Shown piece after piece: positions 1 through 64,000 of a DNA stretch of 64,000 bases. The position numbers and the translations under genes are program-made. Origin of the DNA: Erythrobacteraceae bacterium CFH 75059. Lineage in GTDB: Bacteria; Pseudomonadota; Alphaproteobacteria; Sphingomonadales; Sphingomonadaceae. The notes beneath the pieces are model-generated. The model had not been told where the DNA came from and ran no database searches. It saw only the letters and a list, made by a program, of their open reading frames with translations. The stretch's first letter is position 1; each line of letters begins with the position of its first letter. The stretch is from the NCBI GenBank assembly GCA_004331795.1, contig SJSR01000002.1:248001-312000 (forward strand), written 5' to 3'.

Positions 1-343
1 CGATCGCGAGCTTTCCGCCCAGACGTTCCTGCAGATAGGGCGCGGCGGAAATGTGATCGGCGTGGGCGTGGGTCTCGATGAGCCAGGTTACCTTCAGGTC
101 ATTGGCCGTGACGTACTCGATGATTCGGTCAGCCGAGCGGTGAGACGTCCGCCCCGCAGCCGCCTCGTAATCGAGCACGGAGTCGATGATGGCCGCCTCC
201 CGGGTGGACGGATCATGGACGACGTAGGACACCGTGTTCGTCGCTTCGTCGAAGAAGCCGGCAATCGACGGCCGCAGCCGCTGATCAACCTGCGCGCGGC
301 GGATCTGCTCGGCCGCGAGGGAAAGGGAACGATCGGAACTCAT
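1..343 (-). CDS. MBL-fold hydrolase, persulfide-dioxygenase/Blh-like (partial, C-terminus outside window)
   Basis: The first 114 residues of a metallo-beta-lactamase-fold protein run off the left edge. The N-terminal half holds a strand-rich segment with FFDEATNTVSYVVHDP, then LDYEAAAGRTSHRSADRI, and the metal-binding motif THAHADH at residues 91-97, followed by ISAAPYLQERLGG. This combination is typical of the ETHE1/Blh branch of MBL proteins, which oxidise glutathione persulfide using mononuclear iron. The start is the ATG at 343. It diverges from the peroxiredoxin/ArsR pair, and the 71-bp gap carries an AT-rich palindrome. Family placement is by motif; the substrate is inferred and the second half of the active site is not visible. 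Confidence 0.85.
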   Translation of the reverse strand, partial: MSSDRSLSLAAEQIRRAQVDQRLRPSIAGFFDEATNTVSYVVHDPSTREAAIIDSVLDYEAAAGRTSHRSADRIIEYVTANDLKVTWLIETHAHADHISAAPYLQERLGGKLAI

Positions 344-363
344 GGAAACGATACTCCGCTTAC

Positions 364-376
364 ATAAATCGTTTAT
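364..376. promoter_or_regulatory. Palindrome in divergent promoter, candidate ArsR-family operator
   Basis: ATAAA-TCG-TTTAT is a perfect 5-bp inverted repeat with a 3-nt centre, placed between the starts of the MBL gene (343) and the peroxiredoxin gene (415). It is strikingly AT-rich for this GC-rich DNA. Short AT-rich palindromes in the promoter they control are usual for ArsR/BigR-type repressors, and an ArsR gene is the second gene on the right. Binding is inferred. Confidence 0.5.
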
Positions 377-414
377 ATGTCTTGTTTTCCAACTGTCAAG
401 TGGTATGAAGCGGC

Positions 415-1086
415 ATGGATCCTGCGCTTTCCATTCCTTCCGACTCGCGTGCGGCGCCGTGTGGCGGGCTGCGGATCGGTGACCATGCTCCCGACTTCAC
501 GGCGCGAAGCACCGCGGGCGACGTCCGCCTGTCGGATTTCCGGGGTCGGTGGCTGATCCTGTTTTCCCATCCGGCGGATTTCACGCCCGTGTGCACGACC
601 GAATTCGTCGCTCTGGCTCGGGAGGCCGATGCCTTCGCGCGGCGGGACTGCGCGCTGATGGCCCTGTCGGTCGACAGCCTGTTTTCGCACTTCGCCTGGC
701 TGCGGCTGATCCGCGACCGGTTCGATCTCGAGGTGCGGTTCCCCATCGTCGAAGATCCCACGCTGGTGATCGGCCGCGCCTACGGGATGGTCGCGCCGCA
801 GGACAGCGACAGCTCCACCGTCAGGACGACGTTCTTCATCGACCCGGACGGCATCATCCGGGCGATGACGTGCTACCCGACCAATGTCGGCCGTTCGGTC
901 CCGGAGATGCTGCGCCTGCTCGATGCGCTGCAGGCGGTCGATGGGGCGCCGGTGCTTGCTCCGGCGAACTGGGCGCCGGGTGAGGCTCTGCTGCGTCAGC
1001 CGAGCGCGACGCTGGAGGATGTGTTCGCAGCCCCGGACCAGACCAGCTGGTTCATGCGCGAGGCGACGGGGCGCACGCGGCCGTGA
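415..1086 (+). CDS. 1-Cys peroxiredoxin (Prx6-like)
   Basis: A 223-residue peroxiredoxin that reduces hydrogen peroxide or organic peroxides in the cytoplasm. The thioredoxin-fold core begins with LRIGDHAPDFTARS. The peroxidatic cysteine is Cys60 in PADFTPVCTTE, and the long C-terminal arm (from about residue 160) fits the Prx6/1-Cys class. FSHFAWLRLIRDRF and the FFIDPDGIIRAM strand are also typical. Cys16 and Cys150 or so are not at the usual resolving position, so an external thiol probably recycles it. The ATG at 415 has no strong Shine-Dalgarno sequence. The stop overlaps the ArsR start by 4 nt (GTGA), so the two are probably co-translated. Confidence 0.92.
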   Translation: MDPALSIPSDSRAAPCGGLRIGDHAPDFTARSTAGDVRLSDFRGRWLILFSHPADFTPVCTTEFVALAREADAFARRDCALMALSVDSLFSHFAWLRLIRDRFDLEVRFPIVEDPTLVIGRAYGMVAPQDSDSSTVRTTFFIDPDGIIRAMTCYPTNVGRSVPEMLRLLDALQAVDGAPVLAPANWAPGEALLRQPSATLEDVFAAPDQTSWFMREATGRTRP

Positions 1087-1421
1087 CGGATGATGCGCTG
1101 GTGGAAGGGCTCAAGGCCGTCGCGCACCCGCTTCGCCTGCGGATCCTCAGGGCGCTGACGGGGGCTGAACGCAATGTCGGGGAGATCGACGCCGTCGCGC
1201 AGATCGGGCAGCCGATGCTGTCACAGCAGCTCGCCGTGCTCCGTGGTGCCGGGCTGGTGCAGACGCGCAGGGAAGCCAAGCTGGTGTTCTACCGGATCGA
1301 CGAAGCGCGCCTGTCCGCACTGTCGCAGATGCTCGACCAGCTGCATGGCGGCTCCGCCGCGCCATCCCCAGAAGTGCGCAGAAACGCGACCGGGGCAGCC
1401 CGGTTCGCACGAATGGCATAG
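1083..1421 (+). CDS. ArsR-family (BigR/SqrR-like) winged-helix regulator without cysteines
   Basis: A 112-residue DNA-binding repressor. HPLRLRILRAL, NVGEID and the recognition helix region QPMLSQQLAVLRGAGLVQTRREAKLVFYRID (about residues 43-74) are the canonical ArsR winged helix-turn-helix. It begins with GTG overlapping the peroxiredoxin stop. The sequence and the MBL gene context resemble BigR/SqrR/YgaV regulators, which sense persulfide through two conserved cysteines. This copy contains no cysteine at all, so that switch cannot operate here. The likely target is the palindrome at 364-376. Family assignment is firm; ligand and targets are unknown. Confidence 0.9.
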   Translation: MTDDALVEGLKAVAHPLRLRILRALTGAERNVGEIDAVAQIGQPMLSQQLAVLRGAGLVQTRREAKLVFYRIDEARLSALSQMLDQLHGGSAAPSPEVRRNATGAARFARMA

Positions 1422-1554
1422 CGCTGTTCGGGCTCGACAGGCCCCCGACGTCGTTCACCGCCGCGGAAACGCACCGGCAGCGTTCCGCAATCCTTCTTAC
1501 TTGGTGGTTGCAAGCCGAAGATCGAGGCAGGGAGCCTGCGAGATTTCGGAGCGA

Positions 1555-1634
<80 letters not shown>

Positions 1635-1664
1635 ACACCTTCGGGCGGTGCCGCTGCGATCCGG

Positions 1665-1737
1665 TGGGCCCGGCAGGATTCGAACCCGCGACCTAGCCGT
1701 TATGAGCGGCCAGCTCTAACCGCTGAGCTACAGGCCC
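1665..1737 (-). tRNA. tRNA with CAT anticodon, probably tRNA-Ile2
   Basis: A 73-nt body on the minus strand: acceptor GGGCCTG pairing with CGGGCCC (one G-U pair), GTAGCTCAGCGGTTAGAGC D-arm, anticodon loop CTCATAA, GGTTCGAATCC T-arm, discriminator A. The base triplet after the discriminator reads CCG, so CCA must be added after transcription. The GGGCC acceptor with a CTCATAA loop resembles the ileX/lysidine-modified Ile2 tRNA more than elongator Met. It is not an initiator: its 1-72 pair is G-C, whereas initiators have a mismatch there. The Ile2 versus Met choice is a judgement. Confidence 0.85.
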
Positions 1738-1830
1738 GGTGGAGCCCCGGATCGGCGCTGCGCGTAGCGGGCGGGAGGCGCCATGGCAAGCATGCGCGGC
1801 GCACGACGGCCGCGACACGCCGCCTCCCGT

Positions 1831-3612
1831 TCAGAGGCGTGCCCGCTGAGCAGCCGCGGGCAAGGTCAGCGTCAGCACAGTTCCGTCCCGGCAAAGATCG
1901 CCGCCCACGGACCGGGCTTCCAACCTCGCGAGCCGCAGGGTGAAGCCGGCCCCGAAGAGGCCGTGGTCGATCATGGCCGCATCGAGCTGGAATGCGAGGT
2001 CGAAGGGATCGGGAGCACGGTGAAGCACTTCGGGCAGGCTGCAGGTGAGCATCAGCAGGCCGGCGGCGTGTCGCAGTTCGACATCCACGACCGTGTGCGG
2101 CGGGAGTGCTGCTGTCGCCACCGACAGGATGCGCCACACGAGCATCTCGGCCTCGTCCGGCGGCATCGCGACGGCCGCACCGGCCTGAAGGGTGAGGTCG
2201 ATGCCGCTGCCTTGCGCCTGCAGGGCCGGACGCAGGCGGCGCACGGTGTCCTGAACGATGGTGTCGAGCATCGCCTCGCCGCCGCCGCGCTCTGTCGCGC
2301 CGGCCTCGAGCCGGGCCAGCCGCTCCAGATCGTCGAATCCGGCAAGGATCCGGGCGCTGTCGCTGCCGATCGACGCCGCCACCGCGCGGTAGGCGTGCGG
2401 GGCAGGGCCGGCGACCTGCTGCTGCACCATCTCGGCATAACCCTGGATGGCGTTCACCGGTGTGCGCAGTTCGTGCAGCAGCTGGCGCAGCGCATTCGCC
2501 CGTTCCTCGCGCTGGTCCGCGGCGGACGCGCCAAGGCGGCGGGCGCGGCCGAGGTGATGCCGGTAACGCCCGTGCCGTTCGTCGAAAACGGGGAAGGCGT
2601 CGACAAACCACGCCCCGCCGACGCTGCGTTCGCCGGGCAGGGTCAGTGCGCCGCTGACCGGCTGGTGCTGCCGGAACAGGGAGTGGACATCGCGCGGCGC
2701 GCCGGAGGCAGCGTCGGGGGCACGCCCGGCATCGAGCAACTGCCCCAAGGGCAGGAACATCAGCATGGCCCGCGCCTCGGGAGAGACCCAGGTGATGGTG
2801 CCGTCCTCGTCGGTCAGAAAGTCGAAGGCGGAGAGCCGCTCAGCCTCTGCGCTATCGTCCGGCGGCGGGGTCAAGGGTGCCGCCCCGGCCGAAGAATCGA
2901 CGGTGCGCTCCTCCCGCGCGGCCCGGCGGGCCTGAAAGGTGGCGATCCGCTGCAGCAGGGTGCGGATCTGGTCGTCCCGGCCTGCGGCGGACGATGGCCC
3001 GGCTTCCCGGTCAGGCGCGTCCGCACCGGGATCCGGCGCAGCGCCGAGAGGCGGCGGTGCCGGAGCGCCGCCCGGCGGAGCGAGGCGCGGCGCGGCGTCT
3101 CCCCGCTCGTCGGTGGCCTCGTGGGCGTCGGCACCGGTCTGCTCCTGGTGACCGTCCACGGTTTCGGTGTCCGGCGAGGGGAGGGCGAGGTCATGCACGC
3201 CAAGCTGGTCGAGCAGGTCGCGCACCGACGCGGGCAGATCGTCCCGCAACCTCAGGAAACCGCGCGCGCGCACCGGCAGCTCGGGAATGAGCCGGAGCCA
3301 GTCCGATGCGGGAAGGTCGACGACACCCAGCGCCGATGCGGCCACATCGGCCTCCTGTTCGGCGAGGAACAGCAGCAGGGCCAGATTGCGGTAGCGCCAG
3401 CCGCCTTCGCGGATCAGGGCGGCCCGGTCGCGCGCCGGCAGCACCGTGGCCAGTTCCTGCAGCCGCGCAAGGCCCGCCATCTCGAGGTCATCGAGCGGAT
3501 CTTCCACGCGGTCGCCAAGGAGATCCAGCAGTTGCCGGAACTGCGTGCGCGCGGCTCGCTCGCTCTCGGCTTGCTGTCTCAGCACCGTGGCAAGGCGGTC
3601 GTCGATGTGCAC
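1831..3612 (-). CDS. PAS-containing histidine-kinase-like protein with degenerate ATPase domain
   Basis: A 593-residue soluble protein. From the N-terminus there is a helical region (1-140), a Pro/Ala-rich linker (about 145-260), a PAS-like segment (about 262-350, FDFLTDEDGTITWVSPEA) and a dimerisation/phosphoacceptor helix with H-box LLHELRTPVNAIQGYAEM (His380). The C-terminal 150 residues have the length of a HATPase_c domain, but I cannot find a conserved N-box Asn or a DxGxG G1 box; only a weak GAGFTLRLARLEARSVGGDL remnant remains. I chose the GTG at 3612 because GGGAG lies 5 nt upstream of it; longer upstream starts lack this. The gene diverges from the Lrp-type regulator. No membrane segment is visible. 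Confidence 0.8.
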   Translation of the reverse strand: MHIDDRLATVLRQQAESERAARTQFRQLLDLLGDRVEDPLDDLEMAGLARLQELATVLPARDRAALIREGGWRYRNLALLLFLAEQEADVAASALGVVDLPASDWLRLIPELPVRARGFLRLRDDLPASVRDLLDQLGVHDLALPSPDTETVDGHQEQTGADAHEATDERGDAAPRLAPPGGAPAPPPLGAAPDPGADAPDREAGPSSAAGRDDQIRTLLQRIATFQARRAAREERTVDSSAGAAPLTPPPDDSAEAERLSAFDFLTDEDGTITWVSPEARAMLMFLPLGQLLDAGRAPDAASGAPRDVHSLFRQHQPVSGALTLPGERSVGGAWFVDAFPVFDERHGRYRHHLGRARRLGASAADQREERANALRQLLHELRTPVNAIQGYAEMVQQQVAGPAPHAYRAVAASIGSDSARILAGFDDLERLARLEAGATERGGGEAMLDTIVQDTVRRLRPALQAQGSGIDLTLQAGAAVAMPPDEAEMLVWRILSVATAALPPHTVVDVELRHAAGLLMLTCSLPEVLHRAPDPFDLAFQLDAAMIDHGLFGAGFTLRLARLEARSVGGDLCRDGTVLTLTLPAAAQRARL

Positions 3613-3829
3613 GTTGTCTCCCGCTGCATCGGCGGAGCGGCACGGCGGGCGGCCGGTTCTCCGTACCTGTGCCATACCCGTGCGACCGCGGTGACCCCAG
3701 TGCCGCCTCCGCGCTGTTGCAGAACCGGACATGAGGCGGCGAACGGGGTGCGGCGTTCCCTTGCGGGACAGACATCATTCTTTCATAGCGGCGTGCCAGC
3801 CACGCGTGCCACCAGGGTGCAGGGACCAC

Positions 3830-4300
3830 ATGGAACTCGACCAGATCGACCGTCAGCTTCTGGCGCTGCTGCAGGCGAACGGCCGCATCACCAATGTCGA
3901 ACTCGCCGCCCGTGTCGGGCTGACGGCCCCGCCATGCCTCCGCCGGGTGCGGGCGCTCGAGGAGGCGGGATACATCGAGGGCTATCACGCCCGTCTCAGC
4001 GCGCGGCGGCTCGGGGTGGACATCACCGTGCTCGTGCTGGTCAGCCTGCGCAGCCAGGCCGAAGATGTGCTGCGCGCCTTCGAGGAGCATGTCGCCGGCC
4101 TGCCGCAGGTGCGTCAGTGCCACATGGTGAACGGCGAGATCGACTTCATTCTCACGGTCGTGAGCCGCGACCTGACGAGTTTTCAGGCGTTTCTCACCAC
4201 CCATCTGACCAGCGCGCCGGGCGTGGCGAGCGTCAAGACCTCGCCCGTCATCCGTACGGCCAAGGACGAGCCCGGCGTTCCCGTCGAGCTGTTCCCCTGA
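3830..4300 (+). CDS. Lrp/AsnC-family transcriptional regulator
   Basis: A 156-residue regulator. The N-terminal winged helix-turn-helix reads LDQIDRQLLALLQANGRITNVELAARVGLTAPPCLRRVRALEEAGYI (residues 2-48), ending in the linker GYHARLSARRLG. The C-terminal RAM/effector domain (about 65-145) includes HMVNGEIDFILTV and the final SVKTSPVI strand. Such proteins form dimers to octamers and respond to amino acids. The ATG at 3830 is preceded by AGGG at a suitable distance. The ligand cannot be told; there is no adjacent amino-acid gene on this strand. Confidence 0.92.
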   Translation: MELDQIDRQLLALLQANGRITNVELAARVGLTAPPCLRRVRALEEAGYIEGYHARLSARRLGVDITVLVLVSLRSQAEDVLRAFEEHVAGLPQVRQCHMVNGEIDFILTVVSRDLTSFQAFLTTHLTSAPGVASVKTSPVIRTAKDEPGVPVELFP

Positions 4301-4388
4301 ACGGGTGAACGGCCCGGCTTGCCGGCAGCAGGCCGGAACGCCGCGCGGGTCCGTCCGTATCTCCGGGACAACCAACTGGAGAACCGAC

Positions 4389-4904
4389 ATGGGCACCCAT
4401 TCCGCATTGTTCGACACCCGCGAGGAGGCGCAGCGCGCCGTCGCCGACCTGCGCGCCGCCGGCGTTCCGGACGATGCCATCTCGATCGTGGCGCATCACG
4501 GCCGCACCACCACGACCAGCGACGTGCACGGCGAAGTCACGGACGAGGAACACACCAACATCCTGCGCGGCATCCTTGGTGGCGGCGCTCTGGGAGCCGG
4601 GCTTGGCGTTGCCGCCCTGGCCATTCCGGGCGTCGGACCGTTTGTCGCCGCCGGCGCGATCGCGGCGTCGGCGGTTCCGGCGGCTGCGGGAACGGGTGCC
4701 GTGCTCGGCGCTCTGGGCGGAACGCTGAACGAGGTGCTCAAGGGCCATGGTGTCAGCGACGAGGACGCGGCCTATTACGGCGACCGGATGCGCGACGGCG
4801 CGGTGTTCGTGTCCGTGCGGGACGACGGCATGGCCGACGATCGCCGCATCGCGGACATTCTGTACGACGCCGGCGGCCACAACGCGTCGCGCGCCCGCGT
4901 TTGA
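4389..4904 (+). CDS. General stress protein with YflT-like domain and glycine zipper
   Basis: A 171-residue protein. The N-terminus THSALFDTREEAQRAVADLRAAGVPDDAISIV resembles the ferredoxin-like fold of the general-stress (YflT/GSP17M) family. The middle, about residues 60-115, is a Gly/Ala-rich hydrophobic stretch (GGGALGAGLGVAALAIPGVGPF and so on) of glycine-zipper type that could sit in a membrane. The C-terminus (GAVFVSVRDD...ADILYDAGGHN) is a second alpha/beta repeat. The start at 4389 has GGAG 7 nt upstream. The molecular function is not known for the family; stress induction is inferred from related proteins. Confidence 0.75.
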   Translation: MGTHSALFDTREEAQRAVADLRAAGVPDDAISIVAHHGRTTTTSDVHGEVTDEEHTNILRGILGGGALGAGLGVAALAIPGVGPFVAAGAIAASAVPAAAGTGAVLGALGGTLNEVLKGHGVSDEDAAYYGDRMRDGAVFVSVRDDGMADDRRIADILYDAGGHNASRARV

Positions 4905-4966
4905 AGCGGGAGGGCTGATCTGGCGGCCCGGACGTCCTGCCAATCGCGAGACGTTCGGCCCTCCGG

Positions 4967-6340
4967 TCAGCGGGCAGGAGACGACGAGCCGTCCGTCGCG
5001 CGCTGTTCAAGCCAGCGCTCGAGCCACTTGATCGAGTAGTCGCCGGCCAGCACGTCCTTTTCCTGCAGCAGCGCCTGGTGCAGGGGAATGGTCGTGCGGA
5101 CGCCGCCGATCGCCATTTCCTCCAGGGCGCGCCTCAACCGCATGATGCACCGGTCGCGGTCGCGCCCATAGACGATCAGCTTGGCGATCATGCTGTCATA
5201 GTGGGGGGGAATTCGGTAGCCGGCATAAAGACCGCTGTCGACGCGCACATGCATCCCGCCGGCGGCGTGATACTGCGTCACCTGTCCCGGCGACGGGGCG
5301 AAGGTGAACGGATCCTCGGCGTTGATCCGGCATTCGATCGCATGCCCTTCGAAGCGGATGTCTTCCTGCCGGCAGGACAGATCCTCCCCTTCCGCGATCC
5401 TGATCTGCTCGCGGACGAGATCGATGCCGGTGATCATCTCGGTGACCGGATGCTCGACCTGAAGCCGGGTGTTCATCTCGATGAAGAAGAATTCACCGTT
5501 CTCGTAGAGAAACTCGATCGTTCCCGCACCGCGATACTGCATCCGCCGCATCGCTTCGGCGCAGATCTCGCCCATGCGGTGGCGCTCTTCGGCGGAGAGC
5601 GCGGGCGAGGGCGCTTCTTCGAAGACCTTCTGGTGCCGGCGCTGGAGCGAGCAGTCACGCTCCCCGAGATGGATCGCCTTGCCGCGCCCGTCGCCGAACA
5701 CCTGGAATTCGATGTGGCGGGGGTTGGCGAGGTATTTCTCCAGATAGACCGTGTCGTCGCCGAACGCCGCCTTGGCTTCGCTGCGTGCCTGTCCGATGAG
5801 CGTGGTCAGCGCGTCCGGATGTTCGACGACCTTCATGCCGCGCCCGCCGCCGCCGCTCGCCGCCTTGACGAGCACGGGATAGCCGATCGACGCGGCGACC
5901 CGCTGCGCTTCGTCGAGGTCGGAGATGGCGCCGTCGGATCCCGGCACGAGCGGCAGTCCCAGCGCGCCGGCCGTGCGCTTGGCCATGACCTTGTCGCCCA
6001 TGGTGACGATGTGTTCAGGCTTGGGGCCGATCCAGGTGAGGTTGTGGGCCTCGACAATTTCGGCGAACTGCGCGTTCTCTGACAGGAAGCCGTAGCCGGG
6101 GTGAACCGCGTCGCATCCAGCAATCTCGGCCGCCGCGATGATGTTGGCGATGTTGAGGTAGCTGAGCGCCGCCGGAGGAGGGCCGATGCACACGGCGTGA
6201 TCCGCGAGGCGGACATGCATCGCATCGGCGTCAGCGGTGGAGTGGACGGCCACCGTCTCCTTGCCCATCTCGCGCGCCGCGCGGTGGATGCGAAGGGCGA
6301 TCTCGCCCCGGTTGGCGATAAGGATCCGCTTGATGGTCAT
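4967..6340 (-). CDS. accC: Acetyl-CoA carboxylase, biotin carboxylase subunit
   Basis: A 457-residue, full-length enzyme that uses ATP and bicarbonate to carboxylate the biotin on AccB, the first step of fatty-acid synthesis. The N-terminal domain starts KRILIANRGEIALRI. The ATP-grasp region carries GGGGRGMK (residues 163-170), HLGERDCSLQRRHQKVFEEAPS and EMNTRLQVEHPVTE, which hold the ATP, metal and catalytic residues. The ATG at 6340 is 15 nt after accB. It is the last gene of the minus-strand run holin-like, aroQ, accB, accC and ends convergently with the stress protein gene. Confidence 0.98.
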   Translation of the reverse strand: MTIKRILIANRGEIALRIHRAAREMGKETVAVHSTADADAMHVRLADHAVCIGPPPAALSYLNIANIIAAAEIAGCDAVHPGYGFLSENAQFAEIVEAHNLTWIGPKPEHIVTMGDKVMAKRTAGALGLPLVPGSDGAISDLDEAQRVAASIGYPVLVKAASGGGGRGMKVVEHPDALTTLIGQARSEAKAAFGDDTVYLEKYLANPRHIEFQVFGDGRGKAIHLGERDCSLQRRHQKVFEEAPSPALSAEERHRMGEICAEAMRRMQYRGAGTIEFLYENGEFFFIEMNTRLQVEHPVTEMITGIDLVREQIRIAEGEDLSCRQEDIRFEGHAIECRINAEDPFTFAPSPGQVTQYHAAGGMHVRVDSGLYAGYRIPPHYDSMIAKLIVYGRDRDRCIMRLRRALEEMAIGGVRTTIPLHQALLQEKDVLAGDYSIKWLERWLEQRATDGSSSPAR

Positions 6341-6355
6341 GCCGTCGCCCGGGGC

Positions 6356-6865
6356 TCAGTCGATCAGCACGAGCGGCTGGTCGAATTCGACCGGCTGCGC
6401 GTTCTCGACCAAGACGGCCTTCACCGTGCCTGCCCTGTCGGCGACGATCGGGTTCATCACCTTCATCGCCTCGACGATCAGCAGCGTGTCGCCCGCGCTG
6501 ACCCGGTCGCCGGCCTTCACGAACGGCGGCGCTCCCGGCTCGGACGAGAGGTAGGCGGTGCCGACCATCGGCGAACGCACCGCCGCCGCGCTCTCGGCCT
6601 CGCCCGAAGGGTCGCCGGAAGGGGGGGCGCCGGCCGCGCCGGGCGGTGGAGGCGCATGGGCCGATGCAGCGGCCGCAACGGGCGCCAGCATCGGCGCGCC
6701 TGCCGATGCAACCTGCCGGGAGACACGGATGCGCCGCTCGCCGTCGCGCACCTCGATCTCGGTCAGGCCCGTGTCGGCGAGCATTTCGGCCAGTTCGCGG
6801 ACCAGATCGCGGTCGACGCTCATCGGGCCGTTCGGGTCGGGCTTGTCGTCGTGGTGATCGGACAT
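6356..6865 (-). CDS. accB: Acetyl-CoA carboxylase, biotin carboxyl carrier protein
   Basis: A 169-residue carrier. An N-terminal acidic helix ([23 protein letters not shown]) is followed by a Pro/Ala-rich mobile linker (about 50-92) and a C-terminal biotinyl domain with VEAMKVMN, where Lys135 receives biotin. The C-terminal strand [10 protein letters not shown] completes the fold. The ATG at 6865 has no clear Shine-Dalgarno sequence; a second Met at residue 15 is possible. It lies 88 nt downstream of aroQ and 15 nt upstream of accC. Confidence 0.97.
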
Positions 6866-6953
6866 ACGCGTGTGCTGTGCTCGCCTTCGATTGTGCGGAA
6901 CTGTGCGCGTCTAGTCCCGACCGGGGCCGCATAGCAAGCGGGAGTGTGACAGT

Positions 6954-7454
6954 TCAGCGACAGGAGGAGCGGCCTGCCTCCAGCCCGGCGGCGAAGGCGA
7001 GGGCGTCGGCGTAGCTGTCCACACCTTTGCCCTTGAACACCGCGCAGGCGCCCGGCTCGACATGCGACTGATGGCGGAACGCCTCGCGCTGCGCGGGATC
7101 GGTAAGATGGACCTCGATGACCGGCGTGCGGATGGCCAGCACCGCGTCGCGCAAGGCCACGGAGGTGTGGGTGTAGGCGGCGGCGTTCAGCAGCACGGCG
7201 TGAACATCGTCGCGATGCGCCTCGTGGAGCCAGTCGATCAGCACCCCCTCGTGATTGGTTTGCCGGACCTCGATCGCGACGCCGAGGTTGCCGGCCTGCC
7301 GGTGAAGCGCCGCGGTCAGCTCGGCGAAGGTGGTGTGACCGTAAAGCTCCGGCTCCCGCTCGCCCAGCAGGTTGAGATTGGGTCCGTTGAGCACGAAGAT
7401 GCGCCGCCGGCGACAATCGCCGGGGGCGGAGGAAGGCCGGGCAGCCTCGATCAT
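6954..7454 (-). CDS. aroQ: 3-Dehydroquinate dehydratase, type II
   Basis: A 166-residue enzyme converting 3-dehydroquinate to 3-dehydroshikimate in aromatic biosynthesis. Family signatures are IFVLNGPNLNLLGEREPELYG (lid-loop Arg and Tyr38), QTNHEG (66-70), NAAAYTHTS and VIEVHLTDPAQREAFRHQS with His116. The usual HLSN here reads HLTD, a mild change. The start at 7454 overlaps the upstream gene stop as ATGA, with GGGGGTGG just before it. An in-frame ATG 27 nt further upstream exists, but the overlap and ribosome-binding site favour 7454. The N-terminus is about 15 residues longer than usual. Confidence 0.96.
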   Translation of the reverse strand: MIEAARPSSAPGDCRRRRIFVLNGPNLNLLGEREPELYGHTTFAELTAALHRQAGNLGVAIEVRQTNHEGVLIDWLHEAHRDDVHAVLLNAAAYTHTSVALRDAVLAIRTPVIEVHLTDPAQREAFRHQSHVEPGACAVFKGKGVDSYADALAFAAGLEAGRSSCR

Positions 7455-7861
7455 CCGTCCACCCCCTTGATCTTGCCCCACTGGCGCGCGGCCGTGTAGC
7501 CGAGATAGCCGGTGCCGAACAGGGTGTAGAGCTCCTGCGGCAGGCTGCGCAGGTAAAGCGTCGCCGCGTGCACCGCCCCTTCGGCGGCGGCGGGAGAGAG
7601 CGCGCCGAGCGCGGCGAGCGGCAGCGCGGCCAGAAGGATCACGTACATGGCGTAGAGGAACGCCGGCCGCGCGCGGTTCGTCAGCGGATCCCGCCCGGGC
7701 GCAGGCGAAACGGCGTTGGCGATCCTGCGTGCGAGCGTCGCGAATTCGCGGGTGTCGCCAAGGCGCAGCAGCGCCAGCTTGGCGGCTGCGCGCGCGTCGC
7801 TGCTGTCGACGACACGATCAATGACGGTGGACAGCGGCGGAATGAGCGAGTGCTGTGACAT
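7451..7861 (-). CDS. Holin-family protein (GTA-type 3TM holin homologue)
   Basis: A 136-residue membrane protein. Residues 1-60 are soluble and helical. NRARPAFLYAMYVILLAALPLAALGAL (about 63-89) gives the main membrane segment(s), and YTLFGTGYLGYTAARQWGKIKG ends the protein. The RARP-FLY-MY and GTGYLGYTAARxW patterns match what I remember of the alphaproteobacterial 'holin of 3TMs, gene-transfer release' family. The start at 7861 has GGAG 8 nt upstream. It overlaps aroQ by ATGA and has no phage or GTA gene nearby, so the role is unclear; a housekeeping membrane function is as likely as lysis. Confidence 0.7.
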   Translation of the reverse strand: MSQHSLIPPLSTVIDRVVDSSDARAAAKLALLRLGDTREFATLARRIANAVSPAPGRDPLTNRARPAFLYAMYVILLAALPLAALGALSPAAAEGAVHAATLYLRSLPQELYTLFGTGYLGYTAARQWGKIKGVDG

Positions 7862-8020
7862 GGGCGTGACTCCGGCGTGATCTGCCTTCGCGCTAGCGCG
7901 GAGCGGCAGAGTAGGAAAACGCTTTTGCTGCCCGCTCCCGCCGATGGAAGACGCTGTGCGGCGGACGTGGCGGCAGCGAAGGCTTGACGGAGTGAGGCCA
8001 AGGCCGCGAAGGGCAGGTTT

Positions 8021-10093
8021 GTGGCAGCTTCCCTGATCCAGACGTTCCTGCACGGCGGTGCCGCCGTTGCTCTCGCGACGGGTGCCGCGACCCCGCTCGC
8101 CGCCCGGTCCGCTGCCCCGCCGCCTGCCGCGGAGGGTGCCTCTGACGCTGTGGCCGCCACTCAAGGGGAGGAGATCGTCGTCACGGGCGAGGGGTTGCCG
8201 GAGACGCCCGCCACCCCGGCCTATGGCAGCATCGTCCTCACCCGCGCCGACCTCGAGGCGACGCCCTCCGGCCTGATCGAGAACGCGCTGCTGCTGGTCG
8301 CCGGGGTGCAGCAGTTCCGCCGCTCCGACAGCCGCTCGGCCAACCCGACCGCGCAGGGGAGCACCTTGCGAGCGCTGGGCGGCAATGCGACCAGCCGTTC
8401 GCTGGTGCTGTTCGACGGGGTGCCGGTCACCGATCCGTTTTTCGGCTATGTTCCGTTCACCGCCTTGCCAACGGCCCAGCTGGGCCGGGTGGCGGTGACA
8501 CGGGGCAGCGGCGCCGGGCCGTTCGGCGCCGGCGCTCTTGCGGGCACGGTGGAGCTGAGCAGCGCCCCGCCGGGTGCGTTGCCGCGGCGCGGGGCCAGCG
8601 TGTTTGTGGATGACACCGGGGCCAGCCAGATCGAGGTCGGCCTCGTCCAGACCCTTGGCGGCGGCTCGGCCGTGGCATCGGTTCGCCGGGATCGGGGACC
8701 GGGGTTCTGGACAACCCCTGTCGAGCAGCGCGGAACCGCCAGTGTGCGGGCCGCCTATCACAACGCGTCGGCCAATCTGCGCCTGCTGGTGCCGGTCGGC
8801 TCCGATTTCGAGCTGCAGGGGCGGATCGCCGCCTTCCGGGACGAGCGGACACTGCGCTTCCGCGGCGCCGACAGCCTATCCGCCGGGCAGGATCTGAGCG
8901 TGCGGCTGGTCGGGCGCGGACCCTGGCAGATGGACGCCCTGGCCTATGTCCAGGCGCGCGACTATGCCAATGTAGTGGTGAGCGCCGCGACCTTCAGGCC
9001 GGTGCTGGTGCAGCAAGGCACCCCGTCGACCGGTCTGGGGGCGAAGCTGGAGCTGCGTCCGCCGCTTGGCGACGACACGGTGATGCGGTTCGGCCTCGAT
9101 CTGCGCGACGCGGCCGGGCAGACGCGCGAGGAGGCACGGGCAGCCGCCACGGGCCTGGTGACGGAGCGTCGCGACGCGGGCGGGCGGAACACGACGGGCG
9201 GCGTCTTTCTTGAAATCGACCGGGTGCTCGGGCCGGCCGTGCTGACCGCCGGGGCGCGGCTCGACCGGTTCGCCATCGCCGACGGCGTTTTCCGCTCCTT
9301 CGCTCCCGACGGAGCAGTGCGGCGCAACGACCTGTTCGACCAACGCAGCGGGTGGGAAACGTCCGTGCGCGGCGGCGCCGTGATCGCCCTTGGCGGGCGC
9401 TGGCACCTTCGCGCGGCAGGTTATACCGGGTTTCGCCTGCCCACCCTCAACGAGCTCTACCGACCCTTTGCCGTGTTTCCGGTGACGACCCTCGCCAACC
9501 CGGCACTGCGCAACGAGCGTCTCCGTGGTGTCGAGGCGGGTCTCGATTACCGCGACTCGCAGTTTCAGGCGGCGCTGACCGTGTTCGACAACCGCATCAC
9601 CGATGCGATCGCCAACGCCACCCTGTCCGCAACCCTGCGCCAGCGGATCAATGTCGACGGCATTCACGCCCAGGGCGTCGAGGCGCAGGCGGCCTATGCT
9701 GCGGCGGGCTGGCGTGTCACGGCATCGGCCGCGCTCACGAAGGCGCGCGTCAAGGCGAGCGGCACGGCGGCGGCGCTCGACGGCCGCCGGCCGGCTCAGA
9801 CGCCGGCGCAGGTCGCCAGCCTGGCGGTGGCGCGGAAATGGGCAGCTGGCCACGAGGCGGTGCTGACCCTGCGGCATGTCGGCGCGCAGTTCGAAGACGA
9901 CCTCGGACGTGACCGACTGCCCGCGGCGACGACCGTCGACGGACTGCTCAGAGTGCCGCTGCGCTCGGGTGTGGCGGCGGTGATCCGGCTGGAAAATCTG
10001 CTCGACGAGACGGTCGTCACCCGCAACCAGGCCGGCTCGATCGACCTCGGAGCGCCGCGAACCGTGTGGTGGGGACTCGAGCTGCGCCGGTGA
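8021..10093 (+). CDS. TonB-dependent outer-membrane receptor
   Basis: A 690-residue receptor that imports a scarce ligand across the outer membrane with TonB energy. The signal peptide covers about residues 1-30. EEIVVTG near residue 50 is the TonB-box region. The plug follows with LIENALLLVAGVQQF, STLRALGGNATSRSLVLFDGVPVTDPFFGYVPF and VAVTRGSGAGPFGAGALAGTVEL. The 22-strand barrel includes GYTGFRLPTLNELYRPF and ANPALRNERLRGVEAGLDY. The C-terminus ends WWGLELRR, a barrel terminus. The GTG start has AAGGGCAGG upstream. The general shape recalls BtuB-like receptors, but the ligand cannot be assigned, and I could not match the 159-bp leader to a cobalamin riboswitch. Confidence 0.93.
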   Translation: MAASLIQTFLHGGAAVALATGAATPLAARSAAPPPAAEGASDAVAATQGEEIVVTGEGLPETPATPAYGSIVLTRADLEATPSGLIENALLLVAGVQQFRRSDSRSANPTAQGSTLRALGGNATSRSLVLFDGVPVTDPFFGYVPFTALPTAQLGRVAVTRGSGAGPFGAGALAGTVELSSAPPGALPRRGASVFVDDTGASQIEVGLVQTLGGGSAVASVRRDRGPGFWTTPVEQRGTASVRAAYHNASANLRLLVPVGSDFELQGRIAAFRDERTLRFRGADSLSAGQDLSVRLVGRGPWQMDALAYVQARDYANVVVSAATFRPVLVQQGTPSTGLGAKLELRPPLGDDTVMRFGLDLRDAAGQTREEARAAATGLVTERRDAGGRNTTGGVFLEIDRVLGPAVLTAGARLDRFAIADGVFRSFAPDGAVRRNDLFDQRSGWETSVRGGAVIALGGRWHLRAAGYTGFRLPTLNELYRPFAVFPVTTLANPALRNERLRGVEAGLDYRDSQFQAALTVFDNRITDAIANATLSATLRQRINVDGIHAQGVEAQAAYAAAGWRVTASAALTKARVKASGTAAALDGRRPAQTPAQVASLAVARKWAAGHEAVLTLRHVGAQFEDDLGRDRLPAATTVDGLLRVPLRSGVAAVIRLENLLDETVVTRNQAGSIDLGAPRTVWWGLELRR

Positions 10094-10111
10094 CGGCGGG
10101 ATGTCGTCCAC

Positions 10112-10188
10112 TGGTCGGGACGAGAGGATTCGAACCTCCGACCCCCACACCCCCAGTGTGATGCGCTACCAGGCTGCGCTACGTCCCG
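10112..10188 (-). tRNA. tRNA-Pro(GGG)
   Basis: Minus-strand cloverleaf with acceptor CGGGACG pairing with CGTCCCG, D-arm TAGCGCAG, anticodon loop around CTGGGGG (anticodon GGG), T-loop GTTCGAATC, discriminator A and encoded CCA. The leader TCCACTGGT (plus-strand 10191-10199) is exactly complementary to the discriminator-CCA-trailer (plus-strand 10107-10115), so the precursor can form a 9-bp stem beyond the acceptor. Confidence 0.96.
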
Positions 10189-10393
10189 AGACCAGTGGAA
10201 GCGCGGCTATAGGATCGGCCTGCGCGGGAGGCAAGGGTGGTGGCTCTCCAGCCTGAGAAACCGCGGCGGTTGATTGCTCTTGCCGCGAGATGCTGCTAGG
10301 CGCGCCGGCCAGTGAGTGCCGTCGACCGCCTCTGCCTCGGATGGCGGCGGGCATGGCACAGTTCAGATGCAACCTTCCGCTGGATTGACCCGA

Positions 10394-10714
10394 ATGTTTG
10401 ACGTCCTGATCGCCGCCGCCGTCGCGCAGGCTCCTCCGGCCTGGATCCAGTGGCTGCCGATCGTCGGCATGATCCTCATCTTCTGGTTCCTGATCATCCG
10501 CCCGCAGATGAAGCGGCAGAAGGAGCATGCGGCCAAGATCGCCAGCCTCAAGAAGGGGGACGAGGTGATCACCGCAGGCGGGCTGGTCGGACGCGTCTTG
10601 CGGGTCGACGAGACTCATGTGGAGCTTGAACTCGGGCCGAATGTGCGTGTGAAGGCGATCAAGAACACCATTGGCGACATCGTGTCTTCGCGCACGAAGT
10701 CGGCGAACGACTGA
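10394..10714 (+). CDS. yajC: Preprotein translocase subunit YajC
   Basis: A 106-residue inner-membrane accessory subunit of the SecDF complex. A single transmembrane helix, PIVGMILIFWFLIIRPQMKRQKEH (about 22-45), ends in the hallmark RPQ-K-R-K segment. The cytosolic tail carries LKKGDEVITAGGLVGRVLRVDE. The ATG at 10394 gives the usual family length. It starts the yajC-secD-secF operon. Confidence 0.97.
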   Translation: MFDVLIAAAVAQAPPAWIQWLPIVGMILIFWFLIIRPQMKRQKEHAAKIASLKKGDEVITAGGLVGRVLRVDETHVELELGPNVRVKAIKNTIGDIVSSRTKSAND

Positions 10715-10733
10715 CCCGCACGGACATCGCGAG

Positions 10734-12332
10734 ATGCTGAATTTTCCCATGTGGAAGAGGTTGTGGCTGTGGGGCATCACCCTTGCGGCCAGCCTCGCCG
10801 CCCTGCCGTCGCTCGTCTCGCTGACAGGGCAGGCCTGGCCGCAGGCCTTGCCCAGGCCGACCGTCAACCTCGGTCTGGACCTGGCCGGCGGCAGCCACCT
10901 GCTGCTCGAGGCCCAGCCGGCGCAGGTCGCAGCGCAGCGGCTGGAGAACATGGAAGAAACGGTGCGCACGCTGGCGCGGCAGGCCGAGCCGCGGGTGCGC
11001 ATCGGCGACCTCTCGACGCAGAACAACCAGCTCAGCTTCATCGTCGACAGTCCGGCCGACGTGGACCGGATGCGCGAGGCGCTGCTGCCCGCCATCAACG
11101 GGACGGGCATGCAGCGGGAGTGGAACCTGCAGGTCGTCGACCAGACACGGCTGGTGCTGACACCGACGGCCCAGGGGCTGGACGCCGCCGTCTCGCAGGC
11201 CATGGACAGCGCGGTGGAGGTGGTGCGTCGCCGCATCGACGCGCTCGGCACCCGCGAGCCGACGATCATCCGGCAGGGCGATACGCGGATCGTGGTGCAG
11301 GTGCCCGGCCTGCAGGATCCCGAGGCCTTGAAGAGCCTGCTGGGCCAGACCGCGCGGCTCGAGTTCCGGCTGGTCGATCTCAACGCCTCCCCGGCCGACA
11401 TCGCCGCCGGCATCGCTCCTCCCGGCAGCGAGATCGTGCCCTATGCCGACACCTCTCCATTTGCCGGCCAGTCGATCGCCGTCCGGCGGCTGGGCGGCAT
11501 TCGCGGCGACAATCTCGTCAACGCCACCCAGACCTTCGAGCAGCAGACGAACCAGCCGGTCGTCACCATCCAGTTCGACCAGCAGGGCGCCGCCCGCTTC
11601 GCGCAGCTGACAACCGAGAACGTGAACCGGCCCTTTGCGATCATTCTCGACGGCAAGGTGCTGTCTGCGCCGAACATCAACGAACCGATCCAGGGCGGCA
11701 ATGCCCAGATTTCGGGCGGCTTCACCGTCGAGACAGCCAACGAGCTCGCCATTTCGCTGCGCTCGGGTGCGCTTCCGGTCGACCTTGCCGTGGTGGAGGA
11801 GCGGACCGTGGGTCCCGATCTTGGCGCCGACTCCATCCGTCGTGGCTTGCTGGCGATCATGGTCGGTTCGCTGGCGGTCGTGGTGCTCATGATCGCGAGC
11901 TACGGCCGTTTCGGTGTCTACGCCACCGGAGCGCTCGTGTTCAACGTGCTGATGATCCTCGGGATCATGGCGGTGATGAACACGACGCTGACCCTGCCGG
12001 GTATCGCGGGCTTTGTGCTCACCATCGGCGCGGCGGTGGATGCCAACGTCCTCATCAACGAGCGCATCCGTGAGGAGCTGCGGCGCGGCCGGCGTGTCGT
12101 CACCGCGATCGAGAGCGGTTACAAGGAGGCGAGCCGCGCCATCTATGACGCGAACGTGACGAACTTCATCGCCGGCGTGCTGCTGTTCCTGTTCGGCTCG
12201 GGACCGGTGCGCGGCTTTGCCGTGGTGCTGGTCATCGGCCTGTTCACCAGCGTCTTCACCGCGGTTGTGCTGACACGGCTGTGGGTGGCAGACTGGGTCC
12301 GCCGGAACCGCCCGACCGAACTGAACATCTGA
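10734..12332 (+). CDS. secD: Protein translocase subunit SecD
   Basis: A 532-residue membrane protein that, with SecF and YajC, uses the proton gradient to pull exported proteins from SecYEG. It has an N-terminal membrane helix (MWKRLWLWGITLAASLAALPSL), then LGLDLAGGSHLLLE, a large periplasmic domain, and five C-terminal helices from about residue 360 (RRGLLAIMVGSLAVVVLMI) containing GAAVDANVLINERIREE. The start at 10734 puts the hydrophobic helix at the N-terminus; it lies 19 nt after yajC and 20 nt before secF. Confidence 0.97.
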   Translation: MLNFPMWKRLWLWGITLAASLAALPSLVSLTGQAWPQALPRPTVNLGLDLAGGSHLLLEAQPAQVAAQRLENMEETVRTLARQAEPRVRIGDLSTQNNQLSFIVDSPADVDRMREALLPAINGTGMQREWNLQVVDQTRLVLTPTAQGLDAAVSQAMDSAVEVVRRRIDALGTREPTIIRQGDTRIVVQVPGLQDPEALKSLLGQTARLEFRLVDLNASPADIAAGIAPPGSEIVPYADTSPFAGQSIAVRRLGGIRGDNLVNATQTFEQQTNQPVVTIQFDQQGAARFAQLTTENVNRPFAIILDGKVLSAPNINEPIQGGNAQISGGFTVETANELAISLRSGALPVDLAVVEERTVGPDLGADSIRRGLLAIMVGSLAVVVLMIASYGRFGVYATGALVFNVLMILGIMAVMNTTLTLPGIAGFVLTIGAAVDANVLINERIREELRRGRRVVTAIESGYKEASRAIYDANVTNFIAGVLLFLFGSGPVRGFAVVLVIGLFTSVFTAVVLTRLWVADWVRRNRPTELNI

Positions 12333-12352
12333 TCCCCAGGCCGAGATCCGTC

Positions 12353-13330
12353 ATGCGCTTGCTCAAGCTCGTTCCCGAGAACACCAACTTCAAGTTCATG
12401 CGCTGGCGCGTGCCGTTCTTCGCGGTCAGCATTTTCCTTATTCTCGCCAGCTGGGTGCTCGTCGCGGTGAACGGGCTGAACTTCGGCGTCGATTTCGCCG
12501 GCGGTCAGGAAATCCGCGTGACCTTCACCGACCGTGCCGAGGCGCCGATCCCGGAACTGCGCGAGCAGCTGGGCCAGCTCGGCCTCGGCGACCCGGTCAT
12601 CCAGCGGTTCGGGGATCCGAATTCCGTCTCGATCCGCGTCGCCTTGCCGGAAGGCGTCGAAAGCCAGCCCGAGGCGGCCGCGGCGATCGGCGAGCGTGTG
12701 GCCTCGGCCATCGACAGCCGCTTCCCCAATGTTCGCCGCGATGCGAACGAAACCGTGTCGGGCAAGGTGGCCGGCGAGTTCCGCACCCGCGCAGCCTACG
12801 CCCTGCTTGCGGCGATGCTGGCGGTCGCGGTCTACATCTGGGTGCGGTTCGAATGGCAGTTCGGCGTCGGCGCCATGTTCGCCCTTGTCCACGACGTGTC
12901 GCTGACGATGGGGCTGTTCGCGCTGTTCCAGCTCGAATTCTCGCTCCAGATCGTGGCGGCGGTGCTGGCGATCATCGGCTACTCGCTGAACGACACGATC
13001 GTGATCTACGACCGGATCCGCGAGAACCTGATGAAATACCGCAAGATGCCGCTGGTCGAACTGCTGGACCTGTCGGTCAACGAGACGTTGGCGCGCACGG
13101 TCATGACGTCGCTGACGCTGCTGCTTGCCCTGATCCCGCTTCTGCTGTTCGGACCGGCCAGCCTGTTCGGTCTGGTCGCGGCCATCTTCTTCGGCCTGTT
13201 TGTCGGGACCTACAGCTCGGTCTATGCCGCGGGACCGATCCTGCTGTGGACCGGGGTGCGCTCGGATTCCTTCATACCCAAGGAAAGCCCTGCGGACCGG
13301 CAGGAGAGGATCGCACGCGGCGAAGCGTAG
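12353..13330 (+). CDS. secF: Protein translocase subunit SecF
   Basis: A 325-residue partner of SecD. The first membrane helix is FFAVSIFLILASWVLVAVNGLNFGVDFAGG (about 24-50). A short periplasmic domain follows, then the C-terminal five-helix bundle starting at AAYALLAAMLAVAVYIWVRFEW, with the conserved GYSLNDTIVIYDRIRENL and SLTLLLALIPLLLFG. The ATG at 12353 follows secD by 20 nt. No obvious terminator follows; the XRE gene ends convergently 21 nt later. Confidence 0.97.
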   Translation: MRLLKLVPENTNFKFMRWRVPFFAVSIFLILASWVLVAVNGLNFGVDFAGGQEIRVTFTDRAEAPIPELREQLGQLGLGDPVIQRFGDPNSVSIRVALPEGVESQPEAAAAIGERVASAIDSRFPNVRRDANETVSGKVAGEFRTRAAYALLAAMLAVAVYIWVRFEWQFGVGAMFALVHDVSLTMGLFALFQLEFSLQIVAAVLAIIGYSLNDTIVIYDRIRENLMKYRKMPLVELLDLSVNETLARTVMTSLTLLLALIPLLLFGPASLFGLVAAIFFGLFVGTYSSVYAAGPILLWTGVRSDSFIPKESPADRQERIARGEA

Positions 13331-13351
13331 GCACGGGTCCGTCCCGTCTGC

Positions 13352-13930
13352 TCAACGGAGCGGGCGGATCAGGATTTCGGTCCCCGCGATCCAGGCCGGG
13401 TCCTCGACCACCACCTGCTTGGCGCCGCGGAAGGGCGGCAGCAGCACGAGCCTGCGTCCGTCGCGGTCGATGAGGCGGCCGAACGCGAACCGTCCGCCGC
13501 GGCGGGGCACGAGCACATCCGTGTTCATCAGCGCCCCGGCCTCCTCGAGGCCGCGTTTGCGAAGCCACACCTGATCGCCGCAGCGGTACTCGCCGGCGCT
13601 GTCCTCCACCGTCATGACCAGCCGGTCGTCAGCATGGCTGCTGTCGAGCGGGTTCACGGCGTCCCGCGGGCGGGCGAGCGGTTCGACGCCGTTGAGGGTG
13701 AGCTGTGCCACGATCTGCGGCGCCGCGCCTCCCGGCGCGCGGATCAGCTGTTCGGCCGGCACATCGAGGGCAGCGGCAATCTTCTGCATCCACTCCAGCG
13801 ACAGGCGCCGCATGCCCGTCTCGAGCCGGCCGATCGTCTGCGCGGTGGTCGGAGGGTCACAGGCCGCAGCGAGGTCGGCGAGCGTCATCGACCTGGACAG
13901 GCGCAGATCACGGATGCGGTTGGTCATCAT
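13352..13930 (-). CDS. XRE-family helix-turn-helix regulator
   Basis: A 192-residue repressor-like protein. The HTH_3 domain reads TNRIRDLRLSRSMTLADLAAACDPPTTAQTIGRLETGMRRLSLEWMQKIAAALDV (about 3-58). The C-terminal half (about 90-192), with GEYRCGDQVWLRKR, FAFGRLIDRDGRRLVLLPP and IAGTEILIRPLR, looks like the beta-barrel of S24/LexA-type repressors, but I see no Ser/Lys catalytic pair, so self-cleavage is unlikely. Two adjacent Met codons (13930 and 13927) are both possible. It diverges from the DUF6456 gene across 87 bp. Confidence 0.85.
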   Translation of the reverse strand: MMTNRIRDLRLSRSMTLADLAAACDPPTTAQTIGRLETGMRRLSLEWMQKIAAALDVPAEQLIRAPGGAAPQIVAQLTLNGVEPLARPRDAVNPLDSSHADDRLVMTVEDSAGEYRCGDQVWLRKRGLEEAGALMNTDVLVPRRGGRFAFGRLIDRDGRRLVLLPPFRGAKQVVVEDPAWIAGTEILIRPLR

Positions 13931-14017
13931 GTCGCCTCTGAACCGGATTGGTTTCTTCCCTTTCCTACAGCACGAGCCCTTTGCCAAGGGCGTCGTCGAA
14001 GAACCGGAGGAACTGCG

Positions 14018-14491
14018 ATGAAACCCATTCTCGTCGAGCGTGAAGTAGAGGAACAGACGCAAGAGGTGGACGGTGCCGTCCGGCGGCGGCGCGTGCCGGT
14101 TCGCGTCAACGTGGCCGAATCGCCGCTGAGCTGGCTGCACGCCCGCGGGCACCTTGACGACCGGCTGTTCGCCGCTGGCGAGATGCTGCGCCGGGATTAC
14201 GAGCGGGCCAGCCTCGGGCCGCAGATCACGATGCGATGGGATCCTGTTCGGATCGAGCGCGGCGCGAGGACGCCGGGCACGCCGGGTGAGAGGGCGATTG
14301 CCGCGAAGCAGCGCTTCGACGAGGCCTTGCGGGCGGCCGGTCCGGGCCTTCAGGACATCCTGTGGCGGGTTGTCTGCGCGGGGGAGTCGCTCGCCATGGC
14401 GGAAGCCGGGCTGGAGTGGCCGTCGCGCAGCGGCAAGCTGGTGCTCAGGATCGCCCTTGAGCGTGTGGCGCAGTTCTATCGCGTCCAGTGA
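14018..14491 (+). CDS. DUF6456 domain protein
   Basis: A 157-residue protein common in alphaproteobacteria and of unknown function. It includes VNVAESPLSWLHARGHLDDRLFAAGEMLRRDYERASLGPQITMRWDP (about 25-75) and, at the C-terminus, GLQDILWRVVCAGESLAMAEAGLEWPSRSGKLVLRIALERVAQFY, which is helical and resembles a sigma-region-4-like or helix-turn-helix fold. The ATG at 14018 has GGAGG 7 nt upstream. The stop overlaps the convergent glycosylase gene by 16 nt. Confidence 0.8.
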   Translation: MKPILVEREVEEQTQEVDGAVRRRRVPVRVNVAESPLSWLHARGHLDDRLFAAGEMLRRDYERASLGPQITMRWDPVRIERGARTPGTPGERAIAAKQRFDEALRAAGPGLQDILWRVVCAGESLAMAEAGLEWPSRSGKLVLRIALERVAQFYRVQ

Positions 14492-15066
14492 GCCACCTTC
14501 GCGCGCAGGCCTGGCAGCAGCTCGTCCTCGAACCACGGATGGCGGCGCATGAACAGCACGCTGCGCCAGGACGGATGCGGGAGCGCAGCAAGGTCCTGCC
14601 GGTGCGCCACCTGCCGCACGCGTTCGGCCATGGGCAGATGGCGCAGCTCCGGCAGATGCCGGTGCTGGGCATGGTGGCCGACAAGGATGGTCAGCCGCCT
14701 GCCCGGCACGAGGTGGAGCAGCCGGTCGTGCCAGCGTGCCGCGCATTCCGGACGCGGCGGGCGGTCGCCGCTCGCGGCACGGCCGGGATAGCACAGGCCC
14801 ATGGGCAACATCGCCACCGCGGCAGGATCGGCCAGCTGCGCCGCGGACAGCCCCAGCCACTCTCGAAGGCGATCTCCGCTTGCATCATCCCACAGGATCC
14901 CGCGCGCATGGGAGCGGCTGCCCGGCGCCTGGCTGATGATGAGCACGCGCGCGGTCGTCGACACCTGCACCAGTGGCCGCGGCGTGTGCGGCAGGGCGGC
15001 CGCGCATCGTCGGCACTGCCGCACCTCGCGCAGCAGGGTCTCCGCACCCTCAGAGGCTGTCAGCAC
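14476..15066 (-). CDS. Uracil-DNA glycosylase family protein
   Basis: A 196-residue protein of the UDG superfamily (COG1573-like). Residues from about 17 carry LREVRQCRRCAAAL, and LIISQAPGSRSHARGILWDDASGDRLREWLGL aligns with the GxAPG...GxPFxGxSG active-site region of family 4/5 enzymes, although Gln replaces the usual Glu. The C-terminal GHHAQHRHLP and LPHPSWRSVLFMRRHPWFE supply the conserved His-Pro-Ser motif. The GTG start at 15066 overlaps the ABC-F stop; it is the first in-frame start that gives a normal length. Whether it removes uracil is not established for this subgroup. Confidence 0.82.
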   Translation of the reverse strand: MLTASEGAETLLREVRQCRRCAAALPHTPRPLVQVSTTARVLIISQAPGSRSHARGILWDDASGDRLREWLGLSAAQLADPAAVAMLPMGLCYPGRAASGDRPPRPECAARWHDRLLHLVPGRRLTILVGHHAQHRHLPELRHLPMAERVRQVAHRQDLAALPHPSWRSVLFMRRHPWFEDELLPGLRAKVAHWTR

Positions 15067-16864
15067 GTTCGGCAAGGGTGAGCCAGCGTTCCTCTGCCGC
15101 CTCCTTCTCCGCCTTGGCGTTGGCCACACCCTGAGCGACGGTCGCGAAGCGCTGCGGATCGGTGCTGTACAGCGCCGGATCGGAGAGGATTTCCTCGCCT
15201 TTCGCAATCGCCGCCTCCAGCGCCTCGATCCGCTGCGGCAGAAGGTCGAGATCGCGCTGATCCTTATATGACAGCTTGCGCGGGGGTGAAGTCCGGTCTG
15301 CAGCCGCCATGCCGGTCTGGTCCTGCGTCCGGTGACGGGGCGGAGCCGCAGCAGCCGCCCCTGCCGCAGCCGGCCGGCGCCGGGCCGCCCAGTCGGCATA
15401 GCCTCCGGCCACGATGTCCACCGCGCCGCTTCCGTCGAGACCCAGCGTCACCGTGACGGTGCGGTCGAGGAAGTCGCGGTCGTGGCTGACGATCAGCACC
15501 GTCCCCTCGTAGTCGGCAATCACCTCCTGCAGCAGGTCGAGGGTTTCGAGATCGAGATCGTTTGTCGGCTCGTCCAGCACCAGAAGGTTGGAGATGCGGG
15601 CAAACTCGCGCGCCAGCAACAGGCGTGAGCGCTCCCCGCCGGAGAGGATCCCGACCTTGGTGTCCACCAGCGCCGGGTCGAACAGGAAGTCCTTGAGATA
15701 GGCCTGGATGTGCTTGCGTGTTCCCCTGACATCGATCCAGTCGCTGCCTTCCGCCAGAACGTCGCGCACCGTCTTCTCGGGCGAGAGCAGGCGCCGTTGC
15801 TGATCGATCATCACGCCGGAAAGATTGCGGGCGAGGGTGACGTTGCCCGTGTCCGGGGCCAGCTCGCCGGTCAGCAGCTTCAGCAGCGTCGTCTTGCCCG
15901 CGCCGTTCGCGCCGACGATGCCGATCCGGTCGCCACGCTGAATGCGCAGGCTGAACGGCTTGATCACGGTGCGATCGCCATAGGCCTTGGAGATGGACTC
16001 CGCGACGATGACCGACCGCGATTTGAACTCTTCATCCCCGGCCAGCTTCAGCTTCGCCGTGCCCTGCGCCGCACCGGACAGCATGGCGGCGCGCTGCGCC
16101 CGCATCTGCCACAGCTTCTCGAGCCGGCCCTGGTTCCGCTTGCGACGCGCGGTCACGCCGCGCGCCAGCCAGTGCGCCTCGAGCTTGAGCCGCGCATCCA
16201 GCCGTTCCGCCGCCCGCGCCTCGTCGGCGGTGACCTGCTCTTCCCACGCCTCATAGCCGCCGAAGCCGATCTCCTTGCGTCGCAAGGTGCCGCGATCCAG
16301 CCACAGCGTCGTGCGGGTCAGCCGCGTGAGAAAGGTGCGGTCGTGGCTGATCACGACAAAGGCGCCGGTGTACCGGCCCAGCCACTCCTCCAGCCACTCG
16401 ATCGCCGCGAGGTCGAGGTGGTTGGTCGGCTCGTCCAGGAGCAGCAGGTCGGGGCGCTGCGCCAGCGCCCTGGCGATCGCGGCGCGGCGCCGCTCGCCCC
16501 CGCTGGCGCCGGGGGCCTGCCGCTGGAGATCGATGCCAAGTTGCCCGGCGATTGCCTGCGCCTCGTGCTCGGCCGGCGCGTCGGGGCCGGCGAGCACCCA
16601 GTCGAGCAGGGTCGGGTGCGCTCCGAAGTCGGGATCCTGCTCCAGCACCACGACGCGCAGGCCAGGCTTGACGGTGCGGGTGCCGCGGTCGGCCTCGATG
16701 CGCCCGTCGAGCAGCCGGAACAGGGTCGTCTTGCCCGCGCCGTTGCGGCCGATCAGCGCGATCCGGTCGCGTGCGCCGATGTGCAGGTCGAGATCGCGCA
16801 GCAGCCAGCGCCCGCCCTGCTGCAAGCCGAGACCTTCCAAGGACAGAACGGGTGGTTGCGCCAT
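15050..16864 (-). CDS. uup: ABC-F family ATPase, Uup-like
   Basis: A 604-residue soluble protein with two ABC domains and no membrane segments, a class that binds ribosomes and, for Uup, branched DNA. The first Walker A is GRNGAGKTT (39-47) with signature GASGGERRR and Walker B LLLLDEPTNHLD. A linker rich in Arg/Lys follows (ARRKRNQGRLEKLWQMRAQRAAM). The second domain has GANGAGKTT, LSGGERSRLLLAREFA and LLVLDEPTNDLD. The C-terminus, LSYKDQRDLDLLPQRIEALEAAIAKGEE, is the Uup-type coiled-coil tail. It overlaps the glycosylase gene, suggesting a joint transcript. Confidence 0.92.
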   Translation of the reverse strand: MAQPPVLSLEGLGLQQGGRWLLRDLDLHIGARDRIALIGRNGAGKTTLFRLLDGRIEADRGTRTVKPGLRVVVLEQDPDFGAHPTLLDWVLAGPDAPAEHEAQAIAGQLGIDLQRQAPGASGGERRRAAIARALAQRPDLLLLDEPTNHLDLAAIEWLEEWLGRYTGAFVVISHDRTFLTRLTRTTLWLDRGTLRRKEIGFGGYEAWEEQVTADEARAAERLDARLKLEAHWLARGVTARRKRNQGRLEKLWQMRAQRAAMLSGAAQGTAKLKLAGDEEFKSRSVIVAESISKAYGDRTVIKPFSLRIQRGDRIGIVGANGAGKTTLLKLLTGELAPDTGNVTLARNLSGVMIDQQRRLLSPEKTVRDVLAEGSDWIDVRGTRKHIQAYLKDFLFDPALVDTKVGILSGGERSRLLLAREFARISNLLVLDEPTNDLDLETLDLLQEVIADYEGTVLIVSHDRDFLDRTVTVTLGLDGSGAVDIVAGGYADWAARRRPAAAGAAAAAPPRHRTQDQTGMAAADRTSPPRKLSYKDQRDLDLLPQRIEALEAAIAKGEEILSDPALYSTDPQRFATVAQGVANAKAEKEAAEERWLTLAERADSL

Positions 16865-16967
16865 CGGCCGGACCTAGGCAATGCATGGCAGGGGGACAAG
16901 CCGGTTCACTTCGCGCTCATCCGGCGTGGCGCTAGCTTGCCGAACAACCAGCCATGGGGACGAAGAT

Positions 16968-17684
16968 ATGTCACGAGCCGCTGCCGCAACCGCGATCCTT
17001 GCTGCCCTTGCGGCCACGCCGCTGAGCGCCGCCGACGTGCAGATCACCGCCCAAGGCCCGGTCGTGGAGCTCAGCGTGTACGAGGAGGTCGAAAGCAGGC
17101 CGGACACCGTGCGGATCACGGCCGGCGTGCAGACCGACGCGCCGACGGCGGTGGAGGCGCTGCGGCAGAACGCGCAGGACATGCAGAGGGTCATCGCGCG
17201 GATCCGCGCCGCTGGCGTTGCCGACCGCGACATCCAGACGACCGGCCTCAACCTGTCGCCGCGCTGGGACTATGACCAGGGGGCGCAGCGCCAGGTGTTT
17301 CGCGGCTACCGGGCGGGCAACAGTGTGGCCGTGCGGTTCCGCGACATCGCGGCGGTCGGGCCGGTGCTCGACGCGCTGGTGGCCGCCGGCGCCAACGACA
17401 TCAGCGGGCCGGTGTTCTCGGTCGAGAACGACGAGCCGTTCAAGGCTGCTGCCCGCCGCGCGGCCATGGACCGGGCCCGAAGGCAGGCGGAGGAGTATGC
17501 GCGCGGGGCGGGATACACCGGCGTGCGCCTCCTGCGCATCCAGGAAGGACTGACCGGACGCACCCGCGCGGAAAGCCGCGACATCATGGTGACCGCGGCG
17601 CGCTTGGAAGCGGCGCCGCCCATCGAACCTGGAGTCGTCGGCACCGGCGTGACCATCTCGGTGGCCTATGAAATGACCCGGTAG
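16968..17684 (+). CDS. SIMPL (DUF541) domain periplasmic protein
   Basis: A 238-residue exported protein. Residues 1-24 (MSRAAAATAILAALAATPLSA) are a signal peptide. The SIMPL domain (about 30-230) starts with VELSVYEEVESRPDTVRITAGVQT and includes DIQTTGLNLSPRWDYDQGAQRQVFRGYRAGNSVAVRFRDI and the C-terminal VGTGVTISVAYEM strand. It is related to OMP26 and BP26; the biochemical role is unknown, with links to envelope and oxidative stress. The start at 16968 places the signal peptide at the N-terminus. Confidence 0.88.
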   Translation: MSRAAAATAILAALAATPLSAADVQITAQGPVVELSVYEEVESRPDTVRITAGVQTDAPTAVEALRQNAQDMQRVIARIRAAGVADRDIQTTGLNLSPRWDYDQGAQRQVFRGYRAGNSVAVRFRDIAAVGPVLDALVAAGANDISGPVFSVENDEPFKAAARRAAMDRARRQAEEYARGAGYTGVRLLRIQEGLTGRTRAESRDIMVTAARLEAAPPIEPGVVGTGVTISVAYEMTR

Positions 17685-17753
17685 GGGCGATGGCGTGCGC
17701 GCCAAGGGGCGCCATTCACAGGATATTCAAAGCCTCACGCCTATCGTAGGCGC

Positions 17754-18065
17754 ATGACCAGCCGTTTCTTCATCCTCGCTGCTGTAGGCGCGGCGGCTTT
17801 CGCGAGCGTCGCGCCGCCGGCGGTGGCCAATCCCCAGCGCGGCAGCGAGCAGGGTGAGGCCCGCCGCGACCTCGAGGCCGGCGCGATCCTCAAGTCGCGC
17901 GAGATCGAGGCGCGGGTGCTGCCGACCATGCGCGACCATCAGTATCTCGGCTTCGAATACGATCCCGCCGCCCGTGCCTATCGCCTCAAGTTCATCCGCG
18001 ACAGCCGGGTCAGCTTTGTTGACGTGGATGCGCGCACCGGCCGGATCATCCGCCGGTCCAACTGA
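17754..18065 (+). CDS. Exported PepSY-like protein
   Basis: A 103-residue protein. MTSRFFILAAVGAAAFASVAPPAVA is a signal peptide. The mature part, LKSREIEARVLPTMRDHQYLGFEYDPAARAYRLKFIRDSRVSFVDVDARTGRIIRRS, is a single PepSY-like fold. Such small exported proteins often sit beside two-component systems and modulate the sensor's periplasmic domain; the response regulator begins 103 nt downstream. A small palindrome, GCCTA-TCG-TAGGC (17739-17751), ends 2 nt before the ATG and could be an operator or mask ribosome access. The regulatory role is inferred from context. Confidence 0.78.
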   Translation: MTSRFFILAAVGAAAFASVAPPAVANPQRGSEQGEARRDLEAGAILKSREIEARVLPTMRDHQYLGFEYDPAARAYRLKFIRDSRVSFVDVDARTGRIIRRSN

Positions 18066-18168
18066 CCGGACGATGCCGGCCGGGTGCCGTGTTGACGCGT
18101 CCCGCGCAATCGGACACATCGCGGGTCCACACGCGCGAAGTCAATGAACACCTTGGGGGCGGCTGACC

Positions 18169-18846
18169 ATGCGAATACTCATCGTCGAGGACGAACCGAC
18201 CCTCGGCAATCAGCTCAAGACCACGCTTGAACAGAACGGCTATGCCGTCGACCTCTCCACAGACGGAGAAGACGGTCACTTCATGGGGTCGACCGAGAAC
18301 TATGATGCCGTGATCCTTGATCTTGGCCTACCCGAGATCGACGGGCTGACCGTCCTCGGCATGTGGCGCAAGGAAGGGCGCCGGTTCCCGGTTCTGGTGC
18401 TCACCGCGCGGGACAGCTGGTCGGACAAGGTGGCCGGTCTTGACGCCGGCGCCGACGACTATCTTGCCAAGCCGTTCCAGACCGAGGAGCTGATCGCCCG
18501 CATGCGGGCGCTGATCCGCCGCGCGTCCGGCAACACGTCGGCCGAGCTTGTCGCCGGCGACGTGCGGCTCGACACCCGGTCCGGGCGCGTGACGCTGGCG
18601 GGCGAGCCGGTCAAGCTCACCGCGCAGGAATACAAGCTGCTGTCCTACCTCATGCACCACAAGGGCAAGGTCGTCAGCCGCACGGAACTGATCGAACACA
18701 TCTACGATCAGGATTTCGACCGCGATTCCAACACCATCGAGGTCTTCGTCACCCGCATCCGCAAGAAGTTGGGCGCGGACGTGATCTCAACCATCAGGGG
18801 GCTCGGATACAGTCTCGATGACCCGGCCGATCCAAGGCGCGGCTGA
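18169..18846 (+). CDS. OmpR/PhoP-family response regulator
   Basis: A 225-residue two-domain regulator. The receiver domain (1-115) has acidic residues Glu7, Asp8, phosphoacceptor Asp51 (AVILDLGLPEIDG), Thr79-region LVLTARD and Lys102-region LAKPFQ. The C-terminal winged helix (about 128-222) includes LVAGDVRLDTRSGRVTLAGEPVKLTAQEYKLLSYL and DSNTIEVFVTRIRKKLG. The ATG at 18169 has GGGGGCGG upstream. Its 3' end overlaps the sensor gene by 29 nt, so the pair is coupled. Confidence 0.96.
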   Translation: MRILIVEDEPTLGNQLKTTLEQNGYAVDLSTDGEDGHFMGSTENYDAVILDLGLPEIDGLTVLGMWRKEGRRFPVLVLTARDSWSDKVAGLDAGADDYLAKPFQTEELIARMRALIRRASGNTSAELVAGDVRLDTRSGRVTLAGEPVKLTAQEYKLLSYLMHHKGKVVSRTELIEHIYDQDFDRDSNTIEVFVTRIRKKLGADVISTIRGLGYSLDDPADPRRG

Positions 18847-20242
18847 CCCGCCGGCCGCGGCGGGTGCCGGCGCCGTGCCGCCGCGGGCGCATCGCCGGAG
18901 CCTGGCCGGCCGGATGATGGTCATTGCCGCCGTCTGGATCGGCGTGCTTCTGCTGGGTGGCGGATTTGCGCTGAACCGGACCATCACGACGCTGATCGAG
19001 AACCAGTTCGACAGCCAGCTCAACTACATCCTCACCGCGATGATCGCCTCGGTCGAGGTGGGCGCGGACGGCGAGGTGCTGTTCAACCGCCCGCTCGGGG
19101 ACCAGCGCTTCCTCGAGCCCGGCTCGGGGCTTTACTGGCAGATCAGCGGGGCGGGGCACGAGACCTTCCCCTCGCGCAGCCTGTGGGATCGCAATCTCGC
19201 CGTCCGTGCCGACCCTGCCGCGCACGGGGCGGTGTTCTACGACAGCAACCAGTTTCCGGGTGAGCCGCTGCGGGTGGCCGAGCGGTCGATTTTTCTGCCG
19301 GGGAGCGACACCCGCTGGTTCTTCGCCGTGGCGCAGCGCCGCACCGAGCTTGACCAGCAGATTGCCCAGATCCGCGGCATCCTGATCTGGAGCTTCGCCG
19401 TCCTGGGGCTCGGATTGCTGATCATGGCGGCGCTGCAGAACCACATCGGCCTGCGCCCGCTGCGCCGCATCCGGGCGGCGATCCAGAACCTGCGCACGAC
19501 GGGTGCGAACCGGATCGAGGAACCCTTGCCGGCCGAGGTCCAGCCGCTGGTGGAGGAACTCAACGCGCTTCTCGCCCACACGGAGCGGCAGGCCGAGGAG
19601 GCGCGCACCCATGCCGGCAACCTTGCCCATGCGCTCAAGACGCCGCTGACGGTGGTGAACAACGCCGCGACCGCCCACGCGCCTGATCTCGCCGAGACGG
19701 TGATCCGCGAGGCGCGGACGATGCGGCGGCATGTCGACCATCACCTTGCCAGGGCGCGGGCCGTGGGGCGGCGCGCGGTCGGGCACGCCCGCACCCCGGT
19801 CTGCGAGAGCGCGGAAGCCGTCCGGCGGGCGGTGCAGCGGCTGTATCCCGATGTGCGTCTGGACATCGACGGCCCGCGCGAGGCGCGTGTCGCCATCGAG
19901 CGGCAGGATCTGGACGAGATCCTGGGCAATCTCATCGAGAACGCGGCCAAGTATGGCGGCGGCAGCGTGTTCGTCACGGTCGATGCCGAACGGACCGACG
20001 AGGAGGAGGGCGGCCGGTTCTGCGTCATCTGGGTGGAGGATGACGGCACGGGCATTCCCGAGCATCAGCGCGAGGCGCTGTTCGACCGCGGGGCGCGCCT
20101 CGACACCGGCAAACCCGGCACGGGGCTCGGGCTGGCGATCGTGCGCGACGTGGCGGAGATTTACGGCGGCAGTGTCACCATGGGCGAGAGCGAGGATCTG
20201 GGCGGACTGCTTGTCCGGTTGATCCTGCCAAGGGCGCGCTGA
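18818..20242 (+). CDS. Membrane sensor histidine kinase
   Basis: A 474-residue kinase paired with the preceding regulator. There are two membrane helices (about 33-53, MMVIAAVWIGVLLLGGGFAL, and 187-207, GILIWSFAVLGLGLLIMAAL), enclosing a periplasmic sensor domain of about 130 residues. A short HAMP-like segment precedes the H-box NLAHALKTPLTVV (His271). The ATPase domain has NLIENAAKYGGG (Asn375), DDGTGIP (408-414) and TGLGLAIVRDVAEIYGG. All catalytic boxes are present. The ligand is unknown; the PepSY-like protein upstream may take part in sensing. Confidence 0.95.
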   Translation: MTRPIQGAADPPAAAGAGAVPPRAHRRSLAGRMMVIAAVWIGVLLLGGGFALNRTITTLIENQFDSQLNYILTAMIASVEVGADGEVLFNRPLGDQRFLEPGSGLYWQISGAGHETFPSRSLWDRNLAVRADPAAHGAVFYDSNQFPGEPLRVAERSIFLPGSDTRWFFAVAQRRTELDQQIAQIRGILIWSFAVLGLGLLIMAALQNHIGLRPLRRIRAAIQNLRTTGANRIEEPLPAEVQPLVEELNALLAHTERQAEEARTHAGNLAHALKTPLTVVNNAATAHAPDLAETVIREARTMRRHVDHHLARARAVGRRAVGHARTPVCESAEAVRRAVQRLYPDVRLDIDGPREARVAIERQDLDEILGNLIENAAKYGGGSVFVTVDAERTDEEEGGRFCVIWVEDDGTGIPEHQREALFDRGARLDTGKPGTGLGLAIVRDVAEIYGGSVTMGESEDLGGLLVRLILPRAR

Positions 20243-20260
20243 CACGTCGGAGGTGGTTCG

Positions 20261-20295
20261 GGCGGCGGCGCGTGCTCGGACGTCGCGCCGCCGCC
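20261..20295. terminator. GC-rich hairpin between convergent genes
   Basis: A perfect 12-bp inverted repeat (GGCGGCGGCGCG and its complement) with an 11-nt loop sits in the 64-bp gap between the sensor kinase and the PEP-CTERM gene. Its place between two converging genes fits a bidirectional terminator. There is no T-run on either side, so it may act with other factors or only stabilise transcript ends. Confidence 0.5.
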
Positions 20296-20306
20296 GTCAC
20301 CCGGGG

Positions 20307-21050
20307 TCAGGCGTAGGTCAGCACCGGCTGCTGACGCCGCCGCATCAGCCCGCCCACGCCGAAGAAGCCGAGCAGCAGCATCGCCCAGGTCGAGGGTTCG
20401 GGCACGGCGGCCGTCGGCGCCAGGGTAAAGCCGATGGAGCGGATCTTGAAGGCGTCCGGGGTGGTGTCGACGAAGTTGCCGGTCGAAATCGCCCACAGGT
20501 TGCCGGTTGCGTTGCCGAGATCCAGGGTGCGGTTGCCGGAGGTGTTCGTGCCGTTGCTCATGAAGGAGCCGAGCAGCAGGGCCGATGCCGTGGCGACCGG
20601 CTGGTTGCCGAGCGCCGCGACCTGAGCCGAGGTGGCGTTGCCCCAGAGGATCTGCGCGTCGGTGTCGCCATAAGCGCTCAGGAACATGCTCTTGAGCGAC
20701 ACGGCGCGGTCGAATTCGAAGGTCACGAGGTCGACGGTGCCGCTGTTGTCGACCGTGTGGGTGTTGCCCGATCCATTGCCCTCGAGGCTGTTGGTGACGC
20801 CAAGACCATTGCTGTAGGTGCCGAGAAACGCGGCCCGCAGCGTGTTGTTGTCGATCGTCCAGCCGCGCGCCCGCACGGTGACGGTCTGCCCTTCCGCAAC
20901 GACGGAATAGGTGCGCACATTGCCGTCCGGTCCGTCAAGGCCGGTGTTGGGCTGTCCGGCCGGGCTGAAGGTCAGCAGGGTCGTGGCCGAGGCGGGAGCG
21001 GCGCAGGCCATCAGCGCGGCGCCGGCAACAAGGGAGATCTGCTTCAACAT
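20307..21050 (-). CDS. PEPxxWA-CTERM sorting domain protein
   Basis: A 247-residue exported protein. Residues 1-22 form a signal peptide ([21 protein letters not shown]). The central domain is rich in Thr, Asn and Gly ([33 protein letters not shown]) and beta-rich. The C-terminus has the sorting signal [26 protein letters not shown]-type (about 222-243): PEP-x-x-WA, a hydrophobic helix and an Arg cluster. Exosortase cuts such tails, and the proteins go to the surface or extracellular matrix. No exosortase gene is in the window. The ATG at 21050 has AAGGA about 9 nt upstream. Confidence 0.9.
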   Translation of the reverse strand: [247 protein letters not shown]

Positions 21051-21267
21051 CTGAACACCGTCCTTCTTTCGGTGCATCGGGGCCATTCCTTCCGCACTGG
21101 ATGGCGTTGCGAGTAGATGCCCGAGCAGCCCTGTCCAGCGGCTCTCAGGCCGGTGTCCCAAAGGTGAACGCAAGGTGTGCGCCCGTTAACTACATTCCGA
21201 GGCGCGATGCCGCACGAGAAGGGTTGCCATCCCCGCCATCTCCGACCATCTGCGCACGGGTCTGATC

Positions 21268-22278
21268 ATGAGCGCGCGCATTCACTCCTTGCCGGCGGCC
21301 ACCGCCAGTCTCGAGCCGATGCTGGCACTGACAGCAAAGGACATGCTCGCGGTCAACGCGGTCATCCTCAACCGGATGGAAAGCCGCATCCCGCTCATTC
21401 CGCGCCTTGCCGGCCACCTGATCGCCGGCGGAGGCAAGCGGCTGCGCCCCATGCTCACCCTCGCGGGGGCCGCGCTGCTCGATTACAGCGGCAATCGCCA
21501 TCACCGTCTCGCCGCGGCGGTCGAGTTCATCCACACCGCGACGCTGCTGCATGACGACGTGGTTGACGGGTCGGAGATGCGGCGAGGCAAGGCGGCGGCG
21601 AACATCATCTTCGGCAACCCGGCCACGGTGCTTGTCGGCGACTTCCTGTTCTCGCGCGCGTTCGAGCTCATGGTCGAGGACGGCTCGCTGCGGGTGCTGC
21701 GCATCCTCTCCCATGCCAGCGCGGTCATCGCCGAGGGCGAGGTGGACCAGCTCACCGCGCAGCGGCAGATCGAGACCAGCGAGGAGCGCTATCTGGCGAT
21801 CATCGGTGCCAAGACGGCGGCGCTGTTCGCGGCGGCCAGCCGCATCGCCGCCGTCGTCGCCGAGTCCGAGGAGCGGGTGGAGCAGGCGCTCGACGATTAC
21901 GGCCGCAATCTCGGCATCGCCTTCCAGCTGGTCGACGATGCGCTCGACTACGACGCGCATTCCGGCATCATGGGCAAGGATCGCGGCGACGACTTCCGCG
22001 AGGGGAAGATGACGCTGCCCGTTATCCTCGCCTATGCCCGCGGTTCCGCGCAGGACCGTGAGTTCTGGCGCGACGCGGTGCTCGGGCATCGGATCGGGGA
22101 TGACGATCTGGCGCATGCGACGCGGCTTGTCACCGTCACCGGGGCGCTTGAAACCACGCGCCAGCGGGCGCGGCAATTTGCCGAACGCGCCATCGATGCG
22201 CTGTCGATCTTTCCCGCCGGCGAAGCACGGCAGGCCATGGTGCAGGCGGCCCAGTTCGCCGTCGCCCGCGCGTTCTGA
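21268..22278 (+). CDS. ispB: Polyprenyl diphosphate synthase (octaprenyl/decaprenyl, ubiquinone side chain)
   Basis: A 336-residue all-trans prenyl transferase that builds the long isoprenoid tail of ubiquinone. It has GGGKRLRPML (54-63), the first Asp-rich motif LLHDDVVD (94-100), RRGKAAANIIFG, the second motif FQLVDDALDY (219-228) and GKMTLPVI. Small residues before the first Asp-rich motif (ATLLHDD) fit a long-chain product; exact length (C40-C50) is not readable. The ATG at 21268 is preceded by 217 bp that also serve the divergent PEP-CTERM gene. Confidence 0.94.
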   Translation: MSARIHSLPAATASLEPMLALTAKDMLAVNAVILNRMESRIPLIPRLAGHLIAGGGKRLRPMLTLAGAALLDYSGNRHHRLAAAVEFIHTATLLHDDVVDGSEMRRGKAAANIIFGNPATVLVGDFLFSRAFELMVEDGSLRVLRILSHASAVIAEGEVDQLTAQRQIETSEERYLAIIGAKTAALFAAASRIAAVVAESEERVEQALDDYGRNLGIAFQLVDDALDYDAHSGIMGKDRGDDFREGKMTLPVILAYARGSAQDREFWRDAVLGHRIGDDDLAHATRLVTVTGALETTRQRARQFAERAIDALSIFPAGEARQAMVQAAQFAVARAF

Positions 22279-22314
22279 CCGGGGTCGCCCCAGCGTCCGG
22301 GACGCGCCGCATCG

Positions 22315-24747
22315 ATGGCAGACCAGCCCGACCTCCCCGTCCATGCCGTCCTTCCCGAGGTCAAGGCAGCCCTCGCCGGGGGAGGAACAGCGGTGCTCGT
22401 CGCGCCACCGGGCGCGGGGAAAACGACCGCTCTGGCGCCGCTGCTGCTGGACGCGCCGTGGAGTGGTGGTCAGATCGTTGTGACCAGTCCCCGCCGGGTC
22501 GCGGCACGGGCCGCGGCCGAGCGCATGGCGCAGATCCTTGGCGAGCGCGTCGGACACACGGTCGGCTACCAGACCCGGTTCGACAGCAGGCATTCGGCCG
22601 CGACGCGAATTCTCGTCATGAGCGAAGCCTTGCTGGTGAAGCGGCTGGTGGCCGAACCGGACCTGCCGGATGTCTGCGCCATCCTCTTCGACGAGGTGCA
22701 CGAGCGCAGCCTTGCCATCGACGTCGCGCTCGCCCTGGCGCTGGAGAGCCGCTCGGTCCTGCGCCCAGACCTGCGGCTGCTCGCCATGTCGGCAACGATG
22801 GACGAGGCGGGGTATGCCGGCCTGCTGGGCACGGGCACGCCCGTGATCGAAAGCGAGGGGCGCAGCCATCCGCTCGAGGTGCGCTGGCTTGGCACGCGGC
22901 CACACGTTCCGATGGCGGCCGCGCTAGCCGACGCGGCCGTGGCCGCCTGTCGCGAGCAAGAGGGCGACCTTCTCGTGTTCGTTCCCTCCATCGGCGACAT
23001 CCGCCGGACAGCGGACCTGCTTGCGTCGCGGCTGCCCGATGCTGTCGTGCATCAGCTGCACGGACAGGCCGCGCCCGAAGCGCAGCGCGCGGCGCTGCGG
23101 CGGGATCGTGACGGGCGGCGGCGCGTGGTGCTTGCCACCAACATCGCGGAGACGTCGCTGACGCTCGACGGGGTGCGGGTCGTGGTGGACAGCGGACTGA
23201 CCCGGCGTGCCCGCTACGATCCGGTCACGGGCACGACCCGCCTCACCACCGAGCGGGCCAGCCAGGCATCGGCGACGCAGCGCGCGGGACGCGCCGCCCG
23301 CCAGCAGCCCGGTGTCGTCTACCGGCTGTGGGAAGAAGCCGCGCACGCCGGCCGGCCGCCGTTTGACGAACCGGAGATCCGGCGAGCCGATCTCTCTGGG
23401 ACCGTGCTGACCCTGGCGGCGTGGGGAACGACGGACCCGGCGGCGCTGTCCTGGCTCGACCCGCCGCCCGCCGCCGGATGGCGCCGTGCGCAGGAGCGGC
23501 TGCGCACCGTGGGCGCACTGGACGACGAGGGGAAGCTGACCCCGCAAGGCCGGCGGCTCGCCTCGCTGCCGCTGGAGCCGGCCGACGGCGCCATGCTGCT
23601 GCTTGGCGCAACCCATGGCGCCGCCCGGACGGCTGCGCGGCTCGTCCTGCTGTTGCAGGAGCGGGGCCTTGGCGGGCGGAGCGTCGACCTTGACCAGCGG
23701 CTCGCCGCGCTCGCCACGGCGCGTGACGCCGCGTCTGCCGGGCCGCGGCGGCTCGCCGACGGGTGGGCCGCTCTCGTGGCCTCGTCGCCGCCCGGTCCAG
23801 ACCGGCGGACGCCGCCGCTGGCAGTCATTCTGGCCGCCGGCCGGCCGGATCTCGTGGCCAAGCGCCGAGATGCTCGGGGAGAGCGGTGGCTGACGGCGAG
23901 TGGCCGCGCCTTCGTGCTCGATGCGGCCGATCCGCTTGCGCGAAGCGAGATGCTGGTCATCGCCGACGCACAGGGCGATGCGGCGGGTGCGCGGATCACC
24001 GCCGCCGCCGCGCTGTCGCAGGCCGAGGCCGAGCACTGGTTCGCTGACCGGCTCGAACAGTGCTCCTCGGTCGCATTCGACAACGGGCGCATCGAAGCGG
24101 TGCGCGAGACGCGTCTGGGCGCACTGGTTCTCAGCCGCACGCCCGACCCGCAGCCCGACGCTGCCGCCGTCCGAGCCGCCTTGATGCGCGCGGCGCTCGA
24201 CCGGCTGGACACGCTGCTGCCGCAGACGCTCCTTGCGCGGCTGCGCCATGCGGATGTGACGGCTCTCGACCGGGAGCGGCTCCGTGCCCGGGCGGGCGAG
24301 TGGCTGGAGCCGCTTCTCGCCGGGCGCCGCGACATCGACCTTCCGCCAGACCGGGTGGTGGAGGCTGTCACCGGCCTTCTGTCCTGGGACGAACGGCAGC
24401 GGCTCGACCTTTATGCGCCAGCGGTTTTCGTCACCCCGGCCGGCACACGGCATCCGATCGACTATGCCGGTGCGGATGCGCCGAGTGTCACGGTGCGGGT
24501 GCAGGCGCTGTTCGGCCTCGACGAACACCCGACGGCGGGGCGGGCACCGCTGCTGCTCAAGCTCGCCAGTCCGGCTGGCCGCCCTGTCCAGGCGACACGC
24601 GACCTGCCGGGATTCTGGCGCGGCAGCTGGCGCGACGTGCAGAAGGAGATGAAGGGCCGGTATCCCCGCCATCGCTGGCCGGACGAGCCGTGGCGCGAGG
24701 CGGCTGATCTGCGCACCAAGAACGCCTTTGCAGCGCGCCCGAGGTGA
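22315..24747 (+). CDS. hrpB: ATP-dependent RNA helicase HrpB
   Basis: An 810-residue DExH-box helicase of the HrpA/HrpB group. Motif I is APPGAGKTT (30-38), motif Ia TSPRRVAARAAAERMA, motif II DEVH (126-129), motif III SATMD. Domain 2 has VVLATNIAETSLTLDGVRVVVDSG and QRAGRAARQQPGVVYRLW (motif VI). The C-terminal HrpB-specific region ends LPGFWRGSWRDVQKEMKGRYPRHRWPDEPW, the conserved tail of the family. Its cellular role is poorly defined. It follows ispB by 36 nt. Confidence 0.95.
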   Translation: MADQPDLPVHAVLPEVKAALAGGGTAVLVAPPGAGKTTALAPLLLDAPWSGGQIVVTSPRRVAARAAAERMAQILGERVGHTVGYQTRFDSRHSAATRILVMSEALLVKRLVAEPDLPDVCAILFDEVHERSLAIDVALALALESRSVLRPDLRLLAMSATMDEAGYAGLLGTGTPVIESEGRSHPLEVRWLGTRPHVPMAAALADAAVAACREQEGDLLVFVPSIGDIRRTADLLASRLPDAVVHQLHGQAAPEAQRAALRRDRDGRRRVVLATNIAETSLTLDGVRVVVDSGLTRRARYDPVTGTTRLTTERASQASATQRAGRAARQQPGVVYRLWEEAAHAGRPPFDEPEIRRADLSGTVLTLAAWGTTDPAALSWLDPPPAAGWRRAQERLRTVGALDDEGKLTPQGRRLASLPLEPADGAMLLLGATHGAARTAARLVLLLQERGLGGRSVDLDQRLAALATARDAASAGPRRLADGWAALVASSPPGPDRRTPPLAVILAAGRPDLVAKRRDARGERWLTASGRAFVLDAADPLARSEMLVIADAQGDAAGARITAAAALSQAEAEHWFADRLEQCSSVAFDNGRIEAVRETRLGALVLSRTPDPQPDAAAVRAALMRAALDRLDTLLPQTLLARLRHADVTALDRERLRARAGEWLEPLLAGRRDIDLPPDRVVEAVTGLLSWDERQRLDLYAPAVFVTPAGTRHPIDYAGADAPSVTVRVQALFGLDEHPTAGRAPLLLKLASPAGRPVQATRDLPGFWRGSWRDVQKEMKGRYPRHRWPDEPWREAADLRTKNAFAARPR

Positions 24748-24762
24748 ATTAGAGAGGCGGCC

Positions 24763-25041
24763 ATGGCAGCCAAGATCTACCAGCGCCCCAAGAACGCGAT
24801 GTCCTCGGGCAAGGCCCGGCTTGACGAATGGATCCTGGAGTTTGAGCCTGCCGAGGCGCGGGTGCCCGATCCGCTGATGGGCTGGACCGGGAGCGGCGAC
24901 ACCCAGGTTCAGGTGAAGCTGACCTTCCCCGACTGCGACACGGCTCAGGATTATGCGCGCCGGCACGGCATCGACGCGCAGGTCATCCCCACGCCGCCGC
25001 GTAAGCTTAAGCTGCAGGCCTACGCGGACAATTTCCGCTGA
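24763..25041 (+). CDS. NDUFS4-type accessory subunit of respiratory complex I
   Basis: A 92-residue protein of the ETC complex I subunit family, related to mitochondrial NDUFS4 (18 kDa). KIYQRPKNAMSSGKARLDEWILEFEP, DPLMGWTGSGDTQVQVKLTFPDCDTAQDYARRHGIDAQVIP and the terminal KLKLQAYADNFR are characteristic. It is a peripheral-arm accessory subunit found in alphaproteobacteria and mitochondria. The nuo operon is not in this window. It lies 15 nt after hrpB and just upstream of the SRP RNA. Confidence 0.93.
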   Translation: MAAKIYQRPKNAMSSGKARLDEWILEFEPAEARVPDPLMGWTGSGDTQVQVKLTFPDCDTAQDYARRHGIDAQVIPTPPRKLKLQAYADNFR

Positions 25042-25049
25042 TTGCCTTT

Positions 25050-25166
25050 TGGGGCGCTCTGCGCCATACGGGGACCGGGAGTCGGGCGGACGTTTGCGTC
25101 CGCCCACCGGGTCAGGTCCGGAAGGAAGCAGCCCAGGTGGATTGCGGCGGGTCGTCCGGCTCCTTT
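25050..25166 (+). ncRNA. ffs: Signal recognition particle RNA (4.5S-like)
   Basis: The conserved SRP domain is at 25106-25140: a helix closed by CCACC and GGTGG, the asymmetric and symmetric loops, and the UCC-GGAA-GGA tip (core at 25110-25133). A separate perfect 9-bp hairpin, GGGCGGACG with loop TTTG, lies at 25084-25105. The flanks GGGGACCGGGAG and CCGGCTCC can pair roughly to make the long arm. Position directly before dnaX is the usual one. Ends are estimates. The partner FtsY is encoded at 57567-58487. Confidence 0.9.
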
Positions 25167-25269
25167 CCTGCATCCCCGATTGCGGTCCATCCTGCCTCGC
25201 GGGGCTGGCGTCGTGCGGCTGGCGTCGGCGCGGCATGACAAGCCCGATGTGCTCGCCTAGAGTCCGGCG

Positions 25270-27054
25270 ATGATCGACTCACCTCCATCGCCGGCGGCCG
25301 ACGACACCCTGCCGTGGAGCGCGAGCGTCGGACCAGCCGAGGGGGGCGGGCAGACGGGCGATCAGCCCGCGATGTTCGACGATCTGGCTGCGCCAGCCCC
25401 TGGCAGGACGGGGGAGGAGTCGACCGGGGAGGCGGGCACGGGCGCCTCACCCTACCGGGTGCTTGCGCGCAAGTACCGTCCGCAGACCTTCGCGGCGCTG
25501 ATCGGACAGGACGCCATGGTGCGGACCCTAGGAAACGCCATCCGGCGCAACCGGCTGGCCCATGCCTTTCTGATGACCGGGGTGCGCGGCGTGGGCAAGA
25601 CCACCACCGCGCGGCTCATCGCGAAGGCGTTGAACTGCATCGGTCCCGACGGTCAGGGCGGCCCCACGATCGATCCGTGCGGCCGGTGCGAGCCGTGCAC
25701 CGCCATCGCTGCCGGAAGGCACATCGACGTCATCGAGATGGACGCGGCAAGCCACACCGGCATCGACGACGTGCGCGAGATCATCGAGGCGGTCCGGTAT
25801 GCCGCCGTCTCCGCACGCTACAAGATGTACATCATCGACGAGGCGCACATGCTCTCGAAGCAGGCGTGGAACGGCCTGCTGAAGACGCTCGAAGAGCCGC
25901 CGGCGCACGTCAAGTTCCTGTTCGCCACGACGGAGGTCGACAAGGTGCCGGTCACCGTCCTGTCGCGGACGCAGCGGTTCGATCTGCGCCGCATCCCTGC
26001 CGCGATGCTCGCCGACCACTACGCGTCCGTCTGCGCCAGCGAAGGCGTCGAGGCCGAGCGCGAGGCGCTGGACCTCATCGCCGCCGCGGCGGAAGGATCG
26101 GTGCGCGACGGGCTGTCGATGCTCGACCAGGCGATCGCGCACGTCGACGCCGACGAGAGCGCGTCGGTCACCGCGGCGCAGGTGCGGGCCATGCTGGGGC
26201 TCGCCGACAGGGCAGCCGTGTGGCGGATCGTCGACGCCATCATCGGAGGAGATCAGGCGCGGCTGCTGCGCGAGATCGACGAGCAATACGCGCTTGGCGT
26301 GGAGCCGGCCGCCATCCTGCGTGCGATGCTCGAGGCCGTGCACGCCCTCACGGTGGAGCAGATCGGCGGCACGGGCAAGGACGCGGGCGCGCTGGTGTAC
26401 GCGCCGCCGCCCGGAATGGCGGGACGGCTCGCGGCGGGGCGTTTGCACCGCCTTTGGCAACTGGTGCTCAAGGGCTATGAGGAGGTGCGCAGCGCCCCCG
26501 ACGGCTTCATCGCCGCGCGCATGGCGCTGCTGCGCGTGCTCTATGCCGCAGATCTCCCCGATCCGGGTGAACTGGCCCGGCGGATGCACGCGCCGCCCTC
26601 TGCCCGCAGTGACGAGCCGCGCACTGAACAGCCGGAACCGGCGGAGCAGACATCTGCCTCGCTGTCCTGGTCCTCGCTTGTCGAGCAGGTCGAGAATGCG
26701 GGCGAGATGCATGCGGCCAGCGTGATGCGGCTTCAGGTGCGGGTCGTCTGGCTCGAGCCGCGCCTGCTCGTGTTCAGTCGGGGCGACGAGTTTCGCGACC
26801 CGATCGACAGGCTCCTGCGCGACGCGCTGTTCCGCGCGACGGGCGAGCGCTGGCAGGTCACGGAAGAGCGCGGCGCGGTGGCGAGCGAGCCGTCCCTTGC
26901 GGAAGCGCAGGCCCTCACGCGCGAGCATGAACGGCGCGCGCTTCTCGAGGATCCGGTCGTGCGCACGGCATTCGCCCTGTTTCCCGGCGCGCAACTGGTC
27001 GAGGACCGGGCGGTTGCCTCAGAGATGGACGAAAAAAGGAGCGTGACGGCATGA
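25270..27054 (+). CDS. dnaX: DNA polymerase III subunit gamma/tau
   Basis: A 594-residue clamp-loader ATPase. An extra, low-complexity N-terminus (1-60) precedes YRVLARKYRPQTFAALIGQ. Walker A is GVRGVGKTT (104-112), the zinc site uses Cys123, Cys137, Cys140 and Cys143, Walker B is DEAH (190-193), and the sensor-1 region FATTEVDKVP and arginine finger LSRTQRF follow. The C-terminal third is the tau-like domain. I see no convincing slippery sequence for gamma formation. ybaB starts inside its stop (ATGA). Confidence 0.95.
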   Translation: MIDSPPSPAADDTLPWSASVGPAEGGGQTGDQPAMFDDLAAPAPGRTGEESTGEAGTGASPYRVLARKYRPQTFAALIGQDAMVRTLGNAIRRNRLAHAFLMTGVRGVGKTTTARLIAKALNCIGPDGQGGPTIDPCGRCEPCTAIAAGRHIDVIEMDAASHTGIDDVREIIEAVRYAAVSARYKMYIIDEAHMLSKQAWNGLLKTLEEPPAHVKFLFATTEVDKVPVTVLSRTQRFDLRRIPAAMLADHYASVCASEGVEAEREALDLIAAAAEGSVRDGLSMLDQAIAHVDADESASVTAAQVRAMLGLADRAAVWRIVDAIIGGDQARLLREIDEQYALGVEPAAILRAMLEAVHALTVEQIGGTGKDAGALVYAPPPGMAGRLAAGRLHRLWQLVLKGYEEVRSAPDGFIAARMALLRVLYAADLPDPGELARRMHAPPSARSDEPRTEQPEPAEQTSASLSWSSLVEQVENAGEMHAASVMRLQVRVVWLEPRLLVFSRGDEFRDPIDRLLRDALFRATGERWQVTEERGAVASEPSLAEAQALTREHERRALLEDPVVRTAFALFPGAQLVEDRAVASEMDEKRSVTA

Positions 27055-27392
27055 AATCGATGGAGGAAATGATGGCGGCGGCGCAAAAGGCCGCCGAAAC
27101 CATCCAGACGCAGATGGCTGACATGCAGGGCCGCCTGGATGCTCTGGAAGTCGAGGGCGCGAGCGGTGGCGGGCTGGTGCGGGTGCGGGCCTCGGCGCGT
27201 GGCCGGATCCTTGGCGTCACGATCGACGACAGCCTGCTGAAGCCGGAAGAGAAGCAGATGCTCGAGGATCTCGTCGCCGCAGCGATCAACGATGCGCGCG
27301 AGCGCGCCGACCGCGTTTCGGGCGAGGAACTGCAGAAACTGCAAAGCGGCATGGGTCTGCCACCCGGATTCAACCTGCCGGGCCTCGGATAG
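27051..27392 (+). CDS. ybaB: Nucleoid-associated protein, YbaB/EbfC family
   Basis: A 113-residue dimeric DNA-binding protein. Helical N-terminus KSMEEMMAAAQKAAETIQTQMADMQGRLDALEVEG, central strands GGGLVRVRASARGRILGVTIDDSLL, and C-terminal helix EDLVAAAINDARERADRVSGEELQKLQSGMGLPPGF are family standard. The ATGA overlap with dnaX keeps the classic dnaX-ybaB pair. The third usual partner, recR, is not next; a GT61 gene follows after 8 nt. Confidence 0.95.
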   Translation: MKSMEEMMAAAQKAAETIQTQMADMQGRLDALEVEGASGGGLVRVRASARGRILGVTIDDSLLKPEEKQMLEDLVAAAINDARERADRVSGEELQKLQSGMGLPPGFNLPGLG

Positions 27393-27400
27393 GCGAACCT

Positions 27401-28615
27401 GTGGGCGCCGCGACAGGCGTGCGGCAGGTCCTCGCGACCCGGCTGCCGCCGTTGTTCGGCAAGCTGCAGGCCGCGGGCGTCCTCCCCTCGCCGTTCAGGC
27501 CGGGCGCGCACATCGCTTTCGCGGACGCCGCGCGCCATGCCCGCGTGCGGGAGGTCGGGTCTCACCGTCCGCCCGCGCCGCTTGCATCCTTTGTGCGGGC
27601 GGCGCCCGACCTGCGCTCGCTGGCGACGCTGGCACTGTTTGCGGACGCGGATCAGCGTTTTGCCGAGCCGGTGCGGTTCGGCATCATCGAGGCCGAGGCA
27701 GCACGGGTGTGGACACGCTTCGGCGTCCACGATGCGAAGGCCGGCAGCTTTGCCGACGTGTATTGTTCGATCGAGGCGCTCGCCAATCCCAAATACGAGG
27801 TGCCGCGTCTGCTGCTCCCGCTGGTGCCGCCCCGCCGGCACGTTCCGCGCGCCGTGTTCCTCGGCATGGCGTGGTGGCACAACCACTATCATTGGCTGAT
27901 CGATATTCTGCCCCGGCTCCGCCTGGTGCAGGAACAGCTCGGCGAGGGGATCCCGCTGCTGGTTCCGCCGAACCTGCGCCGTGCGCAACGCGAGGCTCTC
28001 GACGCCGTGCTCGCGGTGCTGGGCTGCGCGGATGCGGCGGTGCTGACACCGGACGGCAGTGTCCTGCTTGCCGACACGCTGATCATGCCGACGCGCATGG
28101 CGCACACGCTCGACATGGGTCCGGCGCAGATCGATGTCCTGCGCGCGGCCTTGCTGCCGAACAGTGGAGGGCCTTCGGGTCGCCGGCTCTACATCTCGCG
28201 CCGGGACGCCGCCATCCGCCGCATCGTGAACGAGGAGGAACTGTTCAGCCACCTCGTCCCGCTCGGCTTCGAACTGACGACGCTGAGCGGCCTCACGATG
28301 CGGCAGCAGGCCATGCTCTTCGCGGAGGCGGAGATTGTCGTGGGCCACCACGGCGCCGGCCTCGCCAACACCCTGTTCTGCCCGAGAGGCGGGGTGTTTG
28401 TTGAAGTGTTCCAGGAGAACCATTTCACCTCGTGCTTCGCGCGCATCGCCCAGCTGCGCGGTCTTCGCTACGGCTTCGTCACAGGCGAGCAGAGGGGGCA
28501 GGACACGGTGGTAAATGCGGCGCTGGTGACGCGCCTGATCGCGGATCTTCTGGCCGCGGATGGTCAGGATGGTCCCGGCGCAGGGAACGGTTCGGACGCC
28601 TCTGCACTACCATGA
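27401..28615 (+). CDS. Glycosyltransferase family 61 protein
   Basis: A 404-residue protein with the DUF563/GT61 domain (about 145-390). MAWWHNHYHWLIDILPRLRLVQEQL, PLLVPPNLRRAQREAL, RRLYISRRDA and IVVGHHGAGLANTLFCPRGGVFVEVF are hallmarks; the GHHGAGLAN motif is the best conserved. GT61 enzymes transfer xylose, GlcNAc or related sugars; acceptor and sugar are unknown here. The GTG at 27401 is preceded by AGGCG. It sits where recR might be expected and overlaps the YihY gene as ATGA. Confidence 0.87.
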   Translation: MGAATGVRQVLATRLPPLFGKLQAAGVLPSPFRPGAHIAFADAARHARVREVGSHRPPAPLASFVRAAPDLRSLATLALFADADQRFAEPVRFGIIEAEAARVWTRFGVHDAKAGSFADVYCSIEALANPKYEVPRLLLPLVPPRRHVPRAVFLGMAWWHNHYHWLIDILPRLRLVQEQLGEGIPLLVPPNLRRAQREALDAVLAVLGCADAAVLTPDGSVLLADTLIMPTRMAHTLDMGPAQIDVLRAALLPNSGGPSGRRLYISRRDAAIRRIVNEEELFSHLVPLGFELTTLSGLTMRQQAMLFAEAEIVVGHHGAGLANTLFCPRGGVFVEVFQENHFTSCFARIAQLRGLRYGFVTGEQRGQDTVVNAALVTRLIADLLAADGQDGPGAGNGSDASALP

Positions 28616-29709
28616 GCATGGCGGCCATGCGGGAGCCGTCTTGCCAGGATGAAACGTTTCCGATGCCCAGCACAGCCGTGCCACCCCAGTCCACCACGTC
28701 ATCAGCCGATCGCGGCCGCTCGGCAGGGTCGCCGTGGCAGATCCCGTGGTCGGGGTGGAAGGAGATCCTGAAACGCACCTACAAGGAGATCGGAGAGGAC
28801 CGGGTTTCGCTGGTGGCTGCGGGTGTGGCGTTCTACGCGCTGCTGGCTCTTTTCCCGGCGCTCACCTCGCTGCTCTCGGTGGCGGGCCTGATCCTCGATC
28901 CGTTGCGGGTCGTCGATCAGCTCGCCGAGTGGACGGCAAACCTCCCCGAAGCGGCGGCTCAGATCATCCAGAGCCAGGGGGCGAGCGTTGCGAGCGGCGC
29001 CGACGGTGCGCTCAGCCTGGCGGCGCTCGCCGGTCTCGCTCTTGCGCTGTACGGAGCCGCAAAGGGGACCAAGACGCTGATGGAGGGGATGAACATCGCC
29101 TATGACGAGGACGAGAAGCGGGGATTTCTCGTGCTCAACATCGTGGCGCTCGGCCTGACGGCGCTCATGGTGGTGGCGGTGCTGCTCGCGGCAGGTCTGG
29201 GCATCGTGGTTCCGCTCGTCGTCGATGGTCTGGGTCTGCCCCCTGTTCTTGCCACGGTGCTGAACCTCCTGCGCTGGGTGGTGCTGGCGGCGATCGCCGT
29301 GCTTGGCCTGTCGCTGCTCTACCGCTTCGGCCCTTCGCGCGAGAACGCCAAGTGGCGCTGGATCACGCCGGGCTCGGCCATCGCCGTGGCCCTGTGGGTG
29401 GTCGGCACGGGACTGTTCAGCATCTATGTGCAGAACTTCGGCAACTACAACGAAACCTACGGAGCCTTGGGCGGGGTCATCATCCTGCTCACATGGCTCT
29501 GGCTGTCGGCCTTCATCGTCCTGCTCGGCGCGGAGCTCAACTCGGAGATCGAGCACCAGACCATGCGCGACACGACCACGGGACCGGAGGAGCCCATGGG
29601 CGAGCGCGGCGCGGTGAAGGCGGATTCCGTTGCCGCCGGCGACGAGCCGCAGGACGGCGCCGACCATCCTCTCCAGACCCAGGGGAAACACCGCGCGCGC
29701 GGGCATTGA
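28612..29709 (+). CDS. YihY/virulence factor BrkB family membrane protein
   Basis: A 365-residue inner-membrane protein, probably with six helices (about 75-310). RTYKEIGEDRVSLVAAGVAFYALLALFPALTSLLSVAGL begins the domain; GTKTLMEGMNIAYDEDEKRGFLVLN and YRFGPSRENAKWRWITPGSAIAVALWVVGTGLFSIYVQNFGNYNETYGALGGVIILLTWLW complete it. Function is unsettled, although the family was once called RNase BN. I chose the ATG overlapping the GT61 stop (ATGA); another at 28663 would shorten it by 17 residues. The C-terminal 45 residues are hydrophilic and not conserved. Confidence 0.88.
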   Translation: MSMAAMREPSCQDETFPMPSTAVPPQSTTSSADRGRSAGSPWQIPWSGWKEILKRTYKEIGEDRVSLVAAGVAFYALLALFPALTSLLSVAGLILDPLRVVDQLAEWTANLPEAAAQIIQSQGASVASGADGALSLAALAGLALALYGAAKGTKTLMEGMNIAYDEDEKRGFLVLNIVALGLTALMVVAVLLAAGLGIVVPLVVDGLGLPPVLATVLNLLRWVVLAAIAVLGLSLLYRFGPSRENAKWRWITPGSAIAVALWVVGTGLFSIYVQNFGNYNETYGALGGVIILLTWLWLSAFIVLLGAELNSEIEHQTMRDTTTGPEEPMGERGAVKADSVAAGDEPQDGADHPLQTQGKHRARGH

Positions 29710-29760
29710 CGCGCGCGCGGCCAAGGTTTCGAGCAGGCGAACGCGCTCGCCCAGGTGCGG

Positions 29761-29788
29761 TTGCGCGTGCCGGCGCCAGCTACCATAT
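29761..29788 (+). promoter_or_regulatory. Possible heat-shock (sigma-32) promoter of lon
   Basis: TTGCG at 29761-29765 and CCATAT at 29783-29788, 17-18 nt apart and about 45 nt before the lon start, resemble the CTTG... and CCCCATnT elements of sigma-32 promoters. lon is heat-induced in many bacteria. The match is partial and made by eye. Confidence 0.3.
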
Positions 29789-29832
29789 GGCTGTCTCGAC
29801 GGTATCTTCTTTGCCTGGATCTCTGCCATTCC

Positions 29833-32223
29833 ATGACCACGCTCACCTTGCCCCTGCTCCCCTTGCGCGACATTGTCGTGCTGCCGGGAATGACCGTCCC
29901 GATTTTCGTGGGACGTCCGCGCTCGGTGCTGGCGCTCGAAGCGGCCATGCAGATGGAGCGCGACGTGTTTCTGCTGACGCAGACGGATGCCGCGTGCGAG
30001 GAGCCGCAGGCCGCCGACCTGTACGAGATCGGCACGGTGGCGCAGGTGCTCCAGCTGCTCAAGCTGCCGGATGGCACGGTGCGGGTGATGATCGAATCGA
30101 AGCAGCGGGCGCGTCTCGCCGCGCTGAGCACCGAGGGCGACTTCGCCATGGCCGAGGTGGAGCTGCGCGAGGACAGCACCGTGTCCGGCAGCCAGGTCAC
30201 CGCCATGATGCGGCAGGTGGTGGAGCAGTTTGCCGAATATGCCAAGCTGAACAAGAAACTCGCCGACGGCGCCGGAGAGGGACTGTCGGACATCGACGAT
30301 GCCGGTGAGCTGGCCGACACGCTCGCCGGGTTGCTGACGGTCAAGGTGTCGGACAAGCAGGCGCTGCTGACCGAGAGCGACCCGCTGAAGCGGCTGGAGA
30401 TGCTGCTGACGCTGATGGACGGAGAGATGTCCGTCCTTCAGGTGGAGCGCAAGATCCGCGGGCGCGTCAAGCGGCAGATGGAGAAGACGCAGCGCGAATA
30501 CTACCTCAACGAACAGCTCAAGGCGATCCAGTCGGAGCTGGGCGGAGAGGGTTCTGACGGTGACGAGCTTGGCAAGCTTGCCGACCAGGTCGCCAAGACG
30601 AAGCTTTCCAAGGAGGCGCGCGAGAAAGCGACGGCCGAACTGAAGAAGCTGCGCGCGATGCAGCCGATGAGCGCCGAAGCCACGGTGATCCGCAACTATC
30701 TCGATGTGCTGCTTGGCCTCCCCTGGGGCAAGCGCAGCAAGGTCAAGAAGGACATCGCGGCGGCGCAGGCCGTGCTCGACGCCGACCATTTCGGGCTTGA
30801 GAAGGTCAAGGACCGGATCATCGAATATCTGGCGGTGCAGGCGCGCACCAACAAGCTCAAGGGGCCGATCCTGTGCCTTGTCGGACCGCCGGGTGTGGGC
30901 AAGACCAGCCTTGGCATGTCCATCGCCAAGGCGACAGGGCGCGAGTTCGTGCGCCAGTCGCTGGGCGGGGTGCGCGACGAGGCGGAGATCCGGGGACACC
31001 GGCGCACCTACATCGGCTCGTTGCCGGGCAAGATTGTCACCAATCTGCGCAAAGCCGGCACGAGCAATCCGCTGTTCCTGCTCGACGAGATCGACAAGCT
31101 GGGGCAGGACTTTCGCGGTGATCCCGCTTCGGCGCTGCTCGAGGTGCTGGACCCTGAACAGAACACACGCTTTCAGGACCACTACCTCGAGATCGACCTC
31201 GATCTGAGCGAGATCATGTTCGTGACCACCGCGAACTCGCTCAACCTGCCGCAACCGCTTCTCGACCGGATGGAGATCATCAGGCTCGAAGGCTACACCG
31301 AAGACGAGAAGGTCGAAATCGCCCGGCGTCATCTGCTGCCCAAGCAGATTGCCCTGCATGGCCTCAAGCCGGGCGAGTTCGCGGTCAGCGAGGATGCCCT
31401 GCGCGATCTCATCCGCTTCTACACGCGGGAGGCCGGTGTCCGTACCCTTGAGCGCGAGATTGCCCGTCTGGCACGCAAGAGCCTGCGGCAGATCCTCGAG
31501 GGCAAGACGAAGAGCGTGACCATCGAACCCGGCAACCTCGCCACGTTCTCCGGCGTGCGCAAATACCGCCACGGACTGAGCGAAAAGGAGCCGGAGGTCG
31601 GTGCGGTCACCGGGCTTGCCTGGACCGAAGTCGGCGGCGACCTGCTGACGATCGAGAGCGTCACCACGCACGGCAAGGGCGAGATCAAGACGACCGGCAA
31701 GCTGGGCGAGGTGATGAACGAGAGCATCGCCGCCGCCTTCAGCTTCGTGAAGGCACGTGCGCCCGCCTACGGCATCAAGCCGTCGCTGTTCGCCCGGCGC
31801 AACGTGCACATCCACCTTCCCGAGGGTGCCGTGCCAAAGGACGGGCCGAGCGCGGGCATCGGCATGGTCACAGCGATGATCTCCACGCTGAGCGGCATTG
31901 CCGTGCGCCCGGACGTGGCCATGACGGGCGAGGTGACGCTGCGGGGGCGGGTGCTCCCCATCGGCGGACTCAAGGAGAAGCTGCTCGCGGCCCTGCGCGG
32001 CGGGATCACGACCGTGATCATTCCGCAGGAGAACGAGAAAGATCTCGACGAGATTCCCGCCACTGTTCGCGAAGGCCTGCAGATCATCCCGGTCAGCCAT
32101 GTCGACGAAGTGCTGGCGATCGCCCTTGTCAGTCCGCCGCAGCCGATCGACTGGAGCGAAGAGGACGATTTCGCCACCCAGCCGCTGTTCGCCGCATCGG
32201 ACGAACTGCGCACCGCCCACTGA
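29833..32223 (+). CDS. lon: ATP-dependent protease Lon
   Basis: A 796-residue cytoplasmic AAA+ serine protease that removes misfolded and regulatory proteins. The N-terminal substrate domain ([23 protein letters not shown]) is followed by a coiled region, Walker [10 protein letters not shown] (351-359), Walker [11 protein letters not shown], and the protease domain with the catalytic Ser673 in KDGPSAGI and Lys716 in GGLKEK (dyad). Length is normal. The start at 29833 directly precedes [11 protein letters not shown]; upstream in-frame codons do not match the family. A terminator follows and HU is next, the usual lon-hup order. Confidence 0.97.
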
Positions 32224-32249
32224 GCGCGCGCGCCCGTCGGGAGGATGAC

Positions 32250-32280
32250 GGGCCGCAAGCCCTTGCTCGCCCGCTTTTTT
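32250..32280 (+). terminator. Intrinsic terminator of lon
   Basis: GGGC and GCAA (32250-32258) pair with TTGC and GCCC (32263-32272), and a run of six T follows at 32275-32280. A second hairpin, GCCCGTC/GACGGGC, lies just upstream. This is one of the few hairpin-plus-T-run terminators in the window and separates lon from the HU gene. Confidence 0.7.
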
Positions 32281-32283
32281 GCT

Positions 32284-32289
32284 TTGACA
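32284..32289 (+). promoter_or_regulatory. -35-like element of the HU gene
   Basis: A consensus TTGACA occurs directly after the lon terminator and 63 nt before the HU start. A -10 box at 17 nt is poor (AGAGTG), so only the -35 element is supported by the sequence. Confidence 0.35.
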
Positions 32290-32351
32290 GCGCTTCCTCG
32301 TTGTGGAGAGTGCGACCCCGTCGCAAATGGCGCATCTGGAGGGGGAAACGA

Positions 32352-32624
32352 GTGAACAAGAACGAGCTGATCGCGGCTGTGGCGGCAACGTCCGGGCTGT
32401 CGCGTTCCGATGCAACGAATGCGGTGGAGGCGACTTTCGGCGCCATCCAGAAGGCGCTTGTCGATGGCGAGGACGTCCGGCTGGTCGGGTTCGGCACGTT
32501 CACTGTCGCCCGGCGCAAGGCGTCCACGGGCCGCAATCCCCAGACTGGTCAGCCGATGGAGATCAAGGCTTCGAACCAGCCCAAGTTCAAGCCCGGCCGC
32601 AATCTCAAGGACGCGATCAACTGA
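32352..32624 (+). CDS. hupB: DNA-binding protein HU
   Basis: A 90-residue histone-like protein. [36 protein letters not shown] forms the helical dimer body; [49 protein letters not shown] has the canonical arm with the RNPQTG tip. The GTG at 32352 is preceded by GGAGGGGG and gives exactly the family length. It lies downstream of lon but is separated by a terminator. Confidence 0.97.
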
Positions 32625-32647
32625 TTTTCCCGCGGGCGGCGCACCGT

Positions 32648-33490
32648 TCAGACCGGATCGGCGCCGCCTGCCGCATTTGACCGGCCTCGCGCGTTTCGCT
32701 GTGCGACCTCGTAAAGGGCGATCGCGGCCGCGTTGGAGATGTTGAGACTTTCGACAGCGCGGCGGATCGGCAGGCGGGCGAGCACGTCGCAATGCGCAGC
32801 AACGTTGTGGCGCAGCCCTTCGCCCTCGGCGCCCAGCACGAGACAGACCGGCGCGGACGGGAGGACGTCGGCAAATTCGGACTCCGCTTCGCCGGCAAGG
32901 CCGATGCGCCACCAGCCAAGCTTCGCCACCTCGTCGAGGGCGCGGGCAAGGTTCACGACCCGGACCCAGGGCACGACTTCGAGGGCGCCGGACGCGCTCT
33001 TGGCGAGTGTGCCGCTTTCGGGCGGCGCGTGACGGTCCTGGGTCACGACCGCGGCGGCGCCGAACGCGGCGGCGGACCGGAACACGGCGCCGACATTGTG
33101 CGGGTCCGTCACTTGGTCGAGAAAGACCAGCGGCCGTCCGTCAACCTGCTCCAGCACGTCGGACAAGAGCAGATCGGGCAGTGTGCCGCATTCCAGCACG
33201 AGCCCCTGGTGCGGCGCGTCGCGGGGGCCGTGGCGGGCAAGATCAGCGCCCTGCGCATATTCCAGCGCCAGACCCGCCGGCACCGCGTCAGCCAGACCGG
33301 CCGCCGCTTCGCGCGTCGCCCACAGCTTGTGGAGCGTGCGGCGGGGGTTGGCGAGAGCGGCTTCGACGGCGTGCCGCCCCCACAGCCTTACGGTGCCGGT
33401 CGCCGACCGTCCGCTTCCACGCCCGCCCCGCATCCGTCCGGCCCGGCCACGCAAGTTCGGGCGATGTTCGTCTGCGACCACGGCGTTCAT
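32648..33490 (-). CDS. rlmB: SpoU/TrmH-family RNA methyltransferase (RlmB-like)
   Basis: A 280-residue 2'-O-methyltransferase, probably of 23S rRNA G2251. After an Arg/Gly-rich N-terminus, the RNA-binding domain reads [26 protein letters not shown]. The knotted SPOUT domain has [30 protein letters not shown] (motif 1), [13 protein letters not shown]-type motif 2, and [15 protein letters not shown] plus [24 protein letters not shown] (motif 3). I chose the ATG at 33490; an upstream ATG at 33529 is possible. It converges on the HU gene. Confidence 0.93.
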
Positions 33491-33646
33491 CCTTTCCGGC
33501 AAGCTGCGGCGTCCTGCCAGCCGGGGCATTGACAGGCAAGCAGCCCTTGTTCAAAGGCGCCTCTTCCGTCCGGCGGACCGGCGACATGCCGCGTGCCGCC
33601 GCGCAACGGGCGACCCGCATCGGTCGCGCAGGCGCGGAGATGACGG

Positions 33647-33732
33647 GGACAGGTGGCCGAGTGGTTAAAGGCAGCAGACTGTAAATCTGCCCGCGCAAGC
33701 GTACGCTGGTTCGAATCCAGCCCTGTCCACCA
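33647..33732 (+). tRNA. tRNA-Tyr(GTA)
   Basis: An 86-nt type II tRNA: acceptor GGACAGG pairing with CCTGTCC, D-arm TGGCCGAGTGGTTAAAGGC, anticodon loop CTGTAAA (anticodon GTA), a long variable arm (CCCGCGCAAGCGTACG region), T-loop GTTCGAATC, discriminator A and encoded CCA. Confidence 0.97.
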
Positions 33733-33808
33733 TCCGCCGCAGCGAGGTCGCGCCCGCCGCCGTCCGGGAGTTCTTGTGGCTCCCGAGTTCATTGGGTAAC
33801 GACCCCGC

Positions 33809-34954
33809 ATGATTGCGAACACGCGCGAAGCCGGGCAAGGGGTGGTGATTGCCGCCACGGGGCTGTTCACGCCGCCTCACACCATCACCAACCGGGAACT
33901 GGTCGAAAGCTTCAACGCGTATGCGGCCCGCGAAAACGCGCGCAACAGCGCCGCCATTGCGGCAGGCATGGCCGAGCCGGTGGCGGAGAGTTCCGAAAGC
34001 TTCATCCAGAAGGCCAGCGGCATCGAGGCGCGTCACGTCATGGACAAGGCGTCGGTGCTCGACCCCGACATCATGGCGCCGCGCTGGCCGGAACGCGGCG
34101 ACGACGAGTTGTCGATCATGGCGGAAATCGGAGTCGCCGCGGCGCGCGATGCTCTCGACCGTGCCGGGCGCGAGGCGCGCGACGTCGACGGGGTGATCTG
34201 CGCCGCGTCGAACATGCAGCGGCCCTATCCGGCGATCGCGATCGAGATTCAGCAGGAGCTGGGCATCGACGGCTTCGCCTTCGACATGAACGTGGCGTGT
34301 TCGTCGGCGACCTTTGCGATCCAGTTGGCTGCCGACAGCATCGCGGCAGGCAATGCGCGCAGCATCCTCGTGGTCAGCCCGGAGATCACCAGCGGCCACC
34401 TTAACTGGCGCGACCGGGACAGCCACTTCATCTTCGGTGACGTCGCCACCGCCGTGTTGGTGGAGGCGGCCGCGCACGCGGGGACGGACGGCTGGATGAT
34501 CCTCGGCACGCGGCTCAAGACCGTGTTCTCGAACAACATCCGCAACAATTTCGGCTTTCTCAACCGCGCCTCGCCCGAAACCATGAACACGCCCGACAAG
34601 CTGTTCGTCCAGAACGGGCGCAAGGTGTTCAAGGAAGTGGTGCCGATGGTGTCCGAGCTGATCCTTGAAGAGGCGCGCAGGCTGGACCTCGACCCGGCGC
34701 GCCTGCGCCGGCTCTGGCTGCATCAGGCGAATGCGGGCATGAACAGGCTCATCGCGCAGCGGGTGCTCGGCCACGAGGCGGACGAGGACGAAAGCCCGAC
34801 CGTGCTCGACCGGTACGGCAACACGTCGAGCGCGGGGTCCATCATCGCCTTCCATCTCCACTCCGCCGACCTGCGGCCGGGCGACACCGGGCTGCTGTGC
34901 AGCTTCGGCGCCGGCTACTCGGCCGGACTCGTGTTCGTGCGCAAGGCCGCGTGA
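33809..34954 (+). CDS. Beta-ketoacyl-ACP synthase III-like enzyme
   Basis: A 381-residue thiolase-fold condensing enzyme. The catalytic triad is visible: Cys164 in NVACSSATFAIQ, His305 in WLHQANAGMNRLI and Asn338 in YGNTSSAGSI. It is longer than FabH (about 320) because of an insert around residues 40-75 (ENARNSAAIAAGMAEPVAESSESFIQKASGIEARHVMDK), a form seen in alphaproteobacterial FabH homologues. It should join an acyl-CoA to malonyl-ACP to start fatty acid or related chains; acyl specificity is unknown. It stands in front of the psd/pssA phospholipid genes, 70 nt away. Confidence 0.9.
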   Translation: MIANTREAGQGVVIAATGLFTPPHTITNRELVESFNAYAARENARNSAAIAAGMAEPVAESSESFIQKASGIEARHVMDKASVLDPDIMAPRWPERGDDELSIMAEIGVAAARDALDRAGREARDVDGVICAASNMQRPYPAIAIEIQQELGIDGFAFDMNVACSSATFAIQLAADSIAAGNARSILVVSPEITSGHLNWRDRDSHFIFGDVATAVLVEAAAHAGTDGWMILGTRLKTVFSNNIRNNFGFLNRASPETMNTPDKLFVQNGRKVFKEVVPMVSELILEEARRLDLDPARLRRLWLHQANAGMNRLIAQRVLGHEADEDESPTVLDRYGNTSSAGSIIAFHLHSADLRPGDTGLLCSFGAGYSAGLVFVRKAA

Positions 34955-35024
34955 GCACGAGTGGGGCATCGGGCAGCAGCATCCCGCGGGTGCGGACGGG
35001 TGCCGGCGGCGCGGCACAAGCCTG

Positions 35025-35768
35025 ATGGGGGGTGACAAACTCGACAACCGCGGCAGCGGGGATGCGCGTCAGGCCTGGCCGGCGATTCAGCGCGACGGGC
35101 GCAAGGCGGCGGCGATCGCCGGGGCCGGGGGCGGTGTGCTGTATCTGCTCGGCTGGACGCTGCTGCCAGCGCTGCTGATCGGTGCCGCCGTGATCATGGT
35201 GTTCGTCTCGCGCGACCCGGAACGGGTGGTGCCGCAGGGGCGCCAAATCATCCTCGCGCCCGCTGACGGCCGTATCAGCCGCATCGAAGAAGTGCCTGTT
35301 CCGCCCGAACTCGGCGCTTTGCTGTCCGGCACGGGAAGCCCTTCCGCCCTGGTTGTGCGCGTCACCATCGCCATGTCGGTGTTCGGCGTGCAGGTGTGCC
35401 GCTCACCGGTGGCGGGGACGATCGAGAGCGCTCTGCTGATCCCGGCGCGCACGCCCGCCGCCACCCTCGGGCTTGCGGGCGAGGCGGGCGAGGCGCAGCA
35501 TCTGGCGGTGCGCATGGCAGACGGCGTCGCCGTCGGCGTGAGCCTGTTCGCCGGAACGCCGGGGCAGTGGATGAACGCCTTCGTCAAAAGCGGCGACATG
35601 CTCGCGGCCGGCCAGCGCATCGCCATCATGCGGCTGGGGCGTGAGGTTGAGCTGTATCTTCCGCAGGGAACGGGATCGCAGGTCGTGCTCGGGCAGCGCG
35701 TGGTCGCCGGCGAGACCCGGATTGCGGAGGTCGGCGCGACCGTCTTCATCGAAGGATTGAGGCATTGA
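35025..35768 (+). CDS. psd: Phosphatidylserine decarboxylase homologue lacking catalytic residues
   Basis: A 247-residue protein aligned over its length with short-form Psd, an inner-membrane enzyme that makes phosphatidylethanolamine using a pyruvoyl group formed from Ser in a Gly-Ser self-cleavage site. The N-terminal membrane helices and VSRDPERVVP...ILAPADGRIS (Asp81) are kept. However, the usual SVFDVHxNRxPVAG reads SVFGVQVCRSPVAG (Gly121, Gln123, Cys125), and the usual RFGSRVDVYLP reads RLGREVELYLP, with Arg206 in place of Ser. So self-processing and decarboxylation seem impossible. The frame is intact and it overlaps pssA as TTGA. It is probably a pseudoenzyme or a new-function homologue; pssA next door supports the family call. 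Confidence 0.82.
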   Translation: MGGDKLDNRGSGDARQAWPAIQRDGRKAAAIAGAGGGVLYLLGWTLLPALLIGAAVIMVFVSRDPERVVPQGRQIILAPADGRISRIEEVPVPPELGALLSGTGSPSALVVRVTIAMSVFGVQVCRSPVAGTIESALLIPARTPAATLGLAGEAGEAQHLAVRMADGVAVGVSLFAGTPGQWMNAFVKSGDMLAAGQRIAIMRLGREVELYLPQGTGSQVVLGQRVVAGETRIAEVGATVFIEGLRH

Positions 35769-36610
35769 ACACCGGTCCACACGAGCGAGAGCCGACGGAG
35801 GAGCTGAAGCGGATCGGCCCGAACGCGGCCGAGAACGAGCCGCGGTTCCAGCGCGGGCGCCACCCGGCCGGGCTGCAGTTGCGGGCGGTTCTGCCGAACG
35901 CGATCACTGCGGCGGCCCTGTGCTCCGGCCTGACCGGCATCCGTTTCGCCATTTCCGCGCAGTGGAGCCTCGCGATCCTCGCCATCATCCTTGCGGGGCT
36001 GCTCGACGGAGTGGACGGCCGCATCGCCCGGCTGCTGAAGGCCCAGTCGCGCTTCGGTGCCGAGCTCGACAGTCTGGCGGATTCGCTTTCGTTCGGCATG
36101 GCGCCGGCGCTGATCATCTATCTCTGGTCGCTGCAGGCGCTGCCGACACTCGGATGGTTCGCATCGCTCGCCTTCGCGATCTGCTGCGCACTGCGTCTGG
36201 CGCGGTTCAACGCGCAGATTGATGTCGACGACCAGCCGCACAAGTCGGCCGGATTCCTGACCGGAGTCCCTGCTCCGGTGGGCGCGGGCCTTGCCTTCCT
36301 GCCGTTCTATCTGTGGATGGCGACGGGCAACGCGGTGTTCCGCGACGCCGCCGTCGTCGGTCCATGGCTGGCGCTCATCGCCTTTCTGATGATTTCGAAC
36401 CTGCCCACGCTCAGCTGGACATCGCTGAGGCCGAGGCGCACGGTCCGGCTTGAGGTCATTGCGCTGGTCGGGCTGGTCTTCGCCGCCCTGCTTCTCGAGC
36501 CGTGGTGGGCGCTCGCCCTGTTGTCGGGCGCCTATCTGCTGCTGATGCCGGTTGCGATCGTTCGTTTCGCCGGGATCAAGCGGCGACGGGCAGCGCGTCC
36601 GCGCTCCTGA
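35765..36610 (+). CDS. pssA: CDP-diacylglycerol--serine O-phosphatidyltransferase
   Basis: A 281-residue membrane enzyme making phosphatidylserine from CDP-diacylglycerol and serine. The CDP-alcohol phosphotransferase motif is complete: DGVDGRIARLLKAQSRFGAELDSLAD (about residues 80-105). Eight or so membrane helices follow, e.g. LPTLGWFASLAFAICCALRLARF and VIALVGLVFAALLLEPWWALALLSGAYLLLMPVAIV. The TTG start at 35765 overlaps the psd stop; a later start is possible because the first 35 residues are hydrophilic. All active-site Asp residues are present, unlike the partner gene. Confidence 0.94.
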   Translation: MNTGPHEREPTEELKRIGPNAAENEPRFQRGRHPAGLQLRAVLPNAITAAALCSGLTGIRFAISAQWSLAILAIILAGLLDGVDGRIARLLKAQSRFGAELDSLADSLSFGMAPALIIYLWSLQALPTLGWFASLAFAICCALRLARFNAQIDVDDQPHKSAGFLTGVPAPVGAGLAFLPFYLWMATGNAVFRDAAVVGPWLALIAFLMISNLPTLSWTSLRPRRTVRLEVIALVGLVFAALLLEPWWALALLSGAYLLLMPVAIVRFAGIKRRRAARPRS

Positions 36611-36815
36611 CACCAGTCCGCGGCATCGTCTTCGCCGCCGCCGGTTCCACAGCGCGCAGCGGCTGCACCTTCGCCGACGCCGGAATTGCCGCCGTGCGCG
36701 GCGTGCCCCACACCTCGGCCCAAGCCGCACGAAACTTCAGCAGACTGTCGACAAGCATGAGTGCCGTTGCAGTCCCCGCCGTCAGGAACAGCAGCCCGAT
36801 TGCCAGCGATACCAT
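36576..36815 (-). CDS. Small single-pass membrane protein, unknown
   Basis: A 79-residue protein I do not recognise. The N-terminus MVSLAIGLLFLTAGTATALMLVDSLLKF is one clear membrane helix, followed by RAAWAEVWGTP and a basic, Ala/Pro-rich tail of about 40 residues. The ATG at 36815 has AGGGG about 8 nt upstream. It ends inside the pssA 3' end (35-nt convergent overlap). A GTTC-N7-GTTC repeat lies 87 bp upstream of its start, so SOS control is conceivable. It could also be a spurious frame, but helix, ribosome-binding site and promoter region argue for a gene. Confidence 0.6.
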   Translation of the reverse strand: MVSLAIGLLFLTAGTATALMLVDSLLKFRAAWAEVWGTPRTAAIPASAKVQPLRAVEPAAAKTMPRTGVRSADALPVAA

Positions 36816-36839
36816 TGCCTAGCCCCTACAATCCACGGT

Positions 36840-36848
36840 TGTGGATAA
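36840..36848 (-). promoter_or_regulatory. Perfect DnaA box
   Basis: TGTGGATAA, the complement of the consensus TTATCCACA, is at 36840-36848. A near match, TGTGGATGG, begins at 36851, and ATCCAC-GGTT-GTGGAT forms a palindrome overlapping the first box. The three are within about 30 bp. A regulatory DnaA site is more likely than an origin, since the usual origin neighbours are not here. Confidence 0.45.
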
Positions 36849-36901
36849 GCTGTGGATGGAGATACGCATCTCTCTCTCGATCGTTTCCGTGCCTGTCATA
36901 T

Positions 36902-36916
36902 GTTCCCTATATGTTC
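36902..36916. promoter_or_regulatory. LexA-box-like direct repeat GTTC-N7-GTTC
   Basis: GTTC occurs twice with exactly 7 nt between, inside the larger perfect direct repeat ATATGTTCC-CT-ATATGTTCC. This is the published SOS-box pattern of alphaproteobacteria (GTTCN7GTTC). It lies 87 bp upstream of the small membrane-protein gene on the minus strand and about 200 bp upstream of rpsB. Confidence 0.5.
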
Positions 36917-37117
36917 CATACGATTTTGCAACCTGAGCGATGAACCGCCCTTCACCTGCGACGAGTCGATGCTGGACGAAGGCTGTTCAAGAGAGTAAGG
37001 GGCGGCACCGCTCGTCGAACGGGCGGATCACACATGAAAGGCGATATGCACCGGTGCCCGGCTGATCTCAGCGTCGGGTTCCTGCCTTTCAGAGGACAAA
37101 CCGGAAAGGAAACGACA

Positions 37118-37870
37118 ATGGCGGGTGTCTCCGTCTCTCTGCACGAACTCATCGAAGCCGGCGCCCATTTTGGGCATCAGACCCACCGCTGGAATCCGCG
37201 CATGAAGCCGTACATCTTCGGCGCGCGCAACGGCATTCACATCATTGATCTGTCGCAGACGGTGCCGCTGATGGACCGGGCGCTGGATTTCATCACGCAG
37301 ACCGTCCGTTCCGGCGGCAAGGTGCTGTTCGTTGGCACCAAGCGGCAGGCTCAGGAGCCGATCGCGCAGGCCGCCCGCGCTTCGGGGCAGCATTTCGTGA
37401 ATCATCGCTGGCTCGGCGGGATGCTGACGAACTGGAAGACGATCTCGCAGTCGATCAAGCGGCTGAAGTCGCTCGAGGAACAGCTCTCGGGCGAGGTGTC
37501 GGGCCTGACGAAGAAGGAAGTGCTGCAGCTGACGCGCGAGCGTGACAAGCTGGAGATGTCGCTTGGCGGGATCCGCGACATGGGCGGCATTCCGGACGTG
37601 ATGTTCGTTGTGGACGCCAACAAGGAAGATCTGGCCATCAAGGAAGCCAACGTGCTCGGCATTCCTGTCGTCGCCATCCTCGACACCAATGTCGATCCGT
37701 CGGGCATCGCATTCCCGGTGCCGGGCAACGATGATGCGAGCCGGGCGGTGCGCCTTTATTGCGACCTGGTGGGACAGGCGGCGCGCGCCGGCAAGGGCGG
37801 CGCGGCGGTCGACAGCGGCGCCGATGTCGGCGAAATGGCCGAACCGCCGGCAGAAACCGTCGAGGCCTGA
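37118..37870 (+). CDS. rpsB: 30S ribosomal protein S2
   Basis: A 250-residue ribosomal protein. [68 protein letters not shown] and [31 protein letters not shown] are diagnostic. The C-terminal tail after residue 225 is acidic and variable. The ATG at 37118 has GGAAAGGA 8 nt upstream. It opens the rpsB-tsf-pyrH-frr run. Confidence 0.98.
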
Positions 37871-37947
37871 GGCGCAACCTCTTCCGCGATAAACTTGCCG
37901 GGCGCCTCACCGCGTCCGGCCGCTTACCAGACACAAAAGGATTGATC

Positions 37948-38874
37948 ATGGCTGGCTACACTGCTGCCGATGTGAAGGCTCTGCGCGAAAAGACCGGCGC
38001 GGGCATGATGGATTGCAAGAAGGCTCTCGCCGACACGGGCGGTGACGTGGAGGCCGCGGTCGACGCCCTGCGCGCCAAGGGGCTTGCCGCGGCGCAGAAA
38101 AAGTCGAGCCGGACGGCGGCCGAAGGGCTTGTGGGCCTTGCGGTCGAAGGCACGCGCGGCGTGGCGGTCGAGGTGAACTCCGAAACCGACTTCGTTGCCA
38201 AGAACGAGCAGTTCCAGGATTTCGTCCGCAAGGCCACGGAAGCTGCGCTGCGCCTCGGCAGCGACGATGTCGACGCGCTCAAGAACGCTGCCTATCCCGA
38301 CGGCGGAACGATCGGCGAAAAGCTCACCAGCAACGTCGCGACCATCGGCGAGAACCAGCAGATCCGCCGGATCAAGTCGGTGGCCGTGAGCCAGGGCATC
38401 ATCGTCCCCTACATCCACAACGCCGTGGCACCGAACCTCGGCAAGATCGGCGTGCTCGTCGCCCTGGAGAGTGCTGCGGATGCCGCCGTGCTCGAGCCGC
38501 TCGGCAAGGATCTTGCCATGCACATCGCCGCCGCCTTTCCGCAGGCGCTCGATGCCGATGGCCTTGATCCCGAGGTGCTGGAGCGTGAACGCGCCATCGC
38601 GCGCGAGAAGGCGGCGGAGAGCGGCAAGCCCGAGGCTGTGCAGGAGAAGATGGTCGACGGCGCCGTGAAGAAATTCGCCAAGGAGAACGCGCTGCTCAGC
38701 CAGCTGTTCGTCAAGGACAACAAGACGCCGATCGCCGATGTCGTTGCCGCCGCCGGAAAGGACGCCGGCGCGAAGATCACGCTGACGGATTTCGTCCGCT
38801 TCCAGCTTGGGGAGGGGATCGAGAAGGAGCAGAGCGACTTCGCGGCCGAGGTGGCCGCCGCGGTCAAGGGCTGA
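37948..38874 (+). CDS. tsf: Elongation factor Ts
   Basis: A 308-residue nucleotide exchange factor for EF-Tu. The N-terminal UBA-like domain [59 protein letters not shown] and the core [19 protein letters not shown] hold the residues that contact EF-Tu (TDFV). The C-terminal dimerisation domain includes [16 protein letters not shown]. The ATG at 37948 follows AAAAGG. Confidence 0.98.
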
Positions 38875-38898
38875 CGCCTTCCGCCTTCAAGGGACTAT

Positions 38899-38932
38899 GC
38901 GGCATCAGGACGGCGCGCCCGTCTGGTGCCGC
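38899..38932 (+). terminator. Imperfect hairpin after tsf
   Basis: GCGGCATCAGGACGG pairs with CCCGTCTGGTGCCGC (one mismatch, one bulge) 25 nt after the tsf stop. No T-run follows. It is the first of two strong hairpins in the 211-bp tsf-pyrH gap and could be an attenuator or mRNA-end stabiliser. Confidence 0.4.
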
Positions 38933-38944
38933 TCCCTCACACCC

Positions 38945-38986
38945 GACCCGCCGGACGAGGCGCCATGCGCCTCTCGATGGCGGGTC
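38945..38986 (+). promoter_or_regulatory. Two-tier hairpin in the tsf-pyrH gap
   Basis: An outer perfect 8-bp stem (GACCCGCC/GGCGGGTC) and an inner perfect 6-bp stem (GAGGCG/CGCCTC) with loop CCATG are separated by small internal loops. It lies 99 nt before pyrH. A role in lowering pyrH expression relative to rpsB-tsf is inferred only. Confidence 0.4.
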
Positions 38987-39085
38987 GGTCCGCTTCTGCG
39001 GAGGCGGGCGCGATTTCCTTTTGTGCCGCCGGGGGCGACCCGCTAAGCGGAGCCCATTCAGCAGCGGGCCGGATCAAGCAGAACA

Positions 39086-39811
39086 ATGAGCGCCAGAACG
39101 TACAAGCGCATCCTTCTCAAACTGTCGGGCGAAGTGCTGATGGGCAGTCAGCCGTTCGGCATCGACCCGCTGTATGTCAGCCGGCTGGCGGAGGAGATCA
39201 AGGCGGCGCGTCAGGGCGGGCTGCAGCTGTGCGTCGTGATCGGCGGCGGGAACATCTTCCGCGGCATGGCGGCCGCGGCGCGAGGCCTTGACCGGACCAC
39301 GGGCGATTACATGGGGATGCTCGCCACCGTCATGAACGCGCTCGCGCTGCAGAATGCGCTTGAGCGTGCCGGGGTGGACACTCGCGTCCAGTCCGCCATT
39401 CCGATGGCCAGCGTGTGCGAACCCTACATCCGCCGCCGCGCCGAACGCCATCTGGAAAAGGGCCGCGTCGTCATCTTTGCCGCGGGCACGGGAAATCCCT
39501 TCTTCACCACCGACACGGGAGCAGCGTTGCGGGCCGCGGAGATGAATTGCGACGCGCTGTTCAAGGGAACCAGCGTGGACGGAGTCTACGACCGTGACCC
39601 CAAGCTCTTCCCGCACGCCACCCGGTTCGAGGAAATCAGCTTCGATCAGGTCCTGTCGGAAAATCTCAAGGTCATGGACGCCACCGCCGTGGCGCTCTGC
39701 CGGGAGAACGAGATCCCGATCGTCGTGTTCTCCATCCGCGAGGAGGGAAACCTGGTCCGCGTCCTTGCGGGTGAGGGCACGCGCACCATGGTCAACAGCA
39801 CGCCAGCCTGA
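39086..39811 (+). CDS. pyrH: UMP kinase
   Basis: A 241-residue hexameric amino-acid-kinase-fold enzyme phosphorylating UMP to [69 protein letters not shown] and [15 protein letters not shown] are characteristic. It is allosterically controlled by GTP and UTP in other bacteria. It is followed by frr after 15 nt. Confidence 0.98.
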
Positions 39812-39826
39812 GGAGGAGGACACCGC

Positions 39827-40384
39827 ATGGCGAAGTTCGAGAAGGCCGACATCGAGCGCCGCATGGCCGGGGCGGTCGACAGTCTGAAGAGCGACCTATC
39901 GGGGCTGCGCACCGGGCGGGCGAACACAAGCCTGCTCGACCCCGTGCAGGTCGAAGTCTATGGGGCGATGATGCCGCTCAACCAGGTGGCGACGGTGTCG
40001 GCGCCCGAACCCCGGATGCTGAGCGTGCAGGTCTGGGACCGCGCCAATGTGCACGCGGTGGAGAAGGGCATCGCCCATGCCAATCTCGGCCTCAATCCGA
40101 TCATCGACGGACAGACGCTGCGCCTGCCGCTGCCCGACCTGACTCAGGAGCGGCGCAAGGAACTCGCCAAGCTCGCCGGCAAGTATGCCGAAGGCGCCAA
40201 GATCGCCATCCGCAACGTCCGCCGCGACGGCATGGAGGCGCTCAAAGAAGACGAGAAGAAGAAGGTCATCTCCGAGGACGAGCGCAAGCGCTTCGAGGAC
40301 GAGGTGCAGAAGCTGACCGACAAGTTCGTCAGCCAGGTCGACGAGGCGGCGCAGGCCAAGGAGAAGGAGATCCTCGCGCAGTAA
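39827..40384 (+). CDS. frr: Ribosome recycling factor
   Basis: A 185-residue tRNA-mimic protein that splits post-termination ribosomes with [69 protein letters not shown] and the basic helix [40 protein letters not shown] are canonical. The ATG at 39827 is preceded by GAGGAGG. Confidence 0.98.
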
Positions 40385-40405
40385 GGCGCGACGGGCGCTG
40401 CTGCG

Positions 40406-41089
40406 ATGGGTGTCGAAGGGTCACGTGCGCGTCATGTCGCCATCATCATGGATGGCAACGGCCGCTGGGCAAAGCGGCATCGGCTGCCGCGCGCCGCCGG
40501 CCATCGCCGGGGCGTGGAAGCGGTGCGCAAGCTTGTGCGCTCCCTGCGCGGGTTCGATCTCGAATGCCTCACCCTCTACGCCTTCTCCAGCGAGAACTGG
40601 AAACGGCCTGTCGACGAGGTCGACGATCTCATGACGCTGATGCGGCGCTTCATCCGCTCGGATCTGCAGGAATTCGTCGACAACGGCGTGCGGCTCAAGA
40701 TCGTCGGCGACTGGCGGGCGCTCGCACCCGACATCGTGGCCATGCTCGACGACGCGCTGGAGCGCACGCGGCACGGCGAGCGGACCCTCGCCGTGGGGCT
40801 GAACTACGGCGCGCAGCAGGAGATCGTCCGCGCAGCGCGGGCCGCGGCGGCAGCCGGTCCGATCACGACGGAAACGCTCGAGGCGCATCTCGACACGGCC
40901 GACCTGCCGCCGCTCGACCTCATGATCCGCACGAGCGGCGAGATGCGGCTGTCCAACTTCCTGCTGTGGCAGGCCGCCTACGCCGAGCTGGTGTTCGTGG
41001 ACACGCTCTGGCCCGATTTCACGGCCGACATGCTGGCGGCGGCTCTCGACGATTTTGAACGGCGGGAGCGGCGCTTCGGTGGTCGGTGA
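40406..41089 (+). CDS. uppS: Undecaprenyl diphosphate synthase
   Basis: A 227-residue cis-prenyl transferase producing the C55 carrier lipid for peptidoglycan and other surface polymers. HVAIIMDGNGRWAKRHRLPRAAGHRRG contains the catalytic Asp16 and substrate-binding loop; LTLYAFSSENWKRP and LMIRTSGEMRLSNFLLWQAAYAELVF are the other family motifs. It ends 1 nt before the chosen cdsA start. Confidence 0.97.
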   Translation: MGVEGSRARHVAIIMDGNGRWAKRHRLPRAAGHRRGVEAVRKLVRSLRGFDLECLTLYAFSSENWKRPVDEVDDLMTLMRRFIRSDLQEFVDNGVRLKIVGDWRALAPDIVAMLDDALERTRHGERTLAVGLNYGAQQEIVRAARAAAAAGPITTETLEAHLDTADLPPLDLMIRTSGEMRLSNFLLWQAAYAELVFVDTLWPDFTADMLAAALDDFERRERRFGGR

Positions 41090-41090
41090 G

Positions 41091-41846
41091 GTGAGCCGGC
41101 GCCGCGACCGGATCAAGGCGCGGGCGAAGCGCTTCGTCGAGCTGCCGCTGGCGCTGCGCACCTCGGACCTGCCGCGCCGCCTCGTGTCGGCCATCGTCAT
41201 GATCGCGGTTGCAAGCGGCGCTCTTTGGCTCGGCGGATGGTGGCTGGATGCACTCGTCATCGCCGTGGCGCTCGCGTGCTTCGGCGAACTTGTCAGGCTG
41301 GTGCTGCGGGCGACCCGCAAGCCGCTGCACCGGATCCTCGGAGTGGGCGGGGGAGCCGTGTACATCGGCGCCGCCACCTGGATCCTGGTGCGGATCGACA
41401 ATCCCTTGCTGTTTTTGCTGATCGTCGCGTCGGTGGTGTTTGTCGACACCTTTGCCTATCTTTTCGGGCGCACGCTGGGCGGACCCAAGATCGCGCCGCG
41501 CGTTTCGCCGTCGAAGACTTGGGCCGGTCTTTTCGGCGGCATCGTCGGCGCCATGACGGTGCTGCTGCTGTTCAGTCTCGTCGAGCAGCCGGGTGCGAAA
41601 GCGACCGAGGATCTGCTTGATTTCGCGCCGGGAACGCTGATGCTGATCGGCGTGATGGTGGCATTGTGCGCGCAGGCCGGCGACTTTCTCGAAAGCTGGA
41701 TCAAGCGGCGGGCGCTCGTCAAGGACAGCTCGCGTCTGATCCCGGGTCATGGCGGCATCTTCGACCGCGTGGACGGCATGCTGCCGGTGGCGATCCTTCT
41801 CGGCGGCTCCATCCTGCACTTCGATCCGGTCTGGGCCGCAGGATGA
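41091..41846 (+). CDS. cdsA: Phosphatidate cytidylyltransferase
   Basis: A 251-residue membrane enzyme that makes CDP-diacylglycerol, the substrate of PssA. About seven membrane helices run from LPRRLVSAIVMIAVASGALWLGGWWLDAL. The signature KTWAGLFGG and, near the C-terminus, GDFLESWIKRRALVKDSSRLIPGHGGIFDRVDGML are complete. I chose the GTG at 41091, right after the uppS stop and preceded by GGTGAG; a TTG at 41055 would add 12 residues. The stop overlaps dxr as ATGA. Confidence 0.95.
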   Translation: MSRRRDRIKARAKRFVELPLALRTSDLPRRLVSAIVMIAVASGALWLGGWWLDALVIAVALACFGELVRLVLRATRKPLHRILGVGGGAVYIGAATWILVRIDNPLLFLLIVASVVFVDTFAYLFGRTLGGPKIAPRVSPSKTWAGLFGGIVGAMTVLLLFSLVEQPGAKATEDLLDFAPGTLMLIGVMVALCAQAGDFLESWIKRRALVKDSSRLIPGHGGIFDRVDGMLPVAILLGGSILHFDPVWAAG

Positions 41847-43006
41847 AGCGCCGCATTTCGATTCTCGGGGCCACAGGTTCGGTCGGCTCCTCCACGCTCG
41901 ATCTTGTCCGGCAGGATCCGGATAACTGGGAGATTGTGGCCCTCACCGCCAATGCCAGCGTTGCGGAACTCGCGGCCCTGGCGCGCGAATTCTCGGCCGA
42001 GATCGCGGTGGTGGGGCAGGAGCATTGCCTTGATGCTCTGCGCGATGCCCTCGGCGACAGCGGGATCGTGGCCGCCGCCGGTGCGCAAGCCGTCGCAGAA
42101 GCGGCCGCCCGACCCGCCGACATCATCGTTGCCGCCATTGTCGGCTGTGCCGGACTCGCCCCGACGATGCGCGCGATCGAGCAGGGAAGCACGGTCGCCC
42201 TCGCGAACAAGGAGGCGCTCGTGTCGGCGGGCGCGATCATGACCGACCTGGTGAAGGCGCACGGCACGACGCTGCTGCCGGTCGACTCCGAACACAACGC
42301 CATCTTCCAGTGCCTTGCCGGAGCGGCGCTCGATGACGTGGCGGTGATCACCCTCACGGCAAGCGGCGGCCCCTTGCGCGAATGGCCGGCGGAGCGGCTG
42401 CGCCTCGCCACGCCGGCGCAGGCCGTCGCGCATCCGAACTGGTCGATGGGCGCCAAGATCAGCGTCGACTCCGCGACGATGATGAACAAGGGGCTGGAGC
42501 TGATCGAGGCCGCCTACCTGTTTCCCGTCGGTGCCGAACGGTTGCGGATCATCGTGCATCCGCAAAGCGTCATCCATTCGATGGTCGAGTACCGCGACGG
42601 CTCGACGCTCGCGCAGCTTGGCCCCTCGGACATGCGGGTGCCTCTCGCCTCCTGTCTGGCATGGCCGGAGCGGATGGACACGACGCTGGCGCCGCTCGAT
42701 CTCGTCGCGCTGGGATCCCTCACCTTCCACGCGCCGGATGAGGAGCGTTTCCCCGCGACGCGGCTGGCACGAAGCGCGCTGCACGACGGCGGAGCGGCGC
42801 CGGCCGTGCTGAACGCCGCGAACGAAGTGGCGGTTGCGGCGTTTCTGGCCGGTCAGATAGCGTTCACGGACATCTGCGATATCGTGGCCGCGACGCTCGA
42901 GGGCGCGCACCGCCTTCCGCCGCCTGCGGATCTCGGGGCGGTCCTGGCAACGGATGCGCAGGCGCGGGCGGCTGCCGGCGCGCAGGTGAAGCAAAGGACG
43001 CGATGA
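41843..43006 (+). CDS. dxr: 1-Deoxy-D-xylulose-5-phosphate reductoisomerase
   Basis: A 387-residue NADPH enzyme that makes MEP in the non-mevalonate isoprenoid pathway. ISILGATGSVGSSTLDLVRQ is the nucleotide fold start; ALANKEALVSAG, LLPVDSEHNAIFQCL, LTASGGPLREWP, HPNWSMGAKISVDSATMMNKGLELIEA and QSVIHSMVEYRDGS cover metal and substrate sites. It overlaps cdsA and rseP by 4 nt each. It supplies precursors used by UppS and IspB in this window. Confidence 0.98.
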   Translation: MKRRISILGATGSVGSSTLDLVRQDPDNWEIVALTANASVAELAALAREFSAEIAVVGQEHCLDALRDALGDSGIVAAAGAQAVAEAAARPADIIVAAIVGCAGLAPTMRAIEQGSTVALANKEALVSAGAIMTDLVKAHGTTLLPVDSEHNAIFQCLAGAALDDVAVITLTASGGPLREWPAERLRLATPAQAVAHPNWSMGAKISVDSATMMNKGLELIEAAYLFPVGAERLRIIVHPQSVIHSMVEYRDGSTLAQLGPSDMRVPLASCLAWPERMDTTLAPLDLVALGSLTFHAPDEERFPATRLARSALHDGGAAPAVLNAANEVAVAAFLAGQIAFTDICDIVAATLEGAHRLPPPADLGAVLATDAQARAAAGAQVKQRTR

Positions 43007-44097
43007 TCGAGACTGTTCCTGTCTGGATGTGGATCGCGGGGTTCCTGCTGGTGCTCGGACCACTCGTGACCCTGCATGAGCTTGGTCACTACCTTGTCGG
43101 GCGCTGGTTCGGAGTGGAGGCGCGGGCGTTCTCGATCGGGTTCGGGCGCGAGCTGGTCGGGCGGACGGACAGCCGCGGCACGCGCTGGAAACTCTCCGCA
43201 ATACCGCTCGGCGGCTATGTGCAGTTCCGCGGCGACATGAATCCCGCGAGCGTCGGGGGCAACGGTCAGCAGGAACAGGGAAGCTTCCACGCCGCCCGGC
43301 TGTGGCAGCGGGCCCTTATCGTGGCCGCCGGACCTGTCGCGAACCTCGCCATCGCGGTGGCGATCTTCGCCGCCTTCAACCTCGCCTACGGCAAGGTCGA
43401 GACAAGCACGGTGGTCGGCGGCTTCGCAGAGCAGTCGGCCGCCCGCGAGGCCGGGCTGCGTGTCGGCGACCGCATCGTGGCGATCGACGGAGCGGCAACC
43501 GAAAGCTTCGACCAGCTTGGAAGCCGCGTGCTGATGCATCCGGGCCGAACCGTGACACTGTCCGTGGAACGCGACGGCCGTCAGCTTTCGCTGCCGGTGA
43601 CGATCGCCAGCGTGACCGATACGGATCGCTTCGGCAACGAAAGCCGGATCGGAAGGATCGGGGTGCTGGCGGGCGATCCCGTCATCCGGCAGGTGGGCGC
43701 GGTCGAAGCGGTGTCGCTGGCGGGCGAGCAGACGCTTGGTCTTATGCGGATGATGGTGACCGGGGTCGGGCAGATCATCACCGGCGCGCGTTCCGTCGAC
43801 GAGCTTGGCGGTCCCATCAAGATCGCCAAGTTTTCGGGTGAACAGCTGAGCATGGGCTGGCTGGCCTTCGCCAGCTTCGCCGCCCTGATTTCAATTAACT
43901 TGGCATTCATCAACCTCTTGCCAATCCCCGGACTGGACGGTGGCCATCTCGCATTCTACGCCGCGGAAGCTGTGCGGAGGCGGCCGGTCGACGCCCGGAG
44001 CACCGAATGGGCGTACCGTGGCGGCATCGCCCTGGTGCTGGCTCTGATGCTGTTCGTGACGATCAACGACATCACCGCCCTGCTGAGATTTGGTTGA
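43003..44097 (+). CDS. rseP: RIP metalloprotease RseP
   Basis: A 364-residue site-2 protease of the inner membrane. The zinc motif HELGH is at 25-29 in the first helix. A GGYVQFRGDMNPAS loop follows, then a single PDZ domain (about 128-205, VVGGFAEQSAAREAGLRVGDRIVAIDG), and the second active-site motif NLLPIPGLDGGHLAF. E. coli RseP has two PDZ domains; one is usual in alphaproteobacteria. Substrates here are unknown. Confidence 0.97.
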   Translation: MIETVPVWMWIAGFLLVLGPLVTLHELGHYLVGRWFGVEARAFSIGFGRELVGRTDSRGTRWKLSAIPLGGYVQFRGDMNPASVGGNGQQEQGSFHAARLWQRALIVAAGPVANLAIAVAIFAAFNLAYGKVETSTVVGGFAEQSAAREAGLRVGDRIVAIDGAATESFDQLGSRVLMHPGRTVTLSVERDGRQLSLPVTIASVTDTDRFGNESRIGRIGVLAGDPVIRQVGAVEAVSLAGEQTLGLMRMMVTGVGQIITGARSVDELGGPIKIAKFSGEQLSMGWLAFASFAALISINLAFINLLPIPGLDGGHLAFYAAEAVRRRPVDARSTEWAYRGGIALVLALMLFVTINDITALLRFG

Positions 44098-44247
44098 CGG
44101 GGCGAAGGGTGCGGGTGCGAGACCAGAGGTGCAGGCAGGTTTGACGAGAGGCGGTCACGAGGGCATGGGCGGCGGCGCAGGCGCGGCGTGGTGCAGAGTC
44201 GCCGCAGGCGCGGGCGCCGCGCTGGATTGAACGGGAAATCCCAGGCT

Positions 44248-46902
44248 ATGAGCAGAATTTCGGGTTCTTGCGCTGCGAACCGGCGCGTCGGCGGTCTGGT
44301 GCTGCTGCTCTCCGGCACGGCTCTTGCCGGCCTGCCCGCCGCGGCTGCCGCGCAGCAGCAGCAGCCGGTCCCGTCGGACGGCGCTGCAGCACAGCAGCAG
44401 CAGCAAGCCGGGACCGCTGTGCAGGCGCAGGGCGAAATCATCCGCTCCATTACCGTGACCGGCGCGCAGCGGCTCGAGCCGCAAACCATCCTGAGCTACA
44501 TCCGGCTTCGCGTCGGCGAGCCCTACAGCGCCGCCGCCGCCGACCAGGCGCTCAGCGACCTGTCCGCCACGGAGCTGTTCTCCGATTTCAGCATCCGCAA
44601 CGTCAATGGCGACGTGACCATCAATGTGGTCGAGAACCCGGTCATCAACCGGATCATCCTCGAGGGCAACCGCCGGATCCGCGATGACAAGATCCTGCCG
44701 GAGATCCGGCTGGCGCCGCGGCAGATCTTCACCCGCTCCCGCGTGCGCGCCGATGTCGCGCGCATCATCGAGCTCTACAAGCGCCAGGGCCGGTTCGCCG
44801 CCTCGGTCGAGCCCAAGCTGGTCCAGCTCAGCCAGAACCGCGTCGACATCGTGTTCGAGATCGACGAAGGGCCGCGCTCGCGCGTGCGGCAGATCAACAT
44901 CCTCGGCAACGAGCGGTTTTCCGACAGCACCCTGCGCGGCGAGATGCTGACGCGGCAGGCGCGGCTGACGAGCTTCCTCAGCTCCAACACGACCTACGAC
45001 CCGGACCGGCTGGCATTCGACCAGCAGAAGCTGCGCCAGTTCTATCTGACGCAGGGTTACGCCGACTTCCGCGTCGTGTCGGCGGTGGCGGAACTCACCC
45101 CGGATCGCCGCGACTTCATCATCACCTATGTGGTGGAAGAGGGCGAGCGTTACCGCTTCGGCGATGTGCGGGTGAACAGCGAGCTGCGCGACTTCGACAG
45201 CGCCGCGCTGGCAAGCGGCCTGCCGATGAAGTCGGGCGACTGGTACAATGCGCAGCTGGTCGAAAACACGGTTGAGCAGCTCACGGACACCGCCGGGGCG
45301 TTCGGCTACGCCTTTGCCGACGTGACACCGCGTTTCCAGCGCAATCCCGAAACGCGCACCATGAATGTCGAGTTCAACATCCGCAACGCGCCGCGCGTCT
45401 ATGTCGAGCGCATCGACGTCAACGGCAACACGCTGACGCAGGACAAGGTCATCCGCCGCGAATTCCGGCTGGCCGAAGGTGACGCCTTCAACTCGCTGGC
45501 GCTTGCCCGAACCACCGCGCGCATCAACTCGCTCGGCTTCTTCCAGGAGAATTTCGAGGTCACGCGCGTCGACGGCAGCGCTCCCGACCGGATCGTGCTC
45601 GAAGCCAATGTCGAGGAGCAGGCCACCGGCCAGCTGCAGCTCTCCGCCGGGTTTTCGTCGATCGAGAACTTCATCCTCGCGGGTTCCATCCAGCAGCGCA
45701 ACTTCCGCGGTCGCGGACAGACGCTCGGCCTCAGCGTCAACTGGTCCCGCTTCTCCCGCTCCGCGCAGGCGAGCTTCACGGAGCCGTACCTGTTCGACCG
45801 GCAGATTTCGGCCGGGTTCGACATTTACCGCCGCGACCTTAACAGCTTCAACTTCCTCAACAACGCGCGGAACACCACCTTCCAGCAGACGACCACCGGG
45901 CTGAGCGGCCGGGTCGGGGTGCCGCTGTCCGAATACAGCTCGCTGATCGGCAGCTACACGCTGCGGCGTGACGACGTGACGCTGGACGAGTCGATCTACT
46001 TCCTCGATGTCGACGGCGACGGGATCGCAACCTGCGAGCCGCTGCTGTCGTCGCGCTTCCTGTGCGATGCCATCGGCAGCTTCACCAGCTCCATCGTCGG
46101 CCTGACGCTCAACTACAGCACGCTCAACAGCGCGCTCCGCCCCACCGCCGGCCGCTCGATGCAGATCACCGGCGAATATGCCGGGCTTGGCGGAACCGAG
46201 AAATACTTTCGCCTGCGCGGGCGCGCGGCGCAGTACTTCAACATCGGCGGCGGCTTCATCTTCTCGCTCAGCGCGGAGGGCGGGGTGATCAAGGCTCTGC
46301 AGGAGCGGCCGGGCCTCGGCGTCGACGACGTGCGCCTCACCGACCGGTTCTTCGTCGGCGAGGGTCAGATCCGCGGCTTCGACATCCGCGGCATCGGGCC
46401 GCGCGTGCTGCGCCAGCCGATCGATCCGGCGACCGGCGAGATCATCACCGACCGCAACCGCGTGCAGGACGACGCGCTGGGCGGCAATGCTTTCTACATC
46501 GGCCGCGCCGAGCTCGAGATCCCGCTGGGCAGCGGCGCCCGCGAACTGGGACTGCGGCCGTCGGTGTTCGTCGACGTGGGTGCGCTGTTCAACGTCGCCG
46601 ATCCGCCATTGATCAGTGCCCCCAACGGTGTCGCCATCTACGCCCAGACCGTGAACGGCGTCACCACGCAGACGACCAGCCCGGTCGCCCCAGACGGCAC
46701 GCCCAATGTCCTCGTGCGCGAGATCGGCGCCTTCCGCGAGGTGTTCCTCGGCGACACCGCAAGCCCGCGCATCTCGGTGGGCGTGGGGGTCAACTGGAAC
46801 TCGCCGTTCGGACCGTTCAGGATCGATTTCGCCAAGGTGCTCAAGAGTGCCGAGGGCGACGATCTGAAAGCCTTTTCCTTCAACGTGGGAACACAATTCT
46901 GA
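44248..46902 (+). CDS. bamA: Outer-membrane assembly factor BamA
   Basis: An 884-residue Omp85 protein that folds beta-barrels into the outer membrane. The signal peptide (GGLVLLLSGTALAGLPAAAAAQ) is followed by a Gln-rich stretch, five POTRA repeats (from IIRSITVTGAQRLEPQTILSYIRLRVGEPYS to about residue 440) and the C-terminal barrel, with the lid-locking motif GQIRGFDIRGIGPR-type (VRGF equivalent) and final residues FNVGTQF. I chose the ATG at 44248 because it starts just before the signal peptide; a GTG 60 nt upstream is less likely. It overlaps the Skp-like gene by 1 nt. Confidence 0.97.
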   Translation: MSRISGSCAANRRVGGLVLLLSGTALAGLPAAAAAQQQQPVPSDGAAAQQQQQAGTAVQAQGEIIRSITVTGAQRLEPQTILSYIRLRVGEPYSAAAADQALSDLSATELFSDFSIRNVNGDVTINVVENPVINRIILEGNRRIRDDKILPEIRLAPRQIFTRSRVRADVARIIELYKRQGRFAASVEPKLVQLSQNRVDIVFEIDEGPRSRVRQINILGNERFSDSTLRGEMLTRQARLTSFLSSNTTYDPDRLAFDQQKLRQFYLTQGYADFRVVSAVAELTPDRRDFIITYVVEEGERYRFGDVRVNSELRDFDSAALASGLPMKSGDWYNAQLVENTVEQLTDTAGAFGYAFADVTPRFQRNPETRTMNVEFNIRNAPRVYVERIDVNGNTLTQDKVIRREFRLAEGDAFNSLALARTTARINSLGFFQENFEVTRVDGSAPDRIVLEANVEEQATGQLQLSAGFSSIENFILAGSIQQRNFRGRGQTLGLSVNWSRFSRSAQASFTEPYLFDRQISAGFDIYRRDLNSFNFLNNARNTTFQQTTTGLSGRVGVPLSEYSSLIGSYTLRRDDVTLDESIYFLDVDGDGIATCEPLLSSRFLCDAIGSFTSSIVGLTLNYSTLNSALRPTAGRSMQITGEYAGLGGTEKYFRLRGRAAQYFNIGGGFIFSLSAEGGVIKALQERPGLGVDDVRLTDRFFVGEGQIRGFDIRGIGPRVLRQPIDPATGEIITDRNRVQDDALGGNAFYIGRAELEIPLGSGARELGLRPSVFVDVGALFNVADPPLISAPNGVAIYAQTVNGVTTQTTSPVAPDGTPNVLVREIGAFREVFLGDTASPRISVGVGVNWNSPFGPFRIDFAKVLKSAEGDDLKAFSFNVGTQF

Positions 46903-47585
46903 TGAAGACGATCTTCTCTTCGCTCGCAGCACTCGGCCTGGTCACGGCGGGTGCAGCGCTGATTTCGGAAGCGCCGGCGCAGGCGCAGGTGGTGCGCGGC
47001 ATCGGCGTGGTCAATCTGCGTGCCGTCGCAGTCAACACCTCCGCCTACACCACGGCCGCCCAGCAGCGGCAGGTGACCTACCGGGCGCAGATCGAACAGG
47101 CCGAGCAGCGGCGGCAACAGCTGAATGCCCAGCTGCAGCCGCTGGCACAGCGGTTCAACACGGACCGGCAGGCCGCCAATCCAAACCAGCAGTCGCTGCA
47201 GCAGCAGTACCAGCAGATCCAGCAGATCCAGCAGGCCGGTCAGGAAGAGATCCAGCGGATCCTCGCGCCCGTCGCCCTCTCCGTCGCCTATGTCGAGGAG
47301 CAGATCAGCGACCAGCTGAACACCGCGGTCGAGAACGTCGCGCGGCGCCGCAACATCACCCTGATCTTCGATCCGTCGACCGGATCGCCGATCTACGCCG
47401 ACGCGGCCTACAACATGAATCAGGACGTCATCAACGAGATGAACCGCCTTTTGCCCGCCGCGCAGCTGGTTCCCCCCGCCGGCTGGCAGCCGCGCGAGAT
47501 CCGCGAAGCGCAGGCGGCGCAGAACGGCGCGGCCCAGCAGCAGCCGCAGCAGACGCCCGCCGGTCAGCAGCCCACCGGCCGCTGA
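46902..47585 (+). CDS. skp: OmpH/Skp-family periplasmic chaperone
   Basis: A 227-residue exported protein. The signal peptide is [29 protein letters not shown]. The OmpH domain starts [30 protein letters not shown], continues as a long Gln-rich coiled coil (about 60-130) and ends [38 protein letters not shown]. The C-terminal 50 residues are Gln/Ala/Pro-rich. It escorts unfolded outer-membrane proteins to BamA, whose stop codon overlaps its start (TGATG). Confidence 0.9.
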
Positions 47586-47603
47586 CCCTTGAGGGAGCCG
47601 CGC

Positions 47604-48074
47604 GTGACGAGCGACAGCGAAGCGGAAACGGGCGGCTTCGGCATCGCGCGGATCCTCGAAGCCTTGCCGCACCGGTTCCCGATGCTGCTGGTGGACCGGG
47701 TGCTCGCACTCGATCCCGAGCAGGGCATCCGGGCGGTCAAGGCGGTCAGCTTCAACGAAGCCTTCTTCCAGGGCCATTTTCCCGGCCGTCCGATCATGCC
47801 CGGCGTCCTCCAGATCGAGGCGCTGGCGCAGGCGGCGGGCATCCTTGCGGTGGAATCGCTGCAGCTGTCCGGCACCGGCAAGCTGGTCTACTTCATGGCC
47901 ATCGAGAACGCGAAGTTCCGCAGCCCGGTCGAGCCGGGATGCCTCCTCGACCTGGCCTGCACCTTCGTTCAGCGCAGGCCGCGCGTGTGCAAGTTCGCGG
48001 GCCGGGCCAGCATCGGCGAGCAGGTGACCTGCGAGGTGCAGTTCACGGCCATGATCGCTGATCCGCCCGGCTAG
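47604..48074 (+). CDS. fabZ: 3-Hydroxyacyl-ACP dehydratase FabZ
   Basis: A 156-residue hot-dog-fold enzyme of fatty-acid elongation. [13 protein letters not shown], then [23 protein letters not shown] with catalytic His58 and Glu72, and [12 protein letters not shown] are diagnostic. The GTG at 47604 is preceded by AGGGAG at 7 nt; an in-frame TTG 15 nt upstream lacks that spacing. It sits between the Skp-like gene and rpmE, as in other sphingomonads. Confidence 0.96.
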
Positions 48075-48171
48075 TCTTGCCAGGCGCGGCGTATCTGCCT
48101 ACAGGCGCCGGCAATCCTGCCATTGTGACGCCATGCCGGTTGGAACCGGCAAACACGCGTGGAGACGAACG

Positions 48172-48396
48172 ATGAAATCCGAAGGCCATCCCGAATACCA
48201 CATGATCACCATCAAGATGGTGGACGGGACCGAGTACCAGACCCGCTCGACCTGGGGCAAGGAAGGCGACACGCTCGCCCTCGACATCGACCCGACCAGC
48301 CACCCGGCCTGGACCGGCGGCAAGCAGCAGGTGCAGGAAGGCGGGCGCGTGGCGGCCTTCAACAAGCGCTTCGGCGGCCTCAGCCTCAAGAAGTAG
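48172..48396 (+). CDS. rpmE: 50S ribosomal protein L31
   Basis: A 74-residue L31 protein. [65 protein letters not shown] is typical; zinc-binding cysteines are missing, so this is the Cys-minus form. The ATG at 48172 has GGAG 9 nt upstream. An upstream in-frame ATG at 48133 gives a non-conserved extension. Confidence 0.96.
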
Positions 48397-48540
48397 GCGG
48401 CAATTCCGGACGGAAGACTCGGCGCGGGACTGTTCCTGCGCGCGGGACGAGGAAGCGGAGAGCTGGCGTAACATTCCATCGTCTCATGCCCGACCGGGAG
48501 ACGAGGAGCGTTGTCAGGATGGGGCGTTTTGTAATAATGC

Positions 48541-48584
48541 AGAAGGGCCATGACACAGCTCTTGACCTGTGTCATGGCCCTTCT
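48541..48584. repeat. Perfect 18-bp inverted repeat before tRNA-His
   Basis: The two arms AGAAGGGCCATGACACAG and its exact complement surround an 8-nt loop. No T-run follows. It is 145 nt after rpmE and 34 nt before tRNA-His. It could terminate the long envelope-gene run, or be a remnant of a small repeat element; its perfect symmetry is unusual for a simple terminator. Confidence 0.7.
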
Positions 48585-48617
48585 AACACCCGGCTCCGTT
48601 TGCGGGTCGGGCTGTGT

Positions 48618-48695
48618 GGCGATCGTAGCTCAGCTGGTTAGAGCGCCGGTTTGTGGTACCGGAGGTCGCGGGTTCGAACCCCGTCGATCGCCCCA
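48618..48695 (+). tRNA. tRNA-His(GTG)
   Basis: Acceptor GCGATCG pairs with CGATCGC, with the extra 5' G (-1) opposite C73, the histidine identity element. D-arm TAGCTCAGCTGGTTAGAGC, anticodon loop TTGTGGT (GTG), T-loop GTTCGAACC and encoded CCA are complete. Confidence 0.97.
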
Positions 48696-48742
48696 TCTCC
48701 TCCCGTCTGTAAAAAACATCCCGCTCCGGGAAGAGGATCCGC

Positions 48743-49819
48743 ATGGCTGCGTTCTGGACCGAACCTGATTTCGACGATCATGAACTCGTGCAACTCGTGC
48801 GCGACGCGCGCAGCGGGCTGACGGCGATCATCGCCCTCCACTCGACGCATCTGGGGCCGGGCGCCGGCGGCACGCGGTTCTGGCACTACGGCAACCCGCA
48901 GGACGCGATGCGGGATGCGCTGCGGCTGAGCCGCGGGATGAGCTTCAAGAATGCCATGGCGGGCTTGCCGATGGGCGGCGGCAAGGCGGTGATTCTCGCG
49001 GACGAGCGCGGCACCAAGACCAAGGCGATGCTCGAAGCGTTCGGAGACGCTGTGGACGCCCTTGGCGGCCGGTACGTCACGGCCGAGGATGTGGGCATCA
49101 GCGTGGACGACATGGCCATCGTCGCACAGCGGACACGCTACGTCTCGGGTCTGGCTCCGCAGGGAGAGCAGGCGGTCGGCGGCGATCCCGGCCCCTTCAC
49201 CGCGATGGGCGTTTACCACGGGATCCGGGCGGCGGTGGCTCACAAGCTCGGGTCGAACGATCTGCGGGGTATCCGCGTCGCCGTCCAGGGTGCGGGGAGC
49301 GTCGGGGCCGGACTTGCGCGGCTGCTGGCGCGTGACGGCGCCGTGCTGACGCTGGCGGACATCAATGCGGACGCGGTGGCGGCGCTGGCCGACGAGACGG
49401 GAGCCGAGATCGCCCCGACCGACGCGATCATGTCCATGAGCTGCGACGTGTTCAGCCCCAACGCGCTGGGCGCCGTGCTGGATGATGACGGCGTGGCGCG
49501 GCTGGACTGCGCGATCGTGGCCGGTGCCGCGAACAACCAGCTCGCTCGGCCCGAGCATGGGCCGATGCTCGCAGACCGCGGCATCCTCTATGCGCCCGAC
49601 TACGTGATCAACGCCGGCGGCATCATCAGCGTCACTCTCGAATATCTGTGCCGCATGCAGGGAAGCCCGTGCGGCATCAACGAGGTGCGCGCCCGGATCG
49701 CCCAGATCCCCGAACGGCTGCAGCAGGTCTGGCGCGAGAGCGAGGCGTCGGGCCGCTCGCCCGATCAGGTTGCCGACGCCATGGCGATGCAGCTCATCGG
49801 GCGGGGCGATTCGGCTTGA
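48743..49819 (+). CDS. Leu/Phe/Val-type amino-acid dehydrogenase
   Basis: A 358-residue NAD-dependent oxidative deaminase of the Glu/Leu/Phe/Val family. SFKNAMAGLPMGGGKAVI carries the substrate-binding Lys69 and catalytic Lys81; YVTAEDVGISVDDMAIV follows. The Rossmann domain has VAVQGAGSVGAGLARLL (GxGxxG). Branched-chain amino acids are the likely substrates by family resemblance to leucine dehydrogenase, but aromatic ones cannot be excluded. The ATG at 48743 has GGGAAGAGGA upstream. It precedes the ccm cluster. Confidence 0.9.
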   Translation: MAAFWTEPDFDDHELVQLVRDARSGLTAIIALHSTHLGPGAGGTRFWHYGNPQDAMRDALRLSRGMSFKNAMAGLPMGGGKAVILADERGTKTKAMLEAFGDAVDALGGRYVTAEDVGISVDDMAIVAQRTRYVSGLAPQGEQAVGGDPGPFTAMGVYHGIRAAVAHKLGSNDLRGIRVAVQGAGSVGAGLARLLARDGAVLTLADINADAVAALADETGAEIAPTDAIMSMSCDVFSPNALGAVLDDDGVARLDCAIVAGAANNQLARPEHGPMLADRGILYAPDYVINAGGIISVTLEYLCRMQGSPCGINEVRARIAQIPERLQQVWRESEASGRSPDQVADAMAMQLIGRGDSA

Positions 49820-49860
49820 AGACGCCGCAGCGACCCGCCACATAGCGCGTCTCGGGTCCG

Positions 49861-50607
49861 ATGCATGGTTTCGCCAATCCTCGCAGGTTCCTGCGCCTTG
49901 CGCGCTGGCTGGTGCCGGCAACCCTTGCGCTCGGTCTTCTGCTGACCGCCACGGGGCTGATGTGGGGGCTGTTGCGGGTTCCTCCGGACCGGCTTCTCGG
50001 GGACACGGTCCGGATCATGTTCGTGCATGTGCCGGCTGCATGGCTGGGGATGGGCGGCTGGGCCGGGCTGACACTGGCCGGCGTGGCGTTGCTCGTCTGG
50101 CGGCATCCGCTCGCGGCGATCGCCGGGCGGGCGATGGCGGTGCCCGGCCTTGTGTTCACCGTCATCTGCCTCGTGACCGGAAGCATCTGGGGCCGGCCGA
50201 GCTGGGGCACGTGGTGGGAGTGGGACGGGCGGCTGACCTCGATGCTCGTGCTCGGGTTCCTCTACATCGCCTACATCGCGCTTTCCGATGCCTACGCCCG
50301 CACGGCGCAGCTGTCCGCGGTTCCCGCCATTTTCGCCTTGGTGGGCGCCATCAACCTGCCCATCATCAACCGTTCGGTGGTCTGGTGGAACTCGCTTCAC
50401 CAGCCGGCCAGCATCACCATCGGCAAGAACGCGATCGACACGGCCTATCTGTGGCCGCTGCTGGTTTCGGCGCTTGGCATGGCGCTGCTGTTCGGGGCGG
50501 CGACGCTGATGCGGATGCGCGCGCTGCTGGCGCACATACAGGCCGAAGCCCGCCTGCGCCGCGAGGCGAGCGGCGCGCCGGCCGCTCTCGCGCGGGTTGG
50601 CGGGTGA
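49861..50607 (+). CDS. ccmC: Heme exporter protein CcmC
   Basis: A 248-residue inner-membrane protein with six helices that passes heme to CcmE. The periplasmic tryptophan-rich loop GRPSWGTWWEWDGRLTSML (about 121-139) and flanking His residues (FVHVPAAW, SLHQPASI) are the heme-handling signature. It starts the visible ccm cluster; ccmA and ccmB are not in the window. The stop overlaps ccmD by 1 nt (TGATG). Confidence 0.96.
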   Translation: MHGFANPRRFLRLARWLVPATLALGLLLTATGLMWGLLRVPPDRLLGDTVRIMFVHVPAAWLGMGGWAGLTLAGVALLVWRHPLAAIAGRAMAVPGLVFTVICLVTGSIWGRPSWGTWWEWDGRLTSMLVLGFLYIAYIALSDAYARTAQLSAVPAIFALVGAINLPIINRSVVWWNSLHQPASITIGKNAIDTAYLWPLLVSALGMALLFGAATLMRMRALLAHIQAEARLRREASGAPAALARVGG

Positions 50608-50762
50608 TGCGCGAGGGGCTCGACCAGATGGTGTTCGTGGTCGCCGCTTACGGCGTGAGCGTCCTGCTGCTCGGTGCGCTTCTCGTCTGGAGCGCCGTGA
50701 CCATGCGCAGTGCCGAGCGGCGGCGCGACCTTGCGCGCACCAAGCGGGCGCCGCAGCGGTGA
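50607..50762 (+). CDS. ccmD: Heme exporter protein CcmD
   Basis: A 51-residue single-helix protein: FVVAAYGVSVLLLGALLVWSAVTMRSAERRRDLA, with a membrane helix and basic C-terminal tail, as usual for CcmD, which helps release holo-CcmE from CcmABC. It is positioned between ccmC and ccmE, overlapping each by 1 and 4 nt. Confidence 0.88.
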   Translation: MREGLDQMVFVVAAYGVSVLLLGALLVWSAVTMRSAERRRDLARTKRAPQR

Positions 50763-51229
50763 GGCGGGTCGCGCCAAAGCACCAGCGGCTCCTTCTTGCC
50801 GGAGCGGCGCTGCTGGCGGTGGCCGGCGCAGGGCTGAGCGGCGCCTATGCCTTGCAGAACCGAGCCAGCTATTTCTACCTACCCGCGCAGATGATGGCGG
50901 ATCCCCCGGCGGCGACCCGCGCGGTGCGTCTGGGCGGCATGGTCGAACGCGGAAGCCTGCGCCGCGAGGCGGACGGCATCACCATCGCCTTCACCGTTGC
51001 CGATGATCGCGGCGGGCGGGTGCCGGTGCGGTATCGGGGCATCGCTCCCGATCTGTTCGTCGAGGGATCCGGCGTCGTCGCCGAAGGCCGCCTTGGCCCG
51101 GACGGGGTGTTTCTGGCCGACAATCTTCTGGCGCGGCATGACGAGAACTACGTCCCGCGTGAATTGAAGGACATGCATGTGGCCGGGGCGCCGGGCGGGG
51201 CGGGCGTCGCCGCCGCTGCGCGCCGATGA
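50759..51229 (+). CDS. ccmE: Cytochrome c maturation heme chaperone CcmE
   Basis: A 156-residue protein with an N-terminal membrane anchor (LLLAGAALLAVAGAGLSGAYAL) and an OB-fold periplasmic domain. The covalent heme ligand is His127 in LLARHDENYVP. The preceding RLGGMVERGSLRR and VRYRGIAPDLFVEGSGVVAEGRL are typical. The GTG start overlaps ccmD and the stop overlaps ccmF by 4 nt. Confidence 0.96.
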   Translation: MRRVAPKHQRLLLAGAALLAVAGAGLSGAYALQNRASYFYLPAQMMADPPAATRAVRLGGMVERGSLRREADGITIAFTVADDRGGRVPVRYRGIAPDLFVEGSGVVAEGRLGPDGVFLADNLLARHDENYVPRELKDMHVAGAPGGAGVAAAARR

Positions 51230-53178
51230 TCGCCGAGATCGGGCTGGCCGCGCTCTGGCTGGCCGCCGCTCTTGCCGTGTTCCAGCTTGTGGCGGGCGGG
51301 TTGAGCCTGCGGCCGGGCGCGCCGCCCGTTCTCGGGCAGAGCCTGCGCCCGCTGGCCGTGCTGCAGGGCGGGTTTGCGCTTCTGTCCTTCGCCGCCTTGC
51401 TGGTCCTGTTCGCGACGACGGACCTGTCGGTCGCGCTGGTGGCGCTGAACTCCCACACGGCGAAGCCGCTGCTGTACAAGGTCACCGGGGCGTGGGGCAA
51501 TCACGAAGGGTCGATGCTGCTGTGGGTGGCGACATTGGCAACGTCCGGCGCGCTCATCGCGGCGCTCGAGAGACGCCTGCCGGAGAGGACCATGCACGCG
51601 GTCCTGGCGGCGCAGGGGTTCGTAGCCTCCGGATTCTTCGCCTTTCTGCTGTTCAGCTCGAACCCGTTCACCCGGTTGCCGATGCCGGCGCCCGAAGGTG
51701 TCGGTCTGAACCCGCTGCTTCAGGACATCGGCCTCGCGCTTCATCCGCCGACGCTGTATCTGGGCTATGTCGGTCTGTCGGTGGCGTTCAGCTTTGCTGT
51801 GGGCGCGCTGCTGACGAACGCCGTCACACCGCAGTTCGCGCGCGTCATGCGGCCCTGGGTGCTGGGGGCGTGGGTGTTCCTGACGCTGGGCATCGTGGCC
51901 GGTTCCTACTGGGCCTATTACGAGCTTGGCTGGGGCGGCTGGTGGTTTTGGGATCCGGTGGAGAACGCCTCGCTGATGCCCTGGCTGGCCGCAACGGCCT
52001 TGCTGCATTCGGTCAGCGTTCTGGCCGCGCGCGATGCGCTGCGCGTCTGGACGATCCTTCTGGGCGTGATCGCCTTTTCGATGTCGATGGTCGGCACGTT
52101 CCTGGTGCGCTCCGGCATTCTGACCAGCGTGCACGCCTTTGCCGTCGATCCGCAGCGCGGCGCCTTCATCCTCGCGCTGCTGGCGCTCTACATCGGCGGT
52201 GCGCTGCTGCTGTTCGCCCTGCGGGCCGGCACGATCCTTGAAGGCAAGCGGTTCGGGCTGGCGAGCCGCGAAAGCGCGCTGGTGCTGAACAACATTCTGC
52301 TCAGCGCGCTCCTCGGCATTGTGCTGCTGGGCACGCTCTATCCCCTGTTTGCGGAGATGGTGGGCGCGCGCGTCTCGGTGGGACCCCCCTATTTCAATGC
52401 CGTGGGCGCGGTGTTTGCCCTGCCGATGCTGGCGGTCATGACCATCGGTCCCCTGCTGCGGTGGCGGAGCGATACGGCGCGGCGCCTGGCGCGTCCGCTG
52501 GTGGCGCTGAGCGCCGCGGGGCTGCTCGCCGCCGTGCTGGCGCTGCTTCAAGGTGACATCGGGCTGCTGCCGCTCAGCGGCTTCGTGCTCGGCGCGATGC
52601 TGGTGGTGGCGAGCGTCCTGCCGCTCGGAGGCCGGTCCTTCAGGCGCACGCCGTTGACCGTATGGGGCATGGTCATCGCCCATTTCGGCATCGGCGTGGC
52701 TCTGCTCGGCATGGCCAGCGATGCGGCGCTCACGCGGGAGCGGCTGGTGGCGATGGCACCGGGCGATGCGGTGACGGTCGGTCCGTGGACTGTTCGTCTG
52801 CGGGAGGTCATGCCGGTCGCCGGGCCGAACTGGACGGCGACCGAGGTGGTGCTGGACGCGCAGACGGCGGCGGGCGGCCGCACGATTACGCTGCGGCCGC
52901 AATCGCGGACCTTCTGGGCGCCGGTGCAGCAGACGACCGAAAGCGCGCTGGCGTCCCGCTGGAACGGACAGCTCTATGCCGTCTCCGGTGGTCCGGTCGA
53001 CGGGGGCCGATGGCAGATGCGCCTGTGGTGGAAGCCGTTCGTCACGCTGATCTGGCTGGGCGGGCTGCTCGTAGCCTTGGGAGGAGCGCTGTCGATGGCG
53101 GGTCATCTGCGCAGAGACACGGTGCGCCGCTCTGCCGCGCGCCGGATCAGCCGCCTTGCGGCGCCGGTGCCGGCGTGA
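51226..53178 (+). CDS. ccmF: Heme lyase subunit CcmF
   Basis: A 650-residue multi-pass inner-membrane protein that joins heme to apocytochrome c. The tryptophan-rich WGGWWFWDPVENASLMPWL is at about 234-252, with KPLLYKVTGAWGNHEGSMLLWV and LHPPTLYLGYVGLSVAFSFAVGAL before it and a C-terminal periplasmic domain before the last helix. Overlaps with ccmE and ccmG are 4 nt. Confidence 0.97.
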   Translation: MIAEIGLAALWLAAALAVFQLVAGGLSLRPGAPPVLGQSLRPLAVLQGGFALLSFAALLVLFATTDLSVALVALNSHTAKPLLYKVTGAWGNHEGSMLLWVATLATSGALIAALERRLPERTMHAVLAAQGFVASGFFAFLLFSSNPFTRLPMPAPEGVGLNPLLQDIGLALHPPTLYLGYVGLSVAFSFAVGALLTNAVTPQFARVMRPWVLGAWVFLTLGIVAGSYWAYYELGWGGWWFWDPVENASLMPWLAATALLHSVSVLAARDALRVWTILLGVIAFSMSMVGTFLVRSGILTSVHAFAVDPQRGAFILALLALYIGGALLLFALRAGTILEGKRFGLASRESALVLNNILLSALLGIVLLGTLYPLFAEMVGARVSVGPPYFNAVGAVFALPMLAVMTIGPLLRWRSDTARRLARPLVALSAAGLLAAVLALLQGDIGLLPLSGFVLGAMLVVASVLPLGGRSFRRTPLTVWGMVIAHFGIGVALLGMASDAALTRERLVAMAPGDAVTVGPWTVRLREVMPVAGPNWTATEVVLDAQTAAGGRTITLRPQSRTFWAPVQQTTESALASRWNGQLYAVSGGPVDGGRWQMRLWWKPFVTLIWLGGLLVALGGALSMAGHLRRDTVRRSAARRISRLAAPVPA

Positions 53179-53705
53179 AGCGGCTGTGGCTCTTCCTGCC
53201 TGTGGCGGTGTTCGCGCTGATCGCGGGAGCCGTCGCGTACCAGCTCACGCAGCCGCGCGACGAGTTCGTGCGCAGCGCCATGATCGGCCAGCCGCTGCCG
53301 TCCTTCTCCCTGCCGCCACCGGGCGGCGGTCCGGCAACGCTGAGCGACGCCAGCTTCCGTGACGGGCGGCCGCGGCTGCTCAACTTCTGGGCCAGTTGGT
53401 GCCTCCCCTGCATTGCCGAAGCGCCGCAGCTCGAACGCCTGCGCGGTGAGGGCGCCGTCATCGTCGGAGTCGCCATCCGCGACCGGCCTGAAGATGTTGC
53501 GGCCTTCCTCCAGACTCATGGAAATCCCTATGCCGTGCTTGCCGCCGATGACATCGCCGAGCTTCAGCTCGCGCTGGGATCGTCAGGATTGCCGGAAACC
53601 TTCGTGATCGACGGGCAGGGGCGCATCCGCTACCAGCACATCGGCGACATCCGCGCGGCCGATGTGCCCGTGCTGCTCGACGAACTCCGCAAGGCGGGGT
53701 CGTGA
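53175..53705 (+). CDS. ccmG: Thiol:disulfide interchange protein CcmG/DsbE
   Basis: A 176-residue membrane-anchored thioredoxin-like protein. The anchor is LWLFLPVAVFALIAGAVAYQL; the active site is WASWCLPC (Cys76 and Cys79). PETFVIDGQGRIRYQHIG carries the cis-Pro region. It keeps apocytochrome CXXCH cysteines reduced. GTG start in a GTGA overlap with ccmF. Confidence 0.95.
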   Translation: MKRLWLFLPVAVFALIAGAVAYQLTQPRDEFVRSAMIGQPLPSFSLPPPGGGPATLSDASFRDGRPRLLNFWASWCLPCIAEAPQLERLRGEGAVIVGVAIRDRPEDVAAFLQTHGNPYAVLAADDIAELQLALGSSGLPETFVIDGQGRIRYQHIGDIRAADVPVLLDELRKAGS

Positions 53706-54127
53706 CCGTGATGAAGTGGCTGGCCGCCGCGCTGCTGTGCATCCTTCCCCTTCCGGCCGCGGCCCAGAGCGCCATGCCGCCGGCGCCGCTGGCCGACCGG
53801 CAGCTTGACGACCCGCGCCTCGAAGCCGCGGCGCGGGAGCTGATGCACACGCTGCGCTGTGTCATGTGTCAGGGTCAGTCGATCGCCGACAGCGATGCGC
53901 CCATGGCCGGCGACATGCGGCATCAGGTGCGCAGCCGGATCGCGGCTGGTGAGAGTGCCGAAGACGTCCGCGCGTGGCTGAAAGCCCGCTATGGCGATTA
54001 CATCAGCTATCAGCCGGAACTCAATCGCGTAACCTGGCCGTTGTTCGCCGTTCCCGCCCTGCTGCTGCTGTTCGCGGCGCTGGTGTTCTTCAGGCGCGTC
54101 CGGGTCGCGGCGAAGCCCCGGCGTTGA
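53702..54127 (+). CDS. ccmH: Cytochrome c maturation protein CcmH/CycL
   Basis: A 141-residue protein with a signal peptide (KWLAAALLCILPLPAAAQ), the redox motif LRCVMCQGQSIADS (Cys53, Cys56) and a C-terminal membrane helix (VTWPLFAVPALLLLFAALVFF). It is the short CycL-type form, the TPR half being a separate gene downstream. GTGA overlap upstream, TTGA overlap downstream. Confidence 0.95.
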   Translation: MTVMKWLAAALLCILPLPAAAQSAMPPAPLADRQLDDPRLEAAARELMHTLRCVMCQGQSIADSDAPMAGDMRHQVRSRIAAGESAEDVRAWLKARYGDYISYQPELNRVTWPLFAVPALLLLFAALVFFRRVRVAAKPRR

Positions 54128-54780
54128 CCTGGCTGGCGGTTCTCGCGCTCGCTGCGGGCGGGTTTGGCGCGGCGGCGGCCCTGCTCGGCTTGCCGCGGCA
54201 GGCGTATGCGCTGCTCGGGGTCGTGCTGGCGCTGGGACTGGCGGGTTATGCCCTGCAGGGCACGCCCGACATGACCGGCGCGCCGCGGCAGGCGAGGGTG
54301 CAGGCCGCGATCGATGCGGAGCCGCTGATCGCCGCCCGCCGTGCCATGTTCGGTCCGACGCTGCCCCCGTCCCGCTACGTCACCGTGGCCGACGGGTTTC
54401 TTCGCCAAGGGCGCACCCGCGAGGCGGCCGCATTCCTGAACACCGCCGTGCGCGACGATCCCGGCGATGCCGAAGCGTGGACGGCGCTTGGCAATGCACT
54501 GGCGACGCATGCCGGCGGCACGCTAACGCCGGCAGCGTCGCTCGCCTTCGCGGCCGCGCGGCAGGGCGCGCCCGGCAATCCGGCCCCGCTCTACTTCGAG
54601 GGATTGGCCGCCATCCGCAGCGGTCGCCCCGGCGAGGCGTTGCCGCTGTGGCAGCGCGCCCTTGCCACGACACCCGCCGATGCCCCTTACCGTCCGGTGC
54701 TCGCAGCCCAGCTCGAACAGCTGCAACGGGTTCTCGCCGGCGGCCCTCCTGCGCCGCCTGCCCTGCCGCGCCCGCGGTGA
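54124..54780 (+). CDS. ccmI: CcmI/CycH-like TPR protein of cytochrome c maturation
   Basis: A 218-residue protein. Two membrane helices at the N-terminus (TWLAVLALAAGGFGAAAALLGL and AYALLGVVLALGLAGYAL) are followed by a periplasmic TPR-like domain (about 85-200: YVTVADGFLRQGRTREAAAFLNTAVRDDPGDAEAWTALGNAL, PAPLYFEGLAAIRSGRPGEALPLWQRAL). It should present apocytochrome c to CcmF/CcmH. It is shorter than the 400-residue E. coli-type protein. The TTG start overlaps the ccmH stop. Confidence 0.85.
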   Translation: MTWLAVLALAAGGFGAAAALLGLPRQAYALLGVVLALGLAGYALQGTPDMTGAPRQARVQAAIDAEPLIAARRAMFGPTLPPSRYVTVADGFLRQGRTREAAAFLNTAVRDDPGDAEAWTALGNALATHAGGTLTPAASLAFAAARQGAPGNPAPLYFEGLAAIRSGRPGEALPLWQRALATTPADAPYRPVLAAQLEQLQRVLAGGPPAPPALPRPR

Positions 54781-54918
54781 AGTGGGCGGCGGAGGCCATC
54801 AGCGTGCGCGTTGCTGCCGGGGGGCGGGGGTGCTAAGGCGCGCCGCCAGACTCGCCGTGCTCCTGCGGGGAAGTGGCCGGCCGGAACGTCACAAGGGTCC
54901 ACGAGCAGCCTTTCAGCC

Positions 54919-56904
54919 ATGAGCAGCGACACACCTGACGGTCTGCCGGTGTCCGGCGTCCAACCGGCTGCCGAACCTGCGAGCGGCGGAGAGGCAGCCG
55001 CGGCAAGTGATGCCCACGGTCACGGAAAGGCGAGCCTCGGGACGCTCGCCGTCGGTGCGGTGGGGGTCGTGTTCGGCGACATCGGCACCAGCCCCCTTTA
55101 CGCGTTTCGCGAAACCTTCGCGCAACACGGCGACATCCCGCCCATCCAGGCCGACCCGGTCCACATCTTCGGGGTTCTCAGTCTCGTCTTCTGGTCGATG
55201 ATGATCGTCGTGACCGTCAAATACGTGCTGACGATCACCCGCGCGGACAACAAGGGAGAGGGCGGGAGTCTCGCGCTGCTGGCGCTGATCAGCCGCTCGA
55301 CCGAAGGGGCGCGCTGGACCGCGCCGCTGGTTCTGCTCGGCGTCTTCGCCACCGCGCTGTTCTATGGCGACTCCATGATCACCCCGGCGATGTCGGTGCT
55401 CTCGGCGACAGAGGGGCTGCAATATGTGCATCCGGGCTTCCGCGGCTACATCATCCCCATCGCGGTGAGCATCCTGATCCTCCTGTTCGCCATCCAGTCT
55501 CGCGGCACCCACAAGGTCGGACGCGCCTTCGGGCCGATCATGATGCTGTACTTCTCCACCCTGGCGGGGCTGGGGCTGATGTACATCGTCGCCATGCCGT
55601 CCATCATCCTGGAGACGTTGAACCCGTGGAATGCCGTGGTGTTCTTCATGACGGACGGGTTCCGCGCCTTCTTCGCCATGGGTGCCGTCGTTCTGGCGGT
55701 GACCGGAGCGGAGGCCCTTTACGCCGACATGGGCCATTTCGGCCGCCGCCCCATTGCCCTGTCGTGGGTGGGGTTCGTGTTCCCGGCGCTGCTGCTGAAT
55801 TACATGGGGCAGGGCGCCATGGTGCTCGCCCCCGGTGCGGATGGCGAAGCTCTTATCCGCGATCCCTTCTTTCTCATGATCCCGGATGCGATCCGCCTGC
55901 CGGTCATCCTGCTTGCCCTGACGGCGACGATCATCGCCAGCCAGGCGGTCATTTCCGGCGCCTTCTCGCTGACGCAGCAGGCGATCCAGCTCGGCTTCAT
56001 TCCCCGCATGCAGATCAAGCACACGAGCGCGTCGGCTGCCGGGCAGATCTACATTCCGGTGGTGAACTGGGCCTTGATGGTGGCCGTCATCCTGCTGGTG
56101 CTTTTCTTCCGGTCCTCCAGCAGCCTTGCCGCCGCCTACGGGATCGCCGTCACCGGCGCCATGTTCATCGACACGATCCTGCTTGCGGCCGTTCTGCTGG
56201 CGCTGTGGCGCTGGCCGCTGTGGAAGGCGCTGCCGCTGGTCGCGGTGTTCCTGATCGTCGACATCGGCTATTTCAGCGCCAACCTCATCAAGGTGCCCGA
56301 TGGCGGATGGGTGCCGCTGGTGATCGGCCTCGTGATCTTCACCGCGCTGACGACATGGTCCCGCGGGCGAGCGCTGATGCGGCAATCCATGGCCGAGGGC
56401 TCGATGCCGCTCGAGGTGTTCGCCAAGAGCGCCCTCGGCAGCGCGGCGCGGGTGCCGGGGACGGCCGTGTTCATGTCGTCGAGCGAGACGGGGGTGCCGT
56501 CCGCCTTGCTGCACAACATCAAGCACAACAAGGTGCTGCACCGCCGCGTCATCATCCTCACCGTCGTTATCGAGGATGTGCCCTCCGTTCCGCCCGGGGA
56601 GCGCGTTCAGGTGGTCGATCTGGGGCAGGGCTTCTACCGCATGACGCTGCGCTTCGGGTTCATGGACGACACGGACGTGCCGGCGGTCCTGCGCGCGATC
56701 GACGTCTGCGGCGCGCCGTTCGACATGATGCAGACGAGCTTCTTCCTCAGCCGCCAGACGCTGATTTCGGGCGCCACCAAGGGCCTGCCCAAATGGCGGG
56801 AGAAGATCTTCGCGTGGATGCTGCGCAACTCCGCCACCGCGATGGAGTTCTTCCGGCTGCCGTCGAACCGGGTGGTCGAGCTGGGCAGCCAGCTCAGGTT
56901 GTGA
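54919..56904 (+). CDS. kup: KUP-family potassium uptake protein
   Basis: A 661-residue K+/H+ symporter with about 12 membrane helices. [19 protein letters not shown] (about 53-71), [19 protein letters not shown], and [17 protein letters not shown] are canonical, and the C-terminal cytosolic domain starts around residue 510 ([30 protein letters not shown]). The ATG at 54919 precedes a 45-residue hydrophilic N-terminus. A 138-bp gap separates it from ccmI. Confidence 0.95.
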
Positions 56905-56922
56905 GAACCGCCAGCCGCCGGT

Positions 56923-57570
56923 TCAGCCCGTTGGCGGCTGGTCCTCCAGCGGCTCGCGCGGCTCGTCGACCGCAAGCCCGTGCCGCAGCAGCATCGGCAT
57001 CTGCGACACCGTGAAAGCAAGGCTCAGCGGCAGGAACACCCACAGCTTGGCCCAGAGCCAGGTCTCGAAGCTGGCAAAGGCGCGCAGCCCTTCGTTCACC
57101 CCCGCAAGAACGATGAAGAACACGCCCCAGTTGCGCGACAATGTGAGCCAGCCCTTGGCGCTCAACCCCTCGAAGGCAGCTTCGAGCAGGATCTTGAGCA
57201 ACGCCTTGCCGCGCCACCAGCCGATCAGCAAGGCGGCGGCGAAGAGCAGGTAGATGACCGTGGGCTTGAGCTGGATAAACCGCTCGTCGCGCAGCCACAC
57301 GGTCAGCGCGCCGAACACGACGATCAGTCCGGTGGACAGCCACAGCATCGGCGAAACGCGTCCGAATCTCCACCGCGAGAACGCCAGCGCCGCCAGCGCG
57401 GCGACCATGAAGGCCAGCGTGCCGCGGACCACTGCGGCAACCTCGGCGACCGTGCCGCCGTCCCCGCCGGAGTAGAGCTTGTAAACGCCAAGGAAGACGA
57501 GCAGCGGCCCGTAATCGACGAGGATGTTGAGGCAGCCGGAAGGGCGGCGCCCGCTGCGTTCGCCGGTCAC
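56923..57570 (-). CDS. Septation protein A / inner-membrane protein YciB (IspZ family)
   Basis: A 215-residue protein with five or six membrane helices. LNILVDYGPLLVFLGVYKLY begins the domain, and GWWRGKALLKILLEAAFEGLSAKGWLTLSRNWGVFFIVLAGVNEGLRAF contains the conserved W-GKA and RNW-FF motifs. The family affects septation and envelope synthesis. The GTG start overlaps the ftsY stop as GTGA. Confidence 0.93.
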   Translation of the reverse strand: MTGERSGRRPSGCLNILVDYGPLLVFLGVYKLYSGGDGGTVAEVAAVVRGTLAFMVAALAALAFSRWRFGRVSPMLWLSTGLIVVFGALTVWLRDERFIQLKPTVIYLLFAAALLIGWWRGKALLKILLEAAFEGLSAKGWLTLSRNWGVFFIVLAGVNEGLRAFASFETWLWAKLWVFLPLSLAFTVSQMPMLLRHGLAVDEPREPLEDQPPTG

Positions 57571-58487
57571 GCGACCCCCGCGATCACACGGGCGACCAGA
57601 TGCGGGTCGAACGGTCTGAGGTCCGCCATTCCTTCTCCGACGCCGACCGCGTGGATCGGCAGGCCGTATTGCTGCGCCGCCGCGACCAGAACCCCGCCGC
57701 GCGCGGTGCCGTCAAGCTTTGTCATGATGATCCCCGTGACCCCGGCAACGTCCTTGAAGACCTCGACCTGCGACAGCGCGTTCTGCCCGTTGGTCGCGTC
57801 GAGCACCAGCACCACGTCGTGCGGCGCCTCCGGGTTGAGCCGGCCGAGCACCCGCCGGATCTTGGCCAGCTCGTCCATCAATTCGCGCTTGTTCTGAAGC
57901 CGCCCGGCCGTGTCGACGATCAGGACGTCGGTGCCGCGCTCGGTGGCGGCCTTCAGCGCGTCGAACACGACGCTTGCCGGGTCGCCTCCTTCGGGGCCGC
58001 GCACGAGGGGCACTCCGGCCCGCTCGGCCCACGTGCCCAGCTGACCGATGGCGGCGGCGCGGAAGGTGTCGCCGGCGGCGAGCATCACGCTGTAATCGTC
58101 TTCCTGAAACCAGTGGGCGAGCTTGGCGATGGTGGTGGTCTTGCCGCTGCCGTTCACGCCGATGACGAGGATCACCTGTGGACGGGGGAAGGCGGAAATC
58201 TCCAGAGGCCTCGCCACGGGCGCCAGGATCGCCTCGATTTCCTCGGCCACCGCGTCCTTCAGCTCGCGCTCCGTCAGGTGCACGCCGAACCGCCGGTCCG
58301 CCAGCCGCGCCCGGATCCGCGCCGCGGCGGCGGGTCCGAGGTCGGACGCGATCAGGCCGTCTTCCACGGCATCGAGCGTGGCATCGTCGAGCCCGGCGGT
58401 TCCGATCACGCCGGTGAGGTTCGTCGCCAGCCGGTCCGACGTGCTGCGGAATGCGGCGGCAAGGCGGCTGCTCCAGCTCTGGCTCAT
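57567..58487 (-). CDS. ftsY: Signal recognition particle receptor FtsY
   Basis: A 306-residue SRP GTPase with a short N domain (1-90) and no long acidic A domain. The G domain has GVNGSGKTTT (110-119), GDTFRAAA, DTAGRLQNK (192-200) and TKLDGTARGG (256-265). It pairs with Ffh on the SRP RNA encoded at 25050. The ATG at 58487 overlaps the dapF stop by ATGA. Longer in-frame starts run into dapF and were rejected. Confidence 0.96.
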   Translation of the reverse strand: MSQSWSSRLAAAFRSTSDRLATNLTGVIGTAGLDDATLDAVEDGLIASDLGPAAAARIRARLADRRFGVHLTERELKDAVAEEIEAILAPVARPLEISAFPRPQVILVIGVNGSGKTTTIAKLAHWFQEDDYSVMLAAGDTFRAAAIGQLGTWAERAGVPLVRGPEGGDPASVVFDALKAATERGTDVLIVDTAGRLQNKRELMDELAKIRRVLGRLNPEAPHDVVLVLDATNGQNALSQVEVFKDVAGVTGIIMTKLDGTARGGVLVAAAQQYGLPIHAVGVGEGMADLRPFDPHLVARVIAGVA

Positions 58488-59296
58488 GCAAAGTCCCTTG
58501 TGTCGAAGGTGCCGCGAAAGGTTTCGCGGGCGGCGCCGGTCATCAGCACCGTGTCGCCGGTCCAGGCAATCCGCAGGTCGCCGCCCGGCTGCTGCACCGT
58601 CACCGGGCTGCTGACGAGGCGTTTGTGCCGAAGCGCCAGCACGGCCGCCGCACAGGCAGCGGTTCCGCAGGCGAGCGTCGCCCCGGCACCCCGTTCCCAG
58701 ACCCGCAGGTTCAGTGTCGCGGGGCCGGCCACATGGGCGAAGCTGACATTCACGCCCTCGTGGAACACCGGATCGGCCTGCACCGCGGGCGCAAGTTCGC
58801 CCAGCCGGTCGAGCGTCGGCGGATCGACGAAGAACACGGCGTGCGGGTTGCCCACATTCACCGCGAACGGGCCGGGCAGATCGTGCCAGGTGATCGGCAT
58901 CGGCTGCGTGTCCATGGCGTAGCCGAGCGGAATGTCGTCCCAGGCAAAGCGCGGACGGCCCATGTCGACCTCGGCCGCCGCGTCGTCCAAAGCTCTGGCG
59001 TGGATGAGGCCTCCTGCGGTCTCGATCGATACGTCGCAGCCCTGAAGCAGGCAGACCGCTCTGGCCGCGTTGCCGCACGCGCGTGCTTCGTCCCCGTCGG
59101 CGTTGAAGATCCGCATCCGCAGATCGGCGGCGGAGCTCGGTTCAAGGACGATCAACTGATCGCAGCCGATCCCGGTGGTTCGGTGGCACAGCGCCTGCAC
59201 CATCCCGCCGTTCAGCGGCACCGGCGGTCCGCTGCGCTGATCGAGGATCACGAAATCGTTTCCGAGCCCGTGCATCTTGATGAAGGGAGCGCGCAT
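58484..59296 (-). CDS. dapF: Diaminopimelate epimerase
   Basis: A 270-residue PLP-independent racemase converting LL- to meso-diaminopimelate for lysine and peptidoglycan. FIKMHGLGNDFVILD begins the fold; the two catalytic cysteines are Cys74 (ARACGNAARA) and Cys210 (TLACGTAACAA). The ATG at 59296 is preferred over the GTG immediately upstream. It heads the dapF-ftsY-ispZ run. Confidence 0.97.
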   Translation of the reverse strand: MRAPFIKMHGLGNDFVILDQRSGPPVPLNGGMVQALCHRTTGIGCDQLIVLEPSSAADLRMRIFNADGDEARACGNAARAVCLLQGCDVSIETAGGLIHARALDDAAAEVDMGRPRFAWDDIPLGYAMDTQPMPITWHDLPGPFAVNVGNPHAVFFVDPPTLDRLGELAPAVQADPVFHEGVNVSFAHVAGPATLNLRVWERGAGATLACGTAACAAAVLALRHKRLVSSPVTVQQPGGDLRIAWTGDTVLMTGAARETFRGTFDTRDFA

Positions 59297-59371
59297 CACC
59301 GGCGGCTCTATTGAAGCCGGTGCGGGGCGTAAAGGCGCGAGGAGGGCAAACCGGCCGCGTGCCGCGCCGGG

Positions 59372-61039
59372 TCAGCGCGCGGTCTGTGTCCGCACGTCCG
59401 GTCGCTGCGCCGTCCCGTCCTGAGGCGCCTCCGCGGACGGCAGGTCGGATCGCTTGCACTGGCTGGCAAGGCGGCCGAGCGACTCCAGCCGCCGGCGGAC
59501 CGCGGCGCCGTCCTCCGGGCGTCCGTAGTGGTAGCCCTGCGCCTTGATCCGCGCATAGGTGCGCAGGGCGCGGCGCACCTCGTCGCTTTCCACGCCTTCG
59601 GCGGTGACGGGGATGTTCATCGCGCTGCCGAGCGCAACGATGGCCTCGACAATGCTGCGCTCCGTGCCGGAACTGTCGACGCCCTGCACGAAACTGCGAT
59701 CGATCTTCAGGTGATCGAAGCTCAGGTCGCGCAGCTGGTTAAGGCCGGCATAGCCCGTTCCGAAATCGTCCAGGCTGATCTTGACGCCCTGGTTCCTGAG
59801 GCTGGTGACCATCGTGCGCACCTCCTCCACGTCGGTGTGAAGGCAGCTTTCGGTGATCTCGATGATCAGCCGCGAGGGCGAGAAATTATGCTCGACCAGC
59901 AGCTTCAGCACCCGGTGCGAGAACCACGGGTCGCGCAGCTGGATCGGAGAGATGTTCACCGACAGGGTGAGCTGCGGATCCCAGTCGCGCGCATCGATGA
60001 AGGCCTTGGCGATGAGCTGCTCCGAAAGCTGCGCGACCAGCCCGCTCTCCTCGGCAATCGGGATGAACACGGAGGGCAGGACCAGTCCGCGGCTTGCCGA
60101 ATGCCAGCGCGCGAGCATCTCGAAGCCGAGCAGCTCTCCGGTTTCGAGGTCCACCTGCTGTTCGTAGTAGGGGACGAATTCGCCGTTCCTCAGTCCTGCG
60201 CGAATGTCCTCTTCGAGCTGGATGCGGCGTCCCTGCGCCTCCTCGAGGCCGGGATCGTACCACGAAAAGCGGTTCTTGCCCGACCTCTTGGCCTGATACA
60301 TGGCGAGATCGGCCGCACGAAGCAGCTTCTCGGCATCAAGGCCGGGTCGGGCGCCCGGCTCCACGCCGACAATGCCGACCGACACGGTGATGTCCACCGG
60401 CGGGCCATGTTCAGGGGCGGCGCAGGACGCGCGGATCGCCTCGAGCAGCTGCGCCGCCTGTTCGCTTCCCTGCTCGCGCCCTGCCTCGTCGGCGGGGAAG
60501 GCGCAGACGAATTCGTCTCCGCCGAGCCGGGCGATCACGCCTTTGCCGCCCCCATGCGCGCGCAGGGCGTTCGCCACGGCTTTCAGCGCATCATCCCCGG
60601 TCGCATGGCCGAGGCGGTCGTTGATCTGCTTGAAATTGTCGAGGTCGACGAGAAACACGAGCAGATGCTGGCCGTGCACCGCGCAGCGCTGCAGCAGGGT
60701 GTTGAGCGCCGGTATGAACGAGCGCCGGTTGTGGCACTGGGTCAGCTCGTCGACTTCCGCGAGGCGCCGGGCTTCGCGCTCGGCGGCGGTGCGCTCGGCG
60801 AGTTCCTGGCTGAGCCGGTTGTAGCGCAGCCACCCCATAACGATCACGGCGATGTTCAGCACGAGGGCGTTGGTGAGGAACCGGTTCACATCCGTGCCGC
60901 CGGTCCAGACCTCGATCGCCGCGCCGAGGACGTGGCCGCCGATCCACACGAACAGAGCCAGCCCGGCATAGGTGATCAGCAGGGTGGTGAACTGCGAACG
61001 CAGCTTGGCGGCGGCGATGTCGTCACTGTATGCAGCCAT
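59372..61039 (-). CDS. GGDEF-EAL cyclic-di-GMP enzyme
   Basis: A 555-residue membrane protein. Two helices (about 18-37 and 52-72) precede the GGDEF domain, with ARLGGDEFVCAF (173-177 GGDEF), and the EAL domain, with FEMLARW (Glu307), NISPIQL, IIEITES, DDFGTGYAGLNQLRDL, KIDRSFVQG, AEGVES and GYHYGRP. Both sites look catalytically intact; no RxxD inhibitory site is seen upstream of GGDEF. The first motif is EML rather than EAL, an accepted variant. The start at 61039 has GGAGG 4 nt upstream; an earlier ATG at 61069 is weaker. Confidence 0.94.
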   Translation of the reverse strand: MAAYSDDIAAAKLRSQFTTLLITYAGLALFVWIGGHVLGAAIEVWTGGTDVNRFLTNALVLNIAVIVMGWLRYNRLSQELAERTAAEREARRLAEVDELTQCHNRRSFIPALNTLLQRCAVHGQHLLVFLVDLDNFKQINDRLGHATGDDALKAVANALRAHGGGKGVIARLGGDEFVCAFPADEAGREQGSEQAAQLLEAIRASCAAPEHGPPVDITVSVGIVGVEPGARPGLDAEKLLRAADLAMYQAKRSGKNRFSWYDPGLEEAQGRRIQLEEDIRAGLRNGEFVPYYEQQVDLETGELLGFEMLARWHSASRGLVLPSVFIPIAEESGLVAQLSEQLIAKAFIDARDWDPQLTLSVNISPIQLRDPWFSHRVLKLLVEHNFSPSRLIIEITESCLHTDVEEVRTMVTSLRNQGVKISLDDFGTGYAGLNQLRDLSFDHLKIDRSFVQGVDSSGTERSIVEAIVALGSAMNIPVTAEGVESDEVRRALRTYARIKAQGYHYGRPEDGAAVRRRLESLGRLASQCKRSDLPSAEAPQDGTAQRPDVRTQTAR

Positions 61040-61167
61040 GCGCCTCCGCTCTCCCGCCTGTTGCCCCAAGGGTGGCGCAGGTCATGCCGCGGTGAGACTA
61101 AGATCGTGTTAATGGGGCGCGGGCAGGCGGGGGCTGGCCGCGTTCTGCTCTGGTGAAAGGATCACTG

Positions 61168-61578
61168 ATGCAGCGGCGCTGGCTGATGAAATCGGAGCCG
61201 GACGTCTTCGGCTGGCCTGACCTTCTGGCCAAGGGGGAGGAGATCTGGGACGGGGTGCGCAACCATCGGGCCCGTCTCAACCTTGAAGCCATGCAGGTCG
61301 GTGACGAGGCGTTCTTCTACCACTCCAACATCGGGCGCGAGATCGTCGGCATCGTGACCATCACGGCCGCCGGCCTGTGCGATCCGACCGATCCGACGGG
61401 CCGGTGGCGTGCCGTCCAGGTCGCGCCGCTGCGGCCGCTGAAGCGTCCGGTGAGGCTGGCGACCATCAAGGGCGACGCCGCCCTCGCCGACATGGAGTTG
61501 GTGCGGCAGTCCCGCCTGTCGGTCAGCGCGGTCCGGCCCGAGGAATGGCAGCGGGTGCTCGAACTGGCCGAAGAGTGA
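61168..61578 (+). CDS. EVE domain protein
   Basis: A 136-residue PUA-like protein. RRWLMKSEPDVFGWPDLLAKGEEIWDGVRNHRARLNLEAMQVGDEAFFYHSNIGREIVGIV is the hallmark of EVE proteins, which bind modified bases in DNA or RNA (human THYN1 is a relative). The ATG at 61168 has AAAGGA upstream; a GTG 15 nt earlier is less likely. It ends 28 nt from the convergent ThDP enzyme gene. Confidence 0.92.
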   Translation: MQRRWLMKSEPDVFGWPDLLAKGEEIWDGVRNHRARLNLEAMQVGDEAFFYHSNIGREIVGIVTITAAGLCDPTDPTGRWRAVQVAPLRPLKRPVRLATIKGDAALADMELVRQSRLSVSAVRPEEWQRVLELAEE

Positions 61579-61606
61579 CGCAGGTCAGGCGGCGCTGCCG
61601 CGGGTG

Positions 61607-63256
61607 TCAGCTTTCCCCGCGCAATCCGCTGATCGTGGCACCGCTGGCCGCCAACTGCTCGGCATCCACCTGGCAGTGGATGAGGCGCACGCCGCTCTGA
61701 CCCCGCGCCTCGGCAAGCTCTGCGCGGAACTCCTCGGTGGTGCGCACGGCAACGCCCTGGCACCCGAAGGCGCGGGCGAGGGCGGCGAAGTCGGGATTGC
61801 GCAGATCGGTGCCGATGACCCGTCCGGGAAAGCTGCGTTCCTGATGCATGCGGATGGTACCGTAGCTGCCGTTGTCGACCACGATGACGATGAGACTGGC
61901 GCCATGCTGAACCGCGGTGGCAAGCTCCTGCCCGGTCATCAGGAAGTCGCCATCGCCGGATACTGCGAGGACCAGCCGCTCTGGATGGCGCAGCGCCGCC
62001 GCGATCGCGGCCGGCACGCCGTAGCCCATGGCGCCGCAGGTCGGTGCAAGCTGGCCGGGCCACGCCTCGTATTTCCAGAAACGATGCCACCACCCGGCGA
62101 AGTTCCCCGCGCCGTTGCACACGATGGTGTCCGGCGGGAGGAGTTCGCCGGCGAGGCCGACGCATCGGGCAAGGTCAAGCGCGTGACGCGGCGCCGGCGG
62201 CATCGACCACCTGCGCCACTGCGCGTGCGCCTCCTGTCCCGCATCGAAGCCGATCAGGTCCTCGCCGACCCACAGGCAGGCGCTTTCGCTGAACTCCGCC
62301 GGGTCGGCGCAGATCGCCAGGGCTGCGGGGTAGACGCTGTTCAGCTCCTCCGGGTCCGGATGCACGTGAATGAGCTGGACGCCCTCGGCGGCGGGCTCGG
62401 GCACGCTGTAGCCGTCCGTCGTGGCCTCGCCGAGACGCGCACCGACACACAGGATGACGTCGGCGGCACGCACCCGCTCGACGAGTTCGGGATTGGGTCC
62501 GTACCCCAGCGATCCCGCATAGACCGGCGAGCTGGCCGGGATGGCGTCCTGTCTCCGGAAGGCGGTCGCAACGGGCAAGCCCAGCCTCTCCGCGAACTGC
62601 TGGAAATAGTGGCGCGCCTTTGCGTTCCAGCCCGCGCCACCGACAAGGGCCACCGGCGCGGCCGCATCGCCGAGCATCTGCAGCATCGTGCCCACCGCAT
62701 CGGGGCAGGGAGGCTGCGCCGGGCGGTAGACGCAGGGCCTGACGCGGGCGGTGCAGCCTTGTGCCAGCATATCCTCCGGCAAGGCGAGCACGACGGGGCC
62801 CGGACGCCCGCTCATCGCGGTGGCATAGGCGCGGGCCACATATTCTGGAACCCGCTCGGGATCGTCGATCCGGGCTGCCCACTTGGCCAGCGGTCGGAAG
62901 AAGGCGGGCAGGTCGACTTCCTGAAACCCCTCGCGGTCGCGCATCGGCCGGGCGACATCGCCGACGAACAGGATGAGCGGGCAGGAGTCCTGAAATGCGA
63001 CATGCACCCCGATGCTGGCATTCGTGGCGCCGGGGCCGCGGGTGACGAACGCCACCCCGGGCCGCCCCGTCAGCGCGCCGTCGGCAGCGGCCATGAACGC
63101 CGCGCCGCTCTCGTGGCGGCAGGTCACCAGCGGGAGCGTCGGATGGTCGTGCAGCGCGTCCAGAACGTGCAGGAAACTCTCACCAGGCACCGCGAACACG
63201 CGGTCGCACTGCTGCTCGACCAGCGCCTCGACCAGAACCTCGGCAGCGGTAGGCAT
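61607..63256 (-). CDS. Thiamine diphosphate-dependent enzyme, acetolactate-synthase-like
   Basis: A 549-residue member of the AHAS/pyruvate-decarboxylase superfamily. The catalytic Glu26 sits in FAVPGESFLHVLDAL; the middle domain has VALVGGAGWNAKARHYFQQFAERLGLPVATAFRRQDAIP; the ThDP/Mg motif is SGDGDFLMTGQELATAVQHGASLIVIVVDNGSYG. It is not clearly IlvB: no small subunit is adjacent and the closest family members are uncharacterised 'thiamine pyrophosphate-binding proteins'. Possible reactions include 2-oxoacid decarboxylation or carboligation; I cannot choose. Confidence 0.9.
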   Translation of the reverse strand: MPTAAEVLVEALVEQQCDRVFAVPGESFLHVLDALHDHPTLPLVTCRHESGAAFMAAADGALTGRPGVAFVTRGPGATNASIGVHVAFQDSCPLILFVGDVARPMRDREGFQEVDLPAFFRPLAKWAARIDDPERVPEYVARAYATAMSGRPGPVVLALPEDMLAQGCTARVRPCVYRPAQPPCPDAVGTMLQMLGDAAAPVALVGGAGWNAKARHYFQQFAERLGLPVATAFRRQDAIPASSPVYAGSLGYGPNPELVERVRAADVILCVGARLGEATTDGYSVPEPAAEGVQLIHVHPDPEELNSVYPAALAICADPAEFSESACLWVGEDLIGFDAGQEAHAQWRRWSMPPAPRHALDLARCVGLAGELLPPDTIVCNGAGNFAGWWHRFWKYEAWPGQLAPTCGAMGYGVPAAIAAALRHPERLVLAVSGDGDFLMTGQELATAVQHGASLIVIVVDNGSYGTIRMHQERSFPGRVIGTDLRNPDFAALARAFGCQGVAVRTTEEFRAELAEARGQSGVRLIHCQVDAEQLAASGATISGLRGES

Positions 63257-63425
63257 CGTCTCGTTCTCCCGTTCGCTCTGGGCTGCAAATAGCCCTCAAG
63301 CACGCAAGCCATGCCTGCGGAAGGCGTGCGCAAGGTGCCTCAGGCACCGGCCCCTCTGTGCCAGAACGGGCCAGCCGCCAACATGCCGCGTGCGCAAATG
63401 CTTACCGCCGCGTTAACGGTGAACC

Positions 63426-63626
63426 ATGCGGCGATCTCTCGTACTCACCCAGGAACACCGGCGCCATCCCTTCCGTGTGCGGCTGCCGATGCCCGGCACC
63501 ATGACCACGCGCTCGCAGGCGGCCCAGGACACCGGGGTGGTCGCCAGCGCTGGGCTGTCGGACGCACGCGGGGTGGTCAGCGTGTGGTTCGCCGCTTTCG
63601 CGGCCGTGCTCGTGTTCATCCTGTAG
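63426..63626 (+). CDS. Possible small tail-anchored protein
   Basis: A 66-residue frame of unknown function, basic at the N-terminus (MRRSLVLTQEHRRHPFRVRLP), with a C-terminal hydrophobic stretch VVSVWFAAFAAVLVFIL that could anchor it. There is no strong Shine-Dalgarno sequence. The 169-bp region before it (63257-63425) also serves the ThDP enzyme and otherwise shows nothing recognisable. Its stop overlaps the transporter gene by 11 nt. It may be spurious. Confidence 0.3.
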   Translation: MRRSLVLTQEHRRHPFRVRLPMPGTMTTRSQAAQDTGVVASAGLSDARGVVSVWFAAFAAVLVFIL

Positions 63627-64000
63627 CCTGCCCGGAGCTGACCGCGGCTCCGCCGGCCGGCTGCAGCGCGGCGCGCCGCTCGACCCGGTGCAGACGGTGG
63701 GCCAGCCAGGCCGAGTAAAGGCACATGGCGGCGGCAAGCAGCAGCTGATCCGTGCTCGTCACCGAGAGCGCCGTCAGCGCCCATGAAACCAGGGACCCGG
63801 CCACCATCGCGCCGGAGTTGACGATGTTGTTCGCCGCGATCGTGCGCGCGGCGGTGGCCGGCGCCACGCGCGTGGTCAGGAACGCGTAGAGCGGCACGAC
63901 GAACATGCCGCCGGCAACGGCGATCCCGAGAAGCGTCAGCAGCAGCGGGACGGCCAGGGGCATGCGCGCAAAGCCGCCGACGGTCAGCAGGTCGCCCAGC
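63616..64000 (-). CDS. MFS transporter, LplT-like (partial, N-terminus outside window)
   Basis: The last 127 residues of a membrane transporter run off the right edge. LAVPLLLTLLGIAVAGGMFVVPLYAFLTTRVAPATAARTIAANNIVNSGAMVAGSLVSWAL has the VPLxAxLQ...AxNxxxN pattern of lysophospholipid flippase LplT, and two further helices follow. In many alphaproteobacteria such a domain is fused to an acyltransferase, but here the frame ends soon after the helices. The LplT role (lysophosphatidylethanolamine import) is inferred from motif only. Confidence 0.75.
   Translation of the reverse strand, partial: LGDLLTVGGFARMPLAVPLLLTLLGIAVAGGMFVVPLYAFLTTRVAPATAARTIAANNIVNSGAMVAGSLVSWALTALSVTSTDQLLLAAAMCLYSAWLAHRLHRVERRAALQPAGGAAVSSGQATG

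Follow-up and report, generated by a model that had tools for sequence, protein, structure and literature searches.

Phosphatidylserine decarboxylase (Psd) of E. coli is described as a dimer of heterodimers in which an S254A substitution abolishes cleavage, His144 mutants lose decarboxylation while partial cleavage persists, and the D90A/D142A proteins are uncleaved in lysates but cleaved after purification (PMC7952604). Pseudoenzymes are already known, and among them is a dead paralog of another decarboxylase, AdoMetDC (PMC10211241; PMC5201418). For this paralog, the prozyme of Trypanosoma brucei, both heterodimerisation with the active enzyme and activation of it were shown (PMC5201418). The literature searched, a partial collection with most subscription journals outside it, yielded no catalytically dead Psd.

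We analyzed a 64-kb window, the whole stretch of DNA under study (G000:C10:248001-312000), from a sphingomonad genome (G000; 2.26 Mb, 17 contigs, 99.96% complete). With the short-form bacterial Psd (PRK05305, NF003679; PF02666), in the form of the sphingomonad ortholog beside pssA, the Psd encoded in the window shares its length, an N-terminal hydrophobic segment, the PADG motif, the C-terminal scaffold, the gene order and the overlap with pssA. Unlike the short-form Psd, it has no Gly-Ser, DVHxNR, QIAGLVARRI or NER and falls below the NCBI cut-off. It resembles the T. brucei prozyme (PMC5201418) in being an apparently dead decarboxylase paralog kept beside an enzyme that is, or in G000 is predicted to be, active; it differs in that heterodimerisation and activation of the active enzyme were demonstrated for the prozyme, and in that the presumably active Psd of G000 is only a remote relative of the window protein.

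Loss of the catalytic motifs at a conserved locus

The features of the locus are listed below.

33809 to 34954, forward strand: beta-ketoacyl-ACP synthase III (KAS III), the conserved upstream neighbour, which also adjoins psd in genus mate G001 (NF005703, 607 bits against a cut-off of 304)
35025 to 35768, forward strand: short-form psd, 247 aa, predicted to be catalytically dead (pseudo-Psd; from the ORF list, NF003679, PF02666 and the motif alignment)
35115 to 35210, forward strand: membrane segment near the N-terminus (about residues 31-62), predicted from hydropathy; still hydrophobic, with relaxed sequence
35265 to 35267, forward strand: Asp81 of PADG, retained, equivalent to E. coli Asp90 (profile alignment; E. 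coli numbering from PMC7952604)
35385 to 35402, forward strand: GVQVCR (residues 121-126) replacing DVHINR, with the residues equivalent to Asp142 and His144 of E. coli Psd gone (motif alignment)
35544 to 35573, forward strand: LFAGTPGQWM (residues 174-183) replacing QIAGLVARRI (motif alignment)
35637 to 35642, forward strand: Gly205-Arg206 (codons ggg cgt) replacing the self-cleavage Gly-Ser (sequence and motif alignment)
35765 to 35768, forward strand: TTGA overlap of the pssA start and the psd stop, read in the sequence; ATGA in G001
35765 to 36610, forward strand: pssA, CDP-diacylglycerol-serine O-phosphatidyltransferase, Asp motif intact (PF01066, 84.8 bits against a cut-off of 22)

The psd frame contained neither an internal stop nor a frameshift. 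Its product belonged to PF02666 (65.5 bits, cut-off 22) and scored 152.3 bits with the short-form model NF003679, under the equivalog cut-off of 252. We aligned 56 Psd sequences, 48 from the same family and eight from other families of the order, the rows being loci in hand that scored above 60 bits with the window protein; the sample was tilted towards similar genes because 30 loci had been chosen as best matches to that protein. In this alignment the other 55 sequences all carried (D/N)VH(I/V)NR, including the catalytic His of the DxH motif, where the window copy had GVQVCR with Gln123. They likewise all carried FGSR, Q(I/V)AGL(V/I/L)ARRI and NER (residues 155-157), which were LGRE, LFAGTPGQWM and GEA in the window copy, while PADG (residues 79-82) was retained by all 56. 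Counterparts of E. coli Asp90, Asp142 and His144 were placed by the profile alignment and that of Ser254 by the Gly-Ser motif. Among 45 other family members, 67 columns were at least 98% conserved; the window Psd kept 36 of them and G001 kept all 67.

The first-pass annotation of this DNA had reported Gly205-Arg206, the GVQVCR sequence and the retained Asp81, and all three were read both in the sequence and in the alignment of 56 Psd. The window Psd is thus an enzyme homolog that lacks the catalytic motifs, and this loss, together with the selection analysis given below, supports the earlier proposal of a pseudoenzyme. Judged from its residues, the predicted protein could not form a pyruvoyl group by the known route; neither self-cleavage nor decarboxylation would be expected of it, and it almost certainly lacks phosphatidylserine (PS) decarboxylase activity. 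In annotation, the window psd should not be labelled an active decarboxylase. The N-terminal hydrophobic segment probably spans the membrane or anchors the protein in it. A phmmer search of the PDB with the window protein gave no match, and the matches of a five-sequence profile in the PDB were limited to two Psd sequences, covering positions 62-149 of the profile. The best Foldseek match was the decarboxylase PsiD (E 0.029), from a poor predicted model (mean pLDDT 44.4), and was not used as evidence.

The gene sits at the usual sphingomonad locus, KAS III - psd - pssA - rpsB - tsf, and the order in G001 (spoU - KAS III - psd - pssA - rpsB - tsf) was the same as in the window. Identity to G001 was 71% for SpoU, 76% for KAS III, 79% for PssA, 94% for RpsB and 85% for Tsf, as against 43% for Psd. 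The pssA product scored 99.4 bits with TIGR00473, slightly below the cut-off of 107. It contained D-G-V-D-G-R-I-A-R-(8)-G-A-E-L-D-S-L-A-D, which we take to be the CDP-alcohol phosphotransferase motif with every motif Asp present, and its PF01066 homology and this motif place it among the CDP-alcohol phosphotransferases. The TTGA overlap and the full set of active-site Asp residues, both claimed earlier for pssA, were confirmed in the sequence. An AAGGA at 35752-35756, 8 nt ahead of the pssA TTG, is likely the ribosome-binding site of pssA.

Distribution, descent and the second Psd of the genome

When the top match of each genome was taken, a procedure in which a weak second copy could stay hidden, NF003679 matched 385 of 397 genomes of the family (383 above the cut-off) and 112 of 118 genomes in a sample of the order (110 above the cut-off). 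The two family genomes below the cut-off, by best E-value per genome, were G000 and G330 (80% complete), in which the short psd was split over two contig ends; the 12 family genomes with no short-form match were 66-96% complete. In the order sample the failures were G000 and G478 (62% complete), in which a single contig carried the short psd as two fragments that lay in different frames. The short Psd of G001 was canonical. A contig scan with the window protein for similar dead motifs returned only two Streptomyces loci, both with canonical NVHVNR and FGSR. From these sequences, the dead state is lineage-specific as far as surveyed and was seen in one genome. Second short Psd copies scoring 80-94 bits with the short-form model were present in another family of the order (L087, L088 and L089, from G443, G465 and G435, respectively). 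As candidate dead Psd they were ruled out by intact DVHVQR and LGST, and a low score alone therefore does not mean a dead protein.

Trees of Psd and PssA were built with FastTree and are given here without branch support. The window Psd grouped with that of G001, its tip measuring 1.56 where the median tip was 0.18, and in the PssA tree G000 was not among the six longest tips. The shared gene order, the grouping with G001 and the long tip of the window Psd together point to a vertically inherited gene that changed fast in a single lineage.

G000 had two PF02666 matches, the second being an E. coli-type, long Psd (G000:C1:434371-435030, 201.5 bits) with intact PADG, DYHRVHM and LGST; across 282 residues it was 72% identical to the corresponding protein of G001. 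It shares the Pfam family with the window Psd but differs from it in having kept the catalytic motifs, and similarity between the two was hardly detectable, the best BLASTP stretch being 14 residues (E 0.078). The first-pass annotation had listed a second, active Psd elsewhere, another route to phosphatidylethanolamine (PE), or a pseudoenzyme as alternatives. A second gene with intact motifs was indeed present, its activity being indicated at the sequence level only. The intact second Psd means that PE supply needs no new pathway, and since a second Psd and a pseudoenzyme hold together, the other PE route is not needed as an explanation.

An additional PF02666 gene that scored higher than the short one (171.8 to 208.3 bits) was found in 13 of 35 genomes of the same family (G000 to G034), namely G000, G001, G002, G009, G010, G013, G014, G015, G026, G027, G028, G029 and G032. 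The short-form model matched in all 13, above the cut-off in 12. Among the 11 genomes for which its motifs were read, the additional gene had DYH with LGST in nine and YHH with HGST in two. Retention of the short locus beside another Psd is consistent with a task left uncovered by the second enzyme, but in 12 of the 13 genomes that task may simply be catalysis.

Several other members of PF02666 were noted in the course of this survey. L015 (G027) and L016 (G028) represent a further sphingomonad Psd type with MYHHFH and HGST instead of DYHR and LGST. In G010, two long-Psd matches of equal score (206.1 bits) lay on one contig (G010:C2:11993-12652 and 2571152-2571811), reflecting a recent duplication or an assembly effect. 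An ORF from position 872 of L053 (G053:C8) encodes a relative of PF02666 that is 473 residues long, begins with a signal-peptide-like N-terminus and carries YHHFH and GGS; it may be a decarboxylase resembling Psd that is exported. G045 (100% complete) and G025 (96% complete) had zero PF02666 matches, and in these genomes PE may be made by other means or be absent.

Selection on psd in the G000 lineage

Since a single variant genome was found, a branch test on G000 was used in place of a dN/dS analysis of a variant clade. We fitted codon models to nine genomes, using one set of branch lengths for psd and pssA. The omega of psd was 0.264 on the G000 branch and 0.069 in the background; a model with equal omega was worse by 23.5 lnL units, one with omega 1 by 20.8, and a history of normal constraint and then full neutrality by 9.2. 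A gap of 9.2 was reached in none of 80 sets simulated under this last history (highest 1.97), 40 having even and the other 40 uneven constraint across sites, in which codon frequencies and branch lengths were fixed and the real pssA data were taken as given. Fitting separate regions gained 7.17 lnL in the real data and at most 2.99 across the 80 simulated sets. On the control branches G001, G026, G328 and G086, analyzed with G000 kept in the background, omega was 0.081, 0.055, 0.044 and 0.078, respectively. A fit to psd alone gave no omega difference and stretched the G000 branch to 17-20 units; it was uninformative because synonymous change was saturated, and sharing branch lengths with pssA mended this.

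The open frame had been put forward in the first-pass annotation as an argument against simple decay. We simulated neutral evolution 120 times, on the assumption that the GC-rich composition of fourfold sites is the mutational equilibrium (an AT-biased spectrum would give more stops); 26% of the runs were still free of nonsense events after 100 amino-acid changes, and 17% after 125. The open frame is thus weak evidence by itself, and we rejected it as proof of selection on the window psd.

We then scored change along the protein for 202 of its 247 residues, setting aside 45 with an ambiguous ancestral state. On the G000 branch 79 of the 202 had changed. Retention was 0.85 at residues 63-98 and 0.88 at 212-247, and it was 0.48 at 99-134, 0.43 at 135-160, 0.29 at 161-185 and 0.67 at 186-211; the N-terminal tail and the membrane segment stood at 0.67 and 0.52. 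A permutation over the eight blocks, which were drawn after viewing the alignment, gave none as uneven in 20,000. A free segment scan (15 to 120 sites) located the changed block at residues 100-185 (p 0.0043); in a previous scan, which used four window sizes, p was 0.097. With separate backgrounds, omega went from 0.092 to 0.125 in the scaffold (63-98 and 212-247, segments picked after viewing the alignment) and from 0.061 to 0.319 in the rest; with a second outgroup set the values were 0.109 to 0.121 and 0.055 to 0.367. Residues 1-62 had an omega of 0.293, and the N-terminus was therefore relaxed, yet its hydrophobicity was retained. These values indicate that the two scaffold segments are under near-normal purifying selection and that the catalytic part and the N-terminus are less constrained. 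Down the conservation classes, starting with the most conserved, retention was 0.54, 0.71, 0.67, 0.47 and 0.40. That the top-conserved columns were not better retained is expected if catalytic sites were freed, but it also fits neglect.

Selection on the window protein seems to have continued through the loss of catalysis, as judged from one genome and simple codon models. Maintenance by selection is indicated by the branch and region omegas and by the simulations, for a single genome and with the post-alignment choice of scaffold segments, and we consider it probable that the window Psd was kept by selection as a protein.

Proposed role and rival explanations

Our main reading, to which we assign a probability of roughly 0.6, is that the window psd is a vertically inherited short-form psd of a sphingomonad that became a pseudoenzyme in one lineage and is kept as a membrane-anchored, non-catalytic protein. 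The long Psd, with its intact motifs, would convert to PE the PS that PssA supplies. The short Psd would remain an uncleaved chain anchored in the membrane and would be kept for a non-catalytic role, possibly that of a PssA partner, which would hold or stabilise this enzyme or bind its PS product. Partnership with PssA would be the likeliest role because psd directly precedes pssA with overlapping stop and start codons, a gene order and overlap that suggest linked synthesis of the two proteins. We propose this particular partner only tentatively, and the regulator of PssA or lipid-binding protein suggested in the first-pass annotation is likewise a tentative role. By analogy with the trypanosome prozyme, the pseudo-Psd could also be a subunit that cannot be cleaved, is anchored in the membrane and, by sensing PS or serving as a scaffold, sets the activity of PssA or the long Psd; we regard this bacterial counterpart as a speculative suggestion.

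Simple decay was disfavoured. The window psd would then be a pseudogene, redundant beside the second Psd of G000, on which selection had lapsed and which had acquired no stop or frameshift yet. The redundancy, the roughly fourfold rise in psd omega on the G000 branch, the loss of conserved columns as readily as others and the quarter or so of neutral runs (26%, at 100 amino-acid changes) that lacked a nonsense event would all suit it. The same history, however, fitted worse by the 9.2 lnL units that no simulated set reached, and change was uneven along psd without a frameshift, so that we consider decay unlikely. Tuning of the long, active Psd by binding of the dead short one would have a precedent in another decarboxylase, the AdoMetDC of T. 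brucei with its dead paralog (PMC5201418; PMC10211241). Both Psd occur in G000, and the E. coli enzyme is itself built of paired heterodimers (PMC7952604). The near-zero similarity of the two proteins means that a shared dimer face is not evident, and we hold such tuning to be quite unlikely.

The psd frame might instead be kept open solely to bring ribosomes to the overlapping start of pssA, and overlaps of the same kind in the window (TTGA) and in G001 (ATGA) agree with a translated leader. This predicts free change away from the junction, yet residues 63-98, far upstream, were retained at 0.85, and pssA has an AAGGA of its own; the explanation is very unlikely. That the window Psd is still an enzyme, with another substrate or other chemistry, draws on the retained scaffold and is highly improbable, since the Gly-Ser, the His and the ARR motif are gone and no pyruvoyl route is left; new conserved residues cannot be recognised from one sequence. 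Sequencing or assembly error would account for dead motifs in one genome only, and canonical residues in relatives together with a local error had been named in the first-pass annotation as what would overturn its reading. The relatives were indeed canonical (55 of 55), but the local error did not hold up: the 143 amino-acid differences to G001 were in frame and spread over psd, and five neighbouring genes were 71-94% identical to G001 where psd was 43%, which a local sequencing error does not explain. The chance of such an error is close to nil.

If the dead protein does have a job, a scaffold role of Psd would be separable from catalysis, and that role might also exist in sphingomonads with a short Psd and another PF02666 gene. 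The window psd would then offer a naturally occurring separation-of-function allele with which to ask how the synthesis of PS is linked to its decarboxylation. As a separate observation on pssA, its start codon was TTG in the window and ATG in G001, a difference that may lower pssA translation.
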